Positions 1 through 64,000 of a stretch of DNA of 64,000 bases are shown here, piece after piece. Origin of the DNA: Thermobifida halotolerans (GTDB lineage: Bacteria; Actinomycetota; Actinomycetes; Streptosporangiales; Streptosporangiaceae). The DNA lies in the NCBI RefSeq assembly GCF_003574835.2, contig NZ_CP063196.1, positions 682,001 to 746,000 on the forward strand, given 5' to 3'. Under the pieces are notes generated by a model that had not been told where the DNA came from, did no database searches, and was given only the letters and a program-made list of their open reading frames with translations. A program made the position numbers and the translations under genes. Numbering within the stretch: position 1 is the first letter of the stretch; every line of letters begins with the position of its first letter.

Positions 1-180
1 GTCGAGGAGTGTCATGAACTGTCCCCACACGGGGTGTCCACGCGAGGCGGGCCGCTCTGCGGTTGCGGGGTCCGGGTGAACCCTCTTTGGCGGCCCGGCG
101 CTTCCCGCCGGCCGTCGTCTCAGGGAACGGCCAAAGCGGTGCCCCCGTCCGCCCCCGGGCCCCTCACCGGGTCGACGGCC

Positions 181-996
181 GTGCCCGACACGTCCTCCCC
201 GAAGGTCGGCTGGCTGGTGACAGGAGGAGTGGCCGGGCTGGTGCTGCTGCTCGTGGCGGTCTTCCTCGCGATCGGCTACGGTCCGCGCGAGACCCGCTAC
301 ACCGACCTGCTCACCCTGGCGGAGGCGTTCGACCGGCAGGGCCAGAGATTCCAGGGAGCCTACGTCTACGACCACGAAGGCGACACCGTGGTTCTGATCG
401 AACTGGAACCCGGTGATCCTTCCGACGCGCTGGAGGAGCGGTTCGGCGAGGCCCTGCGGCTCGTCTGGGAGCATATGCCCGGCCGTTTCGACCTCGCCGT
501 GGCCACCACGCGCCCCGGCGACCCGGGCGAGCCCCGCAACCGGTACATGGACCGCGCGGCTCTGCGTGCGGAGTTCGGCCCCCGCCCCTCCGGACTCGAC
601 AGAGTGCCGGTGGCGCACGACAGGAGTTGGCCGACGCGGGAGCGGCCGGGGGAGTGCCTGCGCGTGCAGGACAGCCTCCACATCTGCAACCGTCCCTCCG
701 TGGTCTTCGACTCGCCGCAGATCCTCACGCTGGTGCGGCGGAGCTGCCCGAGCATCCGGGACCTGGAGTCCCTGCCCGAGACGGCGGCGGTGGCGTGGGA
801 GGAGGACTGGGCGGAGGAAGGGGTCATGAGGACCCAAGGCGCCTTCGTGCTCGGCGACCCGAGGGAGCCCGGGCCCGCGGTGGTGTGGGTCCACCACTCC
901 CACGAGGACCCGGACGCCTACCTGGAAGTGGAGTGCCCCGGCGAGGGGAGAAGGGTCGTCCACAGCCGTGACGAGTACGAGCGGGCGGAGGGCTGA
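181..996 (+). CDS. Membrane-anchored protein of unknown function
   Basis: I do not recognise this family. Using the GTG at 181, the product is 271 residues: a short polar N-terminus, one strongly hydrophobic segment at about residues 10–32 (rich in Val and Leu, ending in AIGYG), then about 235 residues of hydrophilic, acidic domain. This suggests a protein anchored by its N-terminus with an outward-facing domain. Three cysteines (in ECLRVQ, ICNRP and SCPSI) lie in the middle of the outer domain and a fourth (ECPGE) near its end. An upstream in-frame start at 34 would add 49 residues rich in Pro, Gly and Arg that look like non-coding translation, so 181 is preferred. The gene stands alone; the convergent helicase gene ends 74 bp after its stop codon. 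Confidence 0.6.
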   Translation: MPDTSSPKVGWLVTGGVAGLVLLLVAVFLAIGYGPRETRYTDLLTLAEAFDRQGQRFQGAYVYDHEGDTVVLIELEPGDPSDALEERFGEALRLVWEHMPGRFDLAVATTRPGDPGEPRNRYMDRAALRAEFGPRPSGLDRVPVAHDRSWPTRERPGECLRVQDSLHICNRPSVVFDSPQILTLVRRSCPSIRDLESLPETAAVAWEEDWAEEGVMRTQGAFVLGDPREPGPAVVWVHHSHEDPDAYLEVECPGEGRRVVHSRDEYERAEG

Positions 997-1069
997 GCGT
1001 CACTCCGGGCCGCCGCGGACGGGCGGCGCTCCCTGTCCGCGGCGGCCCGGAACGGTTGTCGGGGCGGCC

Positions 1070-4000
1070 TCAGGTCAGCAGCCGCAGCGCCTCCAGGGCT
1101 CTGCCGCGCACCAGCACGTCGTGGAAGTTCTGGTTGCGGTAGGTGCGCAGGCAGCTGTAGCAGGAGGTCTCCTCGCCGCAGTCGCAGCTCTCCACCCGCT
1201 TGACGGCGGCCAGCAGCACGGCGTCGAACGCCTCGGCGATGCGGGTGGCGCCGCCCGCGCCGCCGGGCACCGTGTCGAACAGCACCAGGCTCGTGGTTCC
1301 TCCGGAGCGGTGGAACAGGGCGCCGTCGATGTCGTCGCGGCTGATCTCCAGCGCGGCTGATGCTCCTTCCAGCAGCGCGTACAGCAGTGAGTAGCGGGTC
1401 GCGGTCGAGGCGCTGTCGACGTGGAACCTGCCGCCGAAGGCGATGTCGACGATGTCGGTCTCGTACTTGTGGCCCAGCGCCAACCGGCTGAGCGGCCCGG
1501 TGCAGGAGCGGTCCCTGAGCGGGTGGGTGTGTTCGGCGGGTCTGCGCTGGGCCACGCTGCCGCCCCACCCGCACCATTCGCAGATCCAGAACCTGCGTCC
1601 CGACGGTCCGTCGGAGAGCGCGACCAGTTCGCCGCGGCTTCCGGCCAGGCAGGACACCTCGCCGCCGCCCGGCAGCGGCCACCGGTGTTCGGCGGGGTCG
1701 GCGGCCAGGCGCAGCACGTGGGTGGAGCCGTGCCAGGAGCGTTGCGGCGGGGTGGTTCCGGCCGGTTCCACCTTGGTCGCGGCCACGAACCCGAACTCCG
1801 GGACGCAGTACACGGCGGGGGAGCCGGAGTCGGCCGCGCCGCACGCCGCGCACGCGGGGGCCAGCCGCTCGGTGTCCTCCTCGTAGTAGCCGCAGGAGGA
1901 GCACACCCGGTAGTGGAAGCGCCGCAGTTCCCGGCCGGGCAGCCGGTACACCCCGGCCGAGGTCCACTTCCTGCCGCCCGCGATGATCGCGCTGCCGGGC
2001 GCGTACTCGTAGATGGCCGAGGCGAGGTCGCGGGCCAGTTCCAGGTGGCGGCCCACCTTCTCCCCGGAGTGGTGGGTGCGCAGTTCCACGGTGTCCACCG
2101 GGAAGCCGTACTTGGGCAGCACGTTGCGGGTGGCCAGGAAGCTGAGCAGCGGACGGCGGACGATGGTGTTGACGGTCTTGCCGAACCGTTCGGCCAGGCG
2201 GTCCTCGCGCTGGTCGAACGCCTCCCGGCGGCGGCGTTCGAAGTCGGCCACGTCCTCGGCGACCTCGGTGCGCAACTGCTCCAGGTGCTCGCACAGCACC
2301 GCGACCCACCGGCCGTCGTCCACCCCGATCCCGTCGGCCACCGAGTCGGGCAGGATGCGCCGCAGCGCCGCGCTGATCTCCTCGGGCACCGGGGAGAGGA
2401 AGGCGGCGACCCGGGTGACCGGCGCGGGCTCGCCGTCCTCGCCGGGCTGGAAGAACGCGCCCACGGTGTGCCAGGTCTCCCCGGTGGCGCGGTGCCAGTG
2501 CCGGAAGAACGCGGCCAGCGCCACCGAGTGGGCGTGGCGGCGGTCGATGCGCTCGTTGGCCAGCGGCACGTAGGGGGCGCGCACCTGCCCGGCGATCATC
2601 TGCTCGGGCTCCTGGTAGCGGAACATGTCGTGGGAGCGGCGCTGGGCGTGGGTGACCACCAGCGCGGCGGAGTCGGTGCGCCGTCCGGCGCGTCCGGCCC
2701 GCTGCACGTAGTTGGCGGTGGTGGGCGGCATGTTGCGCAGGAACACCGACTGCAGTTCGCCCACGTCCACGCCGAGTTCGAAGGTGGTGGAGCACGACAG
2801 GGCGTTGGTCCGGCCGTCGATGAAGTCCTGTTGGATGCGGGCGGCCTCGGTGCTCGACCACTGCGCGGTGTGCTCCTTGGCCTCCAGCGTCACCGGGGTG
2901 AGGGAGCGGTACAACTGCCGGTAGTGGTCGTCGTCGTGTTCGGGGGCGGGCGGCGTGAACGGGTGCAGGGTGCCGCGGCAGTTGATGGTGGGGCACACTC
3001 CGCGCACCGACACCGGGTGCAGGCGTCGGCAGCTGTCGCACTGGTAGGACGGGGTGTGCGCGCTGACCGGGGCCAGCAGCAGGGCGGTGTGGTCGACCTG
3101 CCAGACCGTGCCGAGGACGCGCTCGGTGCTCGAACACAGCCAGCCCTCGGCGTCGCGTCCGCTGCTCAGCTCGGTCAGCAGTTTCCACACGCCGCGCAGG
3201 GTCTTTTCGGGGGTGAGGGAGGGGTCGGCGGTGTCGAGTTTCTCCAGCAGTCGCTCCAGGTAGTCGGAGCGGCGGTTGCGGCCCTGGCCCGGAAGCCAGG
3301 AGATCACCTTGCGTTTGCGATCGGCGCCGCTTTCGCGCACGTAGATGGGGCCGAGCCGGGGCGCGAACGCCTCGTCGTCGGCGGCGACGTCCTCGGGCAT
3401 GGTCAGCGCGCCCTGCTGGCGCAGGGTGCGCACCAGTTCGCCGAGCAGGTCCCACGCCTCGTCCTCGGTCAGGCCCAGCAGGCCGGTCAGCGCCGGGGGC
3501 AGCCGCACGCCTTCGGGGCGTTCCATGTGGACGCGGAGCAGTCCGCGCCCCTCCAGCGACTGCCGGTCGTCGGTGGCCACCAGTTCCCGCATCACCCACG
3601 GCTCCACGGTGCGGCGGCGCTCCTGTTTGGAGACGCGCCGCTCGAAGTATCCGGCGCGGGCGGCCTGTCGCGCGGTGTGTTCGACCAGGTCGTCGACCCG
3701 GAACTCGTCGTCCGGGTCGAAGCCGCGTTCCAGCCCGTCGAGGAGGAGCCGCCGCTGCTGCAGCAGCCCGTAGCTGCCCTCCAGGTAGGGGGCGAAGAAC
3801 GCGGCGGCCTGGCGGCTGTCGCTGAACATGAGGAGTTTGCGGCCGCCGCCGGGCCGGTCGGCCACGGCGGGGTCGGGGTCTTCGGGCAGCGCCTGGTACA
3901 GGGCGGTGGCCACCACGGCGGCGGCGGCCTCGTTGCCGCTCTCCAGGCGGCGGACCATGTCGGCGCCGCGGGCGCCGCAGGACAGGCAGCCGCTGGGGCG

Positions 4001-5749
4001 GCCGTGGCGGGTGCTGAGGATGCGGACCGTGCGCAGTGACCGGCCGACACACGTGTCAGTGCAGGTGACCGTCTTTCCCGAGTTCAGTGCGCCGCAGCCC
4101 GCGCACAACCGGTGCTCCTCGAACGTGGTGGCGGCGCTTTCCTCTTCGAGGGTGTCGTCGTCATCGTCGACGACGACCGGGTCGCTGCCCAGGTGCACCC
4201 AGATGGCCTGTTCTCTCGGGGTGCGCTGGGGGCGCAGCCGCGTGGTGGTGCCCACCGGTTCGCGTCCGCCCACCAGGTAGGTGTCGCCGCAGCGTTTGCA
4301 GGCGGCGATTTCGAACGCGGGAGCCTGGCAGTCGGGGCAGTGCTCGTGTCGGGAGAGGAAGACGTGCGGCCCGGACAGGCAGGCGAACGCGCCGTCGGTG
4401 GCGCGGGTGAACAGGTGGTAGCGCGCCGACAGCAGGGGATCGCCGTCGTCGCGGACGCTGCTGCCCAGGGCGACCATGGCGGCCAGCGCGGTGACCCGGT
4501 CGCGGCCGGTGGCGTCGGGGTCGTCGGCGAAGAGCCTGGCGGCCAGCGACTCCAGCGGCTGCGGTCCGCCCTCGGCGAGCAGGGCGCGCAGCTTCCGCAT
4601 GCGCTTCTCCGCGGCCAGGGCGTGGTAGGCGCTGTCATCGGAGGCCCCGTGGCGGCGGGCGGCGGCGGCCAGTGCGGCCTCGGGGTCGGCTGAGCGGCCG
4701 ACCGCGGTGTATTCGGCAGCCGGCAGCGGCCCCCACGGCTCGCCCGGGGGGTCGGTGCGGCGGGTGGCGCTGACCAGGTCCTGGCGGTCGGGGTCGGTGG
4801 CGTCCCACTCGAACGGCGCGCCGAAGAACAGGCGGGAGGCGAACGTCATGACCGCTTCGGGGTTGTCGCCGACGGTGGCGCTGGTGGCGATGCACTGCAA
4901 CGGCTGGCCGGGGGCGACCCGGTCGCGCAGGCGGCGCAGCAGCATCGCGAGTTCGGCGGCCTTGGCGCCGTCGTAGACGTGGGCTTCGTCGAGTGCGACG
5001 AAGCGCCAGTGTCCGGCGTGCTCGCCCTCGAACAGGTCGAGGTCGGCGGGGCGCAGCAGCAGGTACTCCAGCATCGCGTAGTTGGTGAGCAGCAGGTGCG
5101 GCGGCCTGCGCCGCATCTGCTCGCGGCTGATGAGTTCGTTGGGCGGCGGCTCCTGGCCGTGCAGGGCGCGGAACGCCTCCAGTGCCTGCTGCCGGGTCTC
5201 CTTGGTCTCGCCGGTGTAGCGGCCGAAGGTGATGTGCGGGCTGGCGCCGAGTAGTTCCCGCAGCCGTTTGAGCTGGTCGTTGGCGAGCGCGTTCATCGGG
5301 TAGAGCAGGATCGCGCGCACTCCCGGCCCCAGCTCGCCGCGCCGGTGCTGCTCTTCCAGCTCGTTGAGGATCGGCACCAGGAAGCTCTCGGTCTTGCCCG
5401 ATCCGGTGCCGGTGGCCACCACGAGGTTGCGTCCGGCGCGGGCCTTGCGGATCGCCTGTTCCTGGTGCAGGTAGAGGGGGCGGTCCAGGTGGATGGCGGG
5501 GCCGTCGGGTGCGGTGAACCCGGCCGACAGCACCCCCTCGGCGACGAGTTGGCGCGGGGTGGCGCCGGTCCGGTAGGGCGGAGTGGCCTCCAGCAGCGGC
5601 CCCTTGGTCAGCAGCGGGCTGGCGCTGATCTGCGCGTTGAGGGCGCGGGCGAGGGCGGGATCGCGCAGCGGCAGCAGGGAGCGCAGGTAGCGGCGGTAGC
5701 TGTCGCTGATCAGGGTGCTGACGGCGATGGGGTCCAGGGTGGTGGTCAC
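1070..5749 (-). CDS. DEAD/DEAH-box helicase with C-terminal DUF1998-type domain, putative defence helicase
   Basis: A 1559-residue superfamily 2 helicase. Visible motifs in order: Walker A (ATGTGSGKTESF, about residue 110), DEAH box (LDEAHVYDGAK, about 250), motif III (ATSATVGD), paired CxxC groups suggesting zinc binding (CPDCQ, CKRCGD, CAGCG, CLSCG, CDSC), motif V (STTFELGVDVG), motif VI (YVQRAGRAGRR), and a C-terminal cysteine cluster (CDCGEETSCYSCLRTYRNQNF) typical of DUF1998 proteins. Such helicases occur in DISARM (DrmA/DrmB), Druantia (DruE) and the MrfA/Hrq1 repair group. The start is a GTG that overlaps the stop of the upstream gene by 4 bp (GTGA), so translation is probably coupled. 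Helicase assignment is secure; a role in phage defence is inferred from its partner and neighbourhood. Confidence 0.9.
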   Translation of the reverse strand: MTTTLDPIAVSTLISDSYRRYLRSLLPLRDPALARALNAQISASPLLTKGPLLEATPPYRTGATPRQLVAEGVLSAGFTAPDGPAIHLDRPLYLHQEQAIRKARAGRNLVVATGTGSGKTESFLVPILNELEEQHRRGELGPGVRAILLYPMNALANDQLKRLRELLGASPHITFGRYTGETKETRQQALEAFRALHGQEPPPNELISREQMRRRPPHLLLTNYAMLEYLLLRPADLDLFEGEHAGHWRFVALDEAHVYDGAKAAELAMLLRRLRDRVAPGQPLQCIATSATVGDNPEAVMTFASRLFFGAPFEWDATDPDRQDLVSATRRTDPPGEPWGPLPAAEYTAVGRSADPEAALAAAARRHGASDDSAYHALAAEKRMRKLRALLAEGGPQPLESLAARLFADDPDATGRDRVTALAAMVALGSSVRDDGDPLLSARYHLFTRATDGAFACLSGPHVFLSRHEHCPDCQAPAFEIAACKRCGDTYLVGGREPVGTTTRLRPQRTPREQAIWVHLGSDPVVVDDDDDTLEEESAATTFEEHRLCAGCGALNSGKTVTCTDTCVGRSLRTVRILSTRHGRPSGCLSCGARGADMVRRLESGNEAAAAVVATALYQALPEDPDPAVADRPGGGRKLLMFSDSRQAAAFFAPYLEGSYGLLQQRRLLLDGLERGFDPDDEFRVDDLVEHTARQAARAGYFERRVSKQERRRTVEPWVMRELVATDDRQSLEGRGLLRVHMERPEGVRLPPALTGLLGLTEDEAWDLLGELVRTLRQQGALTMPEDVAADDEAFAPRLGPIYVRESGADRKRKVISWLPGQGRNRRSDYLERLLEKLDTADPSLTPEKTLRGVWKLLTELSSGRDAEGWLCSSTERVLGTVWQVDHTALLLAPVSAHTPSYQCDSCRRLHPVSVRGVCPTINCRGTLHPFTPPAPEHDDDHYRQLYRSLTPVTLEAKEHTAQWSSTEAARIQQDFIDGRTNALSCSTTFELGVDVGELQSVFLRNMPPTTANYVQRAGRAGRRTDSAALVVTHAQRRSHDMFRYQEPEQMIAGQVRAPYVPLANERIDRRHAHSVALAAFFRHWHRATGETWHTVGAFFQPGEDGEPAPVTRVAAFLSPVPEEISAALRRILPDSVADGIGVDDGRWVAVLCEHLEQLRTEVAEDVADFERRRREAFDQREDRLAERFGKTVNTIVRRPLLSFLATRNVLPKYGFPVDTVELRTHHSGEKVGRHLELARDLASAIYEYAPGSAIIAGGRKWTSAGVYRLPGRELRRFHYRVCSSCGYYEEDTERLAPACAACGAADSGSPAVYCVPEFGFVAATKVEPAGTTPPQRSWHGSTHVLRLAADPAEHRWPLPGGGEVSCLAGSRGELVALSDGPSGRRFWICEWCGWGGSVAQRRPAEHTHPLRDRSCTGPLSRLALGHKYETDIVDIAFGGRFHVDSASTATRYSLLYALLEGASAALEISRDDIDGALFHRSGGTTSLVLFDTVPGGAGGATRIAEAFDAVLLAAVKRVESCDCGEETSCYSCLRTYRNQNFHDVLVRGRALEALRLLT

Positions 5750-8700
5750 GGGGTCTGCTCCTCGAACAGCCGGGCGCGTTCGGTTCCGGCGAGAGTGAGT
5801 TCGGCCAGGACAAGGTCGATGGCGGTCAGGTCGGGGGCGGCCGCGGCCAGTTCCGTCCAGGTCTGGCGGCAGCGGTCTTCCAGGCGTTGGCAGGGCCGCA
5901 CGTCCCGGGCGGCCAGGCGCGCGGTGACGGCGAGCGCGGCGGAGACGGCGGGCAGGTCGCGCCAGTCCCCGGGCCGGTCGGGGCGGCGGCTGTCGATCAG
6001 GGTGCGCGCCGCCGACCGGTAGCCGTCGGGGAGCCGGTCGCACACCGCCGAGGCCAGTTCCAGGATGGTGGCCGCCTGGGCGCGCACCCCGTGCAGTCGG
6101 GCACTGTCGCGCACCGCGAACAGGGCGAGGGCGGCCTGGCTGCGGCTGTCGGCGTCCAGCAGTGCCCGGGGCACCACCCCGGCGGCCCGCCACGCCGCCT
6201 TGACCTGCGCCTGGGGCATGCGGGCGAGGTGCTCGGCGGAGGCGTCGAAGCGTCCGACGCGGGCGTGGGGGTCGGCTTCGCCGTCCAGTAGGCGGATGGC
6301 GGTGTCTCCGCAGCTCTGTTCCAGTTCCTCCAGCAGTTCGGCGTGGTCGGGGCGCTGCCGTCCCGGGTCGCGGTGGATGCGGGGCAGAAGGTCGCTGGTG
6401 GCGAGTGCGGCGGCGGCGGGCAGGCGCTGCCACAGTTGGGCGGCCTCAACGGCGGTGACCCGGTCGTGCTGGGCGGCGGCGGCCAGGCCGCTGCTGATGA
6501 GGGTGCGGGTGCTGTCGGCGGGGGCCAGCTCGGCCGAACCGTGGGCGAGCAGCGCGGTGACGGGGAACGCGCCGAGCGCGCGGGCGCAGGCGTCGATGGT
6601 GGCTCTGTCCACTCCGGCGGCGACGAGGTGGTCGGCCAGGCCCACGACCCGCCACAGCCGTGCGGCGTTGTCGAGGGTGCCGCGCAGTCGGGAGGCGCTG
6701 GCGTCCCCGGCGAGGACGCGGGAGAGCAGCACCTCCTCGGGGTCGTCGGAGTGTGGGACGCCGGGGGCGGGGCAGGTGAGCCGGTTGGCGGTGCGCCGGT
6801 CGGGCCAGGTGGGCCATTCGGACACCGACCACGGGTCGTCCACGGCCAGCAGCACCTGCATCGGGCCGCCTTCGCGCAGGTCGCCGGGGAGTGGGATGCG
6901 TCCGGTGGTGGAGACCGACACGATCGCGGGGGGCCGCCACGGCGCGTGGTGGGGGTAGAGGGCCGCGTTGACTCCGCTCATGTCGGGGAAGCCGTCGAGG
7001 ACGATCTCGCCGTTCTCCCAGTGCGCCCCGGTGGCCAGTCTGCGCGGGCTGACCACGGCGACGGGCAGGATCGTCTCCCGGTAGGGGGCGACGATCCGCA
7101 GGTGGCGGTGGGCGGCGGCGGTGTCGCCGATCTGGGCGAGGGGGTAGCGGATCGTGGCGCCGCCCCGGTGGGGTGCGGGCTCCACCCGCTGCACGATGTC
7201 CTCGCCGGAGATCACCGACAGGGGGCCGGGCAGTCCTTTTGTCTCCTCCCCCTCGGGGAGGCGGATGAGCAGGTCTCCGGCCTCGGTGACGGTTTCGGCG
7301 TCCAGGCGCAGCGGCTGGGGCCGCCACTGGGGGTGGGCGTCGCCGGTGCACAGCACGGCCAGGTGGGGCGGGCGGACGGTGACGGCCAGTTCGGCGGCCG
7401 CGGTGCGCAGCCGCGCCGACATCGCCGCCTCGGCGGAGCCGAGCCGCTGGGCCTCCGGTTCGACGGCCAGCCCGGCGGGTCCGGCCAGGGCGACGTCCGC
7501 GGGTTCCAGTCCGGCGGGGGTCAGCGACCGGAAGGCGGGGGTGGAGCGGGCGGTGAGCCCCTCGGTGACGGTGACGTGGCGGCGCAGACCGCGGCCGAGC
7601 GGGCCGCGCGCGACGAGCAGGAACGAGCCCAGCACCGGGCGGGGCAGGCGCTCCAGCGGGCTGACCCGCCCGCCGCTGCGGGCGGTCGCGGTGGCCAGCA
7701 GGCGTCCGGTGTCGGCGTCCAGCACGTCGACGTGCCACTCCACCGCCTCGCCCTCGGCCTCGGGCAGCACCACCACGGGCAACTCGGCGTGGACGGGAGA
7801 GCCGGACGCGGTGCTCACCCCGCGCACGGGCGCGGCCTGGTCGAGGTGGGGGCGGGCGCGGCCGTGCGCGGTGTGTCGGGGGCAGCCGTCCAGGCCGATC
7901 CACTCGGCGCGGCGCAGGGTGACTTGCCGCAGTGTCCAGCCCTCCCACCCGTAGGGGGCGTCGCCGAGCAGGTCGTCGGCGTCGTCGCCGGAGCGCAGGA
8001 GCGGGCGGTCGGCCGGGTGCAGCAGCCACAGGCGGCCGGGCGGCAGCGCGAGCCGGGGGTCGAGCGGGTCGCCGTCGTCGGTGAAGACCAGCAGCGGGTC
8101 CTCGGGGTCGACCAGGGGCAGGCGTTCGGTGAACCCGGTGTCGCCGAGTTCCACGCGGACGGTGCGGCTGGGCGCGGGCAGCGGGAACAGGGTGGGGGCG
8201 GCGGTGCCCGCGGCGGCGGCCCACCGGCCGTGGCCGCGCACCTGGTGGACGCCGCTGTCGGTGGTGATGCGCCAGCGCACGATGGAGTCGTCGCTGTCGC
8301 CGATGACGGGCAGCGCCACGTGCACGCCGTGCGCGTGGGGGTCCAGGCGCAGCCGGGGCCGGGCGGGGCGGTGGTGCCGGGCGGTGGTGGGCCGTGCGGT
8401 GGGGGCGCCCCTCTCGGCGGCTCGCTCCAGGGCCCGGTGGGCGGGGGTGAGGAACCGCGGCGGCAGGCCCACGGAGCGGCAGTCGGCGTCGGGGTCGTCG
8501 CGGAGCCGGTCGAGCAGGTCGAGGCAGCGGTCGACGACCTCCAGCGCGTAGTCGCCGCCCTCGGTGATGAATCGCCGCGCGGGCACGTCCAGGCTGTTGA
8601 GGCGGTGCCGTCCGGAGACGGCCCAGTGGTGGAAGGCGGGGGCGTCCAGGCCGGGGGTGCGAATGGTGCGTTCCAGTAGCAGGGCGAACACGTCGTCCAG

Positions 8701-9144
8701 GCAGTAGGTGGGGATGCCCGCGTGCATCAGGATCGGCGTGACGTAGGGGAAGTGTTCGTTGGGGAAGGTGTCCAGCCCCAGCAGTGCCAGGGAGCGGAGA
8801 AACGTCCCGCCCCACAGGTTGGCGTCCTGCCGGGAGTCGGGAACCTCGGCGATGCTCCACAGCGCGGGCCAGAACGCGCCGTGGGAGTAGTGCTCGACGG
8901 CGACGCCGGTGGTGACGGCGGCCACGCACGCGGGCCAGCGGGCCAGGTGGGGGTCGCGGCCCCGGTCGAGGGCTTGGGTGAGGACGCGGCCGAGCGCGAC
9001 TGCGGCCTGCTCCAGGCGTTTCTGGGGCAGTGCGGCTTCGCAGACGAGGGAGTGCGACTCCAGGCGGGGCCGCCATTCGGCTTCGCGGATGTCGAGGAGT
9101 TGGGTGGGGGTGACCTTCCGGGGCTGCCGGTCGGGGGAGGGCAT
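5746..9144 (-). CDS. Large protein of unknown family, partner of the DUF1998 helicase
   Basis: A 1132-residue protein I cannot assign. The N-terminal 270 residues look helical and contain Trp- and His-rich stretches. The middle, about 300–800, alternates short hydrophobic strands with Gly/Pro turns and looks beta-sandwich-like. The C-terminal 300 residues look helical again. No nuclease, ATPase or methylase motif is evident. The ATG at 9144 is preferred over one at 9237: it has GGAG about 7 nt upstream, while the 9237 ATG lies on the -10 box of the promoter. Its last codons overlap the helicase gene, so the two form one operon. Druantia type III also pairs one large uncharacterised protein (DruH) with a DUF1998 helicase (DruE), but I cannot show homology from the sequence alone. 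Confidence 0.75.
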   Translation of the reverse strand: MPSPDRQPRKVTPTQLLDIREAEWRPRLESHSLVCEAALPQKRLEQAAVALGRVLTQALDRGRDPHLARWPACVAAVTTGVAVEHYSHGAFWPALWSIAEVPDSRQDANLWGGTFLRSLALLGLDTFPNEHFPYVTPILMHAGIPTYCLDDVFALLLERTIRTPGLDAPAFHHWAVSGRHRLNSLDVPARRFITEGGDYALEVVDRCLDLLDRLRDDPDADCRSVGLPPRFLTPAHRALERAAERGAPTARPTTARHHRPARPRLRLDPHAHGVHVALPVIGDSDDSIVRWRITTDSGVHQVRGHGRWAAAAGTAAPTLFPLPAPSRTVRVELGDTGFTERLPLVDPEDPLLVFTDDGDPLDPRLALPPGRLWLLHPADRPLLRSGDDADDLLGDAPYGWEGWTLRQVTLRRAEWIGLDGCPRHTAHGRARPHLDQAAPVRGVSTASGSPVHAELPVVVLPEAEGEAVEWHVDVLDADTGRLLATATARSGGRVSPLERLPRPVLGSFLLVARGPLGRGLRRHVTVTEGLTARSTPAFRSLTPAGLEPADVALAGPAGLAVEPEAQRLGSAEAAMSARLRTAAAELAVTVRPPHLAVLCTGDAHPQWRPQPLRLDAETVTEAGDLLIRLPEGEETKGLPGPLSVISGEDIVQRVEPAPHRGGATIRYPLAQIGDTAAAHRHLRIVAPYRETILPVAVVSPRRLATGAHWENGEIVLDGFPDMSGVNAALYPHHAPWRPPAIVSVSTTGRIPLPGDLREGGPMQVLLAVDDPWSVSEWPTWPDRRTANRLTCPAPGVPHSDDPEEVLLSRVLAGDASASRLRGTLDNAARLWRVVGLADHLVAAGVDRATIDACARALGAFPVTALLAHGSAELAPADSTRTLISSGLAAAAQHDRVTAVEAAQLWQRLPAAAALATSDLLPRIHRDPGRQRPDHAELLEELEQSCGDTAIRLLDGEADPHARVGRFDASAEHLARMPQAQVKAAWRAAGVVPRALLDADSRSQAALALFAVRDSARLHGVRAQAATILELASAVCDRLPDGYRSAARTLIDSRRPDRPGDWRDLPAVSAALAVTARLAARDVRPCQRLEDRCRQTWTELAAAAPDLTAIDLVLAELTLAGTERARLFEEQTP

Positions 9145-9232
9145 GGCGGTCTCCAACACGCGGGGGCGGACGCGAGCGGGATGCGGATCGTCGGGGGCGG
9201 GGAACGGGGAGTTCCGCCGTTCCCATGGTGTG

Positions 9233-9262
9233 AACATAGGCTGATGGTGAAAACATTGTCAA
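9233..9262 (-). promoter_or_regulatory. Sigma-70-type promoter of the helicase operon
   Basis: On the minus strand a perfect -35 TTGACA (9262–9257) and a -10 TATGTT (9238–9233) are separated by 18 bp. Transcription would start near 9226, about 80 nt before the chosen ATG at 9144. A GGAAC-N5-GTTCC inverted repeat at 9201–9215, just inside the transcript, could be an operator. A consensus -35 is uncommon in such GC-rich DNA. Confidence 0.6.
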
Positions 9263-9385
9263 CCCACTCCCTCTTTTTTGGTGAAGGGTGTCGCCCGGTG
9301 TGTACACAAAGCTGACGGGAAGCACCGCCGTGTCCGGTTCTTCGGGAGACAGGAGGCGGAGAAGCGGACGGGAGTGGGGAGAGTG

Positions 9386-9420
9386 CCGCCCGGACCGAGG
9401 CGGAACCCCGGTCCGGGCGG
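9386..9420. terminator. Perfect 12-bp hairpin between the helicase operon and the XRE remnant
   Basis: CCGCCCGGACCG at 9386–9397 is exactly complementary to CGGTCCGGGCGG at 9409–9420, with an 11-nt loop. No T-run follows on either strand. It probably ends transcription from the XRE remnant side. The rest of 9263–9690 contains no gene I can support. Confidence 0.45.
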
Positions 9421-9689
9421 GCAATTGACCATCGGCTGTCTCCGTTCGTCTGTTCAGCGGTGATTGGCCACACCGATGCGGAGAGGTCACCGGCGGGGTG
9501 GTGGTCCGGGGGATTCCACGGCTCGTCCGTGTGGCCGGTGTGCTTCTGGCTTTTCCGTCGGTGGCGGCGCCCCACTCCTGCGCCTGCACAGGGGGATTCG
9601 TTGAAAGCGCACCGGCCACCACCGGGACTCCCGGGCTCCTGTTCAGCGGGGCGGGGGCCAGACGGGGTGGGCGGGCTGGGGTGGTGTCG

Positions 9690-10113
9690 GGTTGTTCGGT
9701 GAGGGCTTGTTCCACGGCTTGGGCGGGGGCGTGCAGGGCCACGGTGCGGCCGTCGGGATCGGTGGCGATGACGGCGCGCACGGTGGAGCCGTCCAGGGAG
9801 CTGGTGCCGCGCAGGGGCGGGGGTGCGGGTGCGCCGAGGCCGGTGAGGACGGCGCGCACGCAGGCCAGGTCGCGCGGTTGGGTGCGGCCGGACTCGATGC
9901 GCGAGATCGTGGACTGGGTCAGGCCGGCCAACCGGGCGATGTGCTCCTGGGGGATGGGGGTGAGAGCGCAGGCCAGGCGGATGAGGGCGGTGAAAGGCGG
10001 GCCACGGCGGGGTGGTTCCAGAACGCCTCGGGGAAGACGGGGTGGGTGGGGTCGAGTTCGCGGGCGGTGATGGCGGCCTCGATGGCGGCGCGGGTGGTCA
10101 GCGGTGCGGGCAC
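9690..10113 (-). pseudogene. XRE-family helix-turn-helix regulator, frameshifted
   Basis: Reading from a GTG at 10113 (AGGAAA upstream), the first 40 codons give a plausible N-terminus containing FPEAFWNHPAVAR. The remainder continues in another frame with FTALIRLACALT, then IPQEHIARLAGLTQSTISR and IESGRT, a clear XRE helix-turn-helix. The join near 10000 lacks the linker normally seen in this family (HPAVARAL..RDF), which points to a small deletion that shifted the frame. The second frame then runs on, without a stop, antisense to no recognisable domain and into the next gene region, so the true end is unclear. Intact relatives are DNA-binding regulators. Here it is probably dead, unless the shift is a sequencing error. 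Confidence 0.55.
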
Positions 10114-10152
10114 GGGCGGTTTCCTGGGGTTGGTGCGGTCGGGTGGCGGGTG

Positions 10153-10322
10153 GTGTTTCGGCCGCGAGGCGCGGCAGCTTTCACCTCTCCAGGGGGTGGG
10201 GGAGGGATGGGGATGGTGCCCGCAGCCGAGGGGGCGGCAGAAGCCCGAGCGCACACGGGCCTTTCCATCCCTCCGGAACCCGGAGCCCAGGTGGGGGGTG
10301 CCGGGCCTCCCGGCCGAAACAC
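10153..10322. repeat. 170-bp palindromic element (MITE- or REP-like)
   Basis: GTGTTTCGGCCGCGAGGC at 10153–10170 matches the reverse complement of 10305–10322 at 17 of 18 positions. Sequence inside these arms (CACCT near 10182, GGGAGGGATGG near 10200) also pairs imperfectly with the segment at about 10265–10293. No coding gene is seen inside or elsewhere in 10114–10580. Confidence 0.45.
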
Positions 10323-10582
10323 ATCCCGTCGGGTAGCCGCAGGCCCGAACCCCCGACCGGAAGCGCGGACTGCGGGCGTCGAGAACATCGAGGTCTGAGG
10401 GGGTCAGGCGGCCAGGTCGGGGGCTCCCCGACGGCACCGTGTGCGTGTGGCGGGCCGAGGGGGATCGGCGGGCAGGACCGCGCCCGGGTGTTCCGTGCGC
10501 TCACGACAGAAGAGCGGCGCGGACCTCTGCGACCTCGTCCCCGCCAAGGTTCAGTAGACCCGGGTGACGACGGTCTTCTCGG

Positions 10583-10870
10583 TGGAGACCAGGTAATCCT
10601 TCGGTGACGGGGGTGCGCGTGTGCACCATGCACTCCCTCAAGGGCCTGGAGTTCCGCTGCGCGCCGTGGCGGGGGTGAGCGGCGGGACGATCCCCCACCC
10701 CAGGGCGATCACCCCCGAAGACGTCGAGCCGATCCAGCACGCCACCGACCTGCCGGCCGAACGCTGCCTGCTCTTCGTCGCCTGCACCCGGGCCCGCGAC
10801 CGGTTGTCCGTCTCCTGGCACGGTCGGCCCAGCGAGTTCCTCGTCGCGGCGGGGATCGCACGAGTCCAGG
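10583..10870 (+). pseudogene. C-terminal fragment of a UvrD/Rep-type helicase, frameshifted
   Basis: Frame one reads VRVCTMHSLKGLEFRC, which is motif V of superfamily 1A helicases. Immediately after FRC a one-base change moves the reading frame. The new frame continues AVAGVSGGTIPHPRAIT, then HATDLPAERCLLFVACTRAR and DRLSVSWHGRPSEFL, the standard motif VI region and end of UvrD-like proteins. No upstream ATPase motifs (Walker A or B) are present, so this is only the tail of a gene about ten times longer. It lies next to the broken XRE regulator and the palindromic element, all signs of a decayed mobile or defence region. Confidence 0.65.
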
Positions 10871-11532
10871 CCCCGCCTCCGCATCGCGGTGACGGCGTTC
10901 CGCGAGCACAAGAAGGAAATCCCCTGTCGGAAGGCGGACGCAGGGTACAGACGGCCGTTGCCGGCGGCACGAACCCCTGCGACCCGGTGATCACGCCGAC
11001 GGACAGGACGGAGGCGCTGCGCCTACGGCGAGAGGTACACGTCCCGCGGTTTCCGGTGCGGCACCTGGTCGGGAGGCCGCGGAACAAATCCACGACCAGG
11101 AATCGGCACGGTCTGCGTCCCCACTTCACGCACTGTCCGGAAAACGACCGACCGTCCGCTCCTTTCGCCTCCGTCTCCCCGGACATCCGATAACACGGGG
11201 GTGCGCTGGCGGCGCTGGTTCTCCCCGCCGCCGCGGTGGTGACAGCATCGGCTGTTCGGCGGCGATGAGTTCAGGAGTTACCCCGACAACGGCACGCGCC
11301 GCGCCGCCTCCCGCCCGCTGTGCGGACAGCACGGCGTCACCGACCGGCGGGTCCGAGGCGAAAGCGGGAGAGCGTTTCGTACCCGCCGGGAGACGATTAC
11401 GGTCATACCGTTTTGGCGAGGGGGATACCGGAGGCCGGGCCAATGCGACGGAAACGGCGGTACGACTTCCTCGGTGGGAATAGGATCGTCGTGAACACAG
11501 CACTTTCCGCCCATCCGAGGAGTGTGTGACAG
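10871..11532. other. Intergenic, no supported gene
   Basis: Open frames here have no recognisable domain or ribosome-binding site. A perfect inverted repeat ACGGT-CAT-ACCGT lies at 11399–11411 and a -10-like TAGGAT near 11480. Both may belong to the regulatory region of the methyltransferase gene starting at 11533. Confidence 0.4.
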
Positions 11533-12384
11533 GTGTCCGAATCGGTTCCCTCCCTCCCTGTCGAAATCCGCACAGACCAGCCCACAGTCGCACGTATCTA
11601 CGACTACGGAATGGGCGGCAAGGACAACTTCGAGATCGACCGGCAGGCCGCGCTCTCCCTGGTCAAGGTCTCACCGGAGATGCTCGACGTCGCGAGGGAG
11701 AACCGCCTCTTCCTCTACCGCGCGGTGCGCTACCTCGCCCGCGAGGCGGGAATCCGCCAGTTCATCGACATGGGCAGCGGAATGCCGACCAAGGACAACG
11801 TGCACCAGGTCGCCCAGGCGTTCCAGCCCGACGCCAGGGTCGTCTACATCGACATCGACCCCATCGTGCTGGCGCACGGGCGCGCGATCCTCGCCGACAA
11901 CCCCAACACCACGGTGATCACGGCCGACATGGCCAGATCCGACGAGATCCTCGCCAGCAAGGAGCTGCGCTCCCTCATCGACTTCGACGAACCGGTCGCC
12001 CTGCTGTACTTCTCCGTCCTGCACTGCCTGCCGGACGAGGCCGACCCCAGGGGCGCGCTGTGGACCCTGCTCGACGCGGTCCCCTCCGGCAGTCACCTCG
12101 CCGTCTCCCACCTGTGCAGCGACGACGTGGCGGCGGGCGACGCCTTCACCGAGGGGATGCTCGCCCTGGGACCCTGGGGACGGGTGCGCCGCCCGGCGGA
12201 ACTGCGCGCGTTCGTCGAGGGCCTGGAGTCCGTCGAGCCGGGCATCGTCGACGTCTCCCAGTGGCGCCCCGACCCCGACCAGCCGCCCCTCAGCCCGGCG
12301 CCCGCGCCCCTGCGCCCCTACCTCGGACGCGCCACGGAGGGCAAGAAGATCTGGGAACTCGGCGGCGTCTTCCGCAAGCCCTGA
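11533..12384 (+). CDS. SAM-dependent methyltransferase, DUF574 family
   Basis: A 283-residue member of the actinobacterial S-adenosylmethionine-dependent methyltransferase family formerly called DUF574. Signature elements seen: ARIYDYGMGGKDNF near residue 25, the SAM loop FIDMGSGMPTKDNVH near 80, and VVYIDIDPIVLAHGRAIL near 105, followed by ITADMARSDEIL. Length is normal for the family, whose substrates are unknown although many copies exist per actinomycete genome. The GTG start at 11533 has GAGGAG about 10 nt upstream, and the N-terminus SVPSLPVEIRTDQPTVARIYDY matches the usual family start. It stands alone and faces a convergent gene at 12442. Confidence 0.9.
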   Translation: MSESVPSLPVEIRTDQPTVARIYDYGMGGKDNFEIDRQAALSLVKVSPEMLDVARENRLFLYRAVRYLAREAGIRQFIDMGSGMPTKDNVHQVAQAFQPDARVVYIDIDPIVLAHGRAILADNPNTTVITADMARSDEILASKELRSLIDFDEPVALLYFSVLHCLPDEADPRGALWTLLDAVPSGSHLAVSHLCSDDVAAGDAFTEGMLALGPWGRVRRPAELRAFVEGLESVEPGIVDVSQWRPDPDQPPLSPAPAPLRPYLGRATEGKKIWELGGVFRKP

Positions 12385-12441
12385 CCGCCGCCGCACACGG
12401 TCCGCCCGGGGCGCGCGGGAGCACACTCCCGCGCGCCCCGC

Positions 12442-13161
12442 TCACTGCCGCCGACGGGTCCCGTACTCCGCGCGAAGGCGCTCCTCGGCGATCGCGGCGC
12501 GGTCGGCGGCCTCCGGTGGCGGGGCCGGGCGGATGCCCGCGTCGGTGAGCATGCTCAGGTCCAGTGTCCACGTGACCCGCGACCGCTCCTCCCACACGTC
12601 GAAGGCGTCCTCGACGTGGCGGCGGGCCTGCGCCTCGGTCATGCCGGTGACCTCCCTCAGGTGCGCGAACGCCTGGGCGGCCAGGCCGCGCACCTGGGCG
12701 AGGCCGAAGTGGGTGACGGTGTGGCAGTCGGTGCACAGGCAGATCAGGCGGCGCAGGGTCTGCACGCGGGCGCGCTCGTCGTAGACCCAGCGTTCGTGCG
12801 CCTCCAGCCACCGCCGCACCGTGCGGTCCTCCCGCGCGCCGCAGATCTCGCAGCGGTGGTGGGCCCGGCGGGTGATCATCCGGCGCAGCCGCTCCCAGTC
12901 GCGGGGTTCCACGCAGGAGCGGACGTTGGTGAACCAGCAGGTGCTGGGCACCAGGTCGACGAAGAGCCCGGAGCCGAGCGAGCGGTCCTCTCCGGGCAGC
13001 AGGTCGGGAACCTCGGGTGCGGCGGCCCACCGCTCCAGTGCGGCCATGCCCGGCCGGGGCGCGTACCACCGCCTGGCCTTCGGGTCCCAGCGGGCGCCCG
13101 CCGCCTTGGCCTCGTCCTTCTCCGCGAACGGGACGTCCAGCCAGATCCGCCGGTCCGCCAT
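12442..13161 (-). CDS. DUF5710 domain protein with HNH-like zinc region
   Basis: A 239-residue protein with two parts. Residues 1–50 fit DUF5710 (WLDVPFAEKDEAKAAGARWD followed by RWYAPRP), a small module often found on DNA-processing or toprim proteins. Residues 85–160 carry a CEICG pair, LEAHERW and CLCTDCHTVTHFG, an arrangement like an HNH endonuclease-type zinc site (CxxC … H … CxxCH). Residues 160–239 look helical. Nuclease activity is possible but unproven. The second of two close ATGs (13161) sits 6 nt after GGAGGAGG and is chosen over the first at 13167, which directly abuts that site. Confidence 0.7.
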   Translation of the reverse strand: MADRRIWLDVPFAEKDEAKAAGARWDPKARRWYAPRPGMAALERWAAAPEVPDLLPGEDRSLGSGLFVDLVPSTCWFTNVRSCVEPRDWERLRRMITRRAHHRCEICGAREDRTVRRWLEAHERWVYDERARVQTLRRLICLCTDCHTVTHFGLAQVRGLAAQAFAHLREVTGMTEAQARRHVEDAFDVWEERSRVTWTLDLSMLTDAGIRPAPPPEAADRAAIAEERLRAEYGTRRRQ

Positions 13162-13253
13162 GAGCATCCTCCTCCGGACGGTTGTCCTCCCTGTCGGAAC
13201 GGCAGCCCCCGGCGACCCGGCGTGACCGGGAGGACGGGGCCGGCGGTGCCGGG

Positions 13254-13766
13254 TTATCGCCCCACCGCTCCGTCGGTCAGTTCCCGCAGGATGTCGGCGT
13301 GACCGGCGTGGCGGGCGGTCTCCTCGACCATGTGGACCAGTACCCAGCGCAGCGACGGCGGCCGCTCGTTCTCGCGCACCGAGCGCACGCCGGGGCGGTC
13401 CAGGTCGACGCAGGCGCGCACGATCTCGTTGGAGTGCCGGACCGCCTCCCGGTAGGCGGCCAGCACACTCTCGACCGTCTCCTCGGCGGTGGGCTGGAGC
13501 CGGTAGTTCCGGAACGGGGCGTCGACTCCGGCATAGGCCCAGGCGAACCAGTCGAACTCCACCGCGGTCAGGTGCTTGACCAGCCACAGCAGGCTGGTGC
13601 CGGACGGTACCCGGGGTTCGCGGGCCTGTTCCTCGGTCAGTCCCGCCAGCTTGGCGGCGACCGACTCGCGCAGGTAGTCGAGGAACGTCAACAGGGTGGT
13701 CTTCTCGTCGGTGCTGAAGCCCGGCGGACGCATGTCGCCGCGGGAGCCGACACTCGTCTCCGTCAC
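13254..13766 (-). CDS. DinB/DUF664 family protein
   Basis: A 170-residue helical-bundle protein of the DinB (DUF664) superfamily. It shows the family pattern TLLTFLDYLRESVAAKLAGL, then LLWLVKHLTAVEFDWF with the first metal-binding His, and a final LRWVLVHMVEETARHAGHAD with the paired histidines. Relatives bind a metal and some are mycothiol- or bacillithiol-dependent transferases; the substrate here cannot be told. The GTG at 13766 is the only good start in frame. It lies 92 bp upstream of the DUF5710 gene on the same strand; coupling between the two is unclear. Confidence 0.85.
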   Translation of the reverse strand: MTETSVGSRGDMRPPGFSTDEKTTLLTFLDYLRESVAAKLAGLTEEQAREPRVPSGTSLLWLVKHLTAVEFDWFAWAYAGVDAPFRNYRLQPTAEETVESVLAAYREAVRHSNEIVRACVDLDRPGVRSVRENERPPSLRWVLVHMVEETARHAGHADILRELTDGAVGR

Positions 13767-14169
13767 GCCGCGACACTACCCGACTGGCGAGGTCTGCCCG
13801 GCTGGGTAGGCGGAACCGGCAGGGATCCCGTTTCGACGTCGGCGTCCCACGCCAACGAATCTACGCCGCAAAGGTGGCATTACGGACATTCGGTGTCAGG
13901 GTTGACGGGCGCGCCGTCCAACTCAGCAGGAGCCACCGCAGCACCCGGAAGACCCTCATCCGGTCGGGAGCCCGGTGGACGGCCGGTCCGTGGCGGGACC
14001 GGTCGAGACGCGGTGGCCGCAACCGGCCACCGGGAGGCGCCTCCGCGGGCGGGACGCCGTCGGGGCGGTTCCACGGCCGGGAGCGCGGGGCGGCCTCTCG
14101 CGGACACCGCGTTAGGGTCATCCGGAAGCGGCGGACACCGGTACCGGACACCTGGGCCGACTGGCCGCG
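13767..14169. other. Intergenic, no supported gene
   Basis: No reading frame here shows a domain, a ribosome-binding site or convincing codon use. The region probably holds the promoters of the diverging genes on each side. Confidence 0.4.
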
Positions 14170-14675
14170 TTGACGCGCCTGGCCGTGGCGACGTCGCTGG
14201 TCGGCTGCTGCGCGGTGGCGATGACGGTGGCGTTGGTGCTGGCCTGGGAGTCCCTGGGAGACCTGCTTCTCCTGGACGGCCGCGTCTATCTGTCCCGCGG
14301 GGTCCTGGTGGGCCTCGCCGTGGCGGGCCCCCGGTGCTGGTCGGAGCGTGGTTGCTGAGCTGCTGGCTGCTGCACCGTCTCGACGGAGGCGGTGGGTTCC
14401 GGCGGGCCCTGGTGCTCGCCACCTGCGCCCTGGTGCTCCCGGTGGGCTACATACCGGTCTCGGAGTGGCTGAGTCTGCCGTACGGCCCTCCAGGATGGGA
14501 CCTGTGGACCGTCGCGTTCTCCGGGATGCTGGCCGGCGTGGCCGGCGTCGTGCTCCGGGGGCGCCGAGTGTCGCCGGAGGCGGCCGCGATGGCGGCGGCG
14601 CTCCTGGTGCTCGCGGCGGGTGCGGCGGCAGGACAGGAGATGGTATGGGTCGGAGTGGACCTCCAGTTCCTCTAG
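14170..14675 (+). pseudogene. Small multi-pass membrane protein, one frameshift
   Basis: From a TTG at 14170 a hydrophobic frame runs TRLAVATSLVGCCAVAMTVALV through LSRGVLVGLAVAG, then stops soon after. A second frame takes over from the run of C at 14325–14330 with PPVLVGAWLLSCWLLH, ALVLATCALVLPVGYI, two further membrane segments and a stop at 14673–14675. Joined, they give about 167 residues with four to five membrane spans, resembling the N-terminal half of the next gene product. A single-base change in a homopolymer explains the break; it could be a real mutation or a sequencing error. Function unknown. Confidence 0.55.
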
Positions 14676-14854
14676 CACGCGTCCGGCCGGGACTCCCCCG
14701 GGGAGCAGTCCGGCGGCACCCCGCCAGGGGCGGTTGATCAGTCCGGGGAACTGATGGCTATGTCACACAGGGCGTGGACGGGGAGCGTCCGCCCGTTCCG
14801 CTAGCATCTCCACTCGGTGGGAGCGCTCCCAAGATCCGATTGGATGATGAGCCC

Positions 14855-15817
14855 ATGACCCTCCCTGTGTCGTCCCCCTCCGACCCCGCGTCCCGCACCC
14901 CCGAGCGTCCGCCGCCGTGGTGGCGCCGCGTGCTGGGCGCGCTGCTGCTCGCCGCGGCCTCGGCGGTGATGGCGGTGGCGGCGCTGGCGGCCGTCGCCGC
15001 ACCGGTCGACCTGCTGCGGGGAGACGGGTACGGCATGCTGTCCCCCGGCGCTCTCGCGGCGAGTGCCGTGGTCGCGATCCTGGTGCTGCTGGGACTGTGG
15101 GTGCTGTGCGGCTGGACGCTGCGCCGTTTCGGCGTCCGACGGGCGTCGGCGCTCGCCGGGTTCGTCCTGGTGGTCCCGGTGGGGTACGCGGTGGCGCGGG
15201 TGGCGCTGTTCGGCCCGGTCGACACCCTGTGGTGGGCGTCGGCGTTCGCCGCGGTCTCCGGCGCCCTCGTCTTCGCGACCGCGGTGGGCCTCCGCCGCTT
15301 CGAGGTGGCGGTGACGGCGGCGGTGTCCCTCGCGGTGCTGTTCGGGGGAGTGGCGGTCGAGACCAGGGTGACGCAGGAGGTGCTGCGCGCCGAGTTCGAC
15401 CGCTACGGCGCGGTCCCGGTGCTGCGCCACCCCGACTGGGAACTGGCGGTCGTCGAGCCGTCCTCCGACACCGGGGAGATGAGGCTGGAGTACCACCGCT
15501 CCGGGAACGTTGAGGCGGCCCCGGTCGTCATCCAGGTCTACCGTCAGGGGGCCGACGCGCGGTGGCCGGAGGAGGAGCCCAAGGCGGAGGAGGGCTACCA
15601 GGTCACCGAGGGGGAGAAGTACACCCTGGTGGAGCACGAGCAGTACGGCACGAGCCTGCGCCTGACCCTGGACCTGGGCACCCAGGCGCAGGTCATCCAG
15701 CCCGGAGACGAGCCGGGGACGGAACTGATCACGCTGGCCGGGTACTTCGGGACGGCCACCGACGCCGAGCGGGCCGAGTTGCGCGGCACGGTCGGCCGGA
15801 TCGGGTTCCCCGGATGA
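14855..15817 (+). CDS. Membrane protein with C-terminal extracytoplasmic domain, unknown function
   Basis: A 320-residue protein I do not recognise. Residues 20–165 contain five hydrophobic segments (for example VLGALLLAAASAVMAVAALA and ASALAGFVLVVPVGYAVARV). The C-terminal 150 residues are soluble, acidic and look like a mixed alpha/beta domain ending in GTVGRIGFPG. The upstream broken gene has a similar membrane layout (VLPVGYIPV versus VVPVGYAVA), so the two may be relatives. The ATG at 14855 is chosen; an earlier in-frame GTG at 14774 would add 27 residues of unlikely composition. Confidence 0.7.
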   Translation: MTLPVSSPSDPASRTPERPPPWWRRVLGALLLAAASAVMAVAALAAVAAPVDLLRGDGYGMLSPGALAASAVVAILVLLGLWVLCGWTLRRFGVRRASALAGFVLVVPVGYAVARVALFGPVDTLWWASAFAAVSGALVFATAVGLRRFEVAVTAAVSLAVLFGGVAVETRVTQEVLRAEFDRYGAVPVLRHPDWELAVVEPSSDTGEMRLEYHRSGNVEAAPVVIQVYRQGADARWPEEEPKAEEGYQVTEGEKYTLVEHEQYGTSLRLTLDLGTQAQVIQPGDEPGTELITLAGYFGTATDAERAELRGTVGRIGFPG

Positions 15818-16130
15818 GCGGTGGAGTGCCCCGTCATCGAGGTACGGCTCCCAGCGGCGGCGGGCGGCGCGAGGGGGAGCACGGCGGCGTGGCAGGCGGA
15901 CACGGCCAGCGGCACCGGCACTTCTGACCGCATCCGCACGATGGCGGGCGCTCCGGTGAAGACCAGCACACAGGCGGCGGCCGCGACCGCCGCTCCAGAA
16001 CCTCGGGGACGCGAACGCGGACCCCGACGCGAACAGGCCGGGCGGTATCGCCGCGTGCTCTTGGGCGCCGGTCGCGGCAGGGCGGCACGGCCGCTTGACC
16101 GTCGGCGTGTCCTCCGGAGAGGCTCCCGGC
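15818..16130. other. Intergenic, possible remnant on the minus strand
   Basis: Minus-strand translation at about 15970–15810 gives a hydrophobic stretch (AAACVLVFTGAPAIVRM), then PLAVSACHAAVLPLAPP. It has no start or ribosome-binding site. I see nothing else in this stretch. Confidence 0.25.
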
Positions 16131-16655
16131 ATGCGACTGCTCATCATCTCCGACACCCACCTGCCGCGCAGAGCCCGGGACCTGCCCGAGCAGGTGTGGG
16201 CCGAGGTGGACCGCGCCGACGTCGTCGTGCACGCCGGAGACTGGTGCGACCTGGCCGCCCTGGAGCGGCTCGCGGGACGCGCCCGCCGCCTCGTCGGTGT
16301 GTACGGCAACAACGACGGTCCCGAACTGCGCGCCCGGCTGCCCGAGGTCGCTCGGGAGACCCTGGAGGGGGTGCGGTTGGCCGTGGTGCACGAGACCGGT
16401 CCGGCCAGGGGGCGGGAGCGGCGCTGCGCCGCGCGCTTCCCCGACGCCGACGTCCTGGTGTTCGGCCACTCCCACATCCCGTGGGACAGCACCGCCGACA
16501 CCGGACTGCGGCTGCTCAACCCCGGGTCGCCCACCGACCGCCGTCGCCAGCCGTACCACACCTACCTGACGGCCCGCGTCCTCGACGGAACGCTGGGCGA
16601 GGTGCGGCTGCACCGGATCGGGGAGGCGGGCGGACCGGAGGCGGTCGGGGAGTGA
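16131..16655 (+). CDS. YfcE-type metallophosphoesterase
   Basis: A 174-residue calcineurin-like phosphoesterase of the YfcE/MJ0936 group. All metal-binding motifs are present: LIISDTHLP (D-x-H) near the start, VVHAGDWCD (GD), VYGNNDG (GNxD), VVHETG, and VFGHSHIP (GHSH) followed by LLNPGSPTDRR. Relatives hydrolyse phosphodiesters in vitro; the physiological substrate is unknown. The ATG at 16131 follows GGAGAGG by 8 nt. It converges on the HhH-GPD gene 27 bp downstream. Confidence 0.92.
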   Translation: MRLLIISDTHLPRRARDLPEQVWAEVDRADVVVHAGDWCDLAALERLAGRARRLVGVYGNNDGPELRARLPEVARETLEGVRLAVVHETGPARGRERRCAARFPDADVLVFGHSHIPWDSTADTGLRLLNPGSPTDRRRQPYHTYLTARVLDGTLGEVRLHRIGEAGGPEAVGE

Positions 16656-16682
16656 ACCGTGGCGGTCGCGGGACGTGGCCGG

Positions 16683-17330
16683 TCAGGACTCCTCGTCGGT
16701 GACACGTCGGGCGAGGTCGCGGTCGCGGCCCACCCGCACCAGTCCGGCGAGGAAGGGAGCCAGGTCGTCGCCGTCGACCAGCCGTGCCAGCGCGTCGGCG
16801 TCGCCCGGCAGGCCGACCCGCTCCGCGCCGTCGCGTGTCGCCGGGTCGACGTAGGGACGCAGCCACGCCCAGACGTGCTGGACCTCCCGGCAGAAGATGT
16901 TCGCCCCGGTGGGGCCGATGCCGGGAAAGCCGCGCAGGTCCTTTTCCAGGGCGTGCACGTCCCGTTGCTCCGTCCCGGGCAGTCTCCGCAGATCGCCCCC
17001 GTACTCGTCGACCGCCTTGCGGGCGCAGTCGCCGAGCCGGGTGGCGGTGCTCTCGTCGTAGCGGACGTAGTGGCCGCGCCCCAGGGCGTCCACGCGTTCC
17101 TGCCAGTCCAGGTCGAGCATGCCCTTGGCGGTGGTGCCGCCCGCCGCGTTCAGCTCCCGTGCGGCGGCCGTCGCGATGTCGGCGGAGATGCGCGCGCTCA
17201 GCAGGTTGGCGAGGACCAGCAGTTGCCACAGGGGCGCGGGGCGGTCCGCCAGTCGGATTCCAGCGTCCGAGCAGGACAGTCTCCCGGCCAGACGCAGCAC
17301 CCGCCCGGCCCGTTCGGCATCCGTGCGCAC
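16683..17330 (-). CDS. HhH-GPD family base-excision DNA repair protein (endonuclease III-like)
   Basis: A 215-residue protein of the endonuclease III/HhH-GPD superfamily. The helix-hairpin-helix is LRGFPGIGPTGANIF near residue 135, followed by the region VWAWLRPYVDPATRDGA that takes the place of the catalytic loop. LWQLLVLANLLSARISADIA near residue 35 matches the first helices of the fold. The C-terminal 4Fe-4S cysteines of classic Nth are absent, as in many actinobacterial short homologues. I see no obvious catalytic Lys in the hairpin, so glycosylase activity is uncertain. GTG start with GGAGG 9 nt upstream. Confidence 0.8.
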   Translation of the reverse strand: MRTDAERAGRVLRLAGRLSCSDAGIRLADRPAPLWQLLVLANLLSARISADIATAAARELNAAGGTTAKGMLDLDWQERVDALGRGHYVRYDESTATRLGDCARKAVDEYGGDLRRLPGTEQRDVHALEKDLRGFPGIGPTGANIFCREVQHVWAWLRPYVDPATRDGAERVGLPGDADALARLVDGDDLAPFLAGLVRVGRDRDLARRVTDEES

Positions 17331-17834
17331 CGTGTCACCTCCGCGGTGTGCGGTGGTCCGTGGTCACCCCCCGACTGCCCGCGGGAGCGCGTGTCATGCG
17401 GCGGGCCGGGGGAACGGGCCGCACCGCCGCGCCTTGTGCGGGTCCCACGGTTCCCGCCGGTCCCAGCCGCGGAAGAGGAAAAGGAAGGTGAATCCTTCTC
17501 GTTCCTCCGTCTGAGGTGTGACGGCCGTCTTCGCGGTGGGCACCGGCCTGGGGTGGCCGGTGTCCTTGCCCTCATCCGCTCGTGGAGGCGTGCCTGGACT
17601 CGGCGCCGGGGCGCCTCGACCAGTCACGGCCAGCCGGTGGTCGCCCGCTCCGGGGGGCCGGGGTGGAATACCCCGCCTTCCCCGGGACCTCCGAAAAGGA
17701 CCCGCACCCACAACAGATCCCAACGCTCAAACCCCAATCAGTGTGCTGTATTGGATAAGGGCGAGTGTCAGGATCGGAGCGATTTCCCTTTCCAAGGTGA
17801 ACGGAGACCGCAACGAGGGGCGACGGAACTCACG
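17331..17834. other. Intergenic, no supported gene
   Basis: Upstream region of the broken small gene at 17835. It includes a relatively AT-rich stretch (about 17700–17800) that probably contains a promoter. No coding sequence is supported. Confidence 0.4.
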
Positions 17835-18230
17835 ATGCTCGCCGAAGACGGCGGGTCGGGCGACAGGGGCTGCTGCTGACCGGCTCCGACATGGGAGAAC
17901 TGGAGAACCTGCTGCCGGGCGGGACCCTGGTGCGCATCTCCGCCGAGGCGGTGCTTCGGGCGGTCGACCACCACCGGACGCCCCGGTCCCGGCCGGTGGG
18001 CGACGCGGAATTCGATCGGCTCTCCACCGATTTCCGCTACACCGCCTTCCGGCCGGAGATCCTCCAGCGCTACAAGGCGGACCACGAGAGGGAGCCTTTC
18101 CGCGGATTCCCCGCGGGCGGATCCTGGCTCCTCCCCGACGGCGGCGTGTGTGTCACCGGCACCGAGGCCGAATCCGTGCCACGCCACCGCCTGGCGGTGT
18201 ACTGGGCGCATCAGGCGTCCCCATCGCGTC
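17835..18230 (+). pseudogene. Frameshifted relative of the 18779 small gene, fused to a DUF6879-like segment
   Basis: An ATG preceded by CTCACG starts a frame that stops after 14 codons (MLAEDGGSGDRGCC). A second frame, open from about 17865, reads QGLLLTGSDMGELENLLPGG, then ISAEAVLRAVDHHRT. This aligns with EQGALLAAVDEGDLDNLLAG and IAPEAVLRAFELYQ of the intact gene at 18779. The same frame then carries FRYTAFRPEILQRYKADHE and GGSWLLPDGGVCVTG, which resembles DUF6879 proteins, a family often found with XRE regulators in actinomycetes. The frame stays open with decaying composition, so the end is approximate. It is either a dead gene or one starting internally at 17891. Confidence 0.4.
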
Positions 18231-18345
18231 GACGGAGATCTCTGAGCCGACCTGTGCGGCCCCTGCTGCCAGCGTCCTCGGCCCGCCCGGTCCCTGGCGA
18301 TCAGCCGAAGACCACTGCCCGGCCCCGCCGCAGGGGAAGGCGCGA

Positions 18346-18524
18346 AGCGGATGATCCTGGATGTGCTCTCCACGCAGGAGGCGGTCGACCCGCTCGGGAG
18401 GAGCGCCAGGGGAGGCCAGCGGGGCCCGCACCGCCTTCGCCGCGGCGGAGAACCTCCGCCTGGCGTGGGATCCGAGGGGGAGCGGTTGCGGGCACGCGCC
18501 GAACGCCTCGACGCGGGCGGCTGA
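18346..18524 (+). pseudogene. Gene remnant with two frameshifts, unknown family
   Basis: Three consecutive frames give protein-like pieces: MILDVLSTQEAVDPLGRSAR, then RTAFAAAENLRLAWDP, then EGERLRARAERLDAGG followed by TGA at 18522–18524. Joined, they would form one short helical protein of about 55 residues. No family assigned. The rest of 18231–18778 shows no gene. Confidence 0.3.
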
Positions 18525-18778
18525 CCGTCAGCCGCCCCTGCCCCCGCGCCCGCCGCGGTCGACCGTGCCGTACGGAGCAGGCCCCGGGCGGCCCCGGGCG
18601 GGGCGGCGCCGCCCCGAGGAATTCTGCGTCTCTTGACGAACCGGTCGCACGGAAAAAGCGGAGAAAAGGAACAGTCCTCGTTTTTGGGTGTTGTCTGAAT
18701 TGGTGGCCGCTGTTAGTCTCAAAAAAATTTTTGTCTTTAGCAGGAGAGTCGTTGAGACGGAAAGCGGTAGAGCTCACG

Positions 18779-18988
18779 ATGTCTGACAGAGGCGAGAAAA
18801 CGGACGGAACCGGCGGGCGGGCCGTCTACATCACCGAAGCCGACGAGACGGCGGAGCAGGGAGCCCTGCTGGCCGCTGTCGACGAGGGCGACCTGGACAA
18901 CCTGCTGGCGGGCGAGACCGAGGAGCACATCGCGCCCGAGGCGGTGCTCCGGGCGTTCGAGCTCTACCAGGAGAACCTGCGGGCGTGA
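18779..18988 (+). CDS. Small acidic protein of unknown function
   Basis: A 69-residue acidic protein with no membrane segment, signal peptide or cysteine. The C-terminal half (GDLDNLLAGETEEHIAPEAV then LRAFELYQENLRA) is shared with the broken gene about 940 bp upstream, which supports it being a real conserved module. Upstream lies an AT-rich stretch containing AAAAATTTTT (18723–18732), unusual in this genome, and AGGAGAG at 18742. Both small genes have CTCACG directly before ATG. It might be a small regulator or a precursor-like peptide, but it has no clear leader/core division. Function unknown. Confidence 0.5.
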   Translation: MSDRGEKTDGTGGRAVYITEADETAEQGALLAAVDEGDLDNLLAGETEEHIAPEAVLRAFELYQENLRA

Positions 18989-19141
18989 GCCCTCCCAACG
19001 CCGTGGCCGCCGAGGCGGCGGTGCGCAGACCGCGTGGTCTCCGCCGGTTCTCCGCAGACCGGTCCGGGAGGGACGCAGACCGTCTCCGGAAGGTGAGCCC
19101 CGAAACCGGGGGCGGGGAGCGCCGCGGCCGGGACGGTGTGC

Positions 19142-19453
19142 TCAACCGACCCCGAGCGCCCTCAGGCCCGCCGTGGTCGCCGCCGCGACCACGAGCACCA
19201 CGAGGAAGGGCGCGCGCAGCAGCAGGGCCACGACGGCGGCGGCCATGCCGCCCAACCGGGACAGGTCGACCACCAGGCGGTCCGCGTCGGCCACGGTCTG
19301 CAGGGCGATGAGCGCGGCCAGCAGCGCGACCGGGACGGCCATGGCGAACCGGCGCACGGCGGGACGCTCCAGCACCGCGCGGGGAGCGGCCAGCCCCGCG
19401 TACTTGAGCAGGTAGCAGCCGACTCCGGTGACCACCACCGCGGCCCACAGCAT
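19142..19453 (-). CDS. azlD: AzlD-type branched-chain amino acid exporter subunit
   Basis: A 103-residue, four-span membrane protein of the AzlD family. Family features include the start LWAAVVVTGVGCYLLKYAGL and the segment RRFAMAVPVALLAALIALQT. AzlD (YgaH in E. coli) forms the small partner of AzlC (YgaZ) in the LIV-E export system, which removes branched-chain amino acids, or methionine, from the cytoplasm. Its ATG overlaps the stop of azlC by 4 bp (ATGA), so the two subunits are translationally coupled. Confidence 0.9.
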   Translation of the reverse strand: MLWAAVVVTGVGCYLLKYAGLAAPRAVLERPAVRRFAMAVPVALLAALIALQTVADADRLVVDLSRLGGMAAAVVALLLRAPFLVVLVVAAATTAGLRALGVG

Positions 19454-20172
19454 CACTTCCCGCTCCTCTCCGTCGCGTCGTCCTTTCCGTCGCCCAGGGC
19501 GATCAGGGCCGCGATCGAGGCCAGCAGCACCGGCACGCCCGGCGGCAGCAGCGGGGTGGCGGCCAGCGCGATCGCCGCGCCCAGCAGTGCGACGACGAGG
19601 GTGCGCCCGCCCTCCCTCAGGCGCGGCCACAGCAGGGCCAGGAAGGTCGCCGGGCCGACCACGTCCAGACCGAAGGTGCTGGGGTCGCCGATGCTCTCGG
19701 TGGCGACCGCGCCGACGAGTGTGGTGGTGTTCCACAGCAGGAACAGGGTGGCGAAGGTGGTGGTGAAGCCCGCGCGGACGTCCGCTCGACCGTTCTGGGC
19801 CAGCGCCACGGCCGTGGTCTCGTCGATCACCCCGTGCGCGGCGAGCGCCCGCCCGGGGCCGCGCCAGTCGAGCAGTTCGCCCAGCCGCAGCCCGTACAGC
19901 GTGTTGCGGAAGCCCAGCAGCAGCGCGCCCACGGCTCCGGCGACGAGGTTGCCGCCCCCCGCGACCACCCCGACCAGTGCGAACTGGGACGCTCCGGTGA
20001 ACGCCAGCAGGCTGAGCACGCACGCCTGCGCCACCGACAGGCCGGAGGTGACCGCGGTCGTGCCGAAGGCGAGCCCGGAGAAGCCGACGGCGACACCCAC
20101 ACCGAGACCGTCGCGGACGGGCGTTCTGCGGACCAGGGAGGACAGTTGGGGGAGCAGGGTGGGACGGTTCAC
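19453..20172 (-). CDS. azlC: AzlC family branched-chain amino acid permease
   Basis: A 239-residue multi-pass membrane protein of the AzlC family. The conserved core is GVAVGFSGLAFGTTAV near residue 28, AFTGASQFALVGV near 58, and GFRNTLYGLRLGELL near 87, followed by GVIDETTAVALAQ. These match the AzlC pattern of exporters for branched-chain amino acids. The GTG start lies 61 bp from the divergent GNAT gene, so the short gap must hold both promoters. Length is normal. Confidence 0.93.
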   Translation of the reverse strand: MNRPTLLPQLSSLVRRTPVRDGLGVGVAVGFSGLAFGTTAVTSGLSVAQACVLSLLAFTGASQFALVGVVAGGGNLVAGAVGALLLGFRNTLYGLRLGELLDWRGPGRALAAHGVIDETTAVALAQNGRADVRAGFTTTFATLFLLWNTTTLVGAVATESIGDPSTFGLDVVGPATFLALLWPRLREGGRTLVVALLGAAIALAATPLLPPGVPVLLASIAALIALGDGKDDATERSGK

Positions 20173-20233
20173 GCCAGTGAACCTAACCGACCCGTCGACT
20201 TCACCGGGAACCAGGTCGGGCTATCGTCGTGGC

Positions 20234-20674
20234 GTGCTGGACATCGTCATCGCCCGCAGTGAGCGGGAGCGCGCGGCCGTCTTCGTCATCCGGGGTGCGG
20301 TCTTCGTCGCGGAGCAGGACGTGCCCATCGAGGAGGAGTGGGACGAACGCGACGCGGCGGCCGACCACTTCCTGGCACTGGTGGACGGCGTGCCGGTGGG
20401 GACGGGGCGCCTGCTCGTCCGCGGTGCGGAGGGGGTGCTGGGGCGGCTGGCGGTGCTGCGGCGGGCCAGGGGGTCGGGCGTGGGCGCGGCGCTGGTGGGC
20501 GCGGCCGAGGAACGGGCCGCGCGACGCGGTCTGGTCGCGGTCGAACTGCACGCCCAGACCCACGCGCTCGGCTTCTACGAACGGCTCGGCTACACCGCCT
20601 ACGGACCGGAGTTCGAGGAGGCGGGCATCGCCCACCGCGGTATGCGCAAGGAGTTGCCGCGGCGCCGCGGGTGA
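20234..20674 (+). CDS. GNAT family N-acetyltransferase
   Basis: A 146-residue GNAT protein. It shows the ElaA/YjcF-like start (VFVIRGAVFVAEQDVPIEEE), the acetyl-CoA binding loop RRARGSGVGAALVGAAEERA (R/Q-x-x-G-x-G/A), and the motif B helix ELHAQTHALGFYERLGYTAY near the end, then GIAHRGMRKEL. Substrate unknown. The GTG at 20234 is the only good start and gives the usual length. It is divergent from azlC. Confidence 0.9.
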   Translation: MLDIVIARSERERAAVFVIRGAVFVAEQDVPIEEEWDERDAAADHFLALVDGVPVGTGRLLVRGAEGVLGRLAVLRRARGSGVGAALVGAAEERAARRGLVAVELHAQTHALGFYERLGYTAYGPEFEEAGIAHRGMRKELPRRRG

Positions 20675-20838
20675 GACCGCGGGCGGGCCGCCGAGGCCGA
20701 GGGGAGACGAATCCGACAGAACTCCGCTCGGGTTTTTCGGTCCCCCGAGTGGCCCCCGAAACTACCCACGAGTAACATTTCGTGTGGTCGCGGCGACCCG
20801 CGCCGAGTCGATCCTGACGAGAGGGCTGACGACATCCC

Positions 20839-21501
20839 ATGACGGTCGATGCACATCCGATCGCGGACCTGCCGAACCCGGCCGACTACGGGTTCACCGT
20901 GATCGAACGCCAGGAGCTTCCCGCCGATCTGCTGACCCTGGTCGACCGGGTGCGCGAACTGGTCGACGCCGTCGCACACACCGAGGCCGATCCCGCCGAA
21001 CTGGCCGCCGCGAGTCGGACGGTCAGCGAGCTCACCGAACGGCTCGGCGCCCGGCGCCGCCCCGTCGGCGCCATGACGCGCCAGGACTGGGAGGGTGGCC
21101 GCGTCGACTACAACACCCTCGCCAACGCGGTGAGCGGTGTGACCAACCCCGTGGCGCCGCTGCGCAACCTGCGCGTGGAGGACGGGGGCCTGCGCGCCGA
21201 GACCACCCTCAACGGTGCCTACGAGGGACCGCCCGGACTGGTGCACGGCGGATGGGTCGCCGCCCTGCTCGACCAGGTGCTCGGCGAGACCAGCGCGGTT
21301 TTCGGCCGTATGGGGCTCACCGCCAACCTCACCGTCGACTACCGCCGTCCCACCCCCCTCAACACCCCGCTGACCGTCGTCTCCCGCATCACCGGCGTCG
21401 AGCGCCGCAAGGTGTTCGTCTCCGGGGAGATCCGCTGCGCCGGCGAGATCACCGCCGAGGGCAGCGCGATCATGGTGCGGGTCGCCATCCCCGAGGTGTG
21501 A
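20839..21501 (+). CDS. PaaI-type hotdog-fold acyl-CoA thioesterase
   Basis: A 220-residue protein with a C-terminal hotdog domain (residues about 105–215). It includes the motif GPPGLVHGGWVAALLDQVLG, the H-G-G signature of PaaI/YbgC-like thioesterases, and TANLTVDYRRPTPLNTPLTV. The N-terminal 80 residues form a helical extension (LTLVDRVRELVDAVAHTEAD) typical of the actinobacterial subgroup. It probably hydrolyses an acyl-CoA; the substrate is unknown. It stands alone, with 164 bp upstream and 222 bp before the next gene. Confidence 0.9.
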   Translation: MTVDAHPIADLPNPADYGFTVIERQELPADLLTLVDRVRELVDAVAHTEADPAELAAASRTVSELTERLGARRRPVGAMTRQDWEGGRVDYNTLANAVSGVTNPVAPLRNLRVEDGGLRAETTLNGAYEGPPGLVHGGWVAALLDQVLGETSAVFGRMGLTANLTVDYRRPTPLNTPLTVVSRITGVERRKVFVSGEIRCAGEITAEGSAIMVRVAIPEV

Positions 21502-21723
21502 GGGACCCCACCGGCCCGCTCCCGCCCGCCCGCGTCCCCGCATCGGGCAGAGGGGGCGCCTGTCGACGCCGCGAGGGCGGACAGGGGCACGTGCGAAACC
21601 CGCTTCCGCCTCTTTCGGCCGCTCCGGCCGAAACCGACTCCTCCGGTGACGGACCCGGGTACTAGGCTCTGACCGCCAAAAGAGATGGGATGAATTCCCG
21701 CAGCAGCCATGGGCGGTGGGTCG

Positions 21724-23091
21724 ATGACGCGGACCGGAGAACATGCCGACGAGTGGAGTCTCGACTCCCCGCGGATCCGGAGCATCCAACGGCGGGTCCT
21801 GACCGTGCTCGTGGCCGCCCAGGCCGTCGGCGGGATCGGGCTGAGCGCGTCACTGACGGTCGGCGGGCTCATCGCCCAGGACATCACCGGAACCGAGACG
21901 TGGGCCGGAATGGCCACCACCATGGCCACCCTGGGCGCGGCGGTGTGCGCGCTGCCGCTGGCCACCGCGGCGGCCCGCCGGGGGCGGCGCGGCCCGCTCA
22001 GCCTGGGCTGGTTCCTCGCGGCCGGGGGCGGAGCCGTCTCGGTCCTCGGCGCGCAGGCCGGGCTCTTCTCCGTCTTCCTGGTCGGCATGGTCCTGTTCGG
22101 CGCCGGGGGAGCCACGGGCCTGCAGTCCCGGCACGCCGCCGCCGACCTGGCCACCGACCGCAACCGGGGCCGCGACCTGTCGATCGTCGTGTGGGCCACG
22201 ACGGTCGGCTCGGTGCTCGGTCCCAACCTCACCACGCCGGGAGCGGCCGTCGCCGGATGGCTGGGGCTGAGCCCGCTGCTGGGCGTCCTCGTCATCGCCT
22301 CCGCCGCGTTCGCGGCCGCGGGAGCGGTGACCGCCGCCCTGATGCGTCCCGACCCGCTGCTGACCGCCCGAGCCCTCACCGCCCGCACCGCCGCCCCCCG
22401 GTCCCGCGCAGCCGCCCCCGCCGGAGGGCGGCCGGGCGCCCTCACCGCCCGCACCGCCGCCCCCCGGTCCCGCGCAGCCGCCCCCGCCGGAGGGCGGCCG
22501 GGCGCCCTCGCCGCACTGGCCGCCGCCCCGCGCGCCGTGCTGGCGCTGGTGGCGATCACCGCGGGCCACGCCATCATGGTCATGGTGATGACCATGACCC
22601 CGGTGCACATGGAGCACGGCGGGGTCGACCTCACCGTCATCGGCGTCACCCTCAGCCTGCACATCGCGGGCATGTACGCGCTGTCGCCGCTCGTGGGCTG
22701 GCTCTCCGACCGCCTCGGCCGCATGGCCACGCTCCTGGTCGGCCAGGTCGTCCTGATCGCCGCCGTCACCGTGTCGGCCCTCGCCGGTCACGGACCCGTC
22801 ATGGTCACCGTCGGTCTGGTCCTGCTGGGGGTGGGCTGGTCCTTCGGTCTGGTCTCCGGCTCCGCCCTGCTGGCCGAATCCCTGCGCCCCGACCAGCGCC
22901 CCGCCCTCCAGGGAGTGTCCGACCTGCTGATGAACGCGGGCGGCGCCGCCAGCGGAGCCCTGTCCGGGATCCTGCTGGCCCTCCTGGGGTACGGCGGCCT
23001 CAACGCCGTCGCAGCCGCGCTCACCGTCCCGGTGTTCGCCCTGGCGGCGTTCGTCCTGCTGTCCCGCACCTCCGGAGAAGGAGAGACATGA
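21724..23091 (+). CDS. MFS transporter with a duplicated 22-residue cytoplasmic loop segment
   Basis: A major facilitator superfamily transporter of about 455 residues with roughly 12 predicted spans. The first half starts VLTVLVAAQAVGGIGLSASL and contains ATAAARRGRRGPLSLGWFLA, a typical loop between spans 2 and 3. The second half contains LVGWLSDRLGRMATLLVGQV, the matching loop between spans 8 and 9. Its central cytoplasmic loop carries two identical copies of a 22-residue unit. It overlaps the following dehydrogenase gene by 4 bp (ATGA), so the two act in one operon; the substrate might be a sugar acid. The start is either 21709 or 21724; neither has a perfect ribosome-binding site. Confidence 0.88.
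   Translation: MTRTGEHADEWSLDSPRIRSIQRRVLTVLVAAQAVGGIGLSASLTVGGLIAQDITGTETWAGMATTMATLGAAVCALPLATAAARRGRRGPLSLGWFLAAGGGAVSVLGAQAGLFSVFLVGMVLFGAGGATGLQSRHAAADLATDRNRGRDLSIVVWATTVGSVLGPNLTTPGAAVAGWLGLSPLLGVLVIASAAFAAAGAVTAALMRPDPLLTARALTARTAAPRSRAAAPAGGRPGALTARTAAPRSRAAAPAGGRPGALAALAAAPRAVLALVAITAGHAIMVMVMTMTPVHMEHGGVDLTVIGVTLSLHIAGMYALSPLVGWLSDRLGRMATLLVGQVVLIAAVTVSALAGHGPVMVTVGLVLLGVGWSFGLVSGSALLAESLRPDQRPALQGVSDLLMNAGGAASGALSGILLALLGYGGLNAVAAALTVPVFALAAFVLLSRTSGEGET
22372..22503 (+). repeat. Perfect 66-bp tandem duplication inside the MFS gene
   Basis: Units 22372–22437 and 22438–22503 are identical at all 66 positions and stay in frame. Each encodes 22 residues (ALTARTAAPRSRAAAPAGGR plus PG). 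A partial third match (GCCCTC) follows. The duplication is in the soluble loop between spans 6 and 7, so it is tolerated. Confidence 0.95.
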
Positions 23092-23906
23092 CCGAACGCA
23101 TCCTCGTCACCGGCGCGGGCGGGCGGATCGGCACCCTGCTGTGTCCCCGCATGGTCCGCCCCGGACGCCTCCTGCGGCTGTACGACCGGGCCCCGCTCGA
23201 AGCGGGGCCCGGCGTGGAGACCGTGACCGGCGACATCACCGACCTGGCGGCCATGGCCGAGGCGATGGAGGGGGTGGACGCCGTGGTCCACCTGGCCGCC
23301 CGCAGCACCGAGGCGGCCTGGGAGGAGATCCTGCACACCAACATCCACGGCGGCTACGTCGTGCTGGAGGCGGCCCGCCGCGCCGGCGTCTCCCGCATGG
23401 TGCTGGCCAGCTCCAACCACGCCGTGGGCTTCCACCCCCGCTCCGCCGGGACCGCACCCGACTACCTGTTCCCCCGCCCCGACACCTACTACGGGGTCAG
23501 CAAGGTCACCCTGGAGGCGTTGGGCAGCCTGTACGCCGACCGCTACGGCATGGACGTCGTCTGCCTGCGCATCGGCTACTGCGGACCCCACCCCCTCGGC
23601 CGGCACGGCCTGGCCACCTGGCTGTCCCCCGACGACTGCGCCGACCTGGTCGAGTCCTGCCTCAGCGCGCCCGCGCCGGGATTCCGCGTGGTGTGGGGCG
23701 TCTCCGACAACACCCGGCGCTGGTGGTCCCTGGAGGAGGCCCGCTCCCTGGGATACGAGCCGCGCGACGACGCCGAGGTGTTCGCCCCCCTGTGGGAGAA
23801 GGACGTCCCCGCGGAGGAACTCGACCCGGAGGGACCCACCGTGGGTGGCAACTTCTGCGGCCCCCACCTGGACGCCGACCATCTGGAGCAGCCGGACGGA
23901 ACATGA
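23088..23906 (+). CDS. NAD-dependent epimerase/dehydratase, uronate dehydrogenase-like
   Basis: A 272-residue short-chain dehydrogenase of the extended type. It has the Rossmann motif ILVTGAGGRIGTLL, an acidic end to strand 2 (LLRLYDRAPL), VDAVVHLAARST, the catalytic Ser region (VLASSNHAVGF) and YYGVSKVTLE (YxxxK) near residue 133. The pattern SSNHAVGFH … RPDTYYGVSK … LRIGYC … TWLSPDD … VVWGVSDNTRRWW is that of uronate dehydrogenases, which oxidise galacturonate or glucuronate to aldarolactones. GGAGAAGGAGAG lies just before the ATG, which overlaps the MFS stop codon. Confidence 0.85.
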   Translation: MTERILVTGAGGRIGTLLCPRMVRPGRLLRLYDRAPLEAGPGVETVTGDITDLAAMAEAMEGVDAVVHLAARSTEAAWEEILHTNIHGGYVVLEAARRAGVSRMVLASSNHAVGFHPRSAGTAPDYLFPRPDTYYGVSKVTLEALGSLYADRYGMDVVCLRIGYCGPHPLGRHGLATWLSPDDCADLVESCLSAPAPGFRVVWGVSDNTRRWWSLEEARSLGYEPRDDAEVFAPLWEKDVPAEELDPEGPTVGGNFCGPHLDADHLEQPDGT

Positions 23907-24031
23907 TCGCCTCCCCGCCCCGAAGAGTGGTTTTCCGGTTTCTCAGAGTGCCCGTGTGAGAAAAGCTGGCGGTTTGGGAAGTGGCGGCCGGTAGGTGAAC
24001 ACCTGACTGCTTTGTGTATGGGGGGACTCTC

Positions 24032-24946
24032 ATGGTGATTTCCGGCGAGTTGGGCACGGTTCCCTACACCTTGGTGGGCGACGTGGACAGCAAGGAGGAG
24101 GCGGAGGACCCGGAACGGATCGGGGGGCACCGGATCGTCGAGCGGATCGGCATCGGCGGCGCCGCCGTGGTCTATGCGGCCCTCAGCCCCGAGGGGGAGC
24201 GGGTGGCGGTCAAGATCCTGCACCCCGCGGTCGCCGCGGACCCGGCCTGCCGGGAACGCTTCGCCCGGGAGGCCGCGCTGCTCGGCAGGGTCGCCGACGA
24301 GCACACCGCGCCGCTGGTCGACGCCGACGTCCACGCCGTACGCCCCTGGCTGGCCATGCGCTACGTCGAGGGGCCGACCGTGGGCGAGCACGTCGACACC
24401 GACGGGCCCCTGGCCGGGGTGGCGTTGCTGGAGTTCGCTGCGGGCCTGGCCGAGGCGGTCGCGGCCGTCCACCGCAGCGGGATCGTGCACCGCGACCTCA
24501 AACCCGGAAACATCATCCTGGCGGCCGACGGCCCCAAGATCATCGACTTCGGCATCGCCCGCGGAGTCGACGACCCGGCTCTCGCCGGTTCGGGGGAGAT
24601 CCTGGGCTCCCCCGGATGGATCAGCCCCGAGCAGTTCCACGACCACGTGCCCGGCCCCGCCGCCGACGTCTTCGCCTGGGGAGGACTGACCGCCTACGCC
24701 GCGACCGGGCGGCGCCCCTTCGGCTCGGGCACGGTGCGGCAGACGGCGGTGCGGGTCCTCAACGGCCACGCCGACCTGTGCGGCACCCCGCGCATTCTGC
24801 TGCCCTGGGTGGAGGCGGCGCTGAGCACCGACCCCGACCGCAGACCCACGTCCGCGGAACTGGCCGCCGTGATCGGCGGACTCGTCGGGACACGACGCCG
24901 ACAGGTTCACGCGTCCAGCAGTTGGGCCTCGATCAGTTCGCGGTAG
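24032..24946 (+). CDS. Serine/threonine protein kinase (PknB-like), kinase domain only
   Basis: A 304-residue protein that is almost entirely a Hanks-type kinase domain (about residues 30–285). Motifs: glycine loop IGIGGAAVVYAA, VAVKIL with the ATP-binding Lys, catalytic loop HRDLKPGNI, DFGIARG, and activation-segment end GSPGWISPEQF. Unlike most actinobacterial kinases it has no transmembrane or sensor region. It stops about 20 residues after the domain, and its last 13 codons overlap the 3' end of the convergent lasso exporter gene by 40 bp. The ATG at 24032 follows GGGGGGAC. It might be a soluble kinase or one truncated when the lasso cluster arrived. Confidence 0.88.
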   Translation: MVISGELGTVPYTLVGDVDSKEEAEDPERIGGHRIVERIGIGGAAVVYAALSPEGERVAVKILHPAVAADPACRERFAREAALLGRVADEHTAPLVDADVHAVRPWLAMRYVEGPTVGEHVDTDGPLAGVALLEFAAGLAEAVAAVHRSGIVHRDLKPGNIILAADGPKIIDFGIARGVDDPALAGSGEILGSPGWISPEQFHDHVPGPAADVFAWGGLTAYAATGRRPFGSGTVRQTAVRVLNGHADLCGTPRILLPWVEAALSTDPDRRPTSAELAAVIGGLVGTRRRQVHASSSWASISSR

Positions 24947-26643
24947 AGACCGTCGGACACCATCAGGGCGGTGTGGGACCCCACCGCGCGGACACGGCCG
25001 CCGTCGACGACCACGATCTGGTCGGCGTCGGTCACCGTGGACAGTCGGTGCGCGATGACCATGACCGTGGTGGTCCGGGCGACGTCGGCGACCACGGCCC
25101 GCAGCGCCGTCTCGTTGGCCGCGTCCAACTGCGAGGTCGCCTCGTCCAGCAGCAGCAGTCGGGGACGGCGCAGCAGCGCCCGGGCGACCGCCACCCGCTG
25201 GCGCTCGCCTCCCGACAGCGCGGTCCCGCGGTGGCCGACCTCGGTGTCCAGCCCGTCAGGCAGTCGGTCCACCAGGTCGGTGAGCCGGGTCAGCGCCACG
25301 ACGCGGCGCACCTCCTCCTCGTCGCTGTCCGGAGCGGCGTAGCAGAGGTTGTCCCGCAGGGTGCCCGCCATGATGGGGGCGTCCTGCTCCACGTACCCGA
25401 TCATCGACCGCACCTGCGCCAGCGGCATCTCCCGCAGGTCGGTGCCGTCGAGCGCGACCGTGCCCGACGAGGGGTCGTAGAAGCGCTCGATCAGTGAGAA
25501 CAGGGTGGTCTTCCCCGCGCCCGACGGGCCGACCAGAGCGGTCAGCCCACCGGCGGGCACGGTCAGCGTCACGTCCCGCAGCACCGGCGGCGCGTCGTCG
25601 TGGTAGCGGAACGACACGTCGGTGAAGGACACCGACGCCGCAGAGGTGCCGGTGCGCGCCTTCCGCGGCACCGGCCCGTCCCGCTCCACCGGCAGCCGCT
25701 CCACCTCGTCGATGCGGCGCATCGCGGCCAGTCCGCTCTGCAGGCCGCCGACCCCCTGGACCAGTTGCCCGATGGGGCCGGTCAGCCGCATCAGGTAGAG
25801 CAGGAACGCGATCAGTTCGGAGACGTCGAGCGCGCCCGTGGCCACGCGCGCGCCGCCCACGCCCAACACCACCAGGAACGCGCCCTGACCGGCCAGGACC
25901 GCGGTGACGTTGGTCACCGCCATCCACCCGGCACCGCGCACCCCGCTGCGCCAGGCGCGCCGCACCGCCGCCCGGGCCGAGGAGATCTCGCGGTGCTCGG
26001 TCCCGCTGGCCTTGACGGTGCGGAACGCCCCCAGGGAGCGCTCCATGAGGGCGCCGACCTCTCCGACCGCCCGCTGCGACCGCTCGCTGGCCCGCCTGAT
26101 CGGCGGCAGCATCACGGCCGCGCCCACGCCGATCACCGCGATCACCGCCAGGCAGACGCCCAGGAGCAGCGGATCGAGCCAGGCCATCAGCACGATCGAG
26201 CCGACCACCGCCAGCACCGCGCTGCCCGAGTCGACCAGCGCCTGACCGGCGGCCGACTGGATGAGGGTGGTGTCGGAGGTGGTCCGCGACAGCAGGTCGC
26301 CGGGCCTGAGCCGGTCGACCTCGGGGACGCGCAGCATCAGGATGTGGGAGACCAGGCGCTCCCGGGCCGCCGCGACCATGCTCTCGGCGGTGCGCTGCAG
26401 CACGTAGGAGCCCAGCCCGGTGATCAGCGCCCCGCCGACGACCAGGACGGTGAGCAGCGCCAGCAGCCCGCCCAGCGGGGAGCCCTCGGCGAGCGCGTCG
26501 ACCACGGCCATGGCCACCAGGGGCTCGGCCAGGGAGCCGACACTGCCGAGCAGCCCCAGCAGCGCGCCGCAGCCGATGGTCCACCGGTGCGGCCGCACGT
26601 GGCTCGCCAGCAGGCGCAGCGATCGGGGAGCGGAGTGGCGCAC
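24907..26643 (-). CDS. lasD: Lasso peptide ABC exporter
   Basis: A 578-residue half-transporter with about six N-terminal membrane spans and a C-terminal ATPase domain: Walker A GPSGAGKTTLFSL near 370, signature LSGGERQRVAVARALL near 475, Walker B LLLLDEATSQLD, and the switch His in MVIAHRLSTVTDADQ. As last gene of the cluster it probably pumps the mature lasso peptide out, giving export and self-immunity. It begins with GTG 7 nt after the leader-peptidase stop and no strong ribosome-binding site is seen, so translation may depend on the preceding gene. A lasso role is inferred from position; the fold assignment is certain. Confidence 0.92.
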   Translation of the reverse strand: MRHSAPRSLRLLASHVRPHRWTIGCGALLGLLGSVGSLAEPLVAMAVVDALAEGSPLGGLLALLTVLVVGGALITGLGSYVLQRTAESMVAAARERLVSHILMLRVPEVDRLRPGDLLSRTTSDTTLIQSAAGQALVDSGSAVLAVVGSIVLMAWLDPLLLGVCLAVIAVIGVGAAVMLPPIRRASERSQRAVGEVGALMERSLGAFRTVKASGTEHREISSARAAVRRAWRSGVRGAGWMAVTNVTAVLAGQGAFLVVLGVGGARVATGALDVSELIAFLLYLMRLTGPIGQLVQGVGGLQSGLAAMRRIDEVERLPVERDGPVPRKARTGTSAASVSFTDVSFRYHDDAPPVLRDVTLTVPAGGLTALVGPSGAGKTTLFSLIERFYDPSSGTVALDGTDLREMPLAQVRSMIGYVEQDAPIMAGTLRDNLCYAAPDSDEEEVRRVVALTRLTDLVDRLPDGLDTEVGHRGTALSGGERQRVAVARALLRRPRLLLLDEATSQLDAANETALRAVVADVARTTTVMVIAHRLSTVTDADQIVVVDGGRVRAVGSHTALMVSDGLYRELIEAQLLDA

Positions 26644-26650
26644 GGCTGGC

Positions 26651-27067
26651 TCAGCCCACGCTGAACAGGCGGCTGAAGTAGTCGTAGCCGACGCCTTCCT
26701 CGACCAGGCGGCCCTCGGCCTCGACCCAGGCGTGCCCGGCGAAGGGCGGCCGCTTGGGCACGCCCACGCACCAGGTGGCCCAGTGCCCGCGCAACCGGCA
26801 CAGCAGCACGACCGCCAGGGAGCGCTGCAGGCACGCCTCGGGACCGGCGCAGCGCAGACTCACCGCCAACACCGCGTCGTAGGCGTCCTTGGCCTCCTCG
26901 TGGCCGGCGGGCCGCACCCCGCGGCGCAGCCGCTCCAGGACCGCGCGGATGCGTTCGGGAGGGCGGCGCGCCAGCAGCCGCGCCAGCCCCACCGCGCAGC
27001 GCGCGGCCAGGTTCGCGCGGAGGGAGAGTCTGACGTCGTTGCGCTGGAACGCCACGAACAGGCTCAT
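26651..27067 (-). CDS. lasB: Lasso peptide leader peptidase (B protein, transglutaminase-like)
   Basis: A 138-residue protein of the lasso B2 (transglutaminase-like cysteine protease) family. The catalytic Cys lies in EACLQRSLAVVLLCRLRG, followed by ATWCVGVPKRPPFAGHAWVE with the catalytic His and a downstream acidic residue (EGRLVEE). The N-terminal half (RANLAARCAVGLARLLARRP) is the usual helical region. It cuts the leader from the precursor after it is delivered by the RRE protein. The ATG overlaps the stop of the RRE gene by 4 bp (ATGA), fitting a split B protein, as in other actinobacterial clusters. Confidence 0.93.
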   Translation of the reverse strand: MSLFVAFQRNDVRLSLRANLAARCAVGLARLLARRPPERIRAVLERLRRGVRPAGHEEAKDAYDAVLAVSLRCAGPEACLQRSLAVVLLCRLRGHWATWCVGVPKRPPFAGHAWVEAEGRLVEEGVGYDYFSRLFSVG

Positions 27068-27336
27068 CGGACGACCATCCCGGAGTCGAGCATGCTCGCG
27101 ACGAGGGCGTCGACGTCGCGTGCGGCGTCGGCGGAGTCCACCTCGTACTCCTCCACCAGGAAACGGACGACGTCCTCGGTGGCGCGCCCGTCGAGCAGCA
27201 GGCGGACGATCTCCGCTCCCGTGTCGTTGAGCTGCCAGTACTCTCCGCTCCGGCTGTCCAGCAGCACCATGCCGTAGTCGGTCTCGGCCACCGAGACGTC
27301 CGAACGCAGCCGGAACTCAGCTCCTGTTGTCTCCAC
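27064..27336 (-). CDS. lasE: Lasso RiPP recognition element protein (PqqD-like)
   Basis: A 90-residue PqqD-like protein, also called B1 or E. Features: DYGMVLLDSRSGEYWQLNDT, GAEIVRLLLDGRATEDVV, and a final helix ARDVDALVASMLDSGMVV. These form the winged-helix recognition element that binds the leader (usually through its Y-x-x-P-x-L/I motif) and brings the precursor to the protease and cyclase. Its GTG start at 27336 lies inside the cyclase gene, overlapping by 20 bp, so translation is tightly coupled. Confidence 0.94.
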   Translation of the reverse strand: METTGAEFRLRSDVSVAETDYGMVLLDSRSGEYWQLNDTGAEIVRLLLDGRATEDVVRFLVEEYEVDSADAARDVDALVASMLDSGMVVR

Positions 27337-29149
27337 CGTTCACTCCCTGTAGAGCGCGTTCGCGGGAACGCAGCCACAACTCGACGGCGAGCGTCATCTC
27401 CAGACCCCAGTGCGGCCCGTGGGTCGAGTACGGCTGTCGCACCAGGTCCACCAGCGGCTCCGGATCGATGAGGCCCAGATCCGCCAGTCGGGACTCCCGC
27501 CATATCTGGACTATTCGGTCGTTGTGCGCGGCGAAGCCCTCCGCGGCGAGAGAGGTCCCGTCGGTCTTGGTCCGGCGGCGCAGGAACTCGTCGGGGAAGA
27601 TTCCGGCCATGGCCGCCTTCATCAGGGGCTTGAACTCGAACGGTGTCATCCGCCCCTCGTGGCGCACCCGCAGGCAGGCCTCCAGGACGCGGTCGTCGAG
27701 GAAGGGGGATTCCGCGGCCGGCAGCCCGAGGCCGCCGATCTGGTGGAGCATCCGCAGCTCCCGGGACGCGGAGCGGATCGCGGCCAGGTCGGCGTGCCTG
27801 CCCCGGGTGGGGGCCAGGGGCTCCAGGGACTCCAGCGCCCGGTCGAAGCGGGCCAGGACGCGCTCCCTGGCCTCGGCGGTCAGCCACGGGCCGCACTTGG
27901 GCAGCGTGTCCCAGCCGAACAGCGCGTTGCGGGGCGGCTCTCCGGTGGCGACGAGGCGTCGGGTGGCGGCGAACCACGCGCGGTGGTCGCGGCGGTCGGC
28001 CAGGGAGGTGACGGTCCGGGCCAGGGGCAGCCGGTGCAGCAGGCGGTGTCCGCGGACCAGGGGAAGCGCGGTGAGCGGGCGCTGGCGCAGCAGGTCGTGG
28101 TAGAGGCCGGGCTCTCCGGTCAGCACCTGGTCGCCGCCCAGGCCGTCGATGTGCAGGCGCGCCCCGTAGCCGTGGGTCATCCGCAGGCGGCTCAGGATGC
28201 GCGGGGCGCTCATGACGGCCACCGACGGCTCGTCCAGGAGGGGGAGCGCCTCGTCGAGTCCCGCGTAGAAGCCCGGGAGGTCTTGGGCGGAGTACACGAC
28301 GTGCTTGAGCGAGGGGAGGGCGCGCAGGGCGATCTGCGCCCAGTGCAGGTCGTCGTCGGTGTCGTCGCCGCTGGTCATGGTCAGGGCGACGACTTCGGCG
28401 GGGCCGGAGGAGGCCAGCGCGCACAGCGGGGTGGAGTCGAGGCCGCCGGACAGGTCGGCGCTGACCACCCGGCCGTCCCGGGTGCGGGCGGCCACCGCGT
28501 CGGTCAGGGTCTCACGCAGCAGTTCCGCCCCGGCGGCGACGTCCAGTTCCGGCTCCGGGGGCCGCCACCACCGCACCACCCGGTGGCCGCCGCCCCGCAG
28601 GTCGAGGTCGAGGCAGTGTCCCGGGGGAACCGGTTCGACGCCGGGCCACACGGAGTCCTCGCCGAGCGGGTAGGGCAGGGCGTTGAACATCCGCAACGCC
28701 AGGACGTCCGGATCGGGGGCGACTCCCAGCAGGTCGGCCAGGACGTCGGAGCGGTCGCAGACCACCCGGGCCGAACCGACCGGCGCGTGGAAGATCCGGC
28801 GCAGCCCGGAGGCGGTTCCCTGGACGCGCATCCGGTCGCCCACCACCGCGACGAGGTGGAAGCTGCCCGGCAGTGCGTGCGCGATCCGGTCGAGCCGTGC
28901 CACGTCGTCGAGCCGGTCGAGTTCGGCGCGCAGCAGGTCGGGACCTGCCGGGCAGCGTCCGATCACAGCGAGGCGGCGCTCTCCCGCCTCGACCAGTCGG
29001 AACTGGTCGTCGGGCAGCGAGCCCACGATCCAGGGCCGTCCCGAGCGGTGCCTCGCCAGGATGTGGTCCGGAGGAAGGCGGTCGGCCGCACGCCCGGAAG
29101 CACCCTCGTCGGGGAACACGGCGAAGTAGGGGCTGGTGCGGCCGACCAC
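27317..29149 (-). CDS. lasC: Lasso cyclase (asparagine synthetase-like)
   Basis: A 610-residue ATP-dependent macrolactam synthetase. The N-terminal 200 residues are a degenerate glutaminase-like domain. The C-terminal part has the PP-loop VSADLSGGLDSTPLC near 235 and later GGDQVLTGEP and ESPFLDDRVLEACLRVRHEG. It adenylates the side-chain carboxylate of the core Glu and joins it to the freed N-terminal amine while the tail is threaded. GTG start with GGAGG 5 nt upstream. It follows the precursor gene by 49 bp on the same strand. Length and motifs are normal for lasso C proteins. Confidence 0.95.
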   Translation of the reverse strand: MVGRTSPYFAVFPDEGASGRAADRLPPDHILARHRSGRPWIVGSLPDDQFRLVEAGERRLAVIGRCPAGPDLLRAELDRLDDVARLDRIAHALPGSFHLVAVVGDRMRVQGTASGLRRIFHAPVGSARVVCDRSDVLADLLGVAPDPDVLALRMFNALPYPLGEDSVWPGVEPVPPGHCLDLDLRGGGHRVVRWWRPPEPELDVAAGAELLRETLTDAVAARTRDGRVVSADLSGGLDSTPLCALASSGPAEVVALTMTSGDDTDDDLHWAQIALRALPSLKHVVYSAQDLPGFYAGLDEALPLLDEPSVAVMSAPRILSRLRMTHGYGARLHIDGLGGDQVLTGEPGLYHDLLRQRPLTALPLVRGHRLLHRLPLARTVTSLADRRDHRAWFAATRRLVATGEPPRNALFGWDTLPKCGPWLTAEARERVLARFDRALESLEPLAPTRGRHADLAAIRSASRELRMLHQIGGLGLPAAESPFLDDRVLEACLRVRHEGRMTPFEFKPLMKAAMAGIFPDEFLRRRTKTDGTSLAAEGFAAHNDRIVQIWRESRLADLGLIDPEPLVDLVRQPYSTHGPHWGLEMTLAVELWLRSRERALQGVNGGDNRS

Positions 29150-29198
29150 GGATCCTCCGGGGAACTCATTCTCGACGGGGAGAGTTGGCTATCTCACC

Positions 29199-29336
29199 TC
29201 AGACCATTCGGGGCAGGAAGAGCCAGAGTTCGAGGCCCCTGCCGGATTTGTAGCCGGTGGATTCCTTGAAGCCGCCCGCCTTGGCGATCTGCGGGGTCGT
29301 GTACTTCTTGCGCTGCGTCGGCTTCTTTTCCTGCAT
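29199..29336 (-). CDS. lasA: Lasso peptide precursor, fusilassin-like with a new core
   Basis: A 45-residue precursor. The leader (residues 1–28, KKYTTPQIAKAGGFKESTG at its end) has the RRE-binding pattern Y12-x-x-P15-x-I17, then G21 and F23, and the conserved Thr27 at the second-last position. The predicted core is residues 29–45, YKSGRGLELWLFLPRMV, 17 residues, with Glu at core position 8, giving a Tyr1–Glu8 ring and a nine-residue loop and tail. From memory, fusilassin of Thermobifida fusca has the core WYTAEWGLELIFVFPRFI with Glu at 9; GLEL and PR are shared. The ATG at 29336 is 8–10 nt after AGAAGAGG. The next in-frame upstream start would add an unlikely 35-residue extension. Confidence 0.93.
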   Translation of the reverse strand: MQEKKPTQRKKYTTPQIAKAGGFKESTGYKSGRGLELWLFLPRMV

Positions 29337-30154
29337 GGTCCGCCTCTTCTCTGATGTGAGGTATCCGGGTGAGCGCTCTGGGTAACTGCCGGCATGCGGC
29401 TCAAAGATTAGGGGACATCCGTGATGTATGGCAACAGACAAGGTCAGAAAGTGATTATGTGAGTCATTGATAACACAAAGGAAGGGTTGTTTTCTGTCCT
29501 GAAACCGTGCTCGAAAACATGTTCCGGCAGGTCACAGCTGTTGTTCGAGGGTTCTGCGGGACCGGGAGCACTCCTCTTCCGCGGCCTGGGAAGCGGCCGT
29601 CGCCTTCCCCCGGGGGGCGGGGTCCGCGCTGTCGGCGTCCGACGGCGGGCCGGGGCGCCCGTCCCGCCGCCGTGGCGGTTCTGTCGCTGGTCGCGGCAGG
29701 TGGAGGCGGTTGCGGGGGAGGGCGGAGGGCGGGAGTGGACGCTCGGGGCCGTCGGGAAGGTCGACGGGAGACAACACGTCCTCGGGCGCCGTCCGACCTG
29801 AGGAGAGTCCGACCGTGGGACCGGGAGCGCCCCGGGGCGGAGGCGGCGAAACGACGGACGCGGGAGGGATATTCGAATGGAGAATTCCCATTCGGTATTC
29901 GCATGACCGGCCGTACCGGGCCAGGTCCGGGCGAATCCTAGAGGGTTCGGGGGTGTGGGGCAAGGCGGCGGACCGGACGCGCTGGTTCGGAAGGGGGCGG
30001 CACGGGAAGCCGCAGCACTCTTTGTTCAGTATTGAATTTCTCTCGGGGGCCGGAGTCTGTCCGGACCGGGGCGGCGGCGCGGCGGCACCGCCCTCGGGAA
30101 CAGGGGATAGCCTCTGGTGGGCGAAGCGACCGAGAACGAACGGGTGGGGGCCTG
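29337..30154. other. Intergenic, lasso promoter region
   Basis: Positions 29400–29520 are markedly richer in A and T than the rest of the window and probably hold the promoter of the minus-strand lasso operon; I cannot fix the -10/-35. An imperfect inverted repeat surrounds AGAATTC near 29870–29900 (GAATGG … CCATTC). No coding sequence is supported between 29520 and 30154. Confidence 0.4.
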
Positions 30155-30739
30155 ATGGCGCGGAATCTCGCCGTGGGGACGGTGGTCTTCGGCGGTGTCA
30201 CGCTGCTCGGAGCGCCACTGGGACTGCTGTGGTGGCTGATCGCGCCGCGCCCCGAGGCGACCGTCACCTCCCAGGGACTCGCCCCCCACCCGGTCACGCA
30301 GACCTGGTTCGCGGTCGACGGCCGCTACTCGGTCATGATGCTGGCCGCGGGACTGGTCACCGGTTACCTCTGCTACCTCGCGCAGCAGTACGTGTCCCGG
30401 CGGCACTGGCTGGACCTGCGCCTGCCCACCCTGATCGGACTGGCCGCCGGAACGCTCGCGGGCTCCTTCGTCGCCTGGGGGGTGGGAGTCGGACTCGACG
30501 CCCGGGCCGCGGCCGAGGCGCTGCTGCTGGCCGGCCCCGGCGACGTCGTCCGCACCGGACTCACCCTGCGCTCCCACAGCGCGCCGCTGCTGTGGCCCTT
30601 CAGCGCGGTCCTGCAGTACGGACTGTTCGACGCGATCAACATGTGGCAGGAGGAGCGGTCCGGCGACCCCGGAGGTCAGGAGACGCCCCGGCCCGGAGCC
30701 GCCGCGGGCGGAACGGCGCGGCCGGGAGGCGGTGCCTGA
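30155..30739 (+). CDS. DUF2567-like membrane protein
   Basis: A 194-residue protein with four to five hydrophobic segments. The start AVGTVVFGGVTLLGAPLGLL, then WWLIAPRPEA, resembles actinobacterial DUF2567 proteins. After two further spans (SVMMLAAGLVTGYLCYLAQQ and RLPTLIGLAAGTLAGSFVAW) a C-terminal tail rich in Gly and Pro follows. Function unknown. The ATG at 30155 has GGTGGGGG 5–6 nt upstream. It converges on the padR gene, 20 bp away. Confidence 0.75.
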   Translation: MARNLAVGTVVFGGVTLLGAPLGLLWWLIAPRPEATVTSQGLAPHPVTQTWFAVDGRYSVMMLAAGLVTGYLCYLAQQYVSRRHWLDLRLPTLIGLAAGTLAGSFVAWGVGVGLDARAAAEALLLAGPGDVVRTGLTLRSHSAPLLWPFSAVLQYGLFDAINMWQEERSGDPGGQETPRPGAAAGGTARPGGGA

Positions 30740-30759
30740 CCCGTCCGGCCGCCGCGCGT

Positions 30760-31557
30760 TCACTCCGCCCCGTGGTTGCCGGTCCCGTCGACGTCGTCCT
30801 CGGCGAGGATGCGGTACACGCCCCGACGCGCCTCGGCGAGCAGCCGCTTGGCCCGCTCCACCTGCTCGGCGGTGCCCACCTGGGACACCTGGGCCGCGGC
30901 GGCGGTCAACTGGGCGGCCAGTGAGGCGAGTTCGGCGTGTCCGGCGTGCGTCTCCTCGTAGTCCCGGGCGGCGCTCTCCCACGGCGGGGTCAACTCCGCG
31001 GCGTGCTCGGCGACGTGGGCGTGCCCCTCCTCGGTCAGCTCGTAGGGGCGCCTGCGCCCCTCCCCGCCGCGTGGCGCGGGAGCGACCAGCCCCTCGTCCT
31101 CCAGTTGCTGGAGCATCGGGTAGACGGAGCCGGGGCTGGGCCGCCACGCGCCGTCGCTGCGCTCCCGGCTCTCCTTGATGATCTCGTAGCCGCTCATCGG
31201 CTTCTCGGTCAGCAGCAGCAGAATCCCGGTGCGCACGTCTCCGCGCCGGGCGCGCGGCCTGCGACCGGGGCGTCGGCCTCCGCCGCCGAAGAAGAACCCG
31301 TACGGGCCTCCGGGGCCGCCGAAGGGCGGGCCGCCGGGGGAGGCCCCCCACGGACCGCGCGGCGGCTGGGGCGGGATCGGCGGCTCGAAACCGCCCCGGT
31401 GGTGCGGTCCGCCGACGTCCATCCGGTACGCGAGGTCGTGGGCGCGGCGGTGGCGGCGGCCACCGCGCGACCGTCTCCCGCGCCCCCCGAACAGGCGGGG
31501 CGGGACCGGTCCGTTGTCGTCCGCCCAGTTCCAGGGCATCGCCATGGCAACCATCAT
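30760..31557 (-). CDS. PadR family transcriptional regulator with a Gly/Pro-rich N-terminus
   Basis: A 265-residue regulator. The PadR winged helix begins near residue 105 with GDVRTGILLLLTEKPMSGYE and continues SPGSVYPMLQQLEDEGLV and RRRPYELTEEGHAHV, a clear family signature. The C-terminal helices serve for dimerisation. The first 100 residues are an unusual low-complexity extension rich in Gly, Pro and Arg. Start ATGATG with AAAGGAG in front. A candidate operator lies 38 bp upstream of the start, so it probably represses itself. The inducing signal is unknown; no transporter is next to it. Confidence 0.92.
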   Translation of the reverse strand: MMVAMAMPWNWADDNGPVPPRLFGGRGRRSRGGRRHRRAHDLAYRMDVGGPHHRGGFEPPIPPQPPRGPWGASPGGPPFGGPGGPYGFFFGGGGRRPGRRPRARRGDVRTGILLLLTEKPMSGYEIIKESRERSDGAWRPSPGSVYPMLQQLEDEGLVAPAPRGGEGRRRPYELTEEGHAHVAEHAAELTPPWESAARDYEETHAGHAELASLAAQLTAAAAQVSQVGTAEQVERAKRLLAEARRGVYRILAEDDVDGTGNHGAE

Positions 31558-31594
31558 CGGTCTCCTTTCGAAACAGTAGCGACAGTGTTCTTAC

Positions 31595-31619
31595 TATCGC
31601 CATGCATAACGATATATCG
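31595..31619. promoter_or_regulatory. Candidate PadR operator
   Basis: Two overlapping inverted repeats: TATCG-N10-CGATA (31595–31614, with ATGCAT at its centre) and the perfect palindrome CGATATATCG (31610–31619). They are AT-rich and lie 38–62 bp upstream of the padR ATG, fitting autoregulation. Confidence 0.5.
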
Positions 31620-31721
31620 AATAACGGTCGCTGGCAGCGCCCAGGAAGGCGAACCCGGGCACCCGGCGTCCGGCCGCCCACGGCCGGGCGCCGTCGATGA
31701 GGGAGAAGACCGGGCGGCGCT

Positions 31722-32876
31722 TCAGGGACGTCCGGGCGACGGCCCCCTGCGGTCGCGCCCGTCGCGCGGAGGAAGCGGCGGCGCGGGCGGCAGTCCGTCG
31801 CCGTGCGTCACCCAGTCGCCGCGCGTGCCGTCCCAACCGAAGTCACCGCCCACACCCCGGTCGGGCGCGCCGAACGAACGCCCGCACGCCGCGCCGAAGG
31901 CGACCAGCCGGGACAGGCGGGGCGCGCCGGTCCGCGACGTGCCCCGCCACCCCTCGGGACACCCCCCGCGCAGGCCCTCGAACCCCAACAGCGCGACCGT
32001 CCGCAGCAGTGCGTCACCGTCGGGCGCCGACCGGGACGCCAGTTCCACACGGGCCTCGGACAACAGGACGTCCCCGGCGACCGTGCGCGGCCCCAGCCTG
32101 CCCCCGGTGCACCGGTAGACCGCGTAGGCGGCGCACCAGCCCGCGAACAGCGCCACGACGGCCAGCAGCTCCGCGACCAGTCCTCCGACGGCCGCGCTCA
32201 CCCCCGACACCAGGGCCGCGGCGCCCACCGTCCCCGCCGCCCCGCCGAACACCCGACGCGCCACGTGCAGCAGGAAGGGATAGGCCAGGAGCAGTGCGAG
32301 GAGCAGCGGCACCAAGGAGCTGTCCGCCCGGACCGCCCACCCCACCGCGAACCCCGCCGCCAGCGCGCCCGCGGCGCCGAGGCCGACCTGGGAGAGCCAT
32401 GCCGCCCGGCGCGCCCACGCGACCCGGCGCAGCCGCCCGGGCGCCAGGAACAACCCCAGCCGACGCAGCCGCCACAGCGCCGCGGTGACCGCGTCCCCGC
32501 ACGCGACCGAGGACACCAACCGGTCCACCGGAAACGGTCGGCCGTCCCGGAGACGCGCGGCGGGAGCGCGCACGAACGGAACGGCCGACAGCGGTGGGAA
32601 GGACACCCGGAAGCGGTCGGGAACCCGGGCGACCATGCCCGGCCCCCACGCCACGATCCGCCCGGTGAGAAACAGTTCGGCCACCGCCACCTCGCCCACC
32701 CGGGGCCGACCGCCCGAGAGCAGGGCGAGTTCGTACGGGCCGAGTTCGTCCGGTCCCACCGCGGGCCGCACCGGACCGGTCGCGCGGACCCGCGAATAAC
32801 AGATACGGGTCACCACATAGCAGACCGTGACGAGCAGGTAGTACGACACCGTGCCCAACACGATCGCGGCGACCAT
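31722..32876 (-). CDS. TIGR04222-type membrane protein
   Basis: A 384-residue protein with a short N-terminal span (IVLGTVSYYLLVTVCYVV), a soluble region starting PVRPAVGPDELGPYELALLS then GGRPRVGEVAVAELFLTGRI, two to four central hydrophobic segments and a C-terminal tail ending in low-complexity Gly, Pro and Arg. The D-x-Y-E-x-A-x-L-x-G-G-P-x-R region is that of TIGR04222 proteins, which are of unknown function. The ATG at 32876 has AAGGAG about 8 nt upstream and is preferred to one at 32918. Confidence 0.8.
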   Translation of the reverse strand: MVAAIVLGTVSYYLLVTVCYVVTRICYSRVRATGPVRPAVGPDELGPYELALLSGGRPRVGEVAVAELFLTGRIVAWGPGMVARVPDRFRVSFPPLSAVPFVRAPAARLRDGRPFPVDRLVSSVACGDAVTAALWRLRRLGLFLAPGRLRRVAWARRAAWLSQVGLGAAGALAAGFAVGWAVRADSSLVPLLLALLLAYPFLLHVARRVFGGAAGTVGAAALVSGVSAAVGGLVAELLAVVALFAGWCAAYAVYRCTGGRLGPRTVAGDVLLSEARVELASRSAPDGDALLRTVALLGFEGLRGGCPEGWRGTSRTGAPRLSRLVAFGAACGRSFGAPDRGVGGDFGWDGTRGDWVTHGDGLPPAPPLPPRDGRDRRGPSPGRP

Positions 32877-33021
32877 CGCGGACTCCTTGCTGCCCTGTGT
32901 CAACCGGATATTGATCACAGTAAGCCGGTTCTCCGCGTCTGGAAAGAGGAACAGCCCCTCCGCCTCGAACCCGCAGGAGGAAGCCAGGACCGCCTGACCC
33001 GAGAGGGCGGGTTTCGGATGG

Positions 33022-33062
33022 CCTCGGCCCCAGGGGCGTGTGGCCTCAGCCCCGGGCCGAGG
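33022..33062 (-). terminator. Hairpin at the 3' end of the ybaK-like gene
   Basis: CCTCGGCCC (33022–33030) pairs with GGGCCGAGG (33054–33062). The loop contains the stop codon of the deacylase gene and TGTGGCCTCAGCCCCGGG, a sequence shared with the repeats at 44571. Confidence 0.45.
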
Positions 33063-33561
33063 GCTGCGGGAAATCCGGCCCCTGGTGTCCCGCGGTGATC
33101 GGAGCCGTCCCCGCCCGGGTGAGTCGCACCAGGTCGTCCGGGGCCAACTCCATCTGCAGCCCGCGCCGCCCCGCGGACACGTAGACGGTCTCGTGCTTCG
33201 ACGCCGAGGAGTCGACCACGGTCCGCAGCCGCCTGCGCTGCCCCAGCGGACTGATGCCGCCGCGCACGTACCCGGTGGCGCGCTCGGCCGCGGCGGGATC
33301 GGCCATCCGTGCCCGCTTGCCGCCCACGGCCGCCGCCAACGCCTTGAGGTCGAGCCTGCCCGCCACCGGGACCACGCCCACCGTCAACGCGCCGTCGACC
33401 TCGGCGACCAGGGTCTTGAACATCCGCTCGGGCGCCACCCCCAGAGCCGCGGCGGCCTCCTCCCCGTAGGAACCCGACCCCTCGGCCTCGTAGGAGTGCA
33501 GGGTGAAGACAACCCCGCCGCGTTCGGCCGCCACCGTGGCCGGAGTGCCCCTACCGCTCAA
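33046..33561 (-). CDS. ybaK: YbaK/EbsC-type Cys-tRNA(Pro) deacylase
   Basis: A protein of about 171 residues of the YbaK/EbsC family, which hydrolyses Cys mischarged on tRNA-Pro. Pattern seen: GTPATVAAERGG at the start, ALGVAPERMFKTLVAEVDGA, and ATGYVRGGISPLGQRRRLRT, with K of FKTL as the expected catalytic Lys. The end (TVYVSAGRRGLQMELAPDDL) is typical. The start is a TTG at 33561 that places GTPA a few residues in, as usual; no better start is available. It ends in a hairpin. Confidence 0.85.
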   Translation of the reverse strand: MSGRGTPATVAAERGGVVFTLHSYEAEGSGSYGEEAAAALGVAPERMFKTLVAEVDGALTVGVVPVAGRLDLKALAAAVGGKRARMADPAAAERATGYVRGGISPLGQRRRLRTVVDSSASKHETVYVSAGRRGLQMELAPDDLVRLTRAGTAPITAGHQGPDFPQPSARG

Positions 33562-33590
33562 CGCTGCTCGCTTTCCGTGACAAGGACCGG

Positions 33591-34268
33591 TCAGTTGAGG
33601 TTGATCACCTGCTGCGGGAACCGCCCCGCGGGCAGCAGGCGAAGCGCCGACAGCACCCGGTTCTCCCGGCGCAGCAGGCCCGCGGCCAGCTCCAGGCGGG
33701 CGGCCGCGTCCTCGGCCTCCAGCAGCGCCTGCTTGTCGGACATGTCCAGCACCAGGGCGTCGGCCACCGAGTACGACAGCTCCAGCGGCTTGTCGGGAAG
33801 ATCGACGGTCTCCCCGACGGACACGCCGATGCGGTCGAGGCGCTCGCGGTACACCGTGAACCGCCGCGCCACCCGCTCGTTCCACACCTCGGCGTCCGCA
33901 CCGATCTCGTCGGGCAGCGAGGAGACCTCAGCGCGCAGGTAGGGCGTCTCCTCGTCGGGCTCGACCAGCTCCTCCACCCGGAACCGCGCCACTCCCGTGA
34001 CCACCAGGTCCAGGCCGGAGTCGGAACGGTGCTGCACCGCGCTGATCTCGGCCACACAGCCGACGTCGGCCATCTGGTGGGCGGCGCGTTCGCCCACCTC
34101 GTGGCCCAGCCTGATCCCGACCACCCCGAAGGAGCGGGGCCGGTCGGCGGGCAGCGCCATCAGATCGTCGACCAGTCTCAGATAGCGGTCCTCGAACACG
34201 TGCAGGGCCAGGGTCAGCCCCGGGAAGAGAACCGAACCGAGCGGGAAGAGCGGCAGCCTGGTGGACAC
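33591..34268 (-). CDS. LON peptidase substrate-binding domain protein
   Basis: A 225-residue stand-alone version of the Lon N-terminal domain. The start LPLFPLGSVLFPGLTLALHV, then FEDRYLRLVDD, is the diagnostic pattern; GCVAEISAVQHRSDSGLDLV and TGVARFRVEEL follow, and a helical C-terminal half. No ATPase or protease domain is present. Such proteins are common in actinobacteria and may bind misfolded proteins; function is unproven. GTG start; 29 bp separate it from the deacylase gene downstream on the same strand. Confidence 0.9.
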   Translation of the reverse strand: MSTRLPLFPLGSVLFPGLTLALHVFEDRYLRLVDDLMALPADRPRSFGVVGIRLGHEVGERAAHQMADVGCVAEISAVQHRSDSGLDLVVTGVARFRVEELVEPDEETPYLRAEVSSLPDEIGADAEVWNERVARRFTVYRERLDRIGVSVGETVDLPDKPLELSYSVADALVLDMSDKQALLEAEDAAARLELAAGLLRRENRVLSALRLLPAGRFPQQVINLN

Positions 34269-34320
34269 CGTACAAGTATGCCCGTCGACGTGGGCGCGGA
34301 CTCACGCGCCCGCGGACCGG

Positions 34321-34884
34321 TCAGATCGTCGCAGGTCCCGCTGTCTCGGGGGCGCCGGCCTCCGCCTTCGGCGACGCCTGCATGTCCCGGGCCACGAAGG
34401 TCTCGACGTCGAACAGGTTGCCGTTGGCGCGGTCCATGACCGCCAGCAGCGTGGACATCGAGGCGACCTCCTCGACCTGCTCCCTGAGGAACCACTGGAG
34501 GAACTGCTCACCGGTGTAGTCGTTCTCCTCCCGCGCGGCCTTGACCAGCCGGTGGAACTGCTCGGTGACCGCGCGCTCCTGCCGCAGGGCGAGCGCCACC
34601 AGGTCACGCGGGGTGTCGAAGTCGTTCTGGATGGCGTCGGTCGACGGAACCGTGACGGGCACGTCGTTGTCGACCAGGTACCGCAGGATCATCATCGCGT
34701 GGTCGCGCTCCTCGAGCGCCTGGCGGTAGAAGAACCCCGCCAGTTGCGGCAGGTCCCGGCTGTCGAACCAGGCCGCCAGCGCCACGTACTGCTGCGAGGC
34801 GGTGAACTCGTGCCGCAGCTGGTCGAGGAGGAGCTGGTGGAACCTGGACAGACCGTGTTCGAGGCTGTGCACGTTGGCAGTCAT
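34321..34884 (-). CDS. ftn: Ferritin
   Basis: A 187-residue four-helix-bundle ferritin. Ferroxidase ligands are visible: Glu in [22 protein letters not shown] (Glu and His) in the second helix, Glu near [14 protein letters not shown] and Gln/Glu in [14 protein letters not shown]. It oxidises Fe(II) and stores iron in the cytoplasm. The ATG at 34884 is used because the extra upstream residues ([10 protein letters not shown]) are atypical. It is divergent from hisD with 140 bp between them. Confidence 0.93.
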
Positions 34885-35024
34885 ATCGTGCAACTGACCC
34901 GGCCTCAGGGAATTATTCGGAGGATCACGGGACGACCGCGACATTCGGGAAAGCCCTGTCGGCCGCCGGACGGGCGCACCGGCCCCGAGGCCGCAGCCGC
35001 TGCGCCGCCCCTAGAATGAGGTCC

Positions 35025-36332
35025 GTGATCTCCCGAATCGATCTCCGAGGCAACCCCGCAGACCCGCGCGAGTCGCTGCCGCGCGCCGAGACCGACGTCG
35101 CGTCCGCGGTCGAGAAGATCCGTCCCATCTGCGAGGACGTCCGCCATCGCGGAGTCGAGGCGCTGGTCGAACTGGGAGAGCGTTTCGACGGGGTGCGTCC
35201 CGCCCACATCAGGGTCCCCAAGGAGGCCGTCGACGCCGCGCTCGCCGACCTCGACCCGGCGGTGCGCGCGGCCCTGGAGGAGTCGATCCGCCGCGCCCGC
35301 CTGGTCCACCGCGACCAGCGTCGCACCGACACCACCACCCGGGTCGTCCCCGGAGGCACGGTCACCGAACGCTGGGTGCCCGTCGACCGGGTCGGGCTGT
35401 ACGTGCCCGGCGGACGCGCCGTCTACCCCTCCAGCGTCGTCATGAACGTCGTGCCCGCCCAGGAGGCGGGGGTGGCGTCCCTGGCCGTGGCCTCCCCGCC
35501 GCAGGCCGACTTCGGCGGCCTGCCGCACCCCACCATCCTGGCCGCCTGCGCCCTGCTCGGCGTCGAGGAGGTCTACGCCGTGGGCGGTGCCCAGGCCGTC
35601 GCCATGTTCGCCTACGGCGCGGGCGAGTGCGCCCGGGCCGACATGGTCACCGGCCCCGGCAACATCTGGGTCGCCGCCGCCAAGCGCCTGCTCAGGGGCG
35701 TCATCGGCATCGACTCCGAGGCCGGGCCCACCGAGATCGCCATTCTCGCCGACGACACCGCCGACCCCGGCTACGTCGCCGCCGACCTGATCAGCCAGGC
35801 CGAACACGACGTCGTCGCCGCCTCGGTGCTCGTCACCCCCTCCGAGGACCTCGCCGAGCGGGTCGAGGCCGAACTCGCCGCGCGGGTGCCCGCCACCAGG
35901 CACAGCGAACGCATCACCCGGGCCCTGGGCGGCCCCCAGTCCGGCATCGTCGTGGTCGACGACCTCGACCACGGACTGGCCGTCGTCAACGCCTACGCCC
36001 CCGAACACCTCGAGGTCATGACCGCCGACGCCCGGGCCGTCGCCGCCCGGGTGCGCAACGCCGGAGCGGTCTTCGTCGGCGACCACTCCCCGGTGTCCCT
36101 GGGCGACTACTGCGCGGGCTCCAACCACGTGCTGCCCACCGGCGGCTGCGCCTGCCACTCCTCCGGGCTGAGCGTGCAGAGCTTCCTGCGCGGCATCCAC
36201 GTCGTCGAGTACGACCGCGCGGCACTGGCCGAGGTCGCCCACCACGTGGTGGCCCTCTCCCGGGCCGAGGACCTTCCCGCGCACGGCGAGGCCGTCACCG
36301 CGCGCATCCCGCTGGAGGAGCAGCAGGCGTGA
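35025..36332 (+). CDS. hisD: Histidinol dehydrogenase
   Basis: A 435-residue HisD, which catalyses the last two steps of histidine synthesis (histidinol to histidine, NAD-dependent, zinc enzyme). Seen: [51 protein letters not shown] (zinc-binding Gln/His), and APEHLEVM. The GTG at 35025 gives the normal N-terminus (SRIDLRGN); an ATG 9 nt upstream is the alternative. First gene of the his operon; its stop overlaps hisC by 4 bp. Confidence 0.97.
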
Positions 36333-37432
36333 GCGACCCCGGACCCACCGGCTTCGGCCTGGACGACCTGCCCCTCCGCGACGACCTGCGCGGACAGTCC
36401 CCCTACGGCGCCCCCCAGTTGACGGTCCGCGCCGTCCTCAACACCAACGAGAACCCGTACCCGCCGTCGGCCCGGCTGGCCGAGGCGATCGGCCGCGCCG
36501 CCGCCGAGGCCGCCACCGGCCTCAACCGCTACCCCGACCGCGACGCCGTCCAACTGCGTCAGGCGCTGGCCGACTACCTCGGCCACGGGGTCGACGCCGC
36601 CAACGTGTGGGCCGCCAACGGCTCCAACGAAGTCCTCCAGCAGATCCTGCAGGCCTTCGGCGGTCCCGGACGCAGGGCCGTGGGCTTCGAGCCGTCCTAC
36701 TCCATGCACCCGATCATCGCGCGCGGCACCGCCACCGAGTGGGTGCCGGTGCCGCGGACCGCGGAGTTCGCCGTGGACGTCGACGACGCCGTGGCCGCGG
36801 TCAAGGAGCACCAGCCCGCGGTGGTGTTTTTGACCTCGCCCAACAACCCCACCGGGACCGCGCTGCCGCTGCGGACCGTCGAGGCGGTCGCGTCGGCCGC
36901 CCCCGGCGTCGTCGTGGTCGACGAGGCCTACGCCGAGTTCCGTCGCGAGGGCACCCCCAGCGCGCTGTCGCTGCTGCCGTCCCACCCCAACGTCATCGTC
37001 TCGCGCACCATGTCCAAGGCGTTCGCCCTGGCCGGAGCGCGCCTCGGCTACCTCGCCGCGCACCCGGCGGTCGTCGACGCCCTGCAACTGGTGCGGCTGC
37101 CCTACCACCTGTCGGCCGTCACCCAGGCGGTGGCGCTCACCGCCCTGGCCCACGCCGACGAACTGCTGGGCGCGGTCGACCAGTTGCGCGCCGAACGCGA
37201 CGCGCTCGTCGACTGGCTGCGCGGCCACGGCTTCGCGGTCGCCGACTCCGACGCCAACTTCGTGCTGTTCGGCCGCTTCCCCGACCGCTCCGCGGTGTTC
37301 GAGGGCATGCTGGAGCGGGGGGTGCTCATCCGCGAGGTGGGACCGCCCGAGTGGCTGCGCGTCACCGTCGGCACCCCCGAGGAGATGGCCGTCTTCCGCG
37401 ACGCGCTGCTCGCGGTGGTCGGCCGCGCCTGA
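36329..37432 (+). CDS. hisC: Histidinol-phosphate aminotransferase
   Basis: A 367-residue class II/I PLP aminotransferase. Features: [11 protein letters not shown] near residue 35, [22 protein letters not shown], and the PLP-lysine motif [20 protein letters not shown]. It converts imidazole-acetol phosphate and glutamate to histidinol phosphate. Starts with a GTG that overlaps the hisD stop (GTGA). Confidence 0.97.
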
Positions 37433-37510
37433 CCGCGCCCCGTCCGACAACAGCACACGACCCGACACCGGCGGCGCCGCCCGCGCCACCACGACGAGGA
37501 GAGCCAGCCC

Positions 37511-38104
37511 ATGAGCCGCATCGGCCGCGTCGAACGCGCCACCAACGAGACCAAGGTCCTGGTCGAGATCGATCTCGACGGCACCGGTGCCGCCGACATC
37601 TCCACCGGTGTCGGCTTCTACGACCACATGCTCCACCAGCTCGCCAAGCACGGACTGTTCGACCTGACCGTGCGCACCGAGGGCGACCTGCACATCGACT
37701 CCCACCACACCATGGAGGACACCGCCCTCGCCCTCGGCGCGGCCTTCCGCGAGGCCCTGGGCGACAAGGCCGGGATCCGCCGCTTCGCCGACGCCAAGGT
37801 CCCCCTGGACGAGGCGCTCGCCGAGGTCACCGTCGACGTCTCGGGACGGCCCTACCTGGTGCACTCCGAACCCGAGGGCATGGCCCCGGTCATCGGCCGC
37901 GACTACGACACCACGATGACCCGGCACATCTTCGAGTCCTTCGTCGCCCAGGCCCGCGTCGCCCTGCACGTCCACGTACCCTATGGGCGCAACGCCCACC
38001 ACATCGTGGAATGCCAGTTCAAGGCGCTGGCCCGCGCCCTGCGGTTCGCCTGCGAGAGCGACCCCCGCGTCACCGGGGTGCCCTCCACCAAGGGCGCGCT
38101 GTGA
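37511..38104 (+). CDS. hisB: Imidazoleglycerol-phosphate dehydratase
   Basis: A 197-residue HisB, dehydratase type without the phosphatase domain found in enterobacteria. Motifs: GVGFYDHMLHQLAKHG, DSHHTMEDTALALGAAF, HVPYGRNAHHIVECQFKALA, giving the metal-binding histidine pairs. Preceded by GAGGAGAG, and overlaps the following small membrane gene (GTGA). Confidence 0.97.
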   Translation: MSRIGRVERATNETKVLVEIDLDGTGAADISTGVGFYDHMLHQLAKHGLFDLTVRTEGDLHIDSHHTMEDTALALGAAFREALGDKAGIRRFADAKVPLDEALAEVTVDVSGRPYLVHSEPEGMAPVIGRDYDTTMTRHIFESFVAQARVALHVHVPYGRNAHHIVECQFKALARALRFACESDPRVTGVPSTKGAL

Positions 38105-38262
38105 GCACCACGATCCTGGGGGTACTCCTGATCGGCCTCGCCGGGCTCCTGCTCGGCGGCACCCTGTCGATCTGGAAGACCAACAAGGCCATCGCCGTGG
38201 GCCTGGCCGCCTGCGCGGCCGTGGCCCTGGCGGCCGGGGCGCTGCGCCTCGGCTACTTCTGA
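38101..38262 (+). CDS. Small two-span membrane protein inside the his operon
   Basis: A 53-residue protein with two hydrophobic segments ([18 protein letters not shown] and [20 protein letters not shown]) separated by SIWKTNKA. A gene of this type lies between hisB and hisH in many actinomycetes; no function is known. GTG start overlaps the hisB stop codon by 4 bp, so it is translated with the operon. Confidence 0.8.
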
Positions 38263-38290
38263 CCGTCCTCACAGGAAGGCACGTCCACCC

Positions 38291-38926
38291 GTGCAGCCAC
38301 GCGTCGTCATCCTCGACTACGGATCGGGCAACCTGCGTTCGGCGCAGCGCGCAGTGGAGCGCGTCGGCGCCCACGTCACCGTCACCGGCGACCCGCACGC
38401 CGCACTGGAGGCCGACGGACTCGTCGTGCCCGGCGTGGGCGCGTTCGAGGCCTGCATGAAAGGGCTGCGCGCCGCCCGGGGCGACCGGGTCATCGGCAAG
38501 CGCCTGGCCGGCGGCCGTCCAGTACTGGGCATCTGCGTGGGCATGCAGGTCCTGTTCGAGCGGGGCGTCGAACACGGCGTCACCACCACCGGCTGCGGCG
38601 AGTGGCCCGGAACCGTGGACCGGCTCGACGCGCCCGTCGTCCCGCACATGGGCTGGAACACCGTGGCCGCGCCCGCCGACTCCGCGCTGTTCGCCGGGAT
38701 CGACGAAGGCGAGCGCTTCTACTTCGTCCACTCCTACGGCGTGCGCACCTGGGAGATGGAGGCCACCAGCCCGCACCTGAAGCCGCCGCTGGTCACCTGG
38801 TCCACCCACGGCGCCCCCTTCGTGGCGGCCGTGGAGAACGGCCCGCTGTGGGCCACCCAGTTCCACCCGGAGAAGTCCGGCGACGCGGGGGCCCGGCTGC
38901 TCGCCAACTGGGTCGCGACACTGTGA
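38291..38926 (+). CDS. hisH: Imidazole glycerol phosphate synthase, glutaminase subunit
   Basis: A 211-residue class I glutamine amidotransferase. Catalytic triad: Cys in [14 protein letters not shown], and His/Glu in [13 protein letters not shown]-terminus [20 protein letters not shown] is standard. It supplies ammonia to HisF. GTG start. Confidence 0.97.
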
Positions 38927-38990
38927 CCGCCCCCGCAGACGACCGGACGAGCCGCAACGCCGTCCCCCACCCGTGAAAGGTTCACCCACC

Positions 38991-39728
38991 ATGGCGCCCA
39001 CACTCGAACTCCTGCCCGCCGTCGACGTCGCGGGCGGCCAGGCCGTGCAGCTCGTCCAGGGCCGGGCGGGCTCCGGCGGTCAGTACGGCGACCCGAGGGC
39101 CGCGGCGCTGGCCTGGCAGAGCGCCGGAGCCGAGTGGATCCACCTGGTCGACCTGGACGCCGCCTTCGGCCGCGGCCACAACCGGGAGCTGCTGGCCTCC
39201 ATCATCGGCACGCTCGACGTCCAGGTCGAACTGTCCGGCGGCATCCGCGACGACGAGTCGCTGACCGCGGCGCTGGCCACCGGATGCCGCCGCGTCAACA
39301 TCGGCACCGCCGCACTGGAGAACCCCGACTGGTGCGCCAGGATCATCGCCGAACACGGCGACCGGATCGCGATCGGCCTGGACGTGCGCGGCACCACCCT
39401 GGCCGCGCGCGGTTGGACCCGCGACGGCGGCGACCTGTACGAGACGCTGGAGCGCCTGGAGGCCGCCGGCTGCGCCCGCTACGTCGTCACCGACGTCAAC
39501 AAGGACGGCACCCTCAAGGGCCCCAACCTCGACCTGCTGCGTGACGTGTGCTCGCGCACCGGCAAGCCCGTCGTGGCCAGCGGAGGCGTGTCCAGCCTCG
39601 ACGACCTGCGGGCCCTGGCGACCCTGGTCCCCGAGGGAGTCGAGGGCGCCATCATGGGCACCGCCCTGTACGAGGGCGCGTTCACCCTGGAAGAAGCGCT
39701 GGCGACGGTGCGCGAGGCCGCCCGATGA
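38991..39728 (+). CDS. priA: Phosphoribosyl isomerase (HisA/PriA)
   Basis: A 245-residue (beta/alpha)8 isomerase for ProFAR in histidine synthesis. Seen: [18 protein letters not shown] with the catalytic Asp, [10 protein letters not shown], and [17 protein letters not shown] with the second Asp. No trpF gene is seen here, and actinobacterial enzymes of this type (PriA) also isomerise PRA for tryptophan synthesis; dual function is therefore likely but is inference. The ATG at 38991 is preferred to a GTG 18 nt upstream. Overlaps hisF by 4 bp. Confidence 0.95.
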
Positions 39729-40495
39729 GCCTGGCCGTGCGCGTCATCCCGTGCCTGGACGTCGACGCGGGCCGGGTGGTCAAGGGCGTCAACTTCCAGA
39801 ACCTGCGCGACGCGGGCGACCCCGTCGAACTGGCCCGGCGCTACGACACCGAAGGCGCCGACGAGCTGACCTTCCTCGACGTCACCGCCTCCAGCGGCAA
39901 CCGTGAGACCACCTACGACGTGGTGCGCCGCACCGCCGAGCAGGTGTTCATCCCGCTCACCGTCGGCGGCGGCGTGCGCAGCACCGACGACGTCGACCGG
40001 CTGCTGCGCTCCGGGGCCGACAAGGTCGGCGTCAACACCGCCGCGATCAACCGCCCGGAACTGATCCGCGAGATCGCCGAACGGTTCGGCAACCAGGTGC
40101 TGGTCCTGTCGGCCGACGTGCGCCGCGCCGTCGACGGAACCACCACCCCCAGCGGCTTCGAGGTCACCACGCACGGCGGACGCAGGGGGACCGGCATCGA
40201 CGCGGTCGAGTGGGTCCGGCAGGCCGCCGACCTCGGCGCGGGTGAGATCCTGCTCAACTCCATGGACGCCGACGGCACCAGGGCCGGATTCGACCTGGAG
40301 TTGATCCGCGCGGTGCGCGAGGCGGTGACCGTGCCGCTGATCGCCAGCGGGGGGGCGGGCGCCGTCGAGCACTTCGCTCCCGCCGTGGACGCGGGAGCCG
40401 ACGCGGTCCTGGCCGCCAGCGTGTTCCACTTCGGCGAGTTCACCATCAACGACGTCAAGGCCGACCTGCGCGCCAAGGGCCACCCGGTGCGCTGA
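39725..40495 (+). CDS. hisF: Imidazole glycerol phosphate synthase, cyclase subunit
   Basis: A 256-residue (beta/alpha)8 cyclase. Motifs: [59 protein letters not shown] with the catalytic Asp, and [15 protein letters not shown]. Works with HisH to make imidazole glycerol phosphate and AICAR. Last gene of this his block; a hairpin follows. Confidence 0.98.
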
Positions 40496-40503
40496 GACGC
40501 CCC

Positions 40504-40538
40504 CCTCCCCCGGAGCCCTTCGAGCCCTCCGGGGGAGG
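40504..40538 (+). terminator. Terminator after hisF
   Basis: CCTCCCCCGGAG (40504–40515) pairs perfectly with CTCCGGGGGAGG (40527–40538), 8 bp after the hisF stop codon. No T-run follows, as is common in this genome. Confidence 0.75.
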
Positions 40539-40769
40539 AACGCCTCCACCCCGAGGGCTGCGGCGCCGTTTCCGGGAAGAAGGGGCGCAGACGCCCCGGC
40601 CGCGGTGGCCGGAAGCGGACACCGCATGATCACGGGGAGCGGAATAGCGGCGTTGTCCACAGCGCTGAACCAGACCGGTGCGCCCGGACGGGTCGGTGGG
40701 TACGGTGTGACACTGTCGCGCCGATCAGGGGGCGGCGCCTCTCACCACGACAACGCAACGGGGGGACGA

Positions 40770-42674
40770 ATGTCACAGGAGGCGGCTGCCGCGAGGCCCG
40801 GGGTCGACTCCCGGGTCTTCACCGAGGGGATGCGCGTCCTGTGGACCGCGATCCGCACCGAACCGTGGGTCTTCACCGCCGCACTGGTCGGCGCCGTGCT
40901 GTACGCGGCGGCCAGCGTCGCCTCGGCGTCGATCCTGGGTGGCATCTCCGAACAGGTCGTCCTGCCCGCCATCGAAGAGGGACGCACCACCGTCGCCGCG
41001 GTGGCCGCGGCGGCCGCCCTGGTGTTCGGCGTCGGCCTCCTCAGAGCCCTGGGACTGGGGGCGCGCCGCCTCTACGCCGGACTCATGCAGTTCCGCATGC
41101 AGGCCAGGTACCGGCGCGCGGTCGCCCGCAAGTACCTCCGGCTGCCGCTGTCCTGGCACCAGCGCCACCCCGCCGGGCAACTGCTGTCCAACGCCAACGC
41201 CGACGTCGAGGCCGCCTGGCAGCCGCTCGCACCCCTGCCCATGGCCGTGGGCAGCATCGCCATGCTCCTGATCGCCGCGGTCGCGATGCTCGTCACCGAC
41301 CCGGTCCTCGCCCTGGTCGGCTTCGTGGTCTTCCCGACGCTGGCCGTGGCCAACATCGTCTTCCAACGCCGGGTCTCTCCCGTCGCCACCCGCGCCCAGG
41401 CACTGCGCTCCCAGGTCAGCGAGGTCGCCCACGAGTCCTTCGACGGCGCGCTCGTCGTCAAGGCCCTGGGCCGCGAGGACACCGAGACCGAGCGGTTCAG
41501 CCGCGCCGCCGACCGGTTGCGCGACGCCCAGATCAGGGTCGGCCGGATGCGCGCCGCGTTCGACCCGCTCCTCGAGGCACTGCCCAACTTCGGTGTGCTC
41601 GTGGTGCTGCTCGTCGGACTGCTCCGCCTCGACCGGGGCGCCGTCACCTCGGGCGACGTCGTGCAGATCGCCTACCTGTTCACCCTGCTGTCGCTGCCGG
41701 TGCGCTCCCTGGGCTGGCTGCTGGGCGACCTGCCGCGCAGCGTGGTGGGGTGGCGAAGGGTCAGCGCCGTGCTCGGCGCCGAAGGCGGCACCGAACACGG
41801 CGACACGGCGCTGTCCGGCGACAGCGGACTGGCGGTGAGTGTTCGCGGCCTCAGCTTCTCCTACGCCGACGGCCGCGATCGGGACACCTCCGGCGGGCGG
41901 GGCCTCGACAGCCACCACCACGGGGAGGAGGCGCGCACCACCGTCCTGCGCGACGTGAACCTGGAGTTGACCCCCGGCCGGGTCACCGCCCTGGTCGGCC
42001 CCACCGGATCGGGCAAGTCCACGCTCACCACGCTGCTGGCGCGCCTGGTCGACCCCGACCGGGGCACGGTGCTCATCAACGGAGTCGACGCCCGCGACTA
42101 CGCCAGGGGGGAACTCTCCCGCGCCATCGCCCTCGTACCGCAGAGCACCTTCATCTTCGACGACAGCGTCCGCGACAACGTCACCCTGGGCGGCGACGCC
42201 GACGACGCCGAGGTGTGGCAGGCGCTGCGCCTGGCCCGCGCCGACTCCTTCGTCGCCGCGCTCCCGCAGGGCCTCGACACCCGGCTGGGGGAGCGCGGCA
42301 CCAGTCTGTCCGGCGGGCAGCGCCAGCGTCTGGCCCTGGCCCGCGCCCTGGTCCGCCGTCCACGGCTGCTCATCCTGGACGACGCCACCTCCGCGGTCGA
42401 CCCCCAGGTCGAGGCGCAGATCCTGGGCGGCCTGCGAGAAGCCGACCTCGCCGGAGCCACCGTCGTGGTCGTCGCCTCCCGCAGGGCCACCATCGAACTC
42501 GCCGACGAGGTCGTCTACCTCGAACAGGGCACGGTCCACGACCGGGGGACCCACGACGAACTCCTCGCGCGCTCCCCCGGATACCACCGCCTCGTCACCG
42601 CCTACGAACAGGCCGCCGAGCAGCGCAGAGCCGAAGCCGCCGCCCGCCCCACCGACCAGGAGGCCGTCCGATGA
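40770..42674 (+). CDS. ABC exporter subunit 1 (heterodimeric)
   Basis: A 634-residue half-transporter. About six spans lie in residues 25–300, followed by an ATPase: Walker A GPTGSGKSTLTTLL, signature LSGGQRQRLALARALV, Walker B LLILDDATSAVD. The residue after Walker B is Asp, and the switch position reads ASRR instead of the usual AHR, so this site is probably degenerate. With the next gene it would form a TmrAB/BmrCD-type heterodimer having one consensus and one altered ATP site. Substrate unknown. It sits between hisF and hisI, where this region normally has no transporter. ATG follows GGGGGGAC. Confidence 0.92.
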   Translation: MSQEAAAARPGVDSRVFTEGMRVLWTAIRTEPWVFTAALVGAVLYAAASVASASILGGISEQVVLPAIEEGRTTVAAVAAAAALVFGVGLLRALGLGARRLYAGLMQFRMQARYRRAVARKYLRLPLSWHQRHPAGQLLSNANADVEAAWQPLAPLPMAVGSIAMLLIAAVAMLVTDPVLALVGFVVFPTLAVANIVFQRRVSPVATRAQALRSQVSEVAHESFDGALVVKALGREDTETERFSRAADRLRDAQIRVGRMRAAFDPLLEALPNFGVLVVLLVGLLRLDRGAVTSGDVVQIAYLFTLLSLPVRSLGWLLGDLPRSVVGWRRVSAVLGAEGGTEHGDTALSGDSGLAVSVRGLSFSYADGRDRDTSGGRGLDSHHHGEEARTTVLRDVNLELTPGRVTALVGPTGSGKSTLTTLLARLVDPDRGTVLINGVDARDYARGELSRAIALVPQSTFIFDDSVRDNVTLGGDADDAEVWQALRLARADSFVAALPQGLDTRLGERGTSLSGGQRQRLALARALVRRPRLLILDDATSAVDPQVEAQILGGLREADLAGATVVVVASRRATIELADEVVYLEQGTVHDRGTHDELLARSPGYHRLVTAYEQAAEQRRAEAAARPTDQEAVR

Positions 42675-44515
42675 GCGCCCCGGCCCGCACCCGAAACAGC
42701 CGTGCCGACACCTCCCCCGGAGTCGACGCCGACACCGCCGCCTCCCCCGCGCTGCACCGCTCCACCGACTCCGCGTGGGACACCCTGCGCCGCGGTTTCG
42801 CGCTGTCGCCCGAGTTCACCCGAGGGCTGGCGCTGACCGCCGTCTTCGCGGTGGTCGCCACCGTCGGCAAGGTCGTGGTGCCGCTGGCGGTGCAGCAGAT
42901 CATCGACAACGGTCTGCTCGCCGAAGGCGGCATCGACATCGGGTTCGTCACCGGAACGGTCGTGCTGTGCGCCACCCTGGTCGTCCTCACGGCCGTGTCC
43001 TCCTACGTGATGAACGCGCGGCTGTACCGGTCCACCGAGGGAGGCCTGGCCACCCTGCGCCGCAAGGCGTTCCGGCACGTGCACGACCTCTCGGTGCTCA
43101 CCCAGAACAGCGAACGCAAGGGCGCCCTGGTGTCCCGGGTGACCAGCGACGTCGACCAGATCAGCACCTTCATGCAGTGGGGCGGCATCCTCCTGGTCGT
43201 CAGCACCGGGCAACTGGCGATCGCCACCGTGCTGATGGCCGTCTACTCCTGGCAGCTCACCCTGCTGGTGTGGGTGTGCTTCCTGCCGCTGCTGTTCGGG
43301 GTGCGTTGGCTGCAGAAACTGCTGTCCAGGGCCTACCTGCTGGTGCGGGAGCGCACCGGCGAGATGCTCGGAGTCGTCAGCGAGACCGTCGTGGGGGCCG
43401 CGGTCATCCGCGCCCACGGAACCGAGGAGCGCACCGCGGAGCGCGTCGACGAGAGCGTCCTGGCCACCCGCACCGCCCAGGTCAGAGCACAGCGCCTGTC
43501 CATGGCAGTCTCACCGTTCGCCGAGGTCGTCTCGGCGTTCACCTACGCGGTCGTCGTCGTGGTCGGGGTGTGGCTGGGCGTCACGGGCTCCCTCACCGCC
43601 GGACAGCTCGTGGCCTTCCTGTTCCTGATCAACCTGTTCATCGCGCCCATGACGATGGCCACGGAGATCTTCAACGAGGCCCAGAACGCGATCGCCGGGT
43701 GGCGGCGGGTGCTCGGGGTTCTCGACACCGTCCCCGACATCGCCGACCCCGGATCGTCCGGCAGGACACTGCCGCGCGGTCCCGTCTCGATCCGCTTCGA
43801 CCACGTCAGTTACGCCTATCCCGGCGGCCCCCGCGTGCTCGACGACATCGACGTGGAGATCGCCCCGGGCCGCCGGGTCGCGGTCGTCGGCGAGACCGGC
43901 TCCGGCAAGACCACCTTCGTCAAGCTGCTCACCCGACTCATGGACCCGGCCGAGGGCAGAGTGCTGCTGGACGGCACCGACCTGCGCGAGGTGGCGTTCT
44001 CCTCGCTGCGGTCCCGCGTGGTCATGGTGCCCCAGGAGGGCTTCCTGTTCGACAGCACCCTGGGCGACAACATCCGCTTCGCCCGCCCGGAGGTCACCGA
44101 CGAGCAGATCGGCGCGGCGATCGTCGACCTGGGGCTGGGGGACTGGCTGGCCGGGCTGCCCCACGGCCTGGACACCCCCGTCGGACAGCGCGGCGAGTCC
44201 CTGTCCGCCGGAGAACGCCAGCTCGTGGCACTGGTGCGGGCCGCCATCGCCGGTCCCGACCTGCTGGTCCTGGACGAGGCCACCTCGGCGGTCGACCCGG
44301 CCACCGAGGTGCGCATCCAACGCGCCCTGGACCGGCTCACCCGGGGGCGCACCTCCGTGGCGATCGCCCACCGGCTCTCCACCGCCGAGGCCGCCGACGA
44401 GGTGCTCGTCTTCGACGACGGCCGCATCGCGCAGCGCGGAACCCACGCGGAACTGGTCGGACAGCCGGGCGTCTACGCGGATCTGCACGCCTCCTGGGTG
44501 CGCAGCTCGGCCTGA
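42671..44515 (+). CDS. ABC exporter subunit 2 (heterodimeric)
   Basis: A 614-residue half-transporter with six spans (from FTRGLALTAVFAVVATVGKV) and an ATPase: Walker A GETGSGKTTFVKLL, signature LSAGERQLVALVRAAI, Walker B LLVLDEATSAVD with catalytic Glu, and switch SVAIAHRLST. Its catalytic residues are complete except that the signature has SAG instead of SGG. ATG overlaps the stop of subunit 1 by 4 bp (ATGA), so the two are made together and probably pair. Confidence 0.93.
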   Translation: MSAPARTRNSRADTSPGVDADTAASPALHRSTDSAWDTLRRGFALSPEFTRGLALTAVFAVVATVGKVVVPLAVQQIIDNGLLAEGGIDIGFVTGTVVLCATLVVLTAVSSYVMNARLYRSTEGGLATLRRKAFRHVHDLSVLTQNSERKGALVSRVTSDVDQISTFMQWGGILLVVSTGQLAIATVLMAVYSWQLTLLVWVCFLPLLFGVRWLQKLLSRAYLLVRERTGEMLGVVSETVVGAAVIRAHGTEERTAERVDESVLATRTAQVRAQRLSMAVSPFAEVVSAFTYAVVVVVGVWLGVTGSLTAGQLVAFLFLINLFIAPMTMATEIFNEAQNAIAGWRRVLGVLDTVPDIADPGSSGRTLPRGPVSIRFDHVSYAYPGGPRVLDDIDVEIAPGRRVAVVGETGSGKTTFVKLLTRLMDPAEGRVLLDGTDLREVAFSSLRSRVVMVPQEGFLFDSTLGDNIRFARPEVTDEQIGAAIVDLGLGDWLAGLPHGLDTPVGQRGESLSAGERQLVALVRAAIAGPDLLVLDEATSAVDPATEVRIQRALDRLTRGRTSVAIAHRLSTAEAADEVLVFDDGRIAQRGTHAELVGQPGVYADLHASWVRSSA

Positions 44516-44570
44516 GCCCGGGACGGAGGCGACCGTCCCGGGGAGTTCCGGGCGTTCTCGACCCGAGGAG

Positions 44571-44790
44571 GTCTTGTGGCCTCAGCCCGGGGGAAACTCC
44601 CAGGCCACCCCACCCCGGGGGTCTTGTGACCCCGGCCCCGAGGCCACCCGAAAACCACCCGCAGAGCTGAGGCCACAAGACTCCCTGGGGTGGAGTGCGG
44701 CTGAAGACTCCCTCGGAGCCGGGGTTTCACAATCCCCTGGGGCTGGGGCCGCCCGAAGCCCCCTCTGGGGCCGGGGTCCCGAATCCCCGG
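44571..44790. repeat. Cluster of inverted GC-rich repeats
   Basis: GTCTTGTGGCCTCAGC (44571–44586) is the exact reverse complement of 44666–44681. Related copies with the pattern TTGTGrmmyCvsssCCsGrGG lie at about 44621 (plus) and near 44710–44740 (minus), ending with several short hairpins. One further relative is at 33036–33056. The cluster fills the gap between the convergent exporter and SIS genes. Confidence 0.6.
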
Positions 44791-44791
44791 C

Positions 44792-45775
44792 TCACGTTTT
44801 GCGCCTGCGCCACCAGTGCAGTGCCAGCAGTTCGCTGACCAGCGGATCGACGAGCAGCCGCACGTCCGGGTCGCTCTCCCCCGGATAGCGCAGACTCACC
44901 GCCGCCCCCGAGACGTCACCGCCCACGGCGACAAAGGTCCCGCGCAGCGCCAGCAGGTGTTCGGCGAACCGCTCGTCGAACCGCGACCCCGTGAACAGCA
45001 GCGCACGGTAGTCCTGGATCGCCGCCAGATAGCGGTCGACGTGCGACCACTCCCCGGTCTCGCAGGCGTGCGCGGCCAGCACCGGGCCGCGCCGCAGCGT
45101 CAACGCGCCGAACCGGGCCGCCGAGACCAGTTCCGCCGGAGCCACCAGCGCCAGACCGTCGCGTCCCTCCAGCGCCCTGACCGCTTCGGGAACCCAGGAC
45201 GGGGCGCGCTCCACCAGGTCGGTGACGGCGTTGGCCGCGCGGCGCAGCGTCGCCGACGGGTCGGCGACCCCCGGAGGAGTGGCGCCCAGCCGCGACGCCA
45301 GGACGAGTAGCAGCGCCACCGCCTGCTGGTGGGCCACCACCTCCAGACCGCCGCTCCTCCCTCCGGTCATGAGCGGCGCCACCACGTCGGCGTAACGCGC
45401 CTCGGGCGACTCGGGGGAGTCGGTCAGCACGACGATCACGGAGGAACGCGCGTAACGCTCCAGCGACTCGCACAGCTCGCGCCGTCCACTGCCCGGCGCG
45501 ACCGCCACCACCAGCGTGTCCGGGCCGCCGGGCGGAAGATGCGCCGCGGCCGCGGACTCGGCGAAGGCCCCCAGTCCGGCACGGCGCATCCGCTCGGCCG
45601 CGGCCTGGCACGCGTAGTGGCCCGCCCCCACGCCCAGCAGCACCACCGCCGCGGGCTCGTCGTCCAGCAGGGAGGGCAGTGCCGCGTAGGGATCGTGGCG
45701 GGTCAGATGGTCGGCCAGTCCGGTCAGGGCGGCGGTCCTGGCCGACACCTCGTCCGCGAGCCGTTCGACGCTCAC
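44792..45775 (-). CDS. SIS domain protein
   Basis: A 327-residue protein with two sugar isomerase (SIS) folds. Seen: AAVVLLGVGAGHYACQAAAE near residue 45, DTLVVAVAPGSGRREL near 85, VIVVLTDSPESPEARYADVV near 113, the E-x-A-H site around EVVAHQQAVALLLVLASRLG, and a second half with LVAPAELVSAARFG and YRALLFTGSR. Like GlmS isomerase halves it probably binds a phosphosugar, but no glutaminase domain is present. GTG start at 45775. It lies on the opposite strand between the exporter genes and hisI. Confidence 0.8.
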   Translation of the reverse strand: MSVERLADEVSARTAALTGLADHLTRHDPYAALPSLLDDEPAAVVLLGVGAGHYACQAAAERMRRAGLGAFAESAAAAHLPPGGPDTLVVAVAPGSGRRELCESLERYARSSVIVVLTDSPESPEARYADVVAPLMTGGRSGGLEVVAHQQAVALLLVLASRLGATPPGVADPSATLRRAANAVTDLVERAPSWVPEAVRALEGRDGLALVAPAELVSAARFGALTLRRGPVLAAHACETGEWSHVDRYLAAIQDYRALLFTGSRFDERFAEHLLALRGTFVAVGGDVSGAAVSLRYPGESDPDVRLLVDPLVSELLALHWWRRRKT

Positions 45776-45793
45776 CCGGCCTCCCGGGGGATG

Positions 45794-45908
45794 CCCCGGT
45801 CTTCAGGCCGGGGAGGAATCCGGGCAGGCAACCTGCGCCTCTCGCGCTCTGCCTCACACATGCCTCTCCTTGGTGCCAAATCCCCCTCCCAGGAGGGGGA
45901 GGAAGCCA
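45794..45908 (+). other. Two hairpins resembling IS200/IS605 ends
   Basis: Hairpin 1 (CCCCGGTC-TTCA-GGCCGGGG, 45794–45813) is followed by AGGAATCC. Hairpin 2 (CCCCCTCC-CA-GGAGGGGG, 45882–45899) is followed by AGGAAGCC. Their shape and shared tail are like the ends of IS200/IS605 elements and the 3' omega-RNA of TnpB genes. No transposase or TnpB is present, so this would be a remnant or small non-autonomous element. Confidence 0.35.
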
Positions 45909-46031
45909 ACGGTGCCCCATCCTCGGCGGTCCACACGGCGGCGGGGGAGCCGCCGGGCCTTGCGGACTCCCCGAACCAGGTAAGCACATCCTCGTCGGAG
46001 TCCCCGTCCGGGCGGCCGTAGGCTTGCTGAC

Positions 46032-46382
46032 ATGAGCAGCAGTCCTCCCCAACTGGACCCCGGTATCGCGGCACGACTCAAACGCACCCCCGACGGCCTG
46101 GTGCCCGCCGTCGTGCAGCAGTACGACACCGGGGAGGTTCTCATGCTCGCCTGGATGGACGACGAGGCGCTGCGGCGCACCCTCGCCACCCGGGCGGCCA
46201 CCTACTGGTCCCGCAGCCGGGGCGAGTACTGGGTGAAGGGCGCGACGTCCGGAAACACCCAGCGGGTCGTCTCCGTCGCGCTCGACTGCGACGGCGACAC
46301 CCTGCTGGTCAGGGTCGACCAGACCGGTGGGGCCTGCCACACCGGCGACCGGACCTGCTTCGACGCGGACCGGCTGCTGTGA
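46032..46382 (+). CDS. hisI: Phosphoribosyl-AMP cyclohydrolase
   Basis: A 116-residue HisI. Core motif set: [40 protein letters not shown], and [13 protein letters not shown] with zinc-binding Cys residues. Single-domain cyclohydrolase without HisE. It is separated from the main his block by the ABC and SIS genes, and overlaps the Trp-associated membrane gene by 4 bp (GTGA). Confidence 0.97.
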
Positions 46383-47002
46383 GAACCGGACACGTCGCCG
46401 CGCCCGCCCGCCCCCGGCGCCGGGAGTACCTGCTGGCGCTCGCGCTCACCGCGTCCGGAGCCGTCGCACTGCTCGCCGTCTCCGCGCAGGTCTGGGCCAG
46501 CGCCCGGGTGGACCTGGCGGGCGACCTCGCTCCCGTCGCCGTGGAACTGTCCGCCTCCGAGGTGGTCCCGGCCGTCTCCGCGTTGGGCTGGGCCGCCCTG
46601 GCCGCCCTGGCCGCGCTGGTCGCGACCGGGGGAGCGGCCCGACGCCTCGTGGGGCTGCTGGTGGCGCTGCTGGGCGGCGGGGCCCTGCTCGCCGTCGCGC
46701 TCGGCGTCCGCTCCGCGGCGCTGGCGGACGCCGCCGCGCGGGCGGCCACCGCCGAGGGCGCGGTCGGCGGCGTCACCGTGGCGTGGGCCTGGCCGGTCCT
46801 GGCCGCCGCGGGCGCCGCACTGCTGCTCGCCGCGGGAGTGCTGACGCTGGTCAGGGGTACCGTATGGCCTGCCATGAGCAGCCGGTACGATCGCCACAGC
46901 GCCCCCCGCGCGACCCGCACCGACACTCCCGCGGAGCTGTGGAGGTCGCTCGACAGCGGCGCGGATCCCACCGATGAGAACGCTGAACCGAAGGAGCGTT
47001 GA
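46379..47002 (+). CDS. Trp biosynthesis-associated membrane protein (TIGR02234)
   Basis: A 207-residue membrane protein with four spans, for example [20 protein letters not shown] and [20 protein letters not shown], and a polar C-terminal tail ([20 protein letters not shown], then WRSLDSG) typical of TIGR02234, a family found inside actinobacterial trp regions. Function unknown. GTG start overlaps the hisI stop codon. In most relatives trpE lies just before this gene; here it does not. Confidence 0.88.
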
Positions 47003-47301
47003 TGGCCGAAGAGCACCACGACGACCACGGCAACACCCTGGCCGGCTGGTTTCTGACCATCTCGTGGATCGTCGTCTGGACTGTGGCCGCGGTCGCGATC
47101 ATCGCCGGGCTGGACCTTCTCACCTGGACGGTTGTCGGCCTGGGCGCCAGTGTCGCGTGCGCCGCCGTGGCCGGTGCGATGAAGAGGGCGGGGATGGGCC
47201 GCAAGGCGCCCCGCCCCCGCCCGATGACCCGCGAGGAGTACGAGGCGCGCCTCGCCGAGTCCGCGAAGACCGCCGAGAGCGGCGAGACCGCGGCGGTGTG
47301 A
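47002..47301 (+). CDS. HGxxPAAW-type small membrane protein
   Basis: A 99-residue protein with two spans and the N-terminal motif HGNTLAGW, a variant of HGxxPAAW that gives the family its name. A basic C-terminal tail has PRPRPMTREEYEARLAESAK. It is conserved in trp regions of actinomycetes; function unknown. ATG follows AAGGAG by 5 nt and shares one base with the preceding stop codon (TGATG). Confidence 0.85.
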   Translation: MAEEHHDDHGNTLAGWFLTISWIVVWTVAAVAIIAGLDLLTWTVVGLGASVACAAVAGAMKRAGMGRKAPRPRPMTREEYEARLAESAKTAESGETAAV

Positions 47302-47525
47302 CGGACCGGTCTCCGGGCGTGGCCTCCGGGGACCGGCCGAGTGCCACTCCGGTTCGATCGCCGATCGTTACCGGCCCCGTCCATACATTTGACAGAAAAA
47401 TCTGGCATGATTCGGTCCGTCCGCGGCGCGTATGGAGCGGTATCTCCAACCGTGACACCCGTTGGTCCCTGTCTCCGGGTCGCGACGCGCTCTGACGATC
47501 CGCCGTAACGAAAGACAAACCAACC

Positions 47526-47879
47526 ATGAGCTACGGTCCTCCCGGCCCGCCGCCCGGCGGCTACGGCCCACCCCCCGGTTCCTACCCCAGCGGTGGCCAG
47601 CCCGCCGCGCAGCCGCCCAAGAACTACCTGTGGATGAACATCCTGGGCATCTTCGGCTGCACGATCGTCGGCATCATCGGCCTGGTCTTCGCGCTCCAGG
47701 TCAACAGCAAGTGGAACATGGGCGACTACGCCGGTGCCGAGAGCGCGGCCAACACCGCCAAGATCCTGGGAATCATCGGCCTCATCAGCTTCATCCTGAT
47801 GGTGATCTTCTGGGTCGTCTACATCATCTTCTTCGTCGTCCTCCTGGGCGCGTCGGCGACGACGACCTATCCCTACTAA
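47526..47879 (+). CDS. CD225/dispanin-like membrane protein
   Basis: A 117-residue protein with a Gly/Pro/Tyr-rich N-terminal 35 residues (PPPGGYGPPPGSYPSGG) and two spans around LWMNILGIFGCTIVGIIGLV and KILGIIGLISFILMVIFWVV. The region between them (ALQVNSKWNMGDYAGAESAA) is the CD225/dispanin loop. Function unknown. The 224-bp gap upstream contains TTGACA near 47389, but no -10 at the normal distance. Confidence 0.82.
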   Translation: MSYGPPGPPPGGYGPPPGSYPSGGQPAAQPPKNYLWMNILGIFGCTIVGIIGLVFALQVNSKWNMGDYAGAESAANTAKILGIIGLISFILMVIFWVVYIIFFVVLLGASATTTYPY

Positions 47880-47887
47880 AGAAGCCC

Positions 47888-48346
47888 ATGGCCGACTCGT
47901 CGGATCTGGCGCGACCACGGCGCCGCCCGCATCCCGCGGCGGCGCCGTTGGCGTTGGGCGCCCTGGGACTGGTCGGCGCGGTCGTCGTGCACCTCGTCGA
48001 CCCCAACGAACCGGGGCACTACCCGACCTGCCCGTGGCTGGCCGTCACCGGCACCTACTGCCCCGGGTGCGGCACGACCCGCGCCCTGCACGCGCTGACC
48101 CACCTCGACATCGTCGGCGCCGCGCAGATGAACATCCTGCTGCTGGCCGTGCTGCCCTTCCTCGCCCACGCCTACGTGCGCTGGCTCCACCGGGCCTTCC
48201 GGCCCTCCGACGAACCCCCCGGGCAGGTCAGCCAGTTCTGGGCGTGGCTGCTCCTGGGCGCCGTCCTCGTCTTCTGGGTGGTGCGCAACCTGCCCTTCGG
48301 AGTGCTGCTCGCCCCCGGCGGGATTCCCGCGCCGCTCCTGTCCTGA
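47888..48346 (+). CDS. DUF2752 membrane protein
   Basis: A 152-residue membrane protein with the DUF2752 motif [20 protein letters not shown] (two conserved cysteine groups) and three hydrophobic segments. Often found next to CD225-like genes, as here, with only 8 bp between them. Function unknown. Confidence 0.9.
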
Positions 48347-48503
48347 CCCGACCGGGGCGGTGCGGGCCTCGCCCGGTCGGGGACGCAATGAGCGGTGCCG
48401 GTGTCCGGCGGCCCGCGGGGATGGATACGATCGGGGATACACGACAGGAGTGGGCGCTCTCACTCCCGGTCACCCAGTCGACAGCAAGAAGGGGCCCTCT
48501 CAC

Positions 48504-49310
48504 GTGAGCGTGCTCGACGAGATAATCGACGGAGTGCGCGCGGATCTCGCGGAACGCCAGGCCGCCGCGCCCTTGGATCGACTCAAAGAGCAGGCCGCGA
48601 CCCTACCGTGGCCCAAGGACGTGGTGGCGGCGCTGCGCGCCCCCGGAGTCCAGGTCATCGCCGAGGTGAAGCGCTCCAGCCCCTCCAAGGGCGCGCTCGC
48701 CGCGATCGCCGACCCCGCCGCACTGGCCCGCGACTACGCCGCGGGCGGCGCCTGCATGATCAGCGTCCTGACCGAACAGCGCCGCTTCGGCGGCAGCCTG
48801 GCCGACCTGGCCGCGGTGCGCGCCGCCGTGGAGACGCCGCTGCTGCGCAAGGACTTCGTGGTCAGCTCCTACCAGTTGTGGGAGGCGCGCGTGCACGGCG
48901 CGGACGCCGTCCTGCTGATCGTGGCAGCGCTGTCCCAGGCCGCACTGGTCTCCCTGGTGGAGCGGGCCGAGTCGCTCGGGCTGACCCCGCTCGTCGAGGT
49001 GCACACCGAGGAGGAGGTCGAGCGCGCTCTCGACGCCGGAGCCACGGTCATCGGAGTCAACGCCCGCGACCTCAAGACCCTGAAGGTCGACCGCGAGACC
49101 TTCACGCGGCTGTCCCCGCTGATCCCCGACGACAGGATCAGGATCGCCGAGTCCGGTGTGCGCGGCCCCCACGACCTGCTCGCCTACGCGAGCGCCGGGG
49201 CCGACGCGGTGCTGGTCGGTGAGAGCCTGGTGGTCGGGCGCAAGCCCCGTGAGGCCGTCGCCGACCTCGTCACGGCGGGCGCCCACCCCGCGCTGCGGGA
49301 CCGGCACTGA
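48504..49310 (+). CDS. trpC: Indole-3-glycerol phosphate synthase
   Basis: A 268-residue (beta/alpha)8 enzyme that forms indole-3-glycerol phosphate. Motifs: [15 protein letters not shown] with catalytic Lys, [55 protein letters not shown]. No TrpF domain is fused. GTG start. It follows the DUF2752 gene after 157 bp. Confidence 0.97.
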
Positions 49311-49575
49311 CCGTGGACAGGCTTCCTGCTCCCCGCGCCGCGACGCTGACCCGGCGATGGCGATGGAGGCCACGCGGATAGGTCGGCGGGCTGCGCGCCG
49401 ACCCGCGACCGCGACGCGATCCGGGCGTCCTCGTGCATACTGCGGGTATGCGCGGCACAGCCCGTCGTGCCGGACAGCGGGTGTGCGGTGCTCGCAGGCG
49501 GGACCGCAGGACCACAGCCACCTGCCCCGACCGCCGTTCACCGGCGACCGCCAGACCGCCCGCGTGGCCTCCGTA

Positions 49576-49610
49576 CGCAAACCCGCGCGGCTGTCGCACG
49601 CGGGTTTGCG
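49576..49610 (+). promoter_or_regulatory. Perfect 12-bp hairpin in the trpC–trpB gap
   Basis: CGCAAACCCGCG (49576–49587) pairs with CGCGGGTTTGCG (49599–49610) 56 bp before the trpB ATG. It could be a terminator or attenuator; no Trp-rich leader peptide is seen in front. GCATAC-TGCGG-GTATGC near 49435–49451 is a second small hairpin. The rest of 49311–49665 shows no supported gene. Confidence 0.45.
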
Positions 49611-49665
49611 CCACGACCGACCGTCCACCCCACGCCGTGCCCCGCGTGCGGCACCTGGAGACCCG

Positions 49666-50901
49666 ATGAACACTGACAGCGCACATCCCGTGCCTCCCTA
49701 CCTCGGCGAGGGCGGACACTACGGCCGGTTCGGCGGCCGGTTCAGTCCCGAAGCCCTCGTCGCGGCCCTCGACGAGGTCGCCGCGGCCTGGGACAAGGCC
49801 AAGACCGACCCGGAGTTCCAGGCCGAACTCCACCGGCTGCTGACCGAGTACACCGGTCGCCCCAGCCCGCTGACCGAGGCCCGCAACTTCGGCGAGTACT
49901 GCAACGGAGCGCGCGTCTTCCTCAAGCGCGAGGACCTCAACCACACCGGCTCCCACAAGATCAACAACGTGCTCGGCCAGGCGCTGCTCACCAAGCGCAT
50001 GGGCAAGACCCGCGTCATCGCCGAGACCGGGGCGGGCCAGCACGGGGTGGCCACCGCCACCGCGTGCGCGCTGCTCGGCCTGGAGTGCGTGATCTACATG
50101 GGTGAGGAGGACACCCGGCGGCAGGCCCTCAACGTCGCCCGCATGAACATGCTCGGCGCCGAGGTCGTCCCCGTCACCGTGGGCAGCCGCACCCTCAAGG
50201 ACGCCGTCAACGAGGCGTTCCGCGACTGGGTCGCCAACGTCGACACCACCCACTACCTGCTGGGCACCGTCGCCGGACCGCACCCGTTCCCGTCCATGGT
50301 CCGCGACCTGCACTACGTCATCGGCGCCGAGGCCCGCGCCCAGGTTCTGGAGCGCACCGGAAGACTGCCCGACGCCGTCGCGGCCTGCGTGGGCGGCGGG
50401 TCCAACGCCATCGGCATCTTCGCCGCCTTCGTCCCCGACGAGACGGTGCGGCTGTACGGGTTCGAGGCGGGCGGCGACGGGGTGGCCACCGACCGGCACG
50501 CCGCCTCCATCACCGGCGGCAGCGTCGGTGTCTTCCAGGGCGCCCGAACCTTCCTCCTCCAGGACGAGTACGGCCAGACCGTGCCCAGCCACTCCATCTC
50601 CGCCGGACTGGACTACCCGGCGGTGGGTCCCGAGCACGCCTGGCTGGCCGACTCCGGGCGCGCCACCTACGCCGCCGTCACCGACGCCGAGGCCATGGAG
50701 GCGTTCCGGCTGCTGTGCCGCACCGAGGGCATCATCCCGGCCATCGAGAGCGCGCACGCGCTCGCCGGAGCGCGCACCGTCGGAGCCGAACTCGGACCGG
50801 ACGCCACCATCGTGGTGAACCTGTCGGGCCGCGGGGACAAGGACGTCAACACCGCCGCCGCCTACTTCGGACTCCTCGACGACGAAGGGAAGCAGAGCTG
50901 A
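49666..50901 (+). CDS. trpB: Tryptophan synthase beta subunit
   Basis: A 411-residue PLP enzyme joining indole and serine. Seen: [34 protein letters not shown] with the PLP Lys, [27 protein letters not shown], and [17 protein letters not shown] with GGAG 5 nt upstream. Shares one base with trpA (TGATG). Confidence 0.98.
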
Positions 50902-51713
50902 TGACCACGCTGCGACGCAGACTCGCCGAGGCCAGGACCGAGGGAAGGGCCGCGCTGATCGGCTACCTGCCCGCGGGCTTTCCCGACGTGGAGTCCTCCA
51001 TCAGGGTCGTCCAGGCGATGGTCGAGGGCGGCTGCGACGTCATCGAGGTCGGGCTGCCCTACTCCGACCCCACCATGGACGGCCCCACCATCCAGAGGGC
51101 CGCCGACGCGGCGCTGGCCGCGGGCACCACCCCCAAGGACGTGCTGACCGTGGTCCGGGCCACCGCCGCGACCGGCGCGGCGGCCCTGGTCATGTCGTAC
51201 TGGAACCCGATCGAGCGGTACGGCGTGGCGGCCTTCGCCGCCGACCTCGCCGAGGCCGGCGGGTCGGGCGTCATCACTCCCGACCTGATCCCCGAGGAGG
51301 CCGAGTCCTGGATCAGGGCCAGCGACGCCGCCGGGCTCGACCGGATCTTCCTGGTCGCCCCCTCCTCCACCGACGACCGCCTCAGGCTGACCTGTGAGGC
51401 CTCACGGGGGTTCGTGTACGCGGCGTCGCTGATGGGCGTCACCGGAACCCGGGCCAGGGTCGCCGGAACCGCCCGGCGGCTCGTGGAGCGCGCCCGCGAG
51501 GCCACCCGGGACAGCGGGCTGCCGGTCTGCGTCGGCCTGGGGATCTCCAACGGCGCCCAGGCCGCCGAGGTCGCCGCCTACGCCGACGGGGTCATCGTCG
51601 GAGCCGGTTTCTGCCAGCGGGTCCTGGACGCGCCCGACCTGGACACCGCGTGCGAGCGGGTCCGCTCCTTCGCCGCCGAACTCGCCGAGGGCGTGCGGTC
51701 GGCGGCTCGGTGA
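50901..51713 (+). CDS. trpA: Tryptophan synthase alpha subunit
   Basis: A 270-residue (beta/alpha)8 enzyme that splits indole-3-glycerol phosphate. Motifs: LIGYLPAGFPDVESS, VIEVGLPYSDPTMDGPTIQR with the catalytic Glu and Asp (the family's usual Phe after GLP/V is Tyr here), SLMGVTGTRA, VCVGLGISNGAQAAEVA. A strong terminator follows. Confidence 0.97.
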   Translation: MTTLRRRLAEARTEGRAALIGYLPAGFPDVESSIRVVQAMVEGGCDVIEVGLPYSDPTMDGPTIQRAADAALAAGTTPKDVLTVVRATAATGAAALVMSYWNPIERYGVAAFAADLAEAGGSGVITPDLIPEEAESWIRASDAAGLDRIFLVAPSSTDDRLRLTCEASRGFVYAASLMGVTGTRARVAGTARRLVERAREATRDSGLPVCVGLGISNGAQAAEVAAYADGVIVGAGFCQRVLDAPDLDTACERVRSFAAELAEGVRSAAR

Positions 51714-51750
51714 AAATCCGGTGAGAGTGCACCGCTGAACCCCACTCCCG

Positions 51751-51775
51751 GCCCCCCGGTTCGCAACCGGGGGGC
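51751..51775 (+). terminator. Terminator after trpA
   Basis: GCCCCCCGGTT-CGC-AACCGGGGGGC: 11-bp perfect stem with a 3-nt loop, 38 bp after the trpA stop codon. Confidence 0.85.
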
Positions 51776-51917
51776 TACGGTGCTGGTGGACGCCGCCCCG
51801 ATCTCCGATCGAGACGTGACAAGTCGACTACCCACAGTAGTAGTCTTCTGTGTCGTTCCCGTGGCGTCCGTGCCCACACGCACAGCGCCGCACACCAAGA
51901 CACGTTCGGGGAGAGGC

Positions 51918-52493
51918 ATGTCGACCGGCACCGAAGAGAACGCTCGGAGCGGCAGCGGGGAGACCACCCACAGCGACGGGCCGCCGTCACGTCCGACCAC
52001 CGCCTCCCGATGGGCGAAGGTCCAGCCGTGGGCGAGCCTGGCCGCGCGACTGGCACTGGCGGGAATCCTGGGATACGCCGGATACACCAAGGTGATCGTG
52101 CCCGCCCTCTCGGTGGAGTCGGTGGCGGCCTACCAGCTCTTCAGCGACGACGTCAACCAGTTCATCGGCTACACCCTGCCCCTGTTCGAACTCGCCCTGG
52201 CCCTGCTGCTGCTGGCCGGACTGGCGACCCGGCTCACCGGAATCGTCTCCGCCCTGCTCATGTTGGTCTTCATAGCGGGCATCGCCTCGGCGTGGGCGCG
52301 CGGGCTGGCCATCGACTGCGGCTGCTTCGGCACCGGCGGCCCCGTGGACGCCGACGAGACCGCCTACGGTCTGGACATCGCGCGCGACCTCGGCTTCATG
52401 GCACTGGGGCTGTTCCTCGCGGTCTGGCCGCGCTCACCGCTGTCACTCGACCGGGTCCTCGACCTCTACCCGGGCTCCGGCCGGGAGCGGTAG
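51918..52493 (+). CDS. MauE/DoxX-like membrane protein
   Basis: A 191-residue protein with four spans, starting SLAARLALAGILGYAGYTKV at about residue 40, and the cysteine motif IDCGCFGTGG in the last loop, typical of MauE/DoxX redox-associated proteins. MauE supports disulfide formation in other systems. The DsbA-like gene 108 bp downstream suggests the two work together in oxidising exported proteins. ATG after GGGGAGAGGC. Confidence 0.85.
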   Translation: MSTGTEENARSGSGETTHSDGPPSRPTTASRWAKVQPWASLAARLALAGILGYAGYTKVIVPALSVESVAAYQLFSDDVNQFIGYTLPLFELALALLLLAGLATRLTGIVSALLMLVFIAGIASAWARGLAIDCGCFGTGGPVDADETAYGLDIARDLGFMALGLFLAVWPRSPLSLDRVLDLYPGSGRER

Positions 52494-52601
52494 AACTCCA
52501 CCGACCCCGCACGCGGGCACGAGCCCAGGCGGACACGGACGGCGGCCACACCCCGGTCCGGCAACCACACAGTGTTCCAACGAGAAGATGGTGATCGGCT
52601 G

Positions 52602-53612
52602 ATGAGCAAGGAGTCGCGGCGAGCCAATCGCGAGCGTCTCAGGCAGGAGCGACTCAAGGAGCAGCAGCGCGCCAAACGCAACAGACTCCTGGCCGCCATC
52701 GGCGCGGCGGTCGCCGTGATCGCCTTCGTCGTGGGAGGCGGCTACCTGGTCATGCAGGCCTCCGGCGGGACGGCGGCGGAGGAGTACCGGGGCGCCCTCG
52801 CCCCCCAGACCCTCCAGGAGGACGGCAGCGTCGTCATGGCCGTCGACGGCGCCCAGGCCCCCGTCGTGGAGGTCTACGCCGACTACCAGTGCTCCCACTG
52901 CGCCCGGTTCGAGCAGATCAACGGCGACACCCTCAAGGAGTTGGCGGCCGAGGGCGAAGCCGTCGTCCACCTGCGCCCGGTGAGCATCTTCGCCGACGCC
53001 GGCGAACCGGCGGGCGGCAACTCGCTGCGCGCGGGCGCGGCGGCGCGGGCCGCCGCCGACCACGGCAGGTTCGTCGAGTACAACGACATCCTCTTCGACA
53101 ACCAGCCCAGCACCTCCCAGGAGGGGTTCACCGTCGACGAACTCGTCGCCTGGGGGGAGGAGGTCGGCATCACCGACCCCGCCTTCGCCGAACGGGTGCG
53201 GGCCGAAAGCGAGGTCGTGGAGGAGTTCGTCACGAACTACTACCCTGAACTGTCGACCAAGGCACAGGCCGAGATCCCCGAAGACCGGTTGCAGACGATG
53301 CGGTTGAGCGACCTGGTCGAGTGGGGTGAGGACAACGGCGTGGACTCCTCCTTCATGGCGGGCAGCTACGTCGAGACCGTCCTCGACGCCACCGCCGCGG
53401 TCAACACCAAGTACTCCGAGGGCGACAACGCGTTCGGGGGTACCCCGTCCATCTACGTCAACGGTGAACTCCTGGGCAACGAGACCTACTCCGCGACCGA
53501 CTTCCGCGAGGCGGTCGAGGCCGCGCCTCCCGGCGAGGTCGACACCCTTCCGGCGGTCCGGGACGACGCCACGGCGCCCTCGGCTTCGCCGTCCTCCTCC
53601 CCACCGGCCTAA
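52602..53612 (+). CDS. DsbA-family membrane-anchored thiol-disulfide protein
   Basis: A 336-residue protein. After a basic N-terminus (SRRANRERLRQERLKEQQRA) and one span at about 30–50, a DsbA-type thioredoxin domain carries the active site YADYQCSHCARFEQ (CSHC) near residue 95 and the cis-Pro region FGGTPSIYVNG near 287. The domain lies outside the cell. It probably forms or transfers disulfides, with the MauE-like protein as electron partner. The C-terminus is a Ser/Pro/Ala tail. Confidence 0.92.
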   Translation: MSKESRRANRERLRQERLKEQQRAKRNRLLAAIGAAVAVIAFVVGGGYLVMQASGGTAAEEYRGALAPQTLQEDGSVVMAVDGAQAPVVEVYADYQCSHCARFEQINGDTLKELAAEGEAVVHLRPVSIFADAGEPAGGNSLRAGAAARAAADHGRFVEYNDILFDNQPSTSQEGFTVDELVAWGEEVGITDPAFAERVRAESEVVEEFVTNYYPELSTKAQAEIPEDRLQTMRLSDLVEWGEDNGVDSSFMAGSYVETVLDATAAVNTKYSEGDNAFGGTPSIYVNGELLGNETYSATDFREAVEAAPPGEVDTLPAVRDDATAPSASPSSSPPA

Positions 53613-53627
53613 GGAAAACCCGGAGCA

Positions 53628-54710
53628 ATGACGATTCCGTTGAGCACCACCGCGGGCGCGGCCGACCTCGGCCGCGCCCTCGCGGCTATTCCCAGCCCCG
53701 GCACGAACGCCATCGAACTGGGTCCGCTGAAGATCCACTTCTACGCGCTGTGCATCCTGGCCGGGGTCATCGTCGCGGTCTACTGGAGCGAACGCCGTTG
53801 GGCGGCCATGGGCGGCCGACCCGGCACGATCATGGACCTCGCGGTGCCCGCGGTGCTCCTCGGTCTCGTCGGCGGACGCATCTACCACGTCATCACCGAC
53901 TACCAGCTCTACTTCGGCCCCGACGACAACCCCGTCTCGGCCCTCTACATCTGGAACGGCGGCCTGGGCATCTGGGGGGCGATCCCGCTGGGCGCGCTGG
54001 GCGTGTGGTGGGTGGCGCACCGGCGCGGCCTGTCGCTGTCGCAGCTGTCGTTCGCGATCGCCCCGGCCATCCCGCTGGCGCAGGCCTTCGGACGCTGGGG
54101 CAACTACTTCAACCAGGAGCTGTTCGGCGCCCCCACCGACCTGCCGTGGGCCCTGGAGGTGGACCCCTACCTGGAGAACGGCCTCCCGCGCCCGGGGGTG
54201 ATCCCCGGCGCCGAGACCTACCACCCGACGTTCCTGTACGAGTCCCTGTGGTGCCTGGCGCTGGCGGTCGTGCTCGCCTGGCTGGGACGGCGCTACGGAG
54301 ACGCGCTGCGCGGCGGACGACTGTTCGCGCTCTACGTCATGGGCTACTGTGTGGGACGGTTCTGGATCGAGTACCTGCGGGTCGACCCCGCCCACGAGGT
54401 TCTCGGGCTGCGCCTCAACAACTGGACCTCCCTCCTGGTCCTCCTCGGCGCGCTCGCCTACTTCGTGTGGGCCGGAAGGCGACTCGACAAGTTCTCCTCC
54501 CGGGTGCTGCCCGAGGGCGAGGACGAGGGCACCCAGTTGATCGGAGCCGACCCCGACGAGGAGGACCAGGACACCGTCCCGGCCACCGGGGCGCTCTCCG
54601 ACGAGGAGGCGGCCGTGCGGTCGGGATCCCGGTCGTCGTCGCCGGGCGGCGACGCCGCCGACAACGGTCCAACCGAGTCCACGACCCGAGAAGACGAGTC
54701 GCGGAACTGA
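53628..54710 (+). CDS. lgt: Prolipoprotein diacylglyceryl transferase
   Basis: A 360-residue membrane enzyme that moves diacylglycerol to the lipobox Cys of lipoproteins. Seen: FYALCILAGVIVAVYWSERR, GLVGGRIYHVITDY, the lgt signature QAFGRWGNYFNQELFG, and YHPTFLYESLWCL. The last 80 residues are an acidic, disordered tail (DEEDQDTVPATGALSDEEAA), common in actinobacterial Lgt. Starts 15 bp after the DsbA-like gene and is followed by a hairpin. Confidence 0.97.
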   Translation: MTIPLSTTAGAADLGRALAAIPSPGTNAIELGPLKIHFYALCILAGVIVAVYWSERRWAAMGGRPGTIMDLAVPAVLLGLVGGRIYHVITDYQLYFGPDDNPVSALYIWNGGLGIWGAIPLGALGVWWVAHRRGLSLSQLSFAIAPAIPLAQAFGRWGNYFNQELFGAPTDLPWALEVDPYLENGLPRPGVIPGAETYHPTFLYESLWCLALAVVLAWLGRRYGDALRGGRLFALYVMGYCVGRFWIEYLRVDPAHEVLGLRLNNWTSLLVLLGALAYFVWAGRRLDKFSSRVLPEGEDEGTQLIGADPDEEDQDTVPATGALSDEEAAVRSGSRSSSPGGDAADNGPTESTTREDESRN

Positions 54711-54725
54711 CGCACGACGTTCTCC

Positions 54726-54750
54726 CCCTCGCGGCACCGCCGCGAGGGGC
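54726..54750 (+). terminator. Terminator after lgt
   Basis: CCCCTCGCGG (54726–54735) pairs perfectly with CCGCGAGGGG (54741–54750). It lies only 22 bp before the next start codon. Confidence 0.75.
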
Positions 54751-54771
54751 CCGCACCCATTGGATGAGTAC

Positions 54772-55923
54772 GTGAAGCTGCACAACGCCGACTCCGCAGG
54801 GAACCGGGCCCGCGGCGGCTCGGGGCGCCGGACCGTCACCGAACACCGTCCGGACGACCACGACGACCCTCCCGAGGCCGAACCCCGCTCCGCCAAGGCG
54901 CGCCGGAAGTCCCGCGGAGGCCGCCGCTCCACCGGACGGATCAAGCAGGCCGCGGCCAAACGGGGCGCCAGGAAGCACAGCGGCGCAAAAACCGCCGCCG
55001 CGGACGAACCCACGGCCGGGAGCAGGGGCGCCTCCGACGCCTCCCGGCGCTCCGCCCGCACCAGGAAGCCCAGGACCGTCGACCACGTCTCCCGGTTCTC
55101 CGCGTCGGCGCTGCGCAGGGTCACCGTGCTGGGCGACCGTCCCGAGCAGGTCGTCTACACCCTCGCCGAGCAGAGCCGCCAAAAACACGGCACCTACGTG
55201 CTGATCGCGCTGCTGGTCATGGCGGTCATCTCCCTGCTCGCCCTGTTGGCCGCGCTCGTCTTCCAGGTGCTCAACCCCCAGGCGGCCACCAACCAGGGGC
55301 CCGCGCCCATCGTCGAACCGCCCGCCGGACACAGCACCCTGCGCCCCGAACTGTTCCACGCCCAGGAGCAGCAGGACATCTTCGAGCCCATCGCCGAACG
55401 CGCCCCCGACGCCGAGCCCCTCACCGAGGAGCAGATCTTCGGGTCGGTCCAGGAACTGTCCCTGAGCGGCATGGAGCTGACCCTGCGCGACTCCGAGGTC
55501 ACCGACACCTGCACCGCGCTGGTGTGGGGCGACCAGCTCGCCCAGACCCTGTCCACCGGCTCCTGCGTCTCCGCGGCCCGCGGTGTCTACCAGGACGAGA
55601 ACGACGAGTACGTGGCACAGTTCACACTCTTCGACCTGGCGGACGCCGATGCCGCCAGCGCCACCCTGCAGAGCCTGGACTCCGACACCGAGCCGGGCTT
55701 CCTGCTGCCCATGGCGGACGGCATCGAAGGCCTGCACACCGGCTACAGCCAGGCCACCGCCCAGGCCATGGGACACTACGTCGCGGTCTTCTGGGTGGCC
55801 CGCGCCGACGGCGCGGAACCCTCCGGCGACGACTCCATGGCGACCCTCAACGTCGCCGCCATGGACGCCGCCCTCGTGGTCTACGAGCAGGTCCGCGACG
55901 CCAAGGAAGGAGAGGAGGACTGA
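54772..55923 (+). CDS. Membrane-anchored protein, paralogue A, unknown function
   Basis: A 383-residue protein I do not recognise. The first 135 residues are very basic and low-complexity, a cytoplasmic region. One span (YVLIALLVMAVISLLALLAA) at about 140–160 is followed by an outer domain with TDTCTALVWGDQL and TGSCVSAARGVYQ, two Cys spaced as if for a disulfide, and GFLLPMADGIEGLHTGYSQA, then GHYVAVFWV. The same pattern recurs in the next gene, so these are tandem paralogues. The GTG at 54772 has GGATGAG close by; a TTG at 54760 is the alternative. Confidence 0.75.
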   Translation: MKLHNADSAGNRARGGSGRRTVTEHRPDDHDDPPEAEPRSAKARRKSRGGRRSTGRIKQAAAKRGARKHSGAKTAAADEPTAGSRGASDASRRSARTRKPRTVDHVSRFSASALRRVTVLGDRPEQVVYTLAEQSRQKHGTYVLIALLVMAVISLLALLAALVFQVLNPQAATNQGPAPIVEPPAGHSTLRPELFHAQEQQDIFEPIAERAPDAEPLTEEQIFGSVQELSLSGMELTLRDSEVTDTCTALVWGDQLAQTLSTGSCVSAARGVYQDENDEYVAQFTLFDLADADAASATLQSLDSDTEPGFLLPMADGIEGLHTGYSQATAQAMGHYVAVFWVARADGAEPSGDDSMATLNVAAMDAALVVYEQVRDAKEGEED

Positions 55924-56023
55924 GACCGGCGCGGCCCCGCCGATCCCGGGGCGGGCCGCCGACGAGTCCTCTATCCTTCCCTACAGCCCCTCCCCAACCA
56001 TCCGCTCACCGAAGAGGTCACAG

Positions 56024-57034
56024 GTGTCACCTACCGAGTCGCCCGTGTCCGGCGCCCCCGGCCGACGCAGGAAGCCCCCCGCGAGCACCCCCCAGGAGCG
56101 TTCTGGGCGGAGCCGGGGGACCCGCCGCCGCAGAGGCGGTCGACGCGCGGGCAGACGCTTCCCCGTGGTGCCGGTCCTCATCGGTGTGCTGGTCGTCGCC
56201 GTGGCCGCGGTGGCCGTGGTCGCGGTCATGCGGTTCACCGGCCCGGGAGAACCGACGGCCGTCACGGCCATGCCCAACCGGTACCAGGTCTACGAGTCAG
56301 GGCAGGCCAACGAACTCCTGGCCAACCGCGACGACGACCCGCGTCCCTTCACCGAACGCGACTTCTTCGCGGAGGGCGACTCCGACATCGGCTCCGGAGA
56401 CCTGGCCTTCACCCTCCAGGCCCAGTCCATCACCGAGGACTGCACCGAGGCGGTGTGGGGTTCCAGAGCCCTGGCCGCGGTGGAGAGCGCCGACTGCTCG
56501 CAGGTGGTGCGCGGCGGCTACGTCTCCGCCGACCACATCGGTGTCGCGGCGGTCTTCAAACTCCGCGACGTCGAGGCGTCCCGCACGCTCGCGAAGGGAC
56601 TGGACCCCTCCGAGGACGAGGAGGCCGCCGAGGGGAGCGAGGGGGGCGGCTTCCTGCTCCCGCCCAGCTCCGAGGCGCCCTTCGACGCCCTCGGCACGGG
56701 CTACAGCTCGGCCGAGGCCACCGTCAACGGCCACTACCTGCTCGTGCTGTGGGTGCAGTCCAAGGACTCCGCCTCCGCCGAGGAGGTCGAGGTCCTCCAG
56801 GACCCCCTGGTCACGCTGAGCCGCTTCGACATGCCCATCTACCAGCGGATCAACGAGCGCAAGAACTTCCTGGAAAGCAACGGGCAGGACACCGGGACCG
56901 GGACGGGAGCCGAGGAGGACGCGACCGGGACCGACACCGGGGACACCGGCGCCGAGGGCACCGGAACCGGCACCGAGGGCACGGGCACCGAGGGCGCCGG
57001 AGAGGGCGCGGGTGCCCCCCAGGGCACCGGATGA
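56024..57034 (+). CDS. Membrane-anchored protein, paralogue B, unknown function
   Basis: A 336-residue protein with a basic N-terminus, one span (VVPVLIGVLVVAVAAVAVVA) at about 48–68, and an outer domain similar to paralogue A: EDCTEAVWGSRAL, ADCSQVVRGGYVS, GFLLPPSSEAPFDALGTGYS, GHYLLVLWV. Two matching cysteines are kept. The last 50 residues are a low-complexity tail of Gly, Thr and Glu, found only in this copy. GTG start with GAAGAGG upstream. Confidence 0.78.
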   Translation: MSPTESPVSGAPGRRRKPPASTPQERSGRSRGTRRRRGGRRAGRRFPVVPVLIGVLVVAVAAVAVVAVMRFTGPGEPTAVTAMPNRYQVYESGQANELLANRDDDPRPFTERDFFAEGDSDIGSGDLAFTLQAQSITEDCTEAVWGSRALAAVESADCSQVVRGGYVSADHIGVAAVFKLRDVEASRTLAKGLDPSEDEEAAEGSEGGGFLLPPSSEAPFDALGTGYSSAEATVNGHYLLVLWVQSKDSASAEEVEVLQDPLVTLSRFDMPIYQRINERKNFLESNGQDTGTGTGAEEDATGTDTGDTGAEGTGTGTEGTGTEGAGEGAGAPQGTG

Positions 57035-57044
57035 TTCCCGCCCC

Positions 57045-58673
57045 ATGACCCGCGACACCGCACCGCACGCCCCGCTCGCCGAGCGGGGCGTGCACGCCGT
57101 GCGCGGCCACCTGGTCCTGGCCGCCCTCGCCGACGGACGCTGGTGGACCGCACGCGACCTCGTACGCGCCACCGCGGTGGCCCACCGGGTGGTCGTCGAG
57201 ACCCTCGCCGCCGTCGACCCCGAACTCGACCGCGACGGCGACCGCGTCCGCCTGCGCGACCCCGCACGTTACGCCCCCCTCACCGACCTGCCCCGCCTCG
57301 CCGACCCCGTCGGCCACCTGCTCGCCGCACACGCCGACACCGAAACCGAACTGCGGCGGCTGGTCGCCGAGGCGCCCCCACCCCGCGCGGACCTGGACCA
57401 CGTGTCCGCCACCGCCCGCACGGCGCTGCGCCGCGCCCTGTTCCTCACCACCCGCTTCACCATGGACGGCGCGCGCCTGCTGTGCGTGGGCGACCACGAC
57501 CTCACCTCCCTGGCCCTGACCCTGCTGTGCCCCGACGCCGAGGCGATCGTGGTGGACATCGACGAGCGCATGCTCGGCTACATCGACGCCGCCGCGGCCC
57601 GACTCGGCCGGAAGGTCCGCTGCCACTTCGCCGACCTGCGCATCGGCCTGCCCCCGGCCGTACACGCCAGCGCGGACCTGGTCTTCACCGACCCGCCCTA
57701 CACCCCCGAGGGCGTGGAACTGTTCGTCCGACGCGGCCTCGAGGGAGCGGCCGACCCCAGGAGCACGCGGGTGCTCCTCGCCTACGGCGCGAGCGAGACC
57801 ACCCCGGCCCTGACCGCCCGCGTCCAGGAACGCCTGGTCCGACTCCACCTCGCCGTCGAGGCGATCTGGCCGGACTTCAACCGCTACCTGGGAGCCGAAG
57901 CCATCGGCGCGGCCAGCGACCTGTACGTCCTGCGCGCCACCACGCGCACACCCGTCGGCGGACGCAAGGCCCCCTCGACGGCGCGCATCTACAGCCAGGG
58001 AACCAACGCCAGGGAGTCGACCGAGTCGATCACCGCCCGGAGTGCGCCCTCCGTGTGGGCCGACGCCGACCCCGACGTCTTCGTCGGCGACTGGCCGCGG
58101 GAGGCGCTGCCCGAGGGCGCCCGCCGCGTCCCCCTGGCGACCTGGCTGTCCGCACCGGTGACCGCCCGGTGCGCGGCGGTGAACCTGACCGGCGGGGCCG
58201 AGGCCCTGACCGAACGGGTGATCCTGGCCGCGGCAGCCGGAAACCTGCGCGTCGTGGTGGGATCGCACGCCGCCCAGGTCCGCGACGAGGCGGGCCGGGA
58301 CGCGCTGCGCCGCGTCGTCGGCCCGCACCGCCCCCTGGAGTTCCGGCACGCCGTCCCCGACCCGCGCCACACCGTCATCCGGGTGGGCGCCGCACCGGAG
58401 CCGCACGACACCGCCGACACCGCCGCCTGGCTCGCCCACCGCCTCCGCGAACGCGCCCACGGCTCGGTGGCCTCCGTCCTGCGCGAAGGACTCGTCCAGG
58501 CCGCGGCCCGCTCGGGGCGGCCCGTCAACAAGAAGTGGGCCCGCACCAACGTCGCCGCGGCACTGCCGTGGCTGTCCGGCCACACCCTGCTGGACCTGCC
58601 GCTGCACCGCTTCGGGGAACTCGACGCCGCGCTGCGCCGACTCGCCGAGGCCCTTCCGCGGTCCGGGGGGTGA
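57045..58673 (+). CDS. Bis-aminopropyl spermidine synthase-like protein (BpsA family)
   Basis: A 542-residue protein with a winged-helix-like N-terminus, then the BpsA core: FTMDGARLLCVGDHDLTSLA near 140, AIVVDIDERMLGYIDAAAAR, and DLVFTDPPYTPEGVELFVRR with the catalytic DPPY-type motif. BpsA adds aminopropyl groups to make branched polyamines, mostly known from thermophiles. The C-terminal 220 residues (from about 330) are beyond the usual family length and unassigned. Starts 10 bp after paralogue B. A polyamine role is inferred from family. Confidence 0.85.
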   Translation: MTRDTAPHAPLAERGVHAVRGHLVLAALADGRWWTARDLVRATAVAHRVVVETLAAVDPELDRDGDRVRLRDPARYAPLTDLPRLADPVGHLLAAHADTETELRRLVAEAPPPRADLDHVSATARTALRRALFLTTRFTMDGARLLCVGDHDLTSLALTLLCPDAEAIVVDIDERMLGYIDAAAARLGRKVRCHFADLRIGLPPAVHASADLVFTDPPYTPEGVELFVRRGLEGAADPRSTRVLLAYGASETTPALTARVQERLVRLHLAVEAIWPDFNRYLGAEAIGAASDLYVLRATTRTPVGGRKAPSTARIYSQGTNARESTESITARSAPSVWADADPDVFVGDWPREALPEGARRVPLATWLSAPVTARCAAVNLTGGAEALTERVILAAAAGNLRVVVGSHAAQVRDEAGRDALRRVVGPHRPLEFRHAVPDPRHTVIRVGAAPEPHDTADTAAWLAHRLRERAHGSVASVLREGLVQAAARSGRPVNKKWARTNVAAALPWLSGHTLLDLPLHRFGELDAALRRLAEALPRSGG

Positions 58674-59138
58674 CAAAGTCCCGCCGGGGCACGGACCGCG
58701 ACCGCCGGGGCGGGTGAGGAGGACATATTACGAGCATGTAAGCTTGCCAGCGGTCGTCACGCATGCCTTTTCACAAAAGAGGTTTCGCGGCGTCATCTGT
58801 GGGATACATAGTCGCAAGCCGCGGCAACCACGCGGCACCGCGGACACGTCCCCCACGAGGGGGAGTACCGCGCAGGTGGACAGCGTCGTACCGCGACGAC
58901 CCATGGTCTAGACCTCAAGCTACAGTGGGAACTGGACCACCAAGAAGTGAGTCACCGGCGGGTGGCGCACTGCCCGAGCAGGCACCGACGGTCACGATGG
59001 AGTGTCCCGCGGACCGATCGACCCCGAATCCGCGCGAACAGGTGTCGGGCAGCACGACCACCGCGTCGACGCAGCAGGGCCAACGTCGTCCCGAACTGCG
59101 CTTTCTGTGAAGCTCAGAGAAAGACGACAGGAGGGTAG
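58674..59138. other. Intergenic, gltB promoter region
   Basis: A 465-bp region with several relatively AT-rich patches (around 58725–58815 and 58905–58925) that probably carry the gltB promoter. TACAGT near 58921 could be a -10. I see no known riboswitch or coding sequence. Confidence 0.4.
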
Positions 59139-62100
59139 ATGCCTGCTGGCCAGGTGCGGCGTTCGACGGTCCGACCGAACGCGAAGACCACTTCCGAGGG
59201 CCTGTACGACAGCTCCTACGAACACGACTCCTGCGGCGTCGGTTTTGTCGCCGACCTCTCCGGTCGTCGCAGCCACGACATCGTCGAGAAGGCGCTGACC
59301 GTCCTGCGCAACCTCGACCACCGCGGCGCGTCCGGAGCCGACCCCGAAGACGGCGACGGCGTGGGAATCCTCACCCAGATCCCCGACGAGCTCTACCGCG
59401 AGACCTGCGGGTTCGAACTTCCCGAGGCGGGCGCCTACGCCGTCGGCATCGCGTTCCTGCCCACCGAGGCCGCCGCGCGCTCCGAGGCCGTCGCCGCCAT
59501 CGGCCGCATCGCCGACGAGGAGAACCTGACCGTCCTCGGTTGGCGCGACCTTCCCTTCGAACCCCAGTACTGCGGCCCCGTCGCCCGCGAGAACATGCCG
59601 TTCTTCGGCCAACTGTTCCTCGCCGGCCGCCCCGGCACCCCCACCGAGGGGCTCACCGGAATCGAACTGGAGCGCCACGCCTACTGCGTGCGCAAGCGCG
59701 CCGAGCACGAGGTCGGCGTCTACTTCGCGAGCCTGTCGCCGCGCACCATCACCTACAAGGGCATGCTGACCACGCCCCAGTTGGAGCCCTTCTTCCCGGA
59801 CCTGTCCGACCGCCGCTACGCCTCGGGCCTGGCACTGGTGCACTCGCGCTTCTCCACCAACACCTTCCCGTCGTGGCCGCTGGCGCACCCGTTCCGCTAC
59901 ATCGCCCACAACGGCGAGATCAACACCGTCAAGGGCAACCGCAACTGGATGCGCGCCCGCGAGGCCACCCTCGCCAGCGACCTGCTGCCCGGCGACATCT
60001 CCCGGATCTTCCCCATCGTCGACACCGAGGACTCCGACACCGCGTCCTTCGACGCCGCCCTCGAACTGCTGCACCTGGGCGGCCGGTCGCTGCCGCACGC
60101 GGTGCTCATGATGATCCCCGAACCGTGGGAGAACCACACCGAGATGGACCCGGCGGTGCGGGCCTTCTACGAGTTCCACTCCATGCTCATGGAGCCCTGG
60201 GACGGCCCCGCCTCCGTCACCTTCACCGACGGCACCCTCATCGGCGCGGTCCTGGACCGCAACGGCCTGCGCCCCGGCCGCTACTGGGTCACCGACGACG
60301 GCCTCGTCGTCATGGCCAGCGAGGTCGGCGTCCTCGACATCGCCCCCGAGCGCGTCGTCCGCAAGGGCCGCCTCCAGCCCGGCCGCATCTTCGTGGTGGA
60401 CACCGCCCAGGGCCGCATCATCGAGGACGAGGAGCTCAAGGCCGAACTCGCCGCCGAGCATCCCTACGCCGAGTGGCTCGCCGACAACGTCGTACGCCTG
60501 GAGGACCTGCCCGCCGCCACCCCCGCCCCCGTCGACGACATCGTCCACCACCAGCGGGTCTTCGGCTACACCGAGGAGGAACTGCGCCTCCTGCTCACCC
60601 CCATGGCGCGCACCGGCGCCGAGGCCATCGGCTCCATGGGCACCGACACGCCCGTCGCCGTGCTGTCCAGCCGCTCCCGCCAGCTCTTCGACTACTTCTC
60701 GCAGAACTTCGCGCAGGTCACCAACCCGCCGCTGGACGCCATCCGCGAGGAGCTCGTCACCAGCCTGAAGGCGGCGCTGGGCGCCGAGGAGAACGTGCTG
60801 TCCCCCGACCCGGAGGACTGCCGCCGCATCGCGCTGGAGACCCCGATCATCCAGGGCTCCCAGCTCGCCGCCATCATCGAGGCCGGCGGCCCCGACGGCG
60901 ACCCCGCCTTCCGCGCCCACGTCGTCAGGGGCGTCTACCCCGTGGCGGGCGGCGGCAAGGCCCTCACCGCGCGCCTCGACGAGATCTGCGCCGAGGTGTC
61001 CCAGGCCATCGCCGACGGCGCGCACATCATCGTCCTCAGCGACCGCGGAGCCGACGCCGACCACGCGCCCATCCCGTCGCTGCTGCTCACCGGCGCGGTC
61101 CACCACCACCTGGTCCGCGAGAAGACCCGCACCGAGGTCGGCCTCGTCGTCGAGGCCGGCGACGTCCGCGAATGCCACCACGTCGCCCTGCTGCTGGGCT
61201 ACGGCGCGTCCGCGGTCAACCCCTACCTGGCCCTGGCCACCGTCCGCGACCTCGCCGAGCGCGGCGTCATTTCGGGCCTCGACCCCGAGACCGCCTCCCG
61301 CAACACCGTCAAGGCGTTCGGCAAGGGCGTGCTGAAGATCATGTCCAAGATGGGCGTGTCCACCGTCAGCTCCTACACCGGCGCGCAGATCTTCGAGGCC
61401 CTCGGCCTCGGCGAGGAGGTCATCGAGCGCGCCTTCGCCGGCACCACCTCCCGCCTGGGCGGCGTCGGTTTCGACGTCCTCGCCGAGGAGACGCGCGTCC
61501 GCCACGCCGCCGCCTACGCGCCCAACCCCGCCGACCACCGCCGACTGGCCGTGGGCGGCGAGTACCAGTGGCGCCGCGAGGGCGAACCGCACCTGTTCAA
61601 CCCCGAGACGGTCTTCAAGCTCCAGCACTCCACCCGGACCCGGCGCTACGAGATCTTCAAGGAGTACACCTCCAAGGTCGACGAGCAGGCCGAGACCCTC
61701 ATGACCCTGCGCGGCCTGTTCCGGCTCAAGGAGGGCGTGCGCGAGCCCGTGCCGGTCGAGGAGGTCGAGCCGGTCTCCTCGATCGTCAGGCGCTTCTCCA
61801 CCGGCGCCATGTCCTACGGCTCCATCTCCGCCGAGGCCCACGAGACGCTCGCCATCGCCATGAACCGGCTCGGCGGCAAGTCCAACACCGGCGAGGGCGG
61901 CGAGGACCCCCGCCGCTTCACCCCCGACCCCAACGGGGACCTGCGGCGCAGCGCCATCAAGCAGGTGGCCTCCGGCCGCTTCGGCGTCACCTCGCACTAC
62001 CTGACCAACGCCGACGACATCCAGATCAAGATGGCCCAGGGCGCCAAGCCCGGCGAGGGCGGCCAGCTGCCCGGCCACAAGGTCTACCCGTGGGTCGCCG

Positions 62101-63701
62101 ACACCCGGCACTCCACCCCCGGCGTCGGCCTCATCTCCCCGCCGCCGCACCACGACATCTACTCCATCGAGGACCTCGCCCAGCTCATCCACGACCTGAA
62201 GAACGCCAACCCGTCGGCGCGCGTCCACGTCAAGCTGGTCTCCGAGGCCGGAGTGGGCACCGTGGCCGCGGGCGTGTCCAAGGCCCACGCCGACGTGGTG
62301 CTGATCTCCGGGCACGACGGCGGAACCGGCGCCTCCCCGCTCACCTCGATCAAGCACGCCGGAACACCCTGGGAGCTCGGCCTGGCCGAGACCCAGCAGA
62401 CCCTGCTGCGCAACGGCCTGCGCGACCGCATCGTGGTGCAGGTCGACGGCCAGCTCAAGACCGGCCGCGACGTCATCATCGCCGCCCTGCTGGGCGCCGA
62501 GGAGTTCGGTTTCGCGACCGCGCCGCTCGTGGTCTCCGGCTGCGTCATGATGCGCGTGTGCCACCTGGACACCTGCCCGGTGGGCGTGGCCACCCAGAAC
62601 CCCGAGCTGCGCAAGCGCTTCAACGGCAAGCCCGAGTTCGTCGTCAACTTCTTCGAGTTCATCGCCGAGGAGGTCCGCGAGTACCTGGCCGCCCTCGGCT
62701 TCCGCAGCCTCGACGAGGCGATCGGCGCCGTCGAACTGCTCGACACCCGCGACGCCGTCGACCACTGGAAGGCCACCGGACTCGACCTGGCCCCGGTCCT
62801 GCACCAGGTGCAGCCCTGGGACAGCGACCACCGCCGCCAGATCCGCACCCAGGACCACGGCCTGGAGAAGGCCCTCGACAACACCCTCATCCAACTGTCC
62901 GAGGGCGCCCTCGACTTCGGCACCCCGCTCAAGCTGGACCTGCCGGTGCGCAACGTCAACCGCACCGTCGGCACCATGCTCGGACACGAGGTCACCAAGC
63001 GCTACGGCGCCGAGGGCCTGCCCGACGACACCATCGACATCACCTTCACCGGCTCGGCGGGACAGTCCTTCGGCGCGTTCGTGCCCAGGGGCGTCACGCT
63101 GCGCCTGGTCGGCGACGCCAACGACTACGTCGGCAAGGGACTGTCCGGCGGACGCGTCATCGTGCGCCCCGCCGACGACATCCAGTTCACCGCCGAGGAC
63201 AACATCATCGCCGGCAACGTCATCGCCTACGGAGCCACCTCCGGTGAGCTGTTCCTCCGCGGCATCGTCGGCGAACGGTTCTGCGTCCGCAACTCCGGCG
63301 CGCTGGCCGTCGTCGAGGGCGTCGGCGACCACGGCTGCGAGTACATGACCGGTGGACGCGCCGTCATCCTGGGACGCACCGGACGCAACTTCGCGGCCGG
63401 CATGTCCGGCGGCATCGCCTACGTCCTCGACCTGGACGAAGGCCGCGTCAACACCGAGATGGTCGACATCGACCCGCTCGACGACACCGACCGCGCCTTC
63501 CTGGAGGACGTCCTGACCCGCCACCACGCCGAGACCGGCTCCACCGTGGCCCAGCGGCTCCTCGCCGACTTCGACATCGCCGTCGAACGCTTCGCCAAGA
63601 TCATGCCGCGCGACTACAAGCGCGTCCTGAACGCCCGGGCCGAAGCCGAACGCGACGGACGCGACGTGGCCGAGGCCATCATGGCCGCCGCCCAGTCCTG
63701 A
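59139..63701 (+). CDS. gltB: Glutamate synthase, large subunit
   Basis: A 1520-residue ferredoxin/NADPH-type GOGAT large subunit. After a 31-residue propeptide the catalytic Cys32 ([15 protein letters not shown]) begins the class 2 glutaminase domain. The synthase domain has SKPCG-equivalent region [38 protein letters not shown], and a 3Fe-4S site in [19 protein letters not shown]. The C-terminal beta-helix region repeats GGRVIVRP and [13 protein letters not shown]. It makes two glutamates from glutamine and 2-oxoglutarate. ATG after AGGAGGG. Confidence 0.98.
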
Positions 63702-63732
63702 CACACACCCCAGAAAGGAGGGACGAAGAGAC

Positions 63733-64000
63733 ATGGCCGACCCCAAGGGCTTCCTCAAGATCACCGACCGGGAGCTGCCCAGGCACCGCCCGGTGGACAT
63801 CCGGATCCAGGACTGGCGCGAGGTCTACGAGGACTTCGACCGCGGCACCCTCATCAAGCAGGCGTCGCGCTGCATGGACTGCGGCATCCCGTTCTGCCAC
63901 AACGGCTGCCCCCTGGGCAACCTCATCCCCGAGTGGAACGACCTGGTCTACCGGCACGACTGGCGTGAGGCGATCGAACGGCTGCACGCCACCAACAACT
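63733..64000 (+). CDS. gltD: Glutamate synthase, small subunit (5' part)
   Basis: First 89 codons of GltD; the gene runs beyond the window. The N-terminal 4Fe-4S region is visible: [20 protein letters not shown], then IPEWNDLVY. It delivers electrons from NAD(P)H to GltB. ATG after AGAAAGGAGGGACG-type ribosome site, 31 bp after the gltB stop codon. Confidence 0.97.

Follow-up and report, generated by a model that had tools for sequence, protein, structure and literature searches.

The two overlapping genes on the minus strand at positions 1070-9144 of the 64,000-nt stretch of DNA analyzed here, from the heat-loving actinobacterium Thermobifida halotolerans (NZ_CP063196.1, 682,001-746,000; hereafter, the window), very probably constitute an actinobacterial phage-defence system of two genes that is Druantia type III-like (III-B), as judged from sequence comparisons. 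Druantia type III is already known; the new element is a diverged pair that lacks a nuclease and the partner of which is missed by the PADLOC models. The original prediction of a DUF1998 helicase coupled to a large partner without known domains agrees with the coordinates, the 4-bp GTGA overlap, and the Pfam results, and the layout that it likened to Druantia type III (DruH-DruE) was also found, with the same gene order, a helicase corresponding to DruE, and a partner that appears to be remotely DruH-like (Table 1).

Table 1. Positions of the gene pair and its promoter in the window.
Feature	Position	Strand	Details	Basis
Promoter	9233..9262	-	-35 TTGACA (9262-9257), 18-bp spacer, -10 TATGTT (9238-9233)	Sequence; core kept in four Thermobifida genomes
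DruH-like partner	5746..9144	-	1132 aa, ATG start	AlphaFold2 layout; FnIII/Ig-like matches; remote DruH homology
Overlap coupling the partner and helicase genes	5746..5749	-	GTGA, 4 bp	Sequence
DruE-like helicase	1070..5749	-	1559 aa, GTG start, no nuclease module	PADLOC, Pfam, motif check in alignment

The predicted promoter with a consensus -35 element was confirmed, and its core, TTGAC(A/G) and TA(T/A)GTT, occurs with identical spacing across four Thermobifida genomes, all four of which also retain the ATG start of the partner at 9144 with GGAG upstream. Another ATG at 9237 was rejected as the start because it sits within the -10 element and is missing in T. fusca and genome G001. The partner and helicase frames are uninterrupted in all four Thermobifida species, which, together with dN/dS ratios below 1, excludes chance open reading frames; between T. 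halotolerans and the three relatives, the partner had ratios of 0.58-0.64 and the helicase of 0.39-0.57. Six flanking genes compared with T. fusca gave 0.17-0.66, four of them at 0.17-0.29, in a set without row 1070-6433, which is the pair, and row 6343-8679, an antisense frame located within the partner with a dN/dS of 1.10, and since the flanking values reach 0.66, fast evolution is not unique to the pair. The dS values against T. fusca were 0.21 for the partner and 0.34 for the helicase, those of the six flanking genes being higher (0.49-0.84). The decayed helicase and regulator genes that had been noted nearby are weakly supported, as both remnants score under the Pfam cut-offs: a UvrD_C remnant on the plus strand (10621-11193) gave E 0.0024 and 17.8 bits (cut-off 25.6), and a helix-turn-helix remnant on the minus strand (9641-9931) matched HTH_31 with E 2.4e-5 and 25.0 bits (cut-off 27).

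Regarding the helicase, Pfam matches were obtained with DEAD (1.9e-23), Helicase_C (2.6e-10), and MZB (PF09369, 9.6e-15), the last of which goes under the name DUF1998 in PMC13316683. The motifs comprise Walker A with K119, DEAH at 254-257, SAT at 290-292, QRAGRAGR at 1016-1023, and MZB/DUF1998 at 1457-1534 with cysteines 1522, 1524, 1530, and 1533, besides additional Cys-pair zinc motifs; the tested SF2 motif residues and MZB cysteines are intact in this protein and 14 actinobacterial relatives, position 292 being T or S. The best PADLOC models were DruE3 (E 8.7e-179, 595 bits) and then DruE1 (579 bits), a near-tie from which the helicase score alone cannot assign the protein to type III. The DISARM, Dpd, and BREX helicases were dismissed, their PADLOC scores being far lower than those of DruE. 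In a maximum-likelihood tree of 27 helicases, all 15 actinobacterial sequences cluster in a single clade (support 100/100), and a split supported at 100/99 places these together with three cyanobacterial type II-like and four type III helicases, apart from five ARMADA helicases. The tree was rooted at the midpoint with ARMADA as the sole outside group, its type labels were assigned from gene neighborhoods (the Chryseobacterium row being a doubtful type III), and it does not resolve how the three Druantia groups branch relative to one another; the program also warned of long branches and uneven composition. Membership in ARMADA was ruled out by the 100/99 split, with the same note on long branches. 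The protein has what would be expected of any type of Druantia, a DruE-type YprA helicase with DEAD, Helicase_C, and MZB/DUF1998 that groups with Druantia helicases in this midpoint-rooted tree. After the last MZB cysteine, the protein continues for only 26 residues, in contrast to four type III helicases with 387-414 residues there and three cyanobacterial type II-like ones with 358-394, and, therefore, the nuclease module is absent; the two C-terminal PLD-like nuclease domains on DruE that are a trait of canonical type III (III-A) are missing here.

The partner yielded no reported match in PADLOC, Pfam, NCBIfam, or PDB sequences, as expected from the earlier description of it as lacking any known motif, and it and 46 relatives gave zero reported PADLOC matches at a limit of E 10 (filters discard most matches with E over about 0.1); E. 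coli DruH, as a positive control, matched 10 PADLOC DruH models and the PDB chain 9tud. The proposed PADLOC search thus identified one half of the pair, with the helicase matching DruE3 and DruE1 and the partner remaining without a match, also with the DruH3 models that capture type III. A comparison of profiles points to a more distant relationship. A partner profile of 55 rows, which contains one Mycobacterium-like protein (L081) twice, differing in the first residues, matched nine proteobacterial DruH proteins collinearly with a probability of 87%, E 4e-6, and a score of 65.9, and smaller profiles of 12 and 29 sequences, likewise collinear, gave 65.5% (E 5.9e-5) and 80% (E 1.3e-5), respectively. 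The controls for the 55-row profile, one reversed and 10 column- or block-shuffled, scored 16.7-26.0, and 30 further shuffles reached a maximum of 27.2; all 41 controls stay below 65.9. The N-terminal 255 residues alone gave E 0.0023 and a score of 29.6 (five shuffles at most 15.3), aligning to residues 35-145 of E. coli DruH and thereby covering the mutation-sensitive surface 63-137 described in the available text of PMC13192584. Residues 400-960 alone scored 26.0 at a probability of 1.4% (shuffle maximum 19.7), residues 256-800 scored 20.1, with no shuffle above 16.9, and for the C-terminal part alone one shuffle (21.7) exceeded the score of 18.6. The signal is moderate, dropping with shortened stretches and becoming weak or null in the middle and C-terminal parts, and it suggests with moderate strength that the partner is a remote relative of DruH, which suffices for a definition of type III that accepts homology at any depth.

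An AlphaFold2 model of the partner (pLDDT 84.9) has a pTM of 0.57, which makes the placement of domains uncertain; it consists of N-terminal helices at about 13-244, a beta/Ig-like middle at about 264-790, and C-terminal helices at about 800-1128. Two segments, 427-526 and 595-702, matched FnIII/Ig-like structures in VIA-align (Z 8.3 over 79 residues and Z 7.8 over 96 residues, respectively), and for the whole partner the matches listed by Foldseek and VIA-align were only of the Ig, FnIII, or macroglobulin type, with Foldseek TM-scores by query length of 0.11 or less; phage Ig-domain proteins were also listed. The helical, Ig-like, and helical order agrees with the layout of the DruH cryo-EM structure as described in PMC13192584, a comparison made by description. 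The prediction of the structure, suggested as a check, hence provided an Ig-like middle and a DruH-like domain order, and DruH (9tud) was absent among the listed matches. The C-terminal helical domain modeled separately (pLDDT 90.4) gave no nuclease among the listed matches, the best being a weak helical repeat (Z 5.7, 94 residues, rmsd 3.7).

The partner is present in 13 of the 60 nearest genomes, that of T. halotolerans included, in all four of the genus, and in 47/301 genomes of one family, taken as Mycobacteriaceae from its PE proteins; a tblastn search against plasmids gave no match. Among 148 genomes, the 11 with a strong helicase match all carry partner matches. Both genes occur in all 19 fetched loci, nine chosen via the helicase and 10 via the partner, from which G032 was left out (fragments on two contigs) and in which L002 and L043, the same T. 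fusca place, were counted once; the genes are adjacent in 18 of these, and two genes lie between them in L036. They also occur together in 21/21 Mycobacterium-like loci chosen via the partner, and the pairing holds in all 40 loci examined for it. Five more loci contain both genes, the helicases of L084 and L086 being broken or incomplete. The druH-like gene directly upstream of the druE-like gene is the arrangement of type III, with homologous pairs elsewhere, and the genes overlap by 4 bp in 8/19 relatives and by 17 bp in one. The partner is 82% identical to the protein of T. fusca NBRC 14071. In nine of nine full-length pairs outside Thermobifida, the partner is less conserved (32-52%) than the helicase (52-69%), as reported for DruH, whereas within the genus it is not (77-82% vs 75-81% for the helicase); between G001 and T. 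fusca, the values are 89% for the partner and 81% for the helicase.

Among the closest known systems are MSMEG_1253/1254 of Mycolicibacterium smegmatis, which, in the available text of PMC13316683, are two overlapping genes with druH first, a DruH likewise of 1132 aa, and a DruE that carries DEAD, Helicase_C, and DUF1998 and for which the authors report no canonical nuclease domain. They differ from the present pair in the length of DruE (1667 vs 1559 aa) and the overlap (17 vs 4 bp). Five of the nine published DruE positions (K119, A292, R823, A1016, and C1516) fit a Mycobacterium-like 1668-aa helicase, the best among many loci and starts tried, the others giving 2-4/9, and at most 2/11 of the published DruH residue numbers fit in 21 Mycobacterium-like partners. 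Sizes, overlap, and the five helicase positions point to the M. smegmatis pair as a member of the same family; the DruH positions gave no support. A preprint (PMC12458937) distinguishes, in the portion available, a III-like branch of Druantia, termed 'III-B' in the legend to Figure 3, with a helicase apart from canonical III and most often without a nuclease domain, and the present helicase likewise lies on a separate, nuclease-less branch in a tree constructed without the reference GIH50614.1 of that preprint. With E. coli DruH-DruE (PMC13192584, as far as its available text goes; PDB 9tu7 and 9tud), the pair shares the gene order, helicase motifs, and most Cys-pair zinc motifs, and the partner shares with DruH the domain layout, a remote homology, and a similar length (1119 vs 1132 aa). 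It differs from canonical type III in the missing nuclease module, a partner too diverged for PADLOC, and a helicase in a separate clade. One relevant paper was found on DruH in actinobacteria, one on the term 'Druantia type III-B', and none on Druantia in Thermobifida.

The divergence described above might also be read as that of a distinct two-gene defence system, with a helicase from the Druantia radiation and a partner that is unrelated to DruH and represents a convergent multi-Ig sensor. The PADLOC DruH models miss the partner and all relatives scanned, the profile signal is weak in the cut parts, the DruE1 and DruE3 scores are nearly equal, and the actinobacterial helicase clade stands apart from the type III helicases, all of which favor this reading; however, the full-length collinear match exceeds every control, the N-terminal part has a DruH signal of its own, and the domain order, gene order, and length are those of DruH-DruE or close to them, and we regard it as improbable. 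The original suggestion that the proteins could define a separate system is, thus, not upheld, with the helicase grouping with Druantia apart from ARMADA and the partner emerging from the controlled profile comparison as a likely remote DruH relative. The outcome originally named as refuting, that the pair clearly matches a described system, was largely obtained, directly for the helicase and via remote homology only for the partner.

The surroundings of the pair raise the further idea of a DNA-repair or genome-maintenance helicase pair that is core in Thermobifida and does not serve defence. The pair occupies one fixed chromosomal site in all four Thermobifida genomes examined; the helicase gene adjoins the same flank in the three others, T. 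halotolerans having a few extra kilobases there, and this flank encodes FtsZ, SepF, DivIVA, a class I tRNA synthetase, and signal peptidase II (lspA), while a Methyltransf_19 gene on the partner side has a match in T. fusca and G002. Nine of ten neighbors in T. halotolerans had no PADLOC match, and the tenth, an ABC transporter, matched mad3 (E 1e-32) and mad8, which we read as a shared ATPase fold; no defence island is apparent among the neighbors scanned at this locus. M. smegmatis SftH, a DUF1998 translocase, can moreover substitute for DruE, according to the available text of PMC13316683. Against maintenance, the pair is patchy beyond the genus (partner in 18/296 genomes of the class and 21/346 of the Mycobacterium-like genus), the helicase groups with defence helicases, and, in other hosts, 9/10 neighbors match PADLOC models, including PglW, JetA, HmaC, PDC-S37, and type I methyltransferases, these ten being single genes picked by hand and eye and not a rate. 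Conservation in core genomes away from defence islands, originally regarded as refuting a defence role, applies to Thermobifida, with its one site beside core genes, but not to the relatives elsewhere with their defence-gene neighbors, and a maintenance function appears very improbable.

If the Druantia assignment is correct, published relatives offer clues to the mechanism. In M. smegmatis, as presented in the available text of PMC13316683, DruH-DruE protects against phages, both proteins being required for the full effect, and halts the circularization of phage DNA upon a trigger, a minor tail protein; DruH alone is toxic and DruE neutralizes it. The two proteins bind each other in that species, whereas no stable E. 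coli complex is reported in the corresponding text of PMC13192584, according to which dimeric E. coli DruH nicks plasmid DNA. By analogy, a DruH-like sensor acting with a DruE helicase effector is a division of roles for and against which we see about equal grounds. The druH-like and druE-like genes, in this order, would be expressed from one transcript with translational coupling, and the 4-bp overlap would fit a need for matched amounts of the two proteins, considering the toxicity of M. smegmatis DruH. The DruH-like protein may sense infection, its helical N-terminal surface and Ig-like middle recognizing a phage structural protein, and the SF2 helicase may load onto the single-stranded 3' tails that arise as phage DNA replicates or recombines, such that the triggered pair would block the circularization and replication of the phage genome. 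Since the PLD nucleases present on E. coli DruE are missing from this DruE, any cleavage would have to be due to the DruH-like protein or to nucleases of the host; without cleavage, phage DNA may be obstructed by the helicase itself.

Within the same system, the DruH-like protein might instead cleave DNA itself as the output, which is the role proposed for dimers of E. coli DruH. Their nicking of plasmid DNA and the absence of a nuclease module from DruE, which leaves the partner as the only encoded candidate, make this conceivable, but we lean against it because the C-terminal domain model has no nuclease among its listed matches and 7 of 18 related partners (L037, L039, L040, L041, L049, L050, and L051 in alignment A1) have no C-terminal helical domain and still keep the pair. 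Six of these short partners end near residue 702, and four additionally lack most of residues 146-347. In five of the seven loci, the helicase is complete, extends 29-36 residues past the MZB cysteines, and likewise has no nuclease module, the loci L050 and L051 being cut off by contig ends, and no recurring third gene was seen by eye beside the short-partner pairs in the listed loci. These five pairs imply that defence may need no nuclease of its own. A tentative and rather doubtful extension is a nuclease-free Druantia, in which DruE has no nuclease, many DruH partners are reduced to N-terminal helices and an Ig-like sensor core, and the sensor would trigger loading of the helicase, which would stop phages by stripping or blocking their DNA, with no cutting enzyme encoded by the system.

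The natural nuclease-less and short-partner forms provide a means of asking what the helicase core of Druantia does without cleavage. The link to DruH may also make a large actinobacterial family without any known domain findable by an updated model. The copy fixed at one site in four Thermobifida genomes includes that of T. fusca, a culturable host for deletion tests.

The synonymous divergence (dS) from Thermobifida fusca was 0.21 and 0.34 for the DruH-like partner and DruE-like helicase pair, which was lower than the values of 0.49-0.84 obtained for six flanking genes, a pattern that looks as if different species had swapped the cassette while its chromosomal site stayed the same. Since the gene at the helicase end of the pair and its T. 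fusca counterpart flank the pair on different sides, this site must have been rearranged. Upstream of the partner, the helix-turn-helix and UvrD_C-like remnants both lie within a poorly conserved stretch.

Features in the window and at two loci of relatives that hold both genes
Feature	Position	Remarks
DruH-like/DruE-like pair	1070-9144	
Gene at helicase end	34-996	T. fusca counterpart 46% identical, on opposite side of pair
Helix-turn-helix remnant	9641-9931	HTH_31, E 2.4e-5, under Pfam cut-off
UvrD_C-like remnant	10621-11193	E 0.0024, under Pfam cut-off
Methyltransf_19 SAM methyltransferase gene	11533-12384	T. fusca counterpart present
Mycothiol-S-transferase/DinB gene	13254-13766	T. fusca counterpart present
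Hsp70-NYN RNase fusion gene and 556-aa gene	L036:10066-14605	between DruH-like and DruE-like genes
Second MZB helicase, then UvrD/GajB-like gene	L038:1-6000	directly upstream of pair

The 556-aa gene located between the two genes of the pair at L036 had no Pfam match, and the DruE-like gene of this locus is adjoined by a PglW (BREX-type) gene. The arrangement at L038 resembles part of the array of ARMADA type II.

Natural short partners, from which the C-terminal helical domain (approximately residues 800-1128) is absent, were observed at L037, L039-L041, and L049-L051; four of them also lack most of residues 146-347, and the pairing with the helicase is kept at all of these loci.
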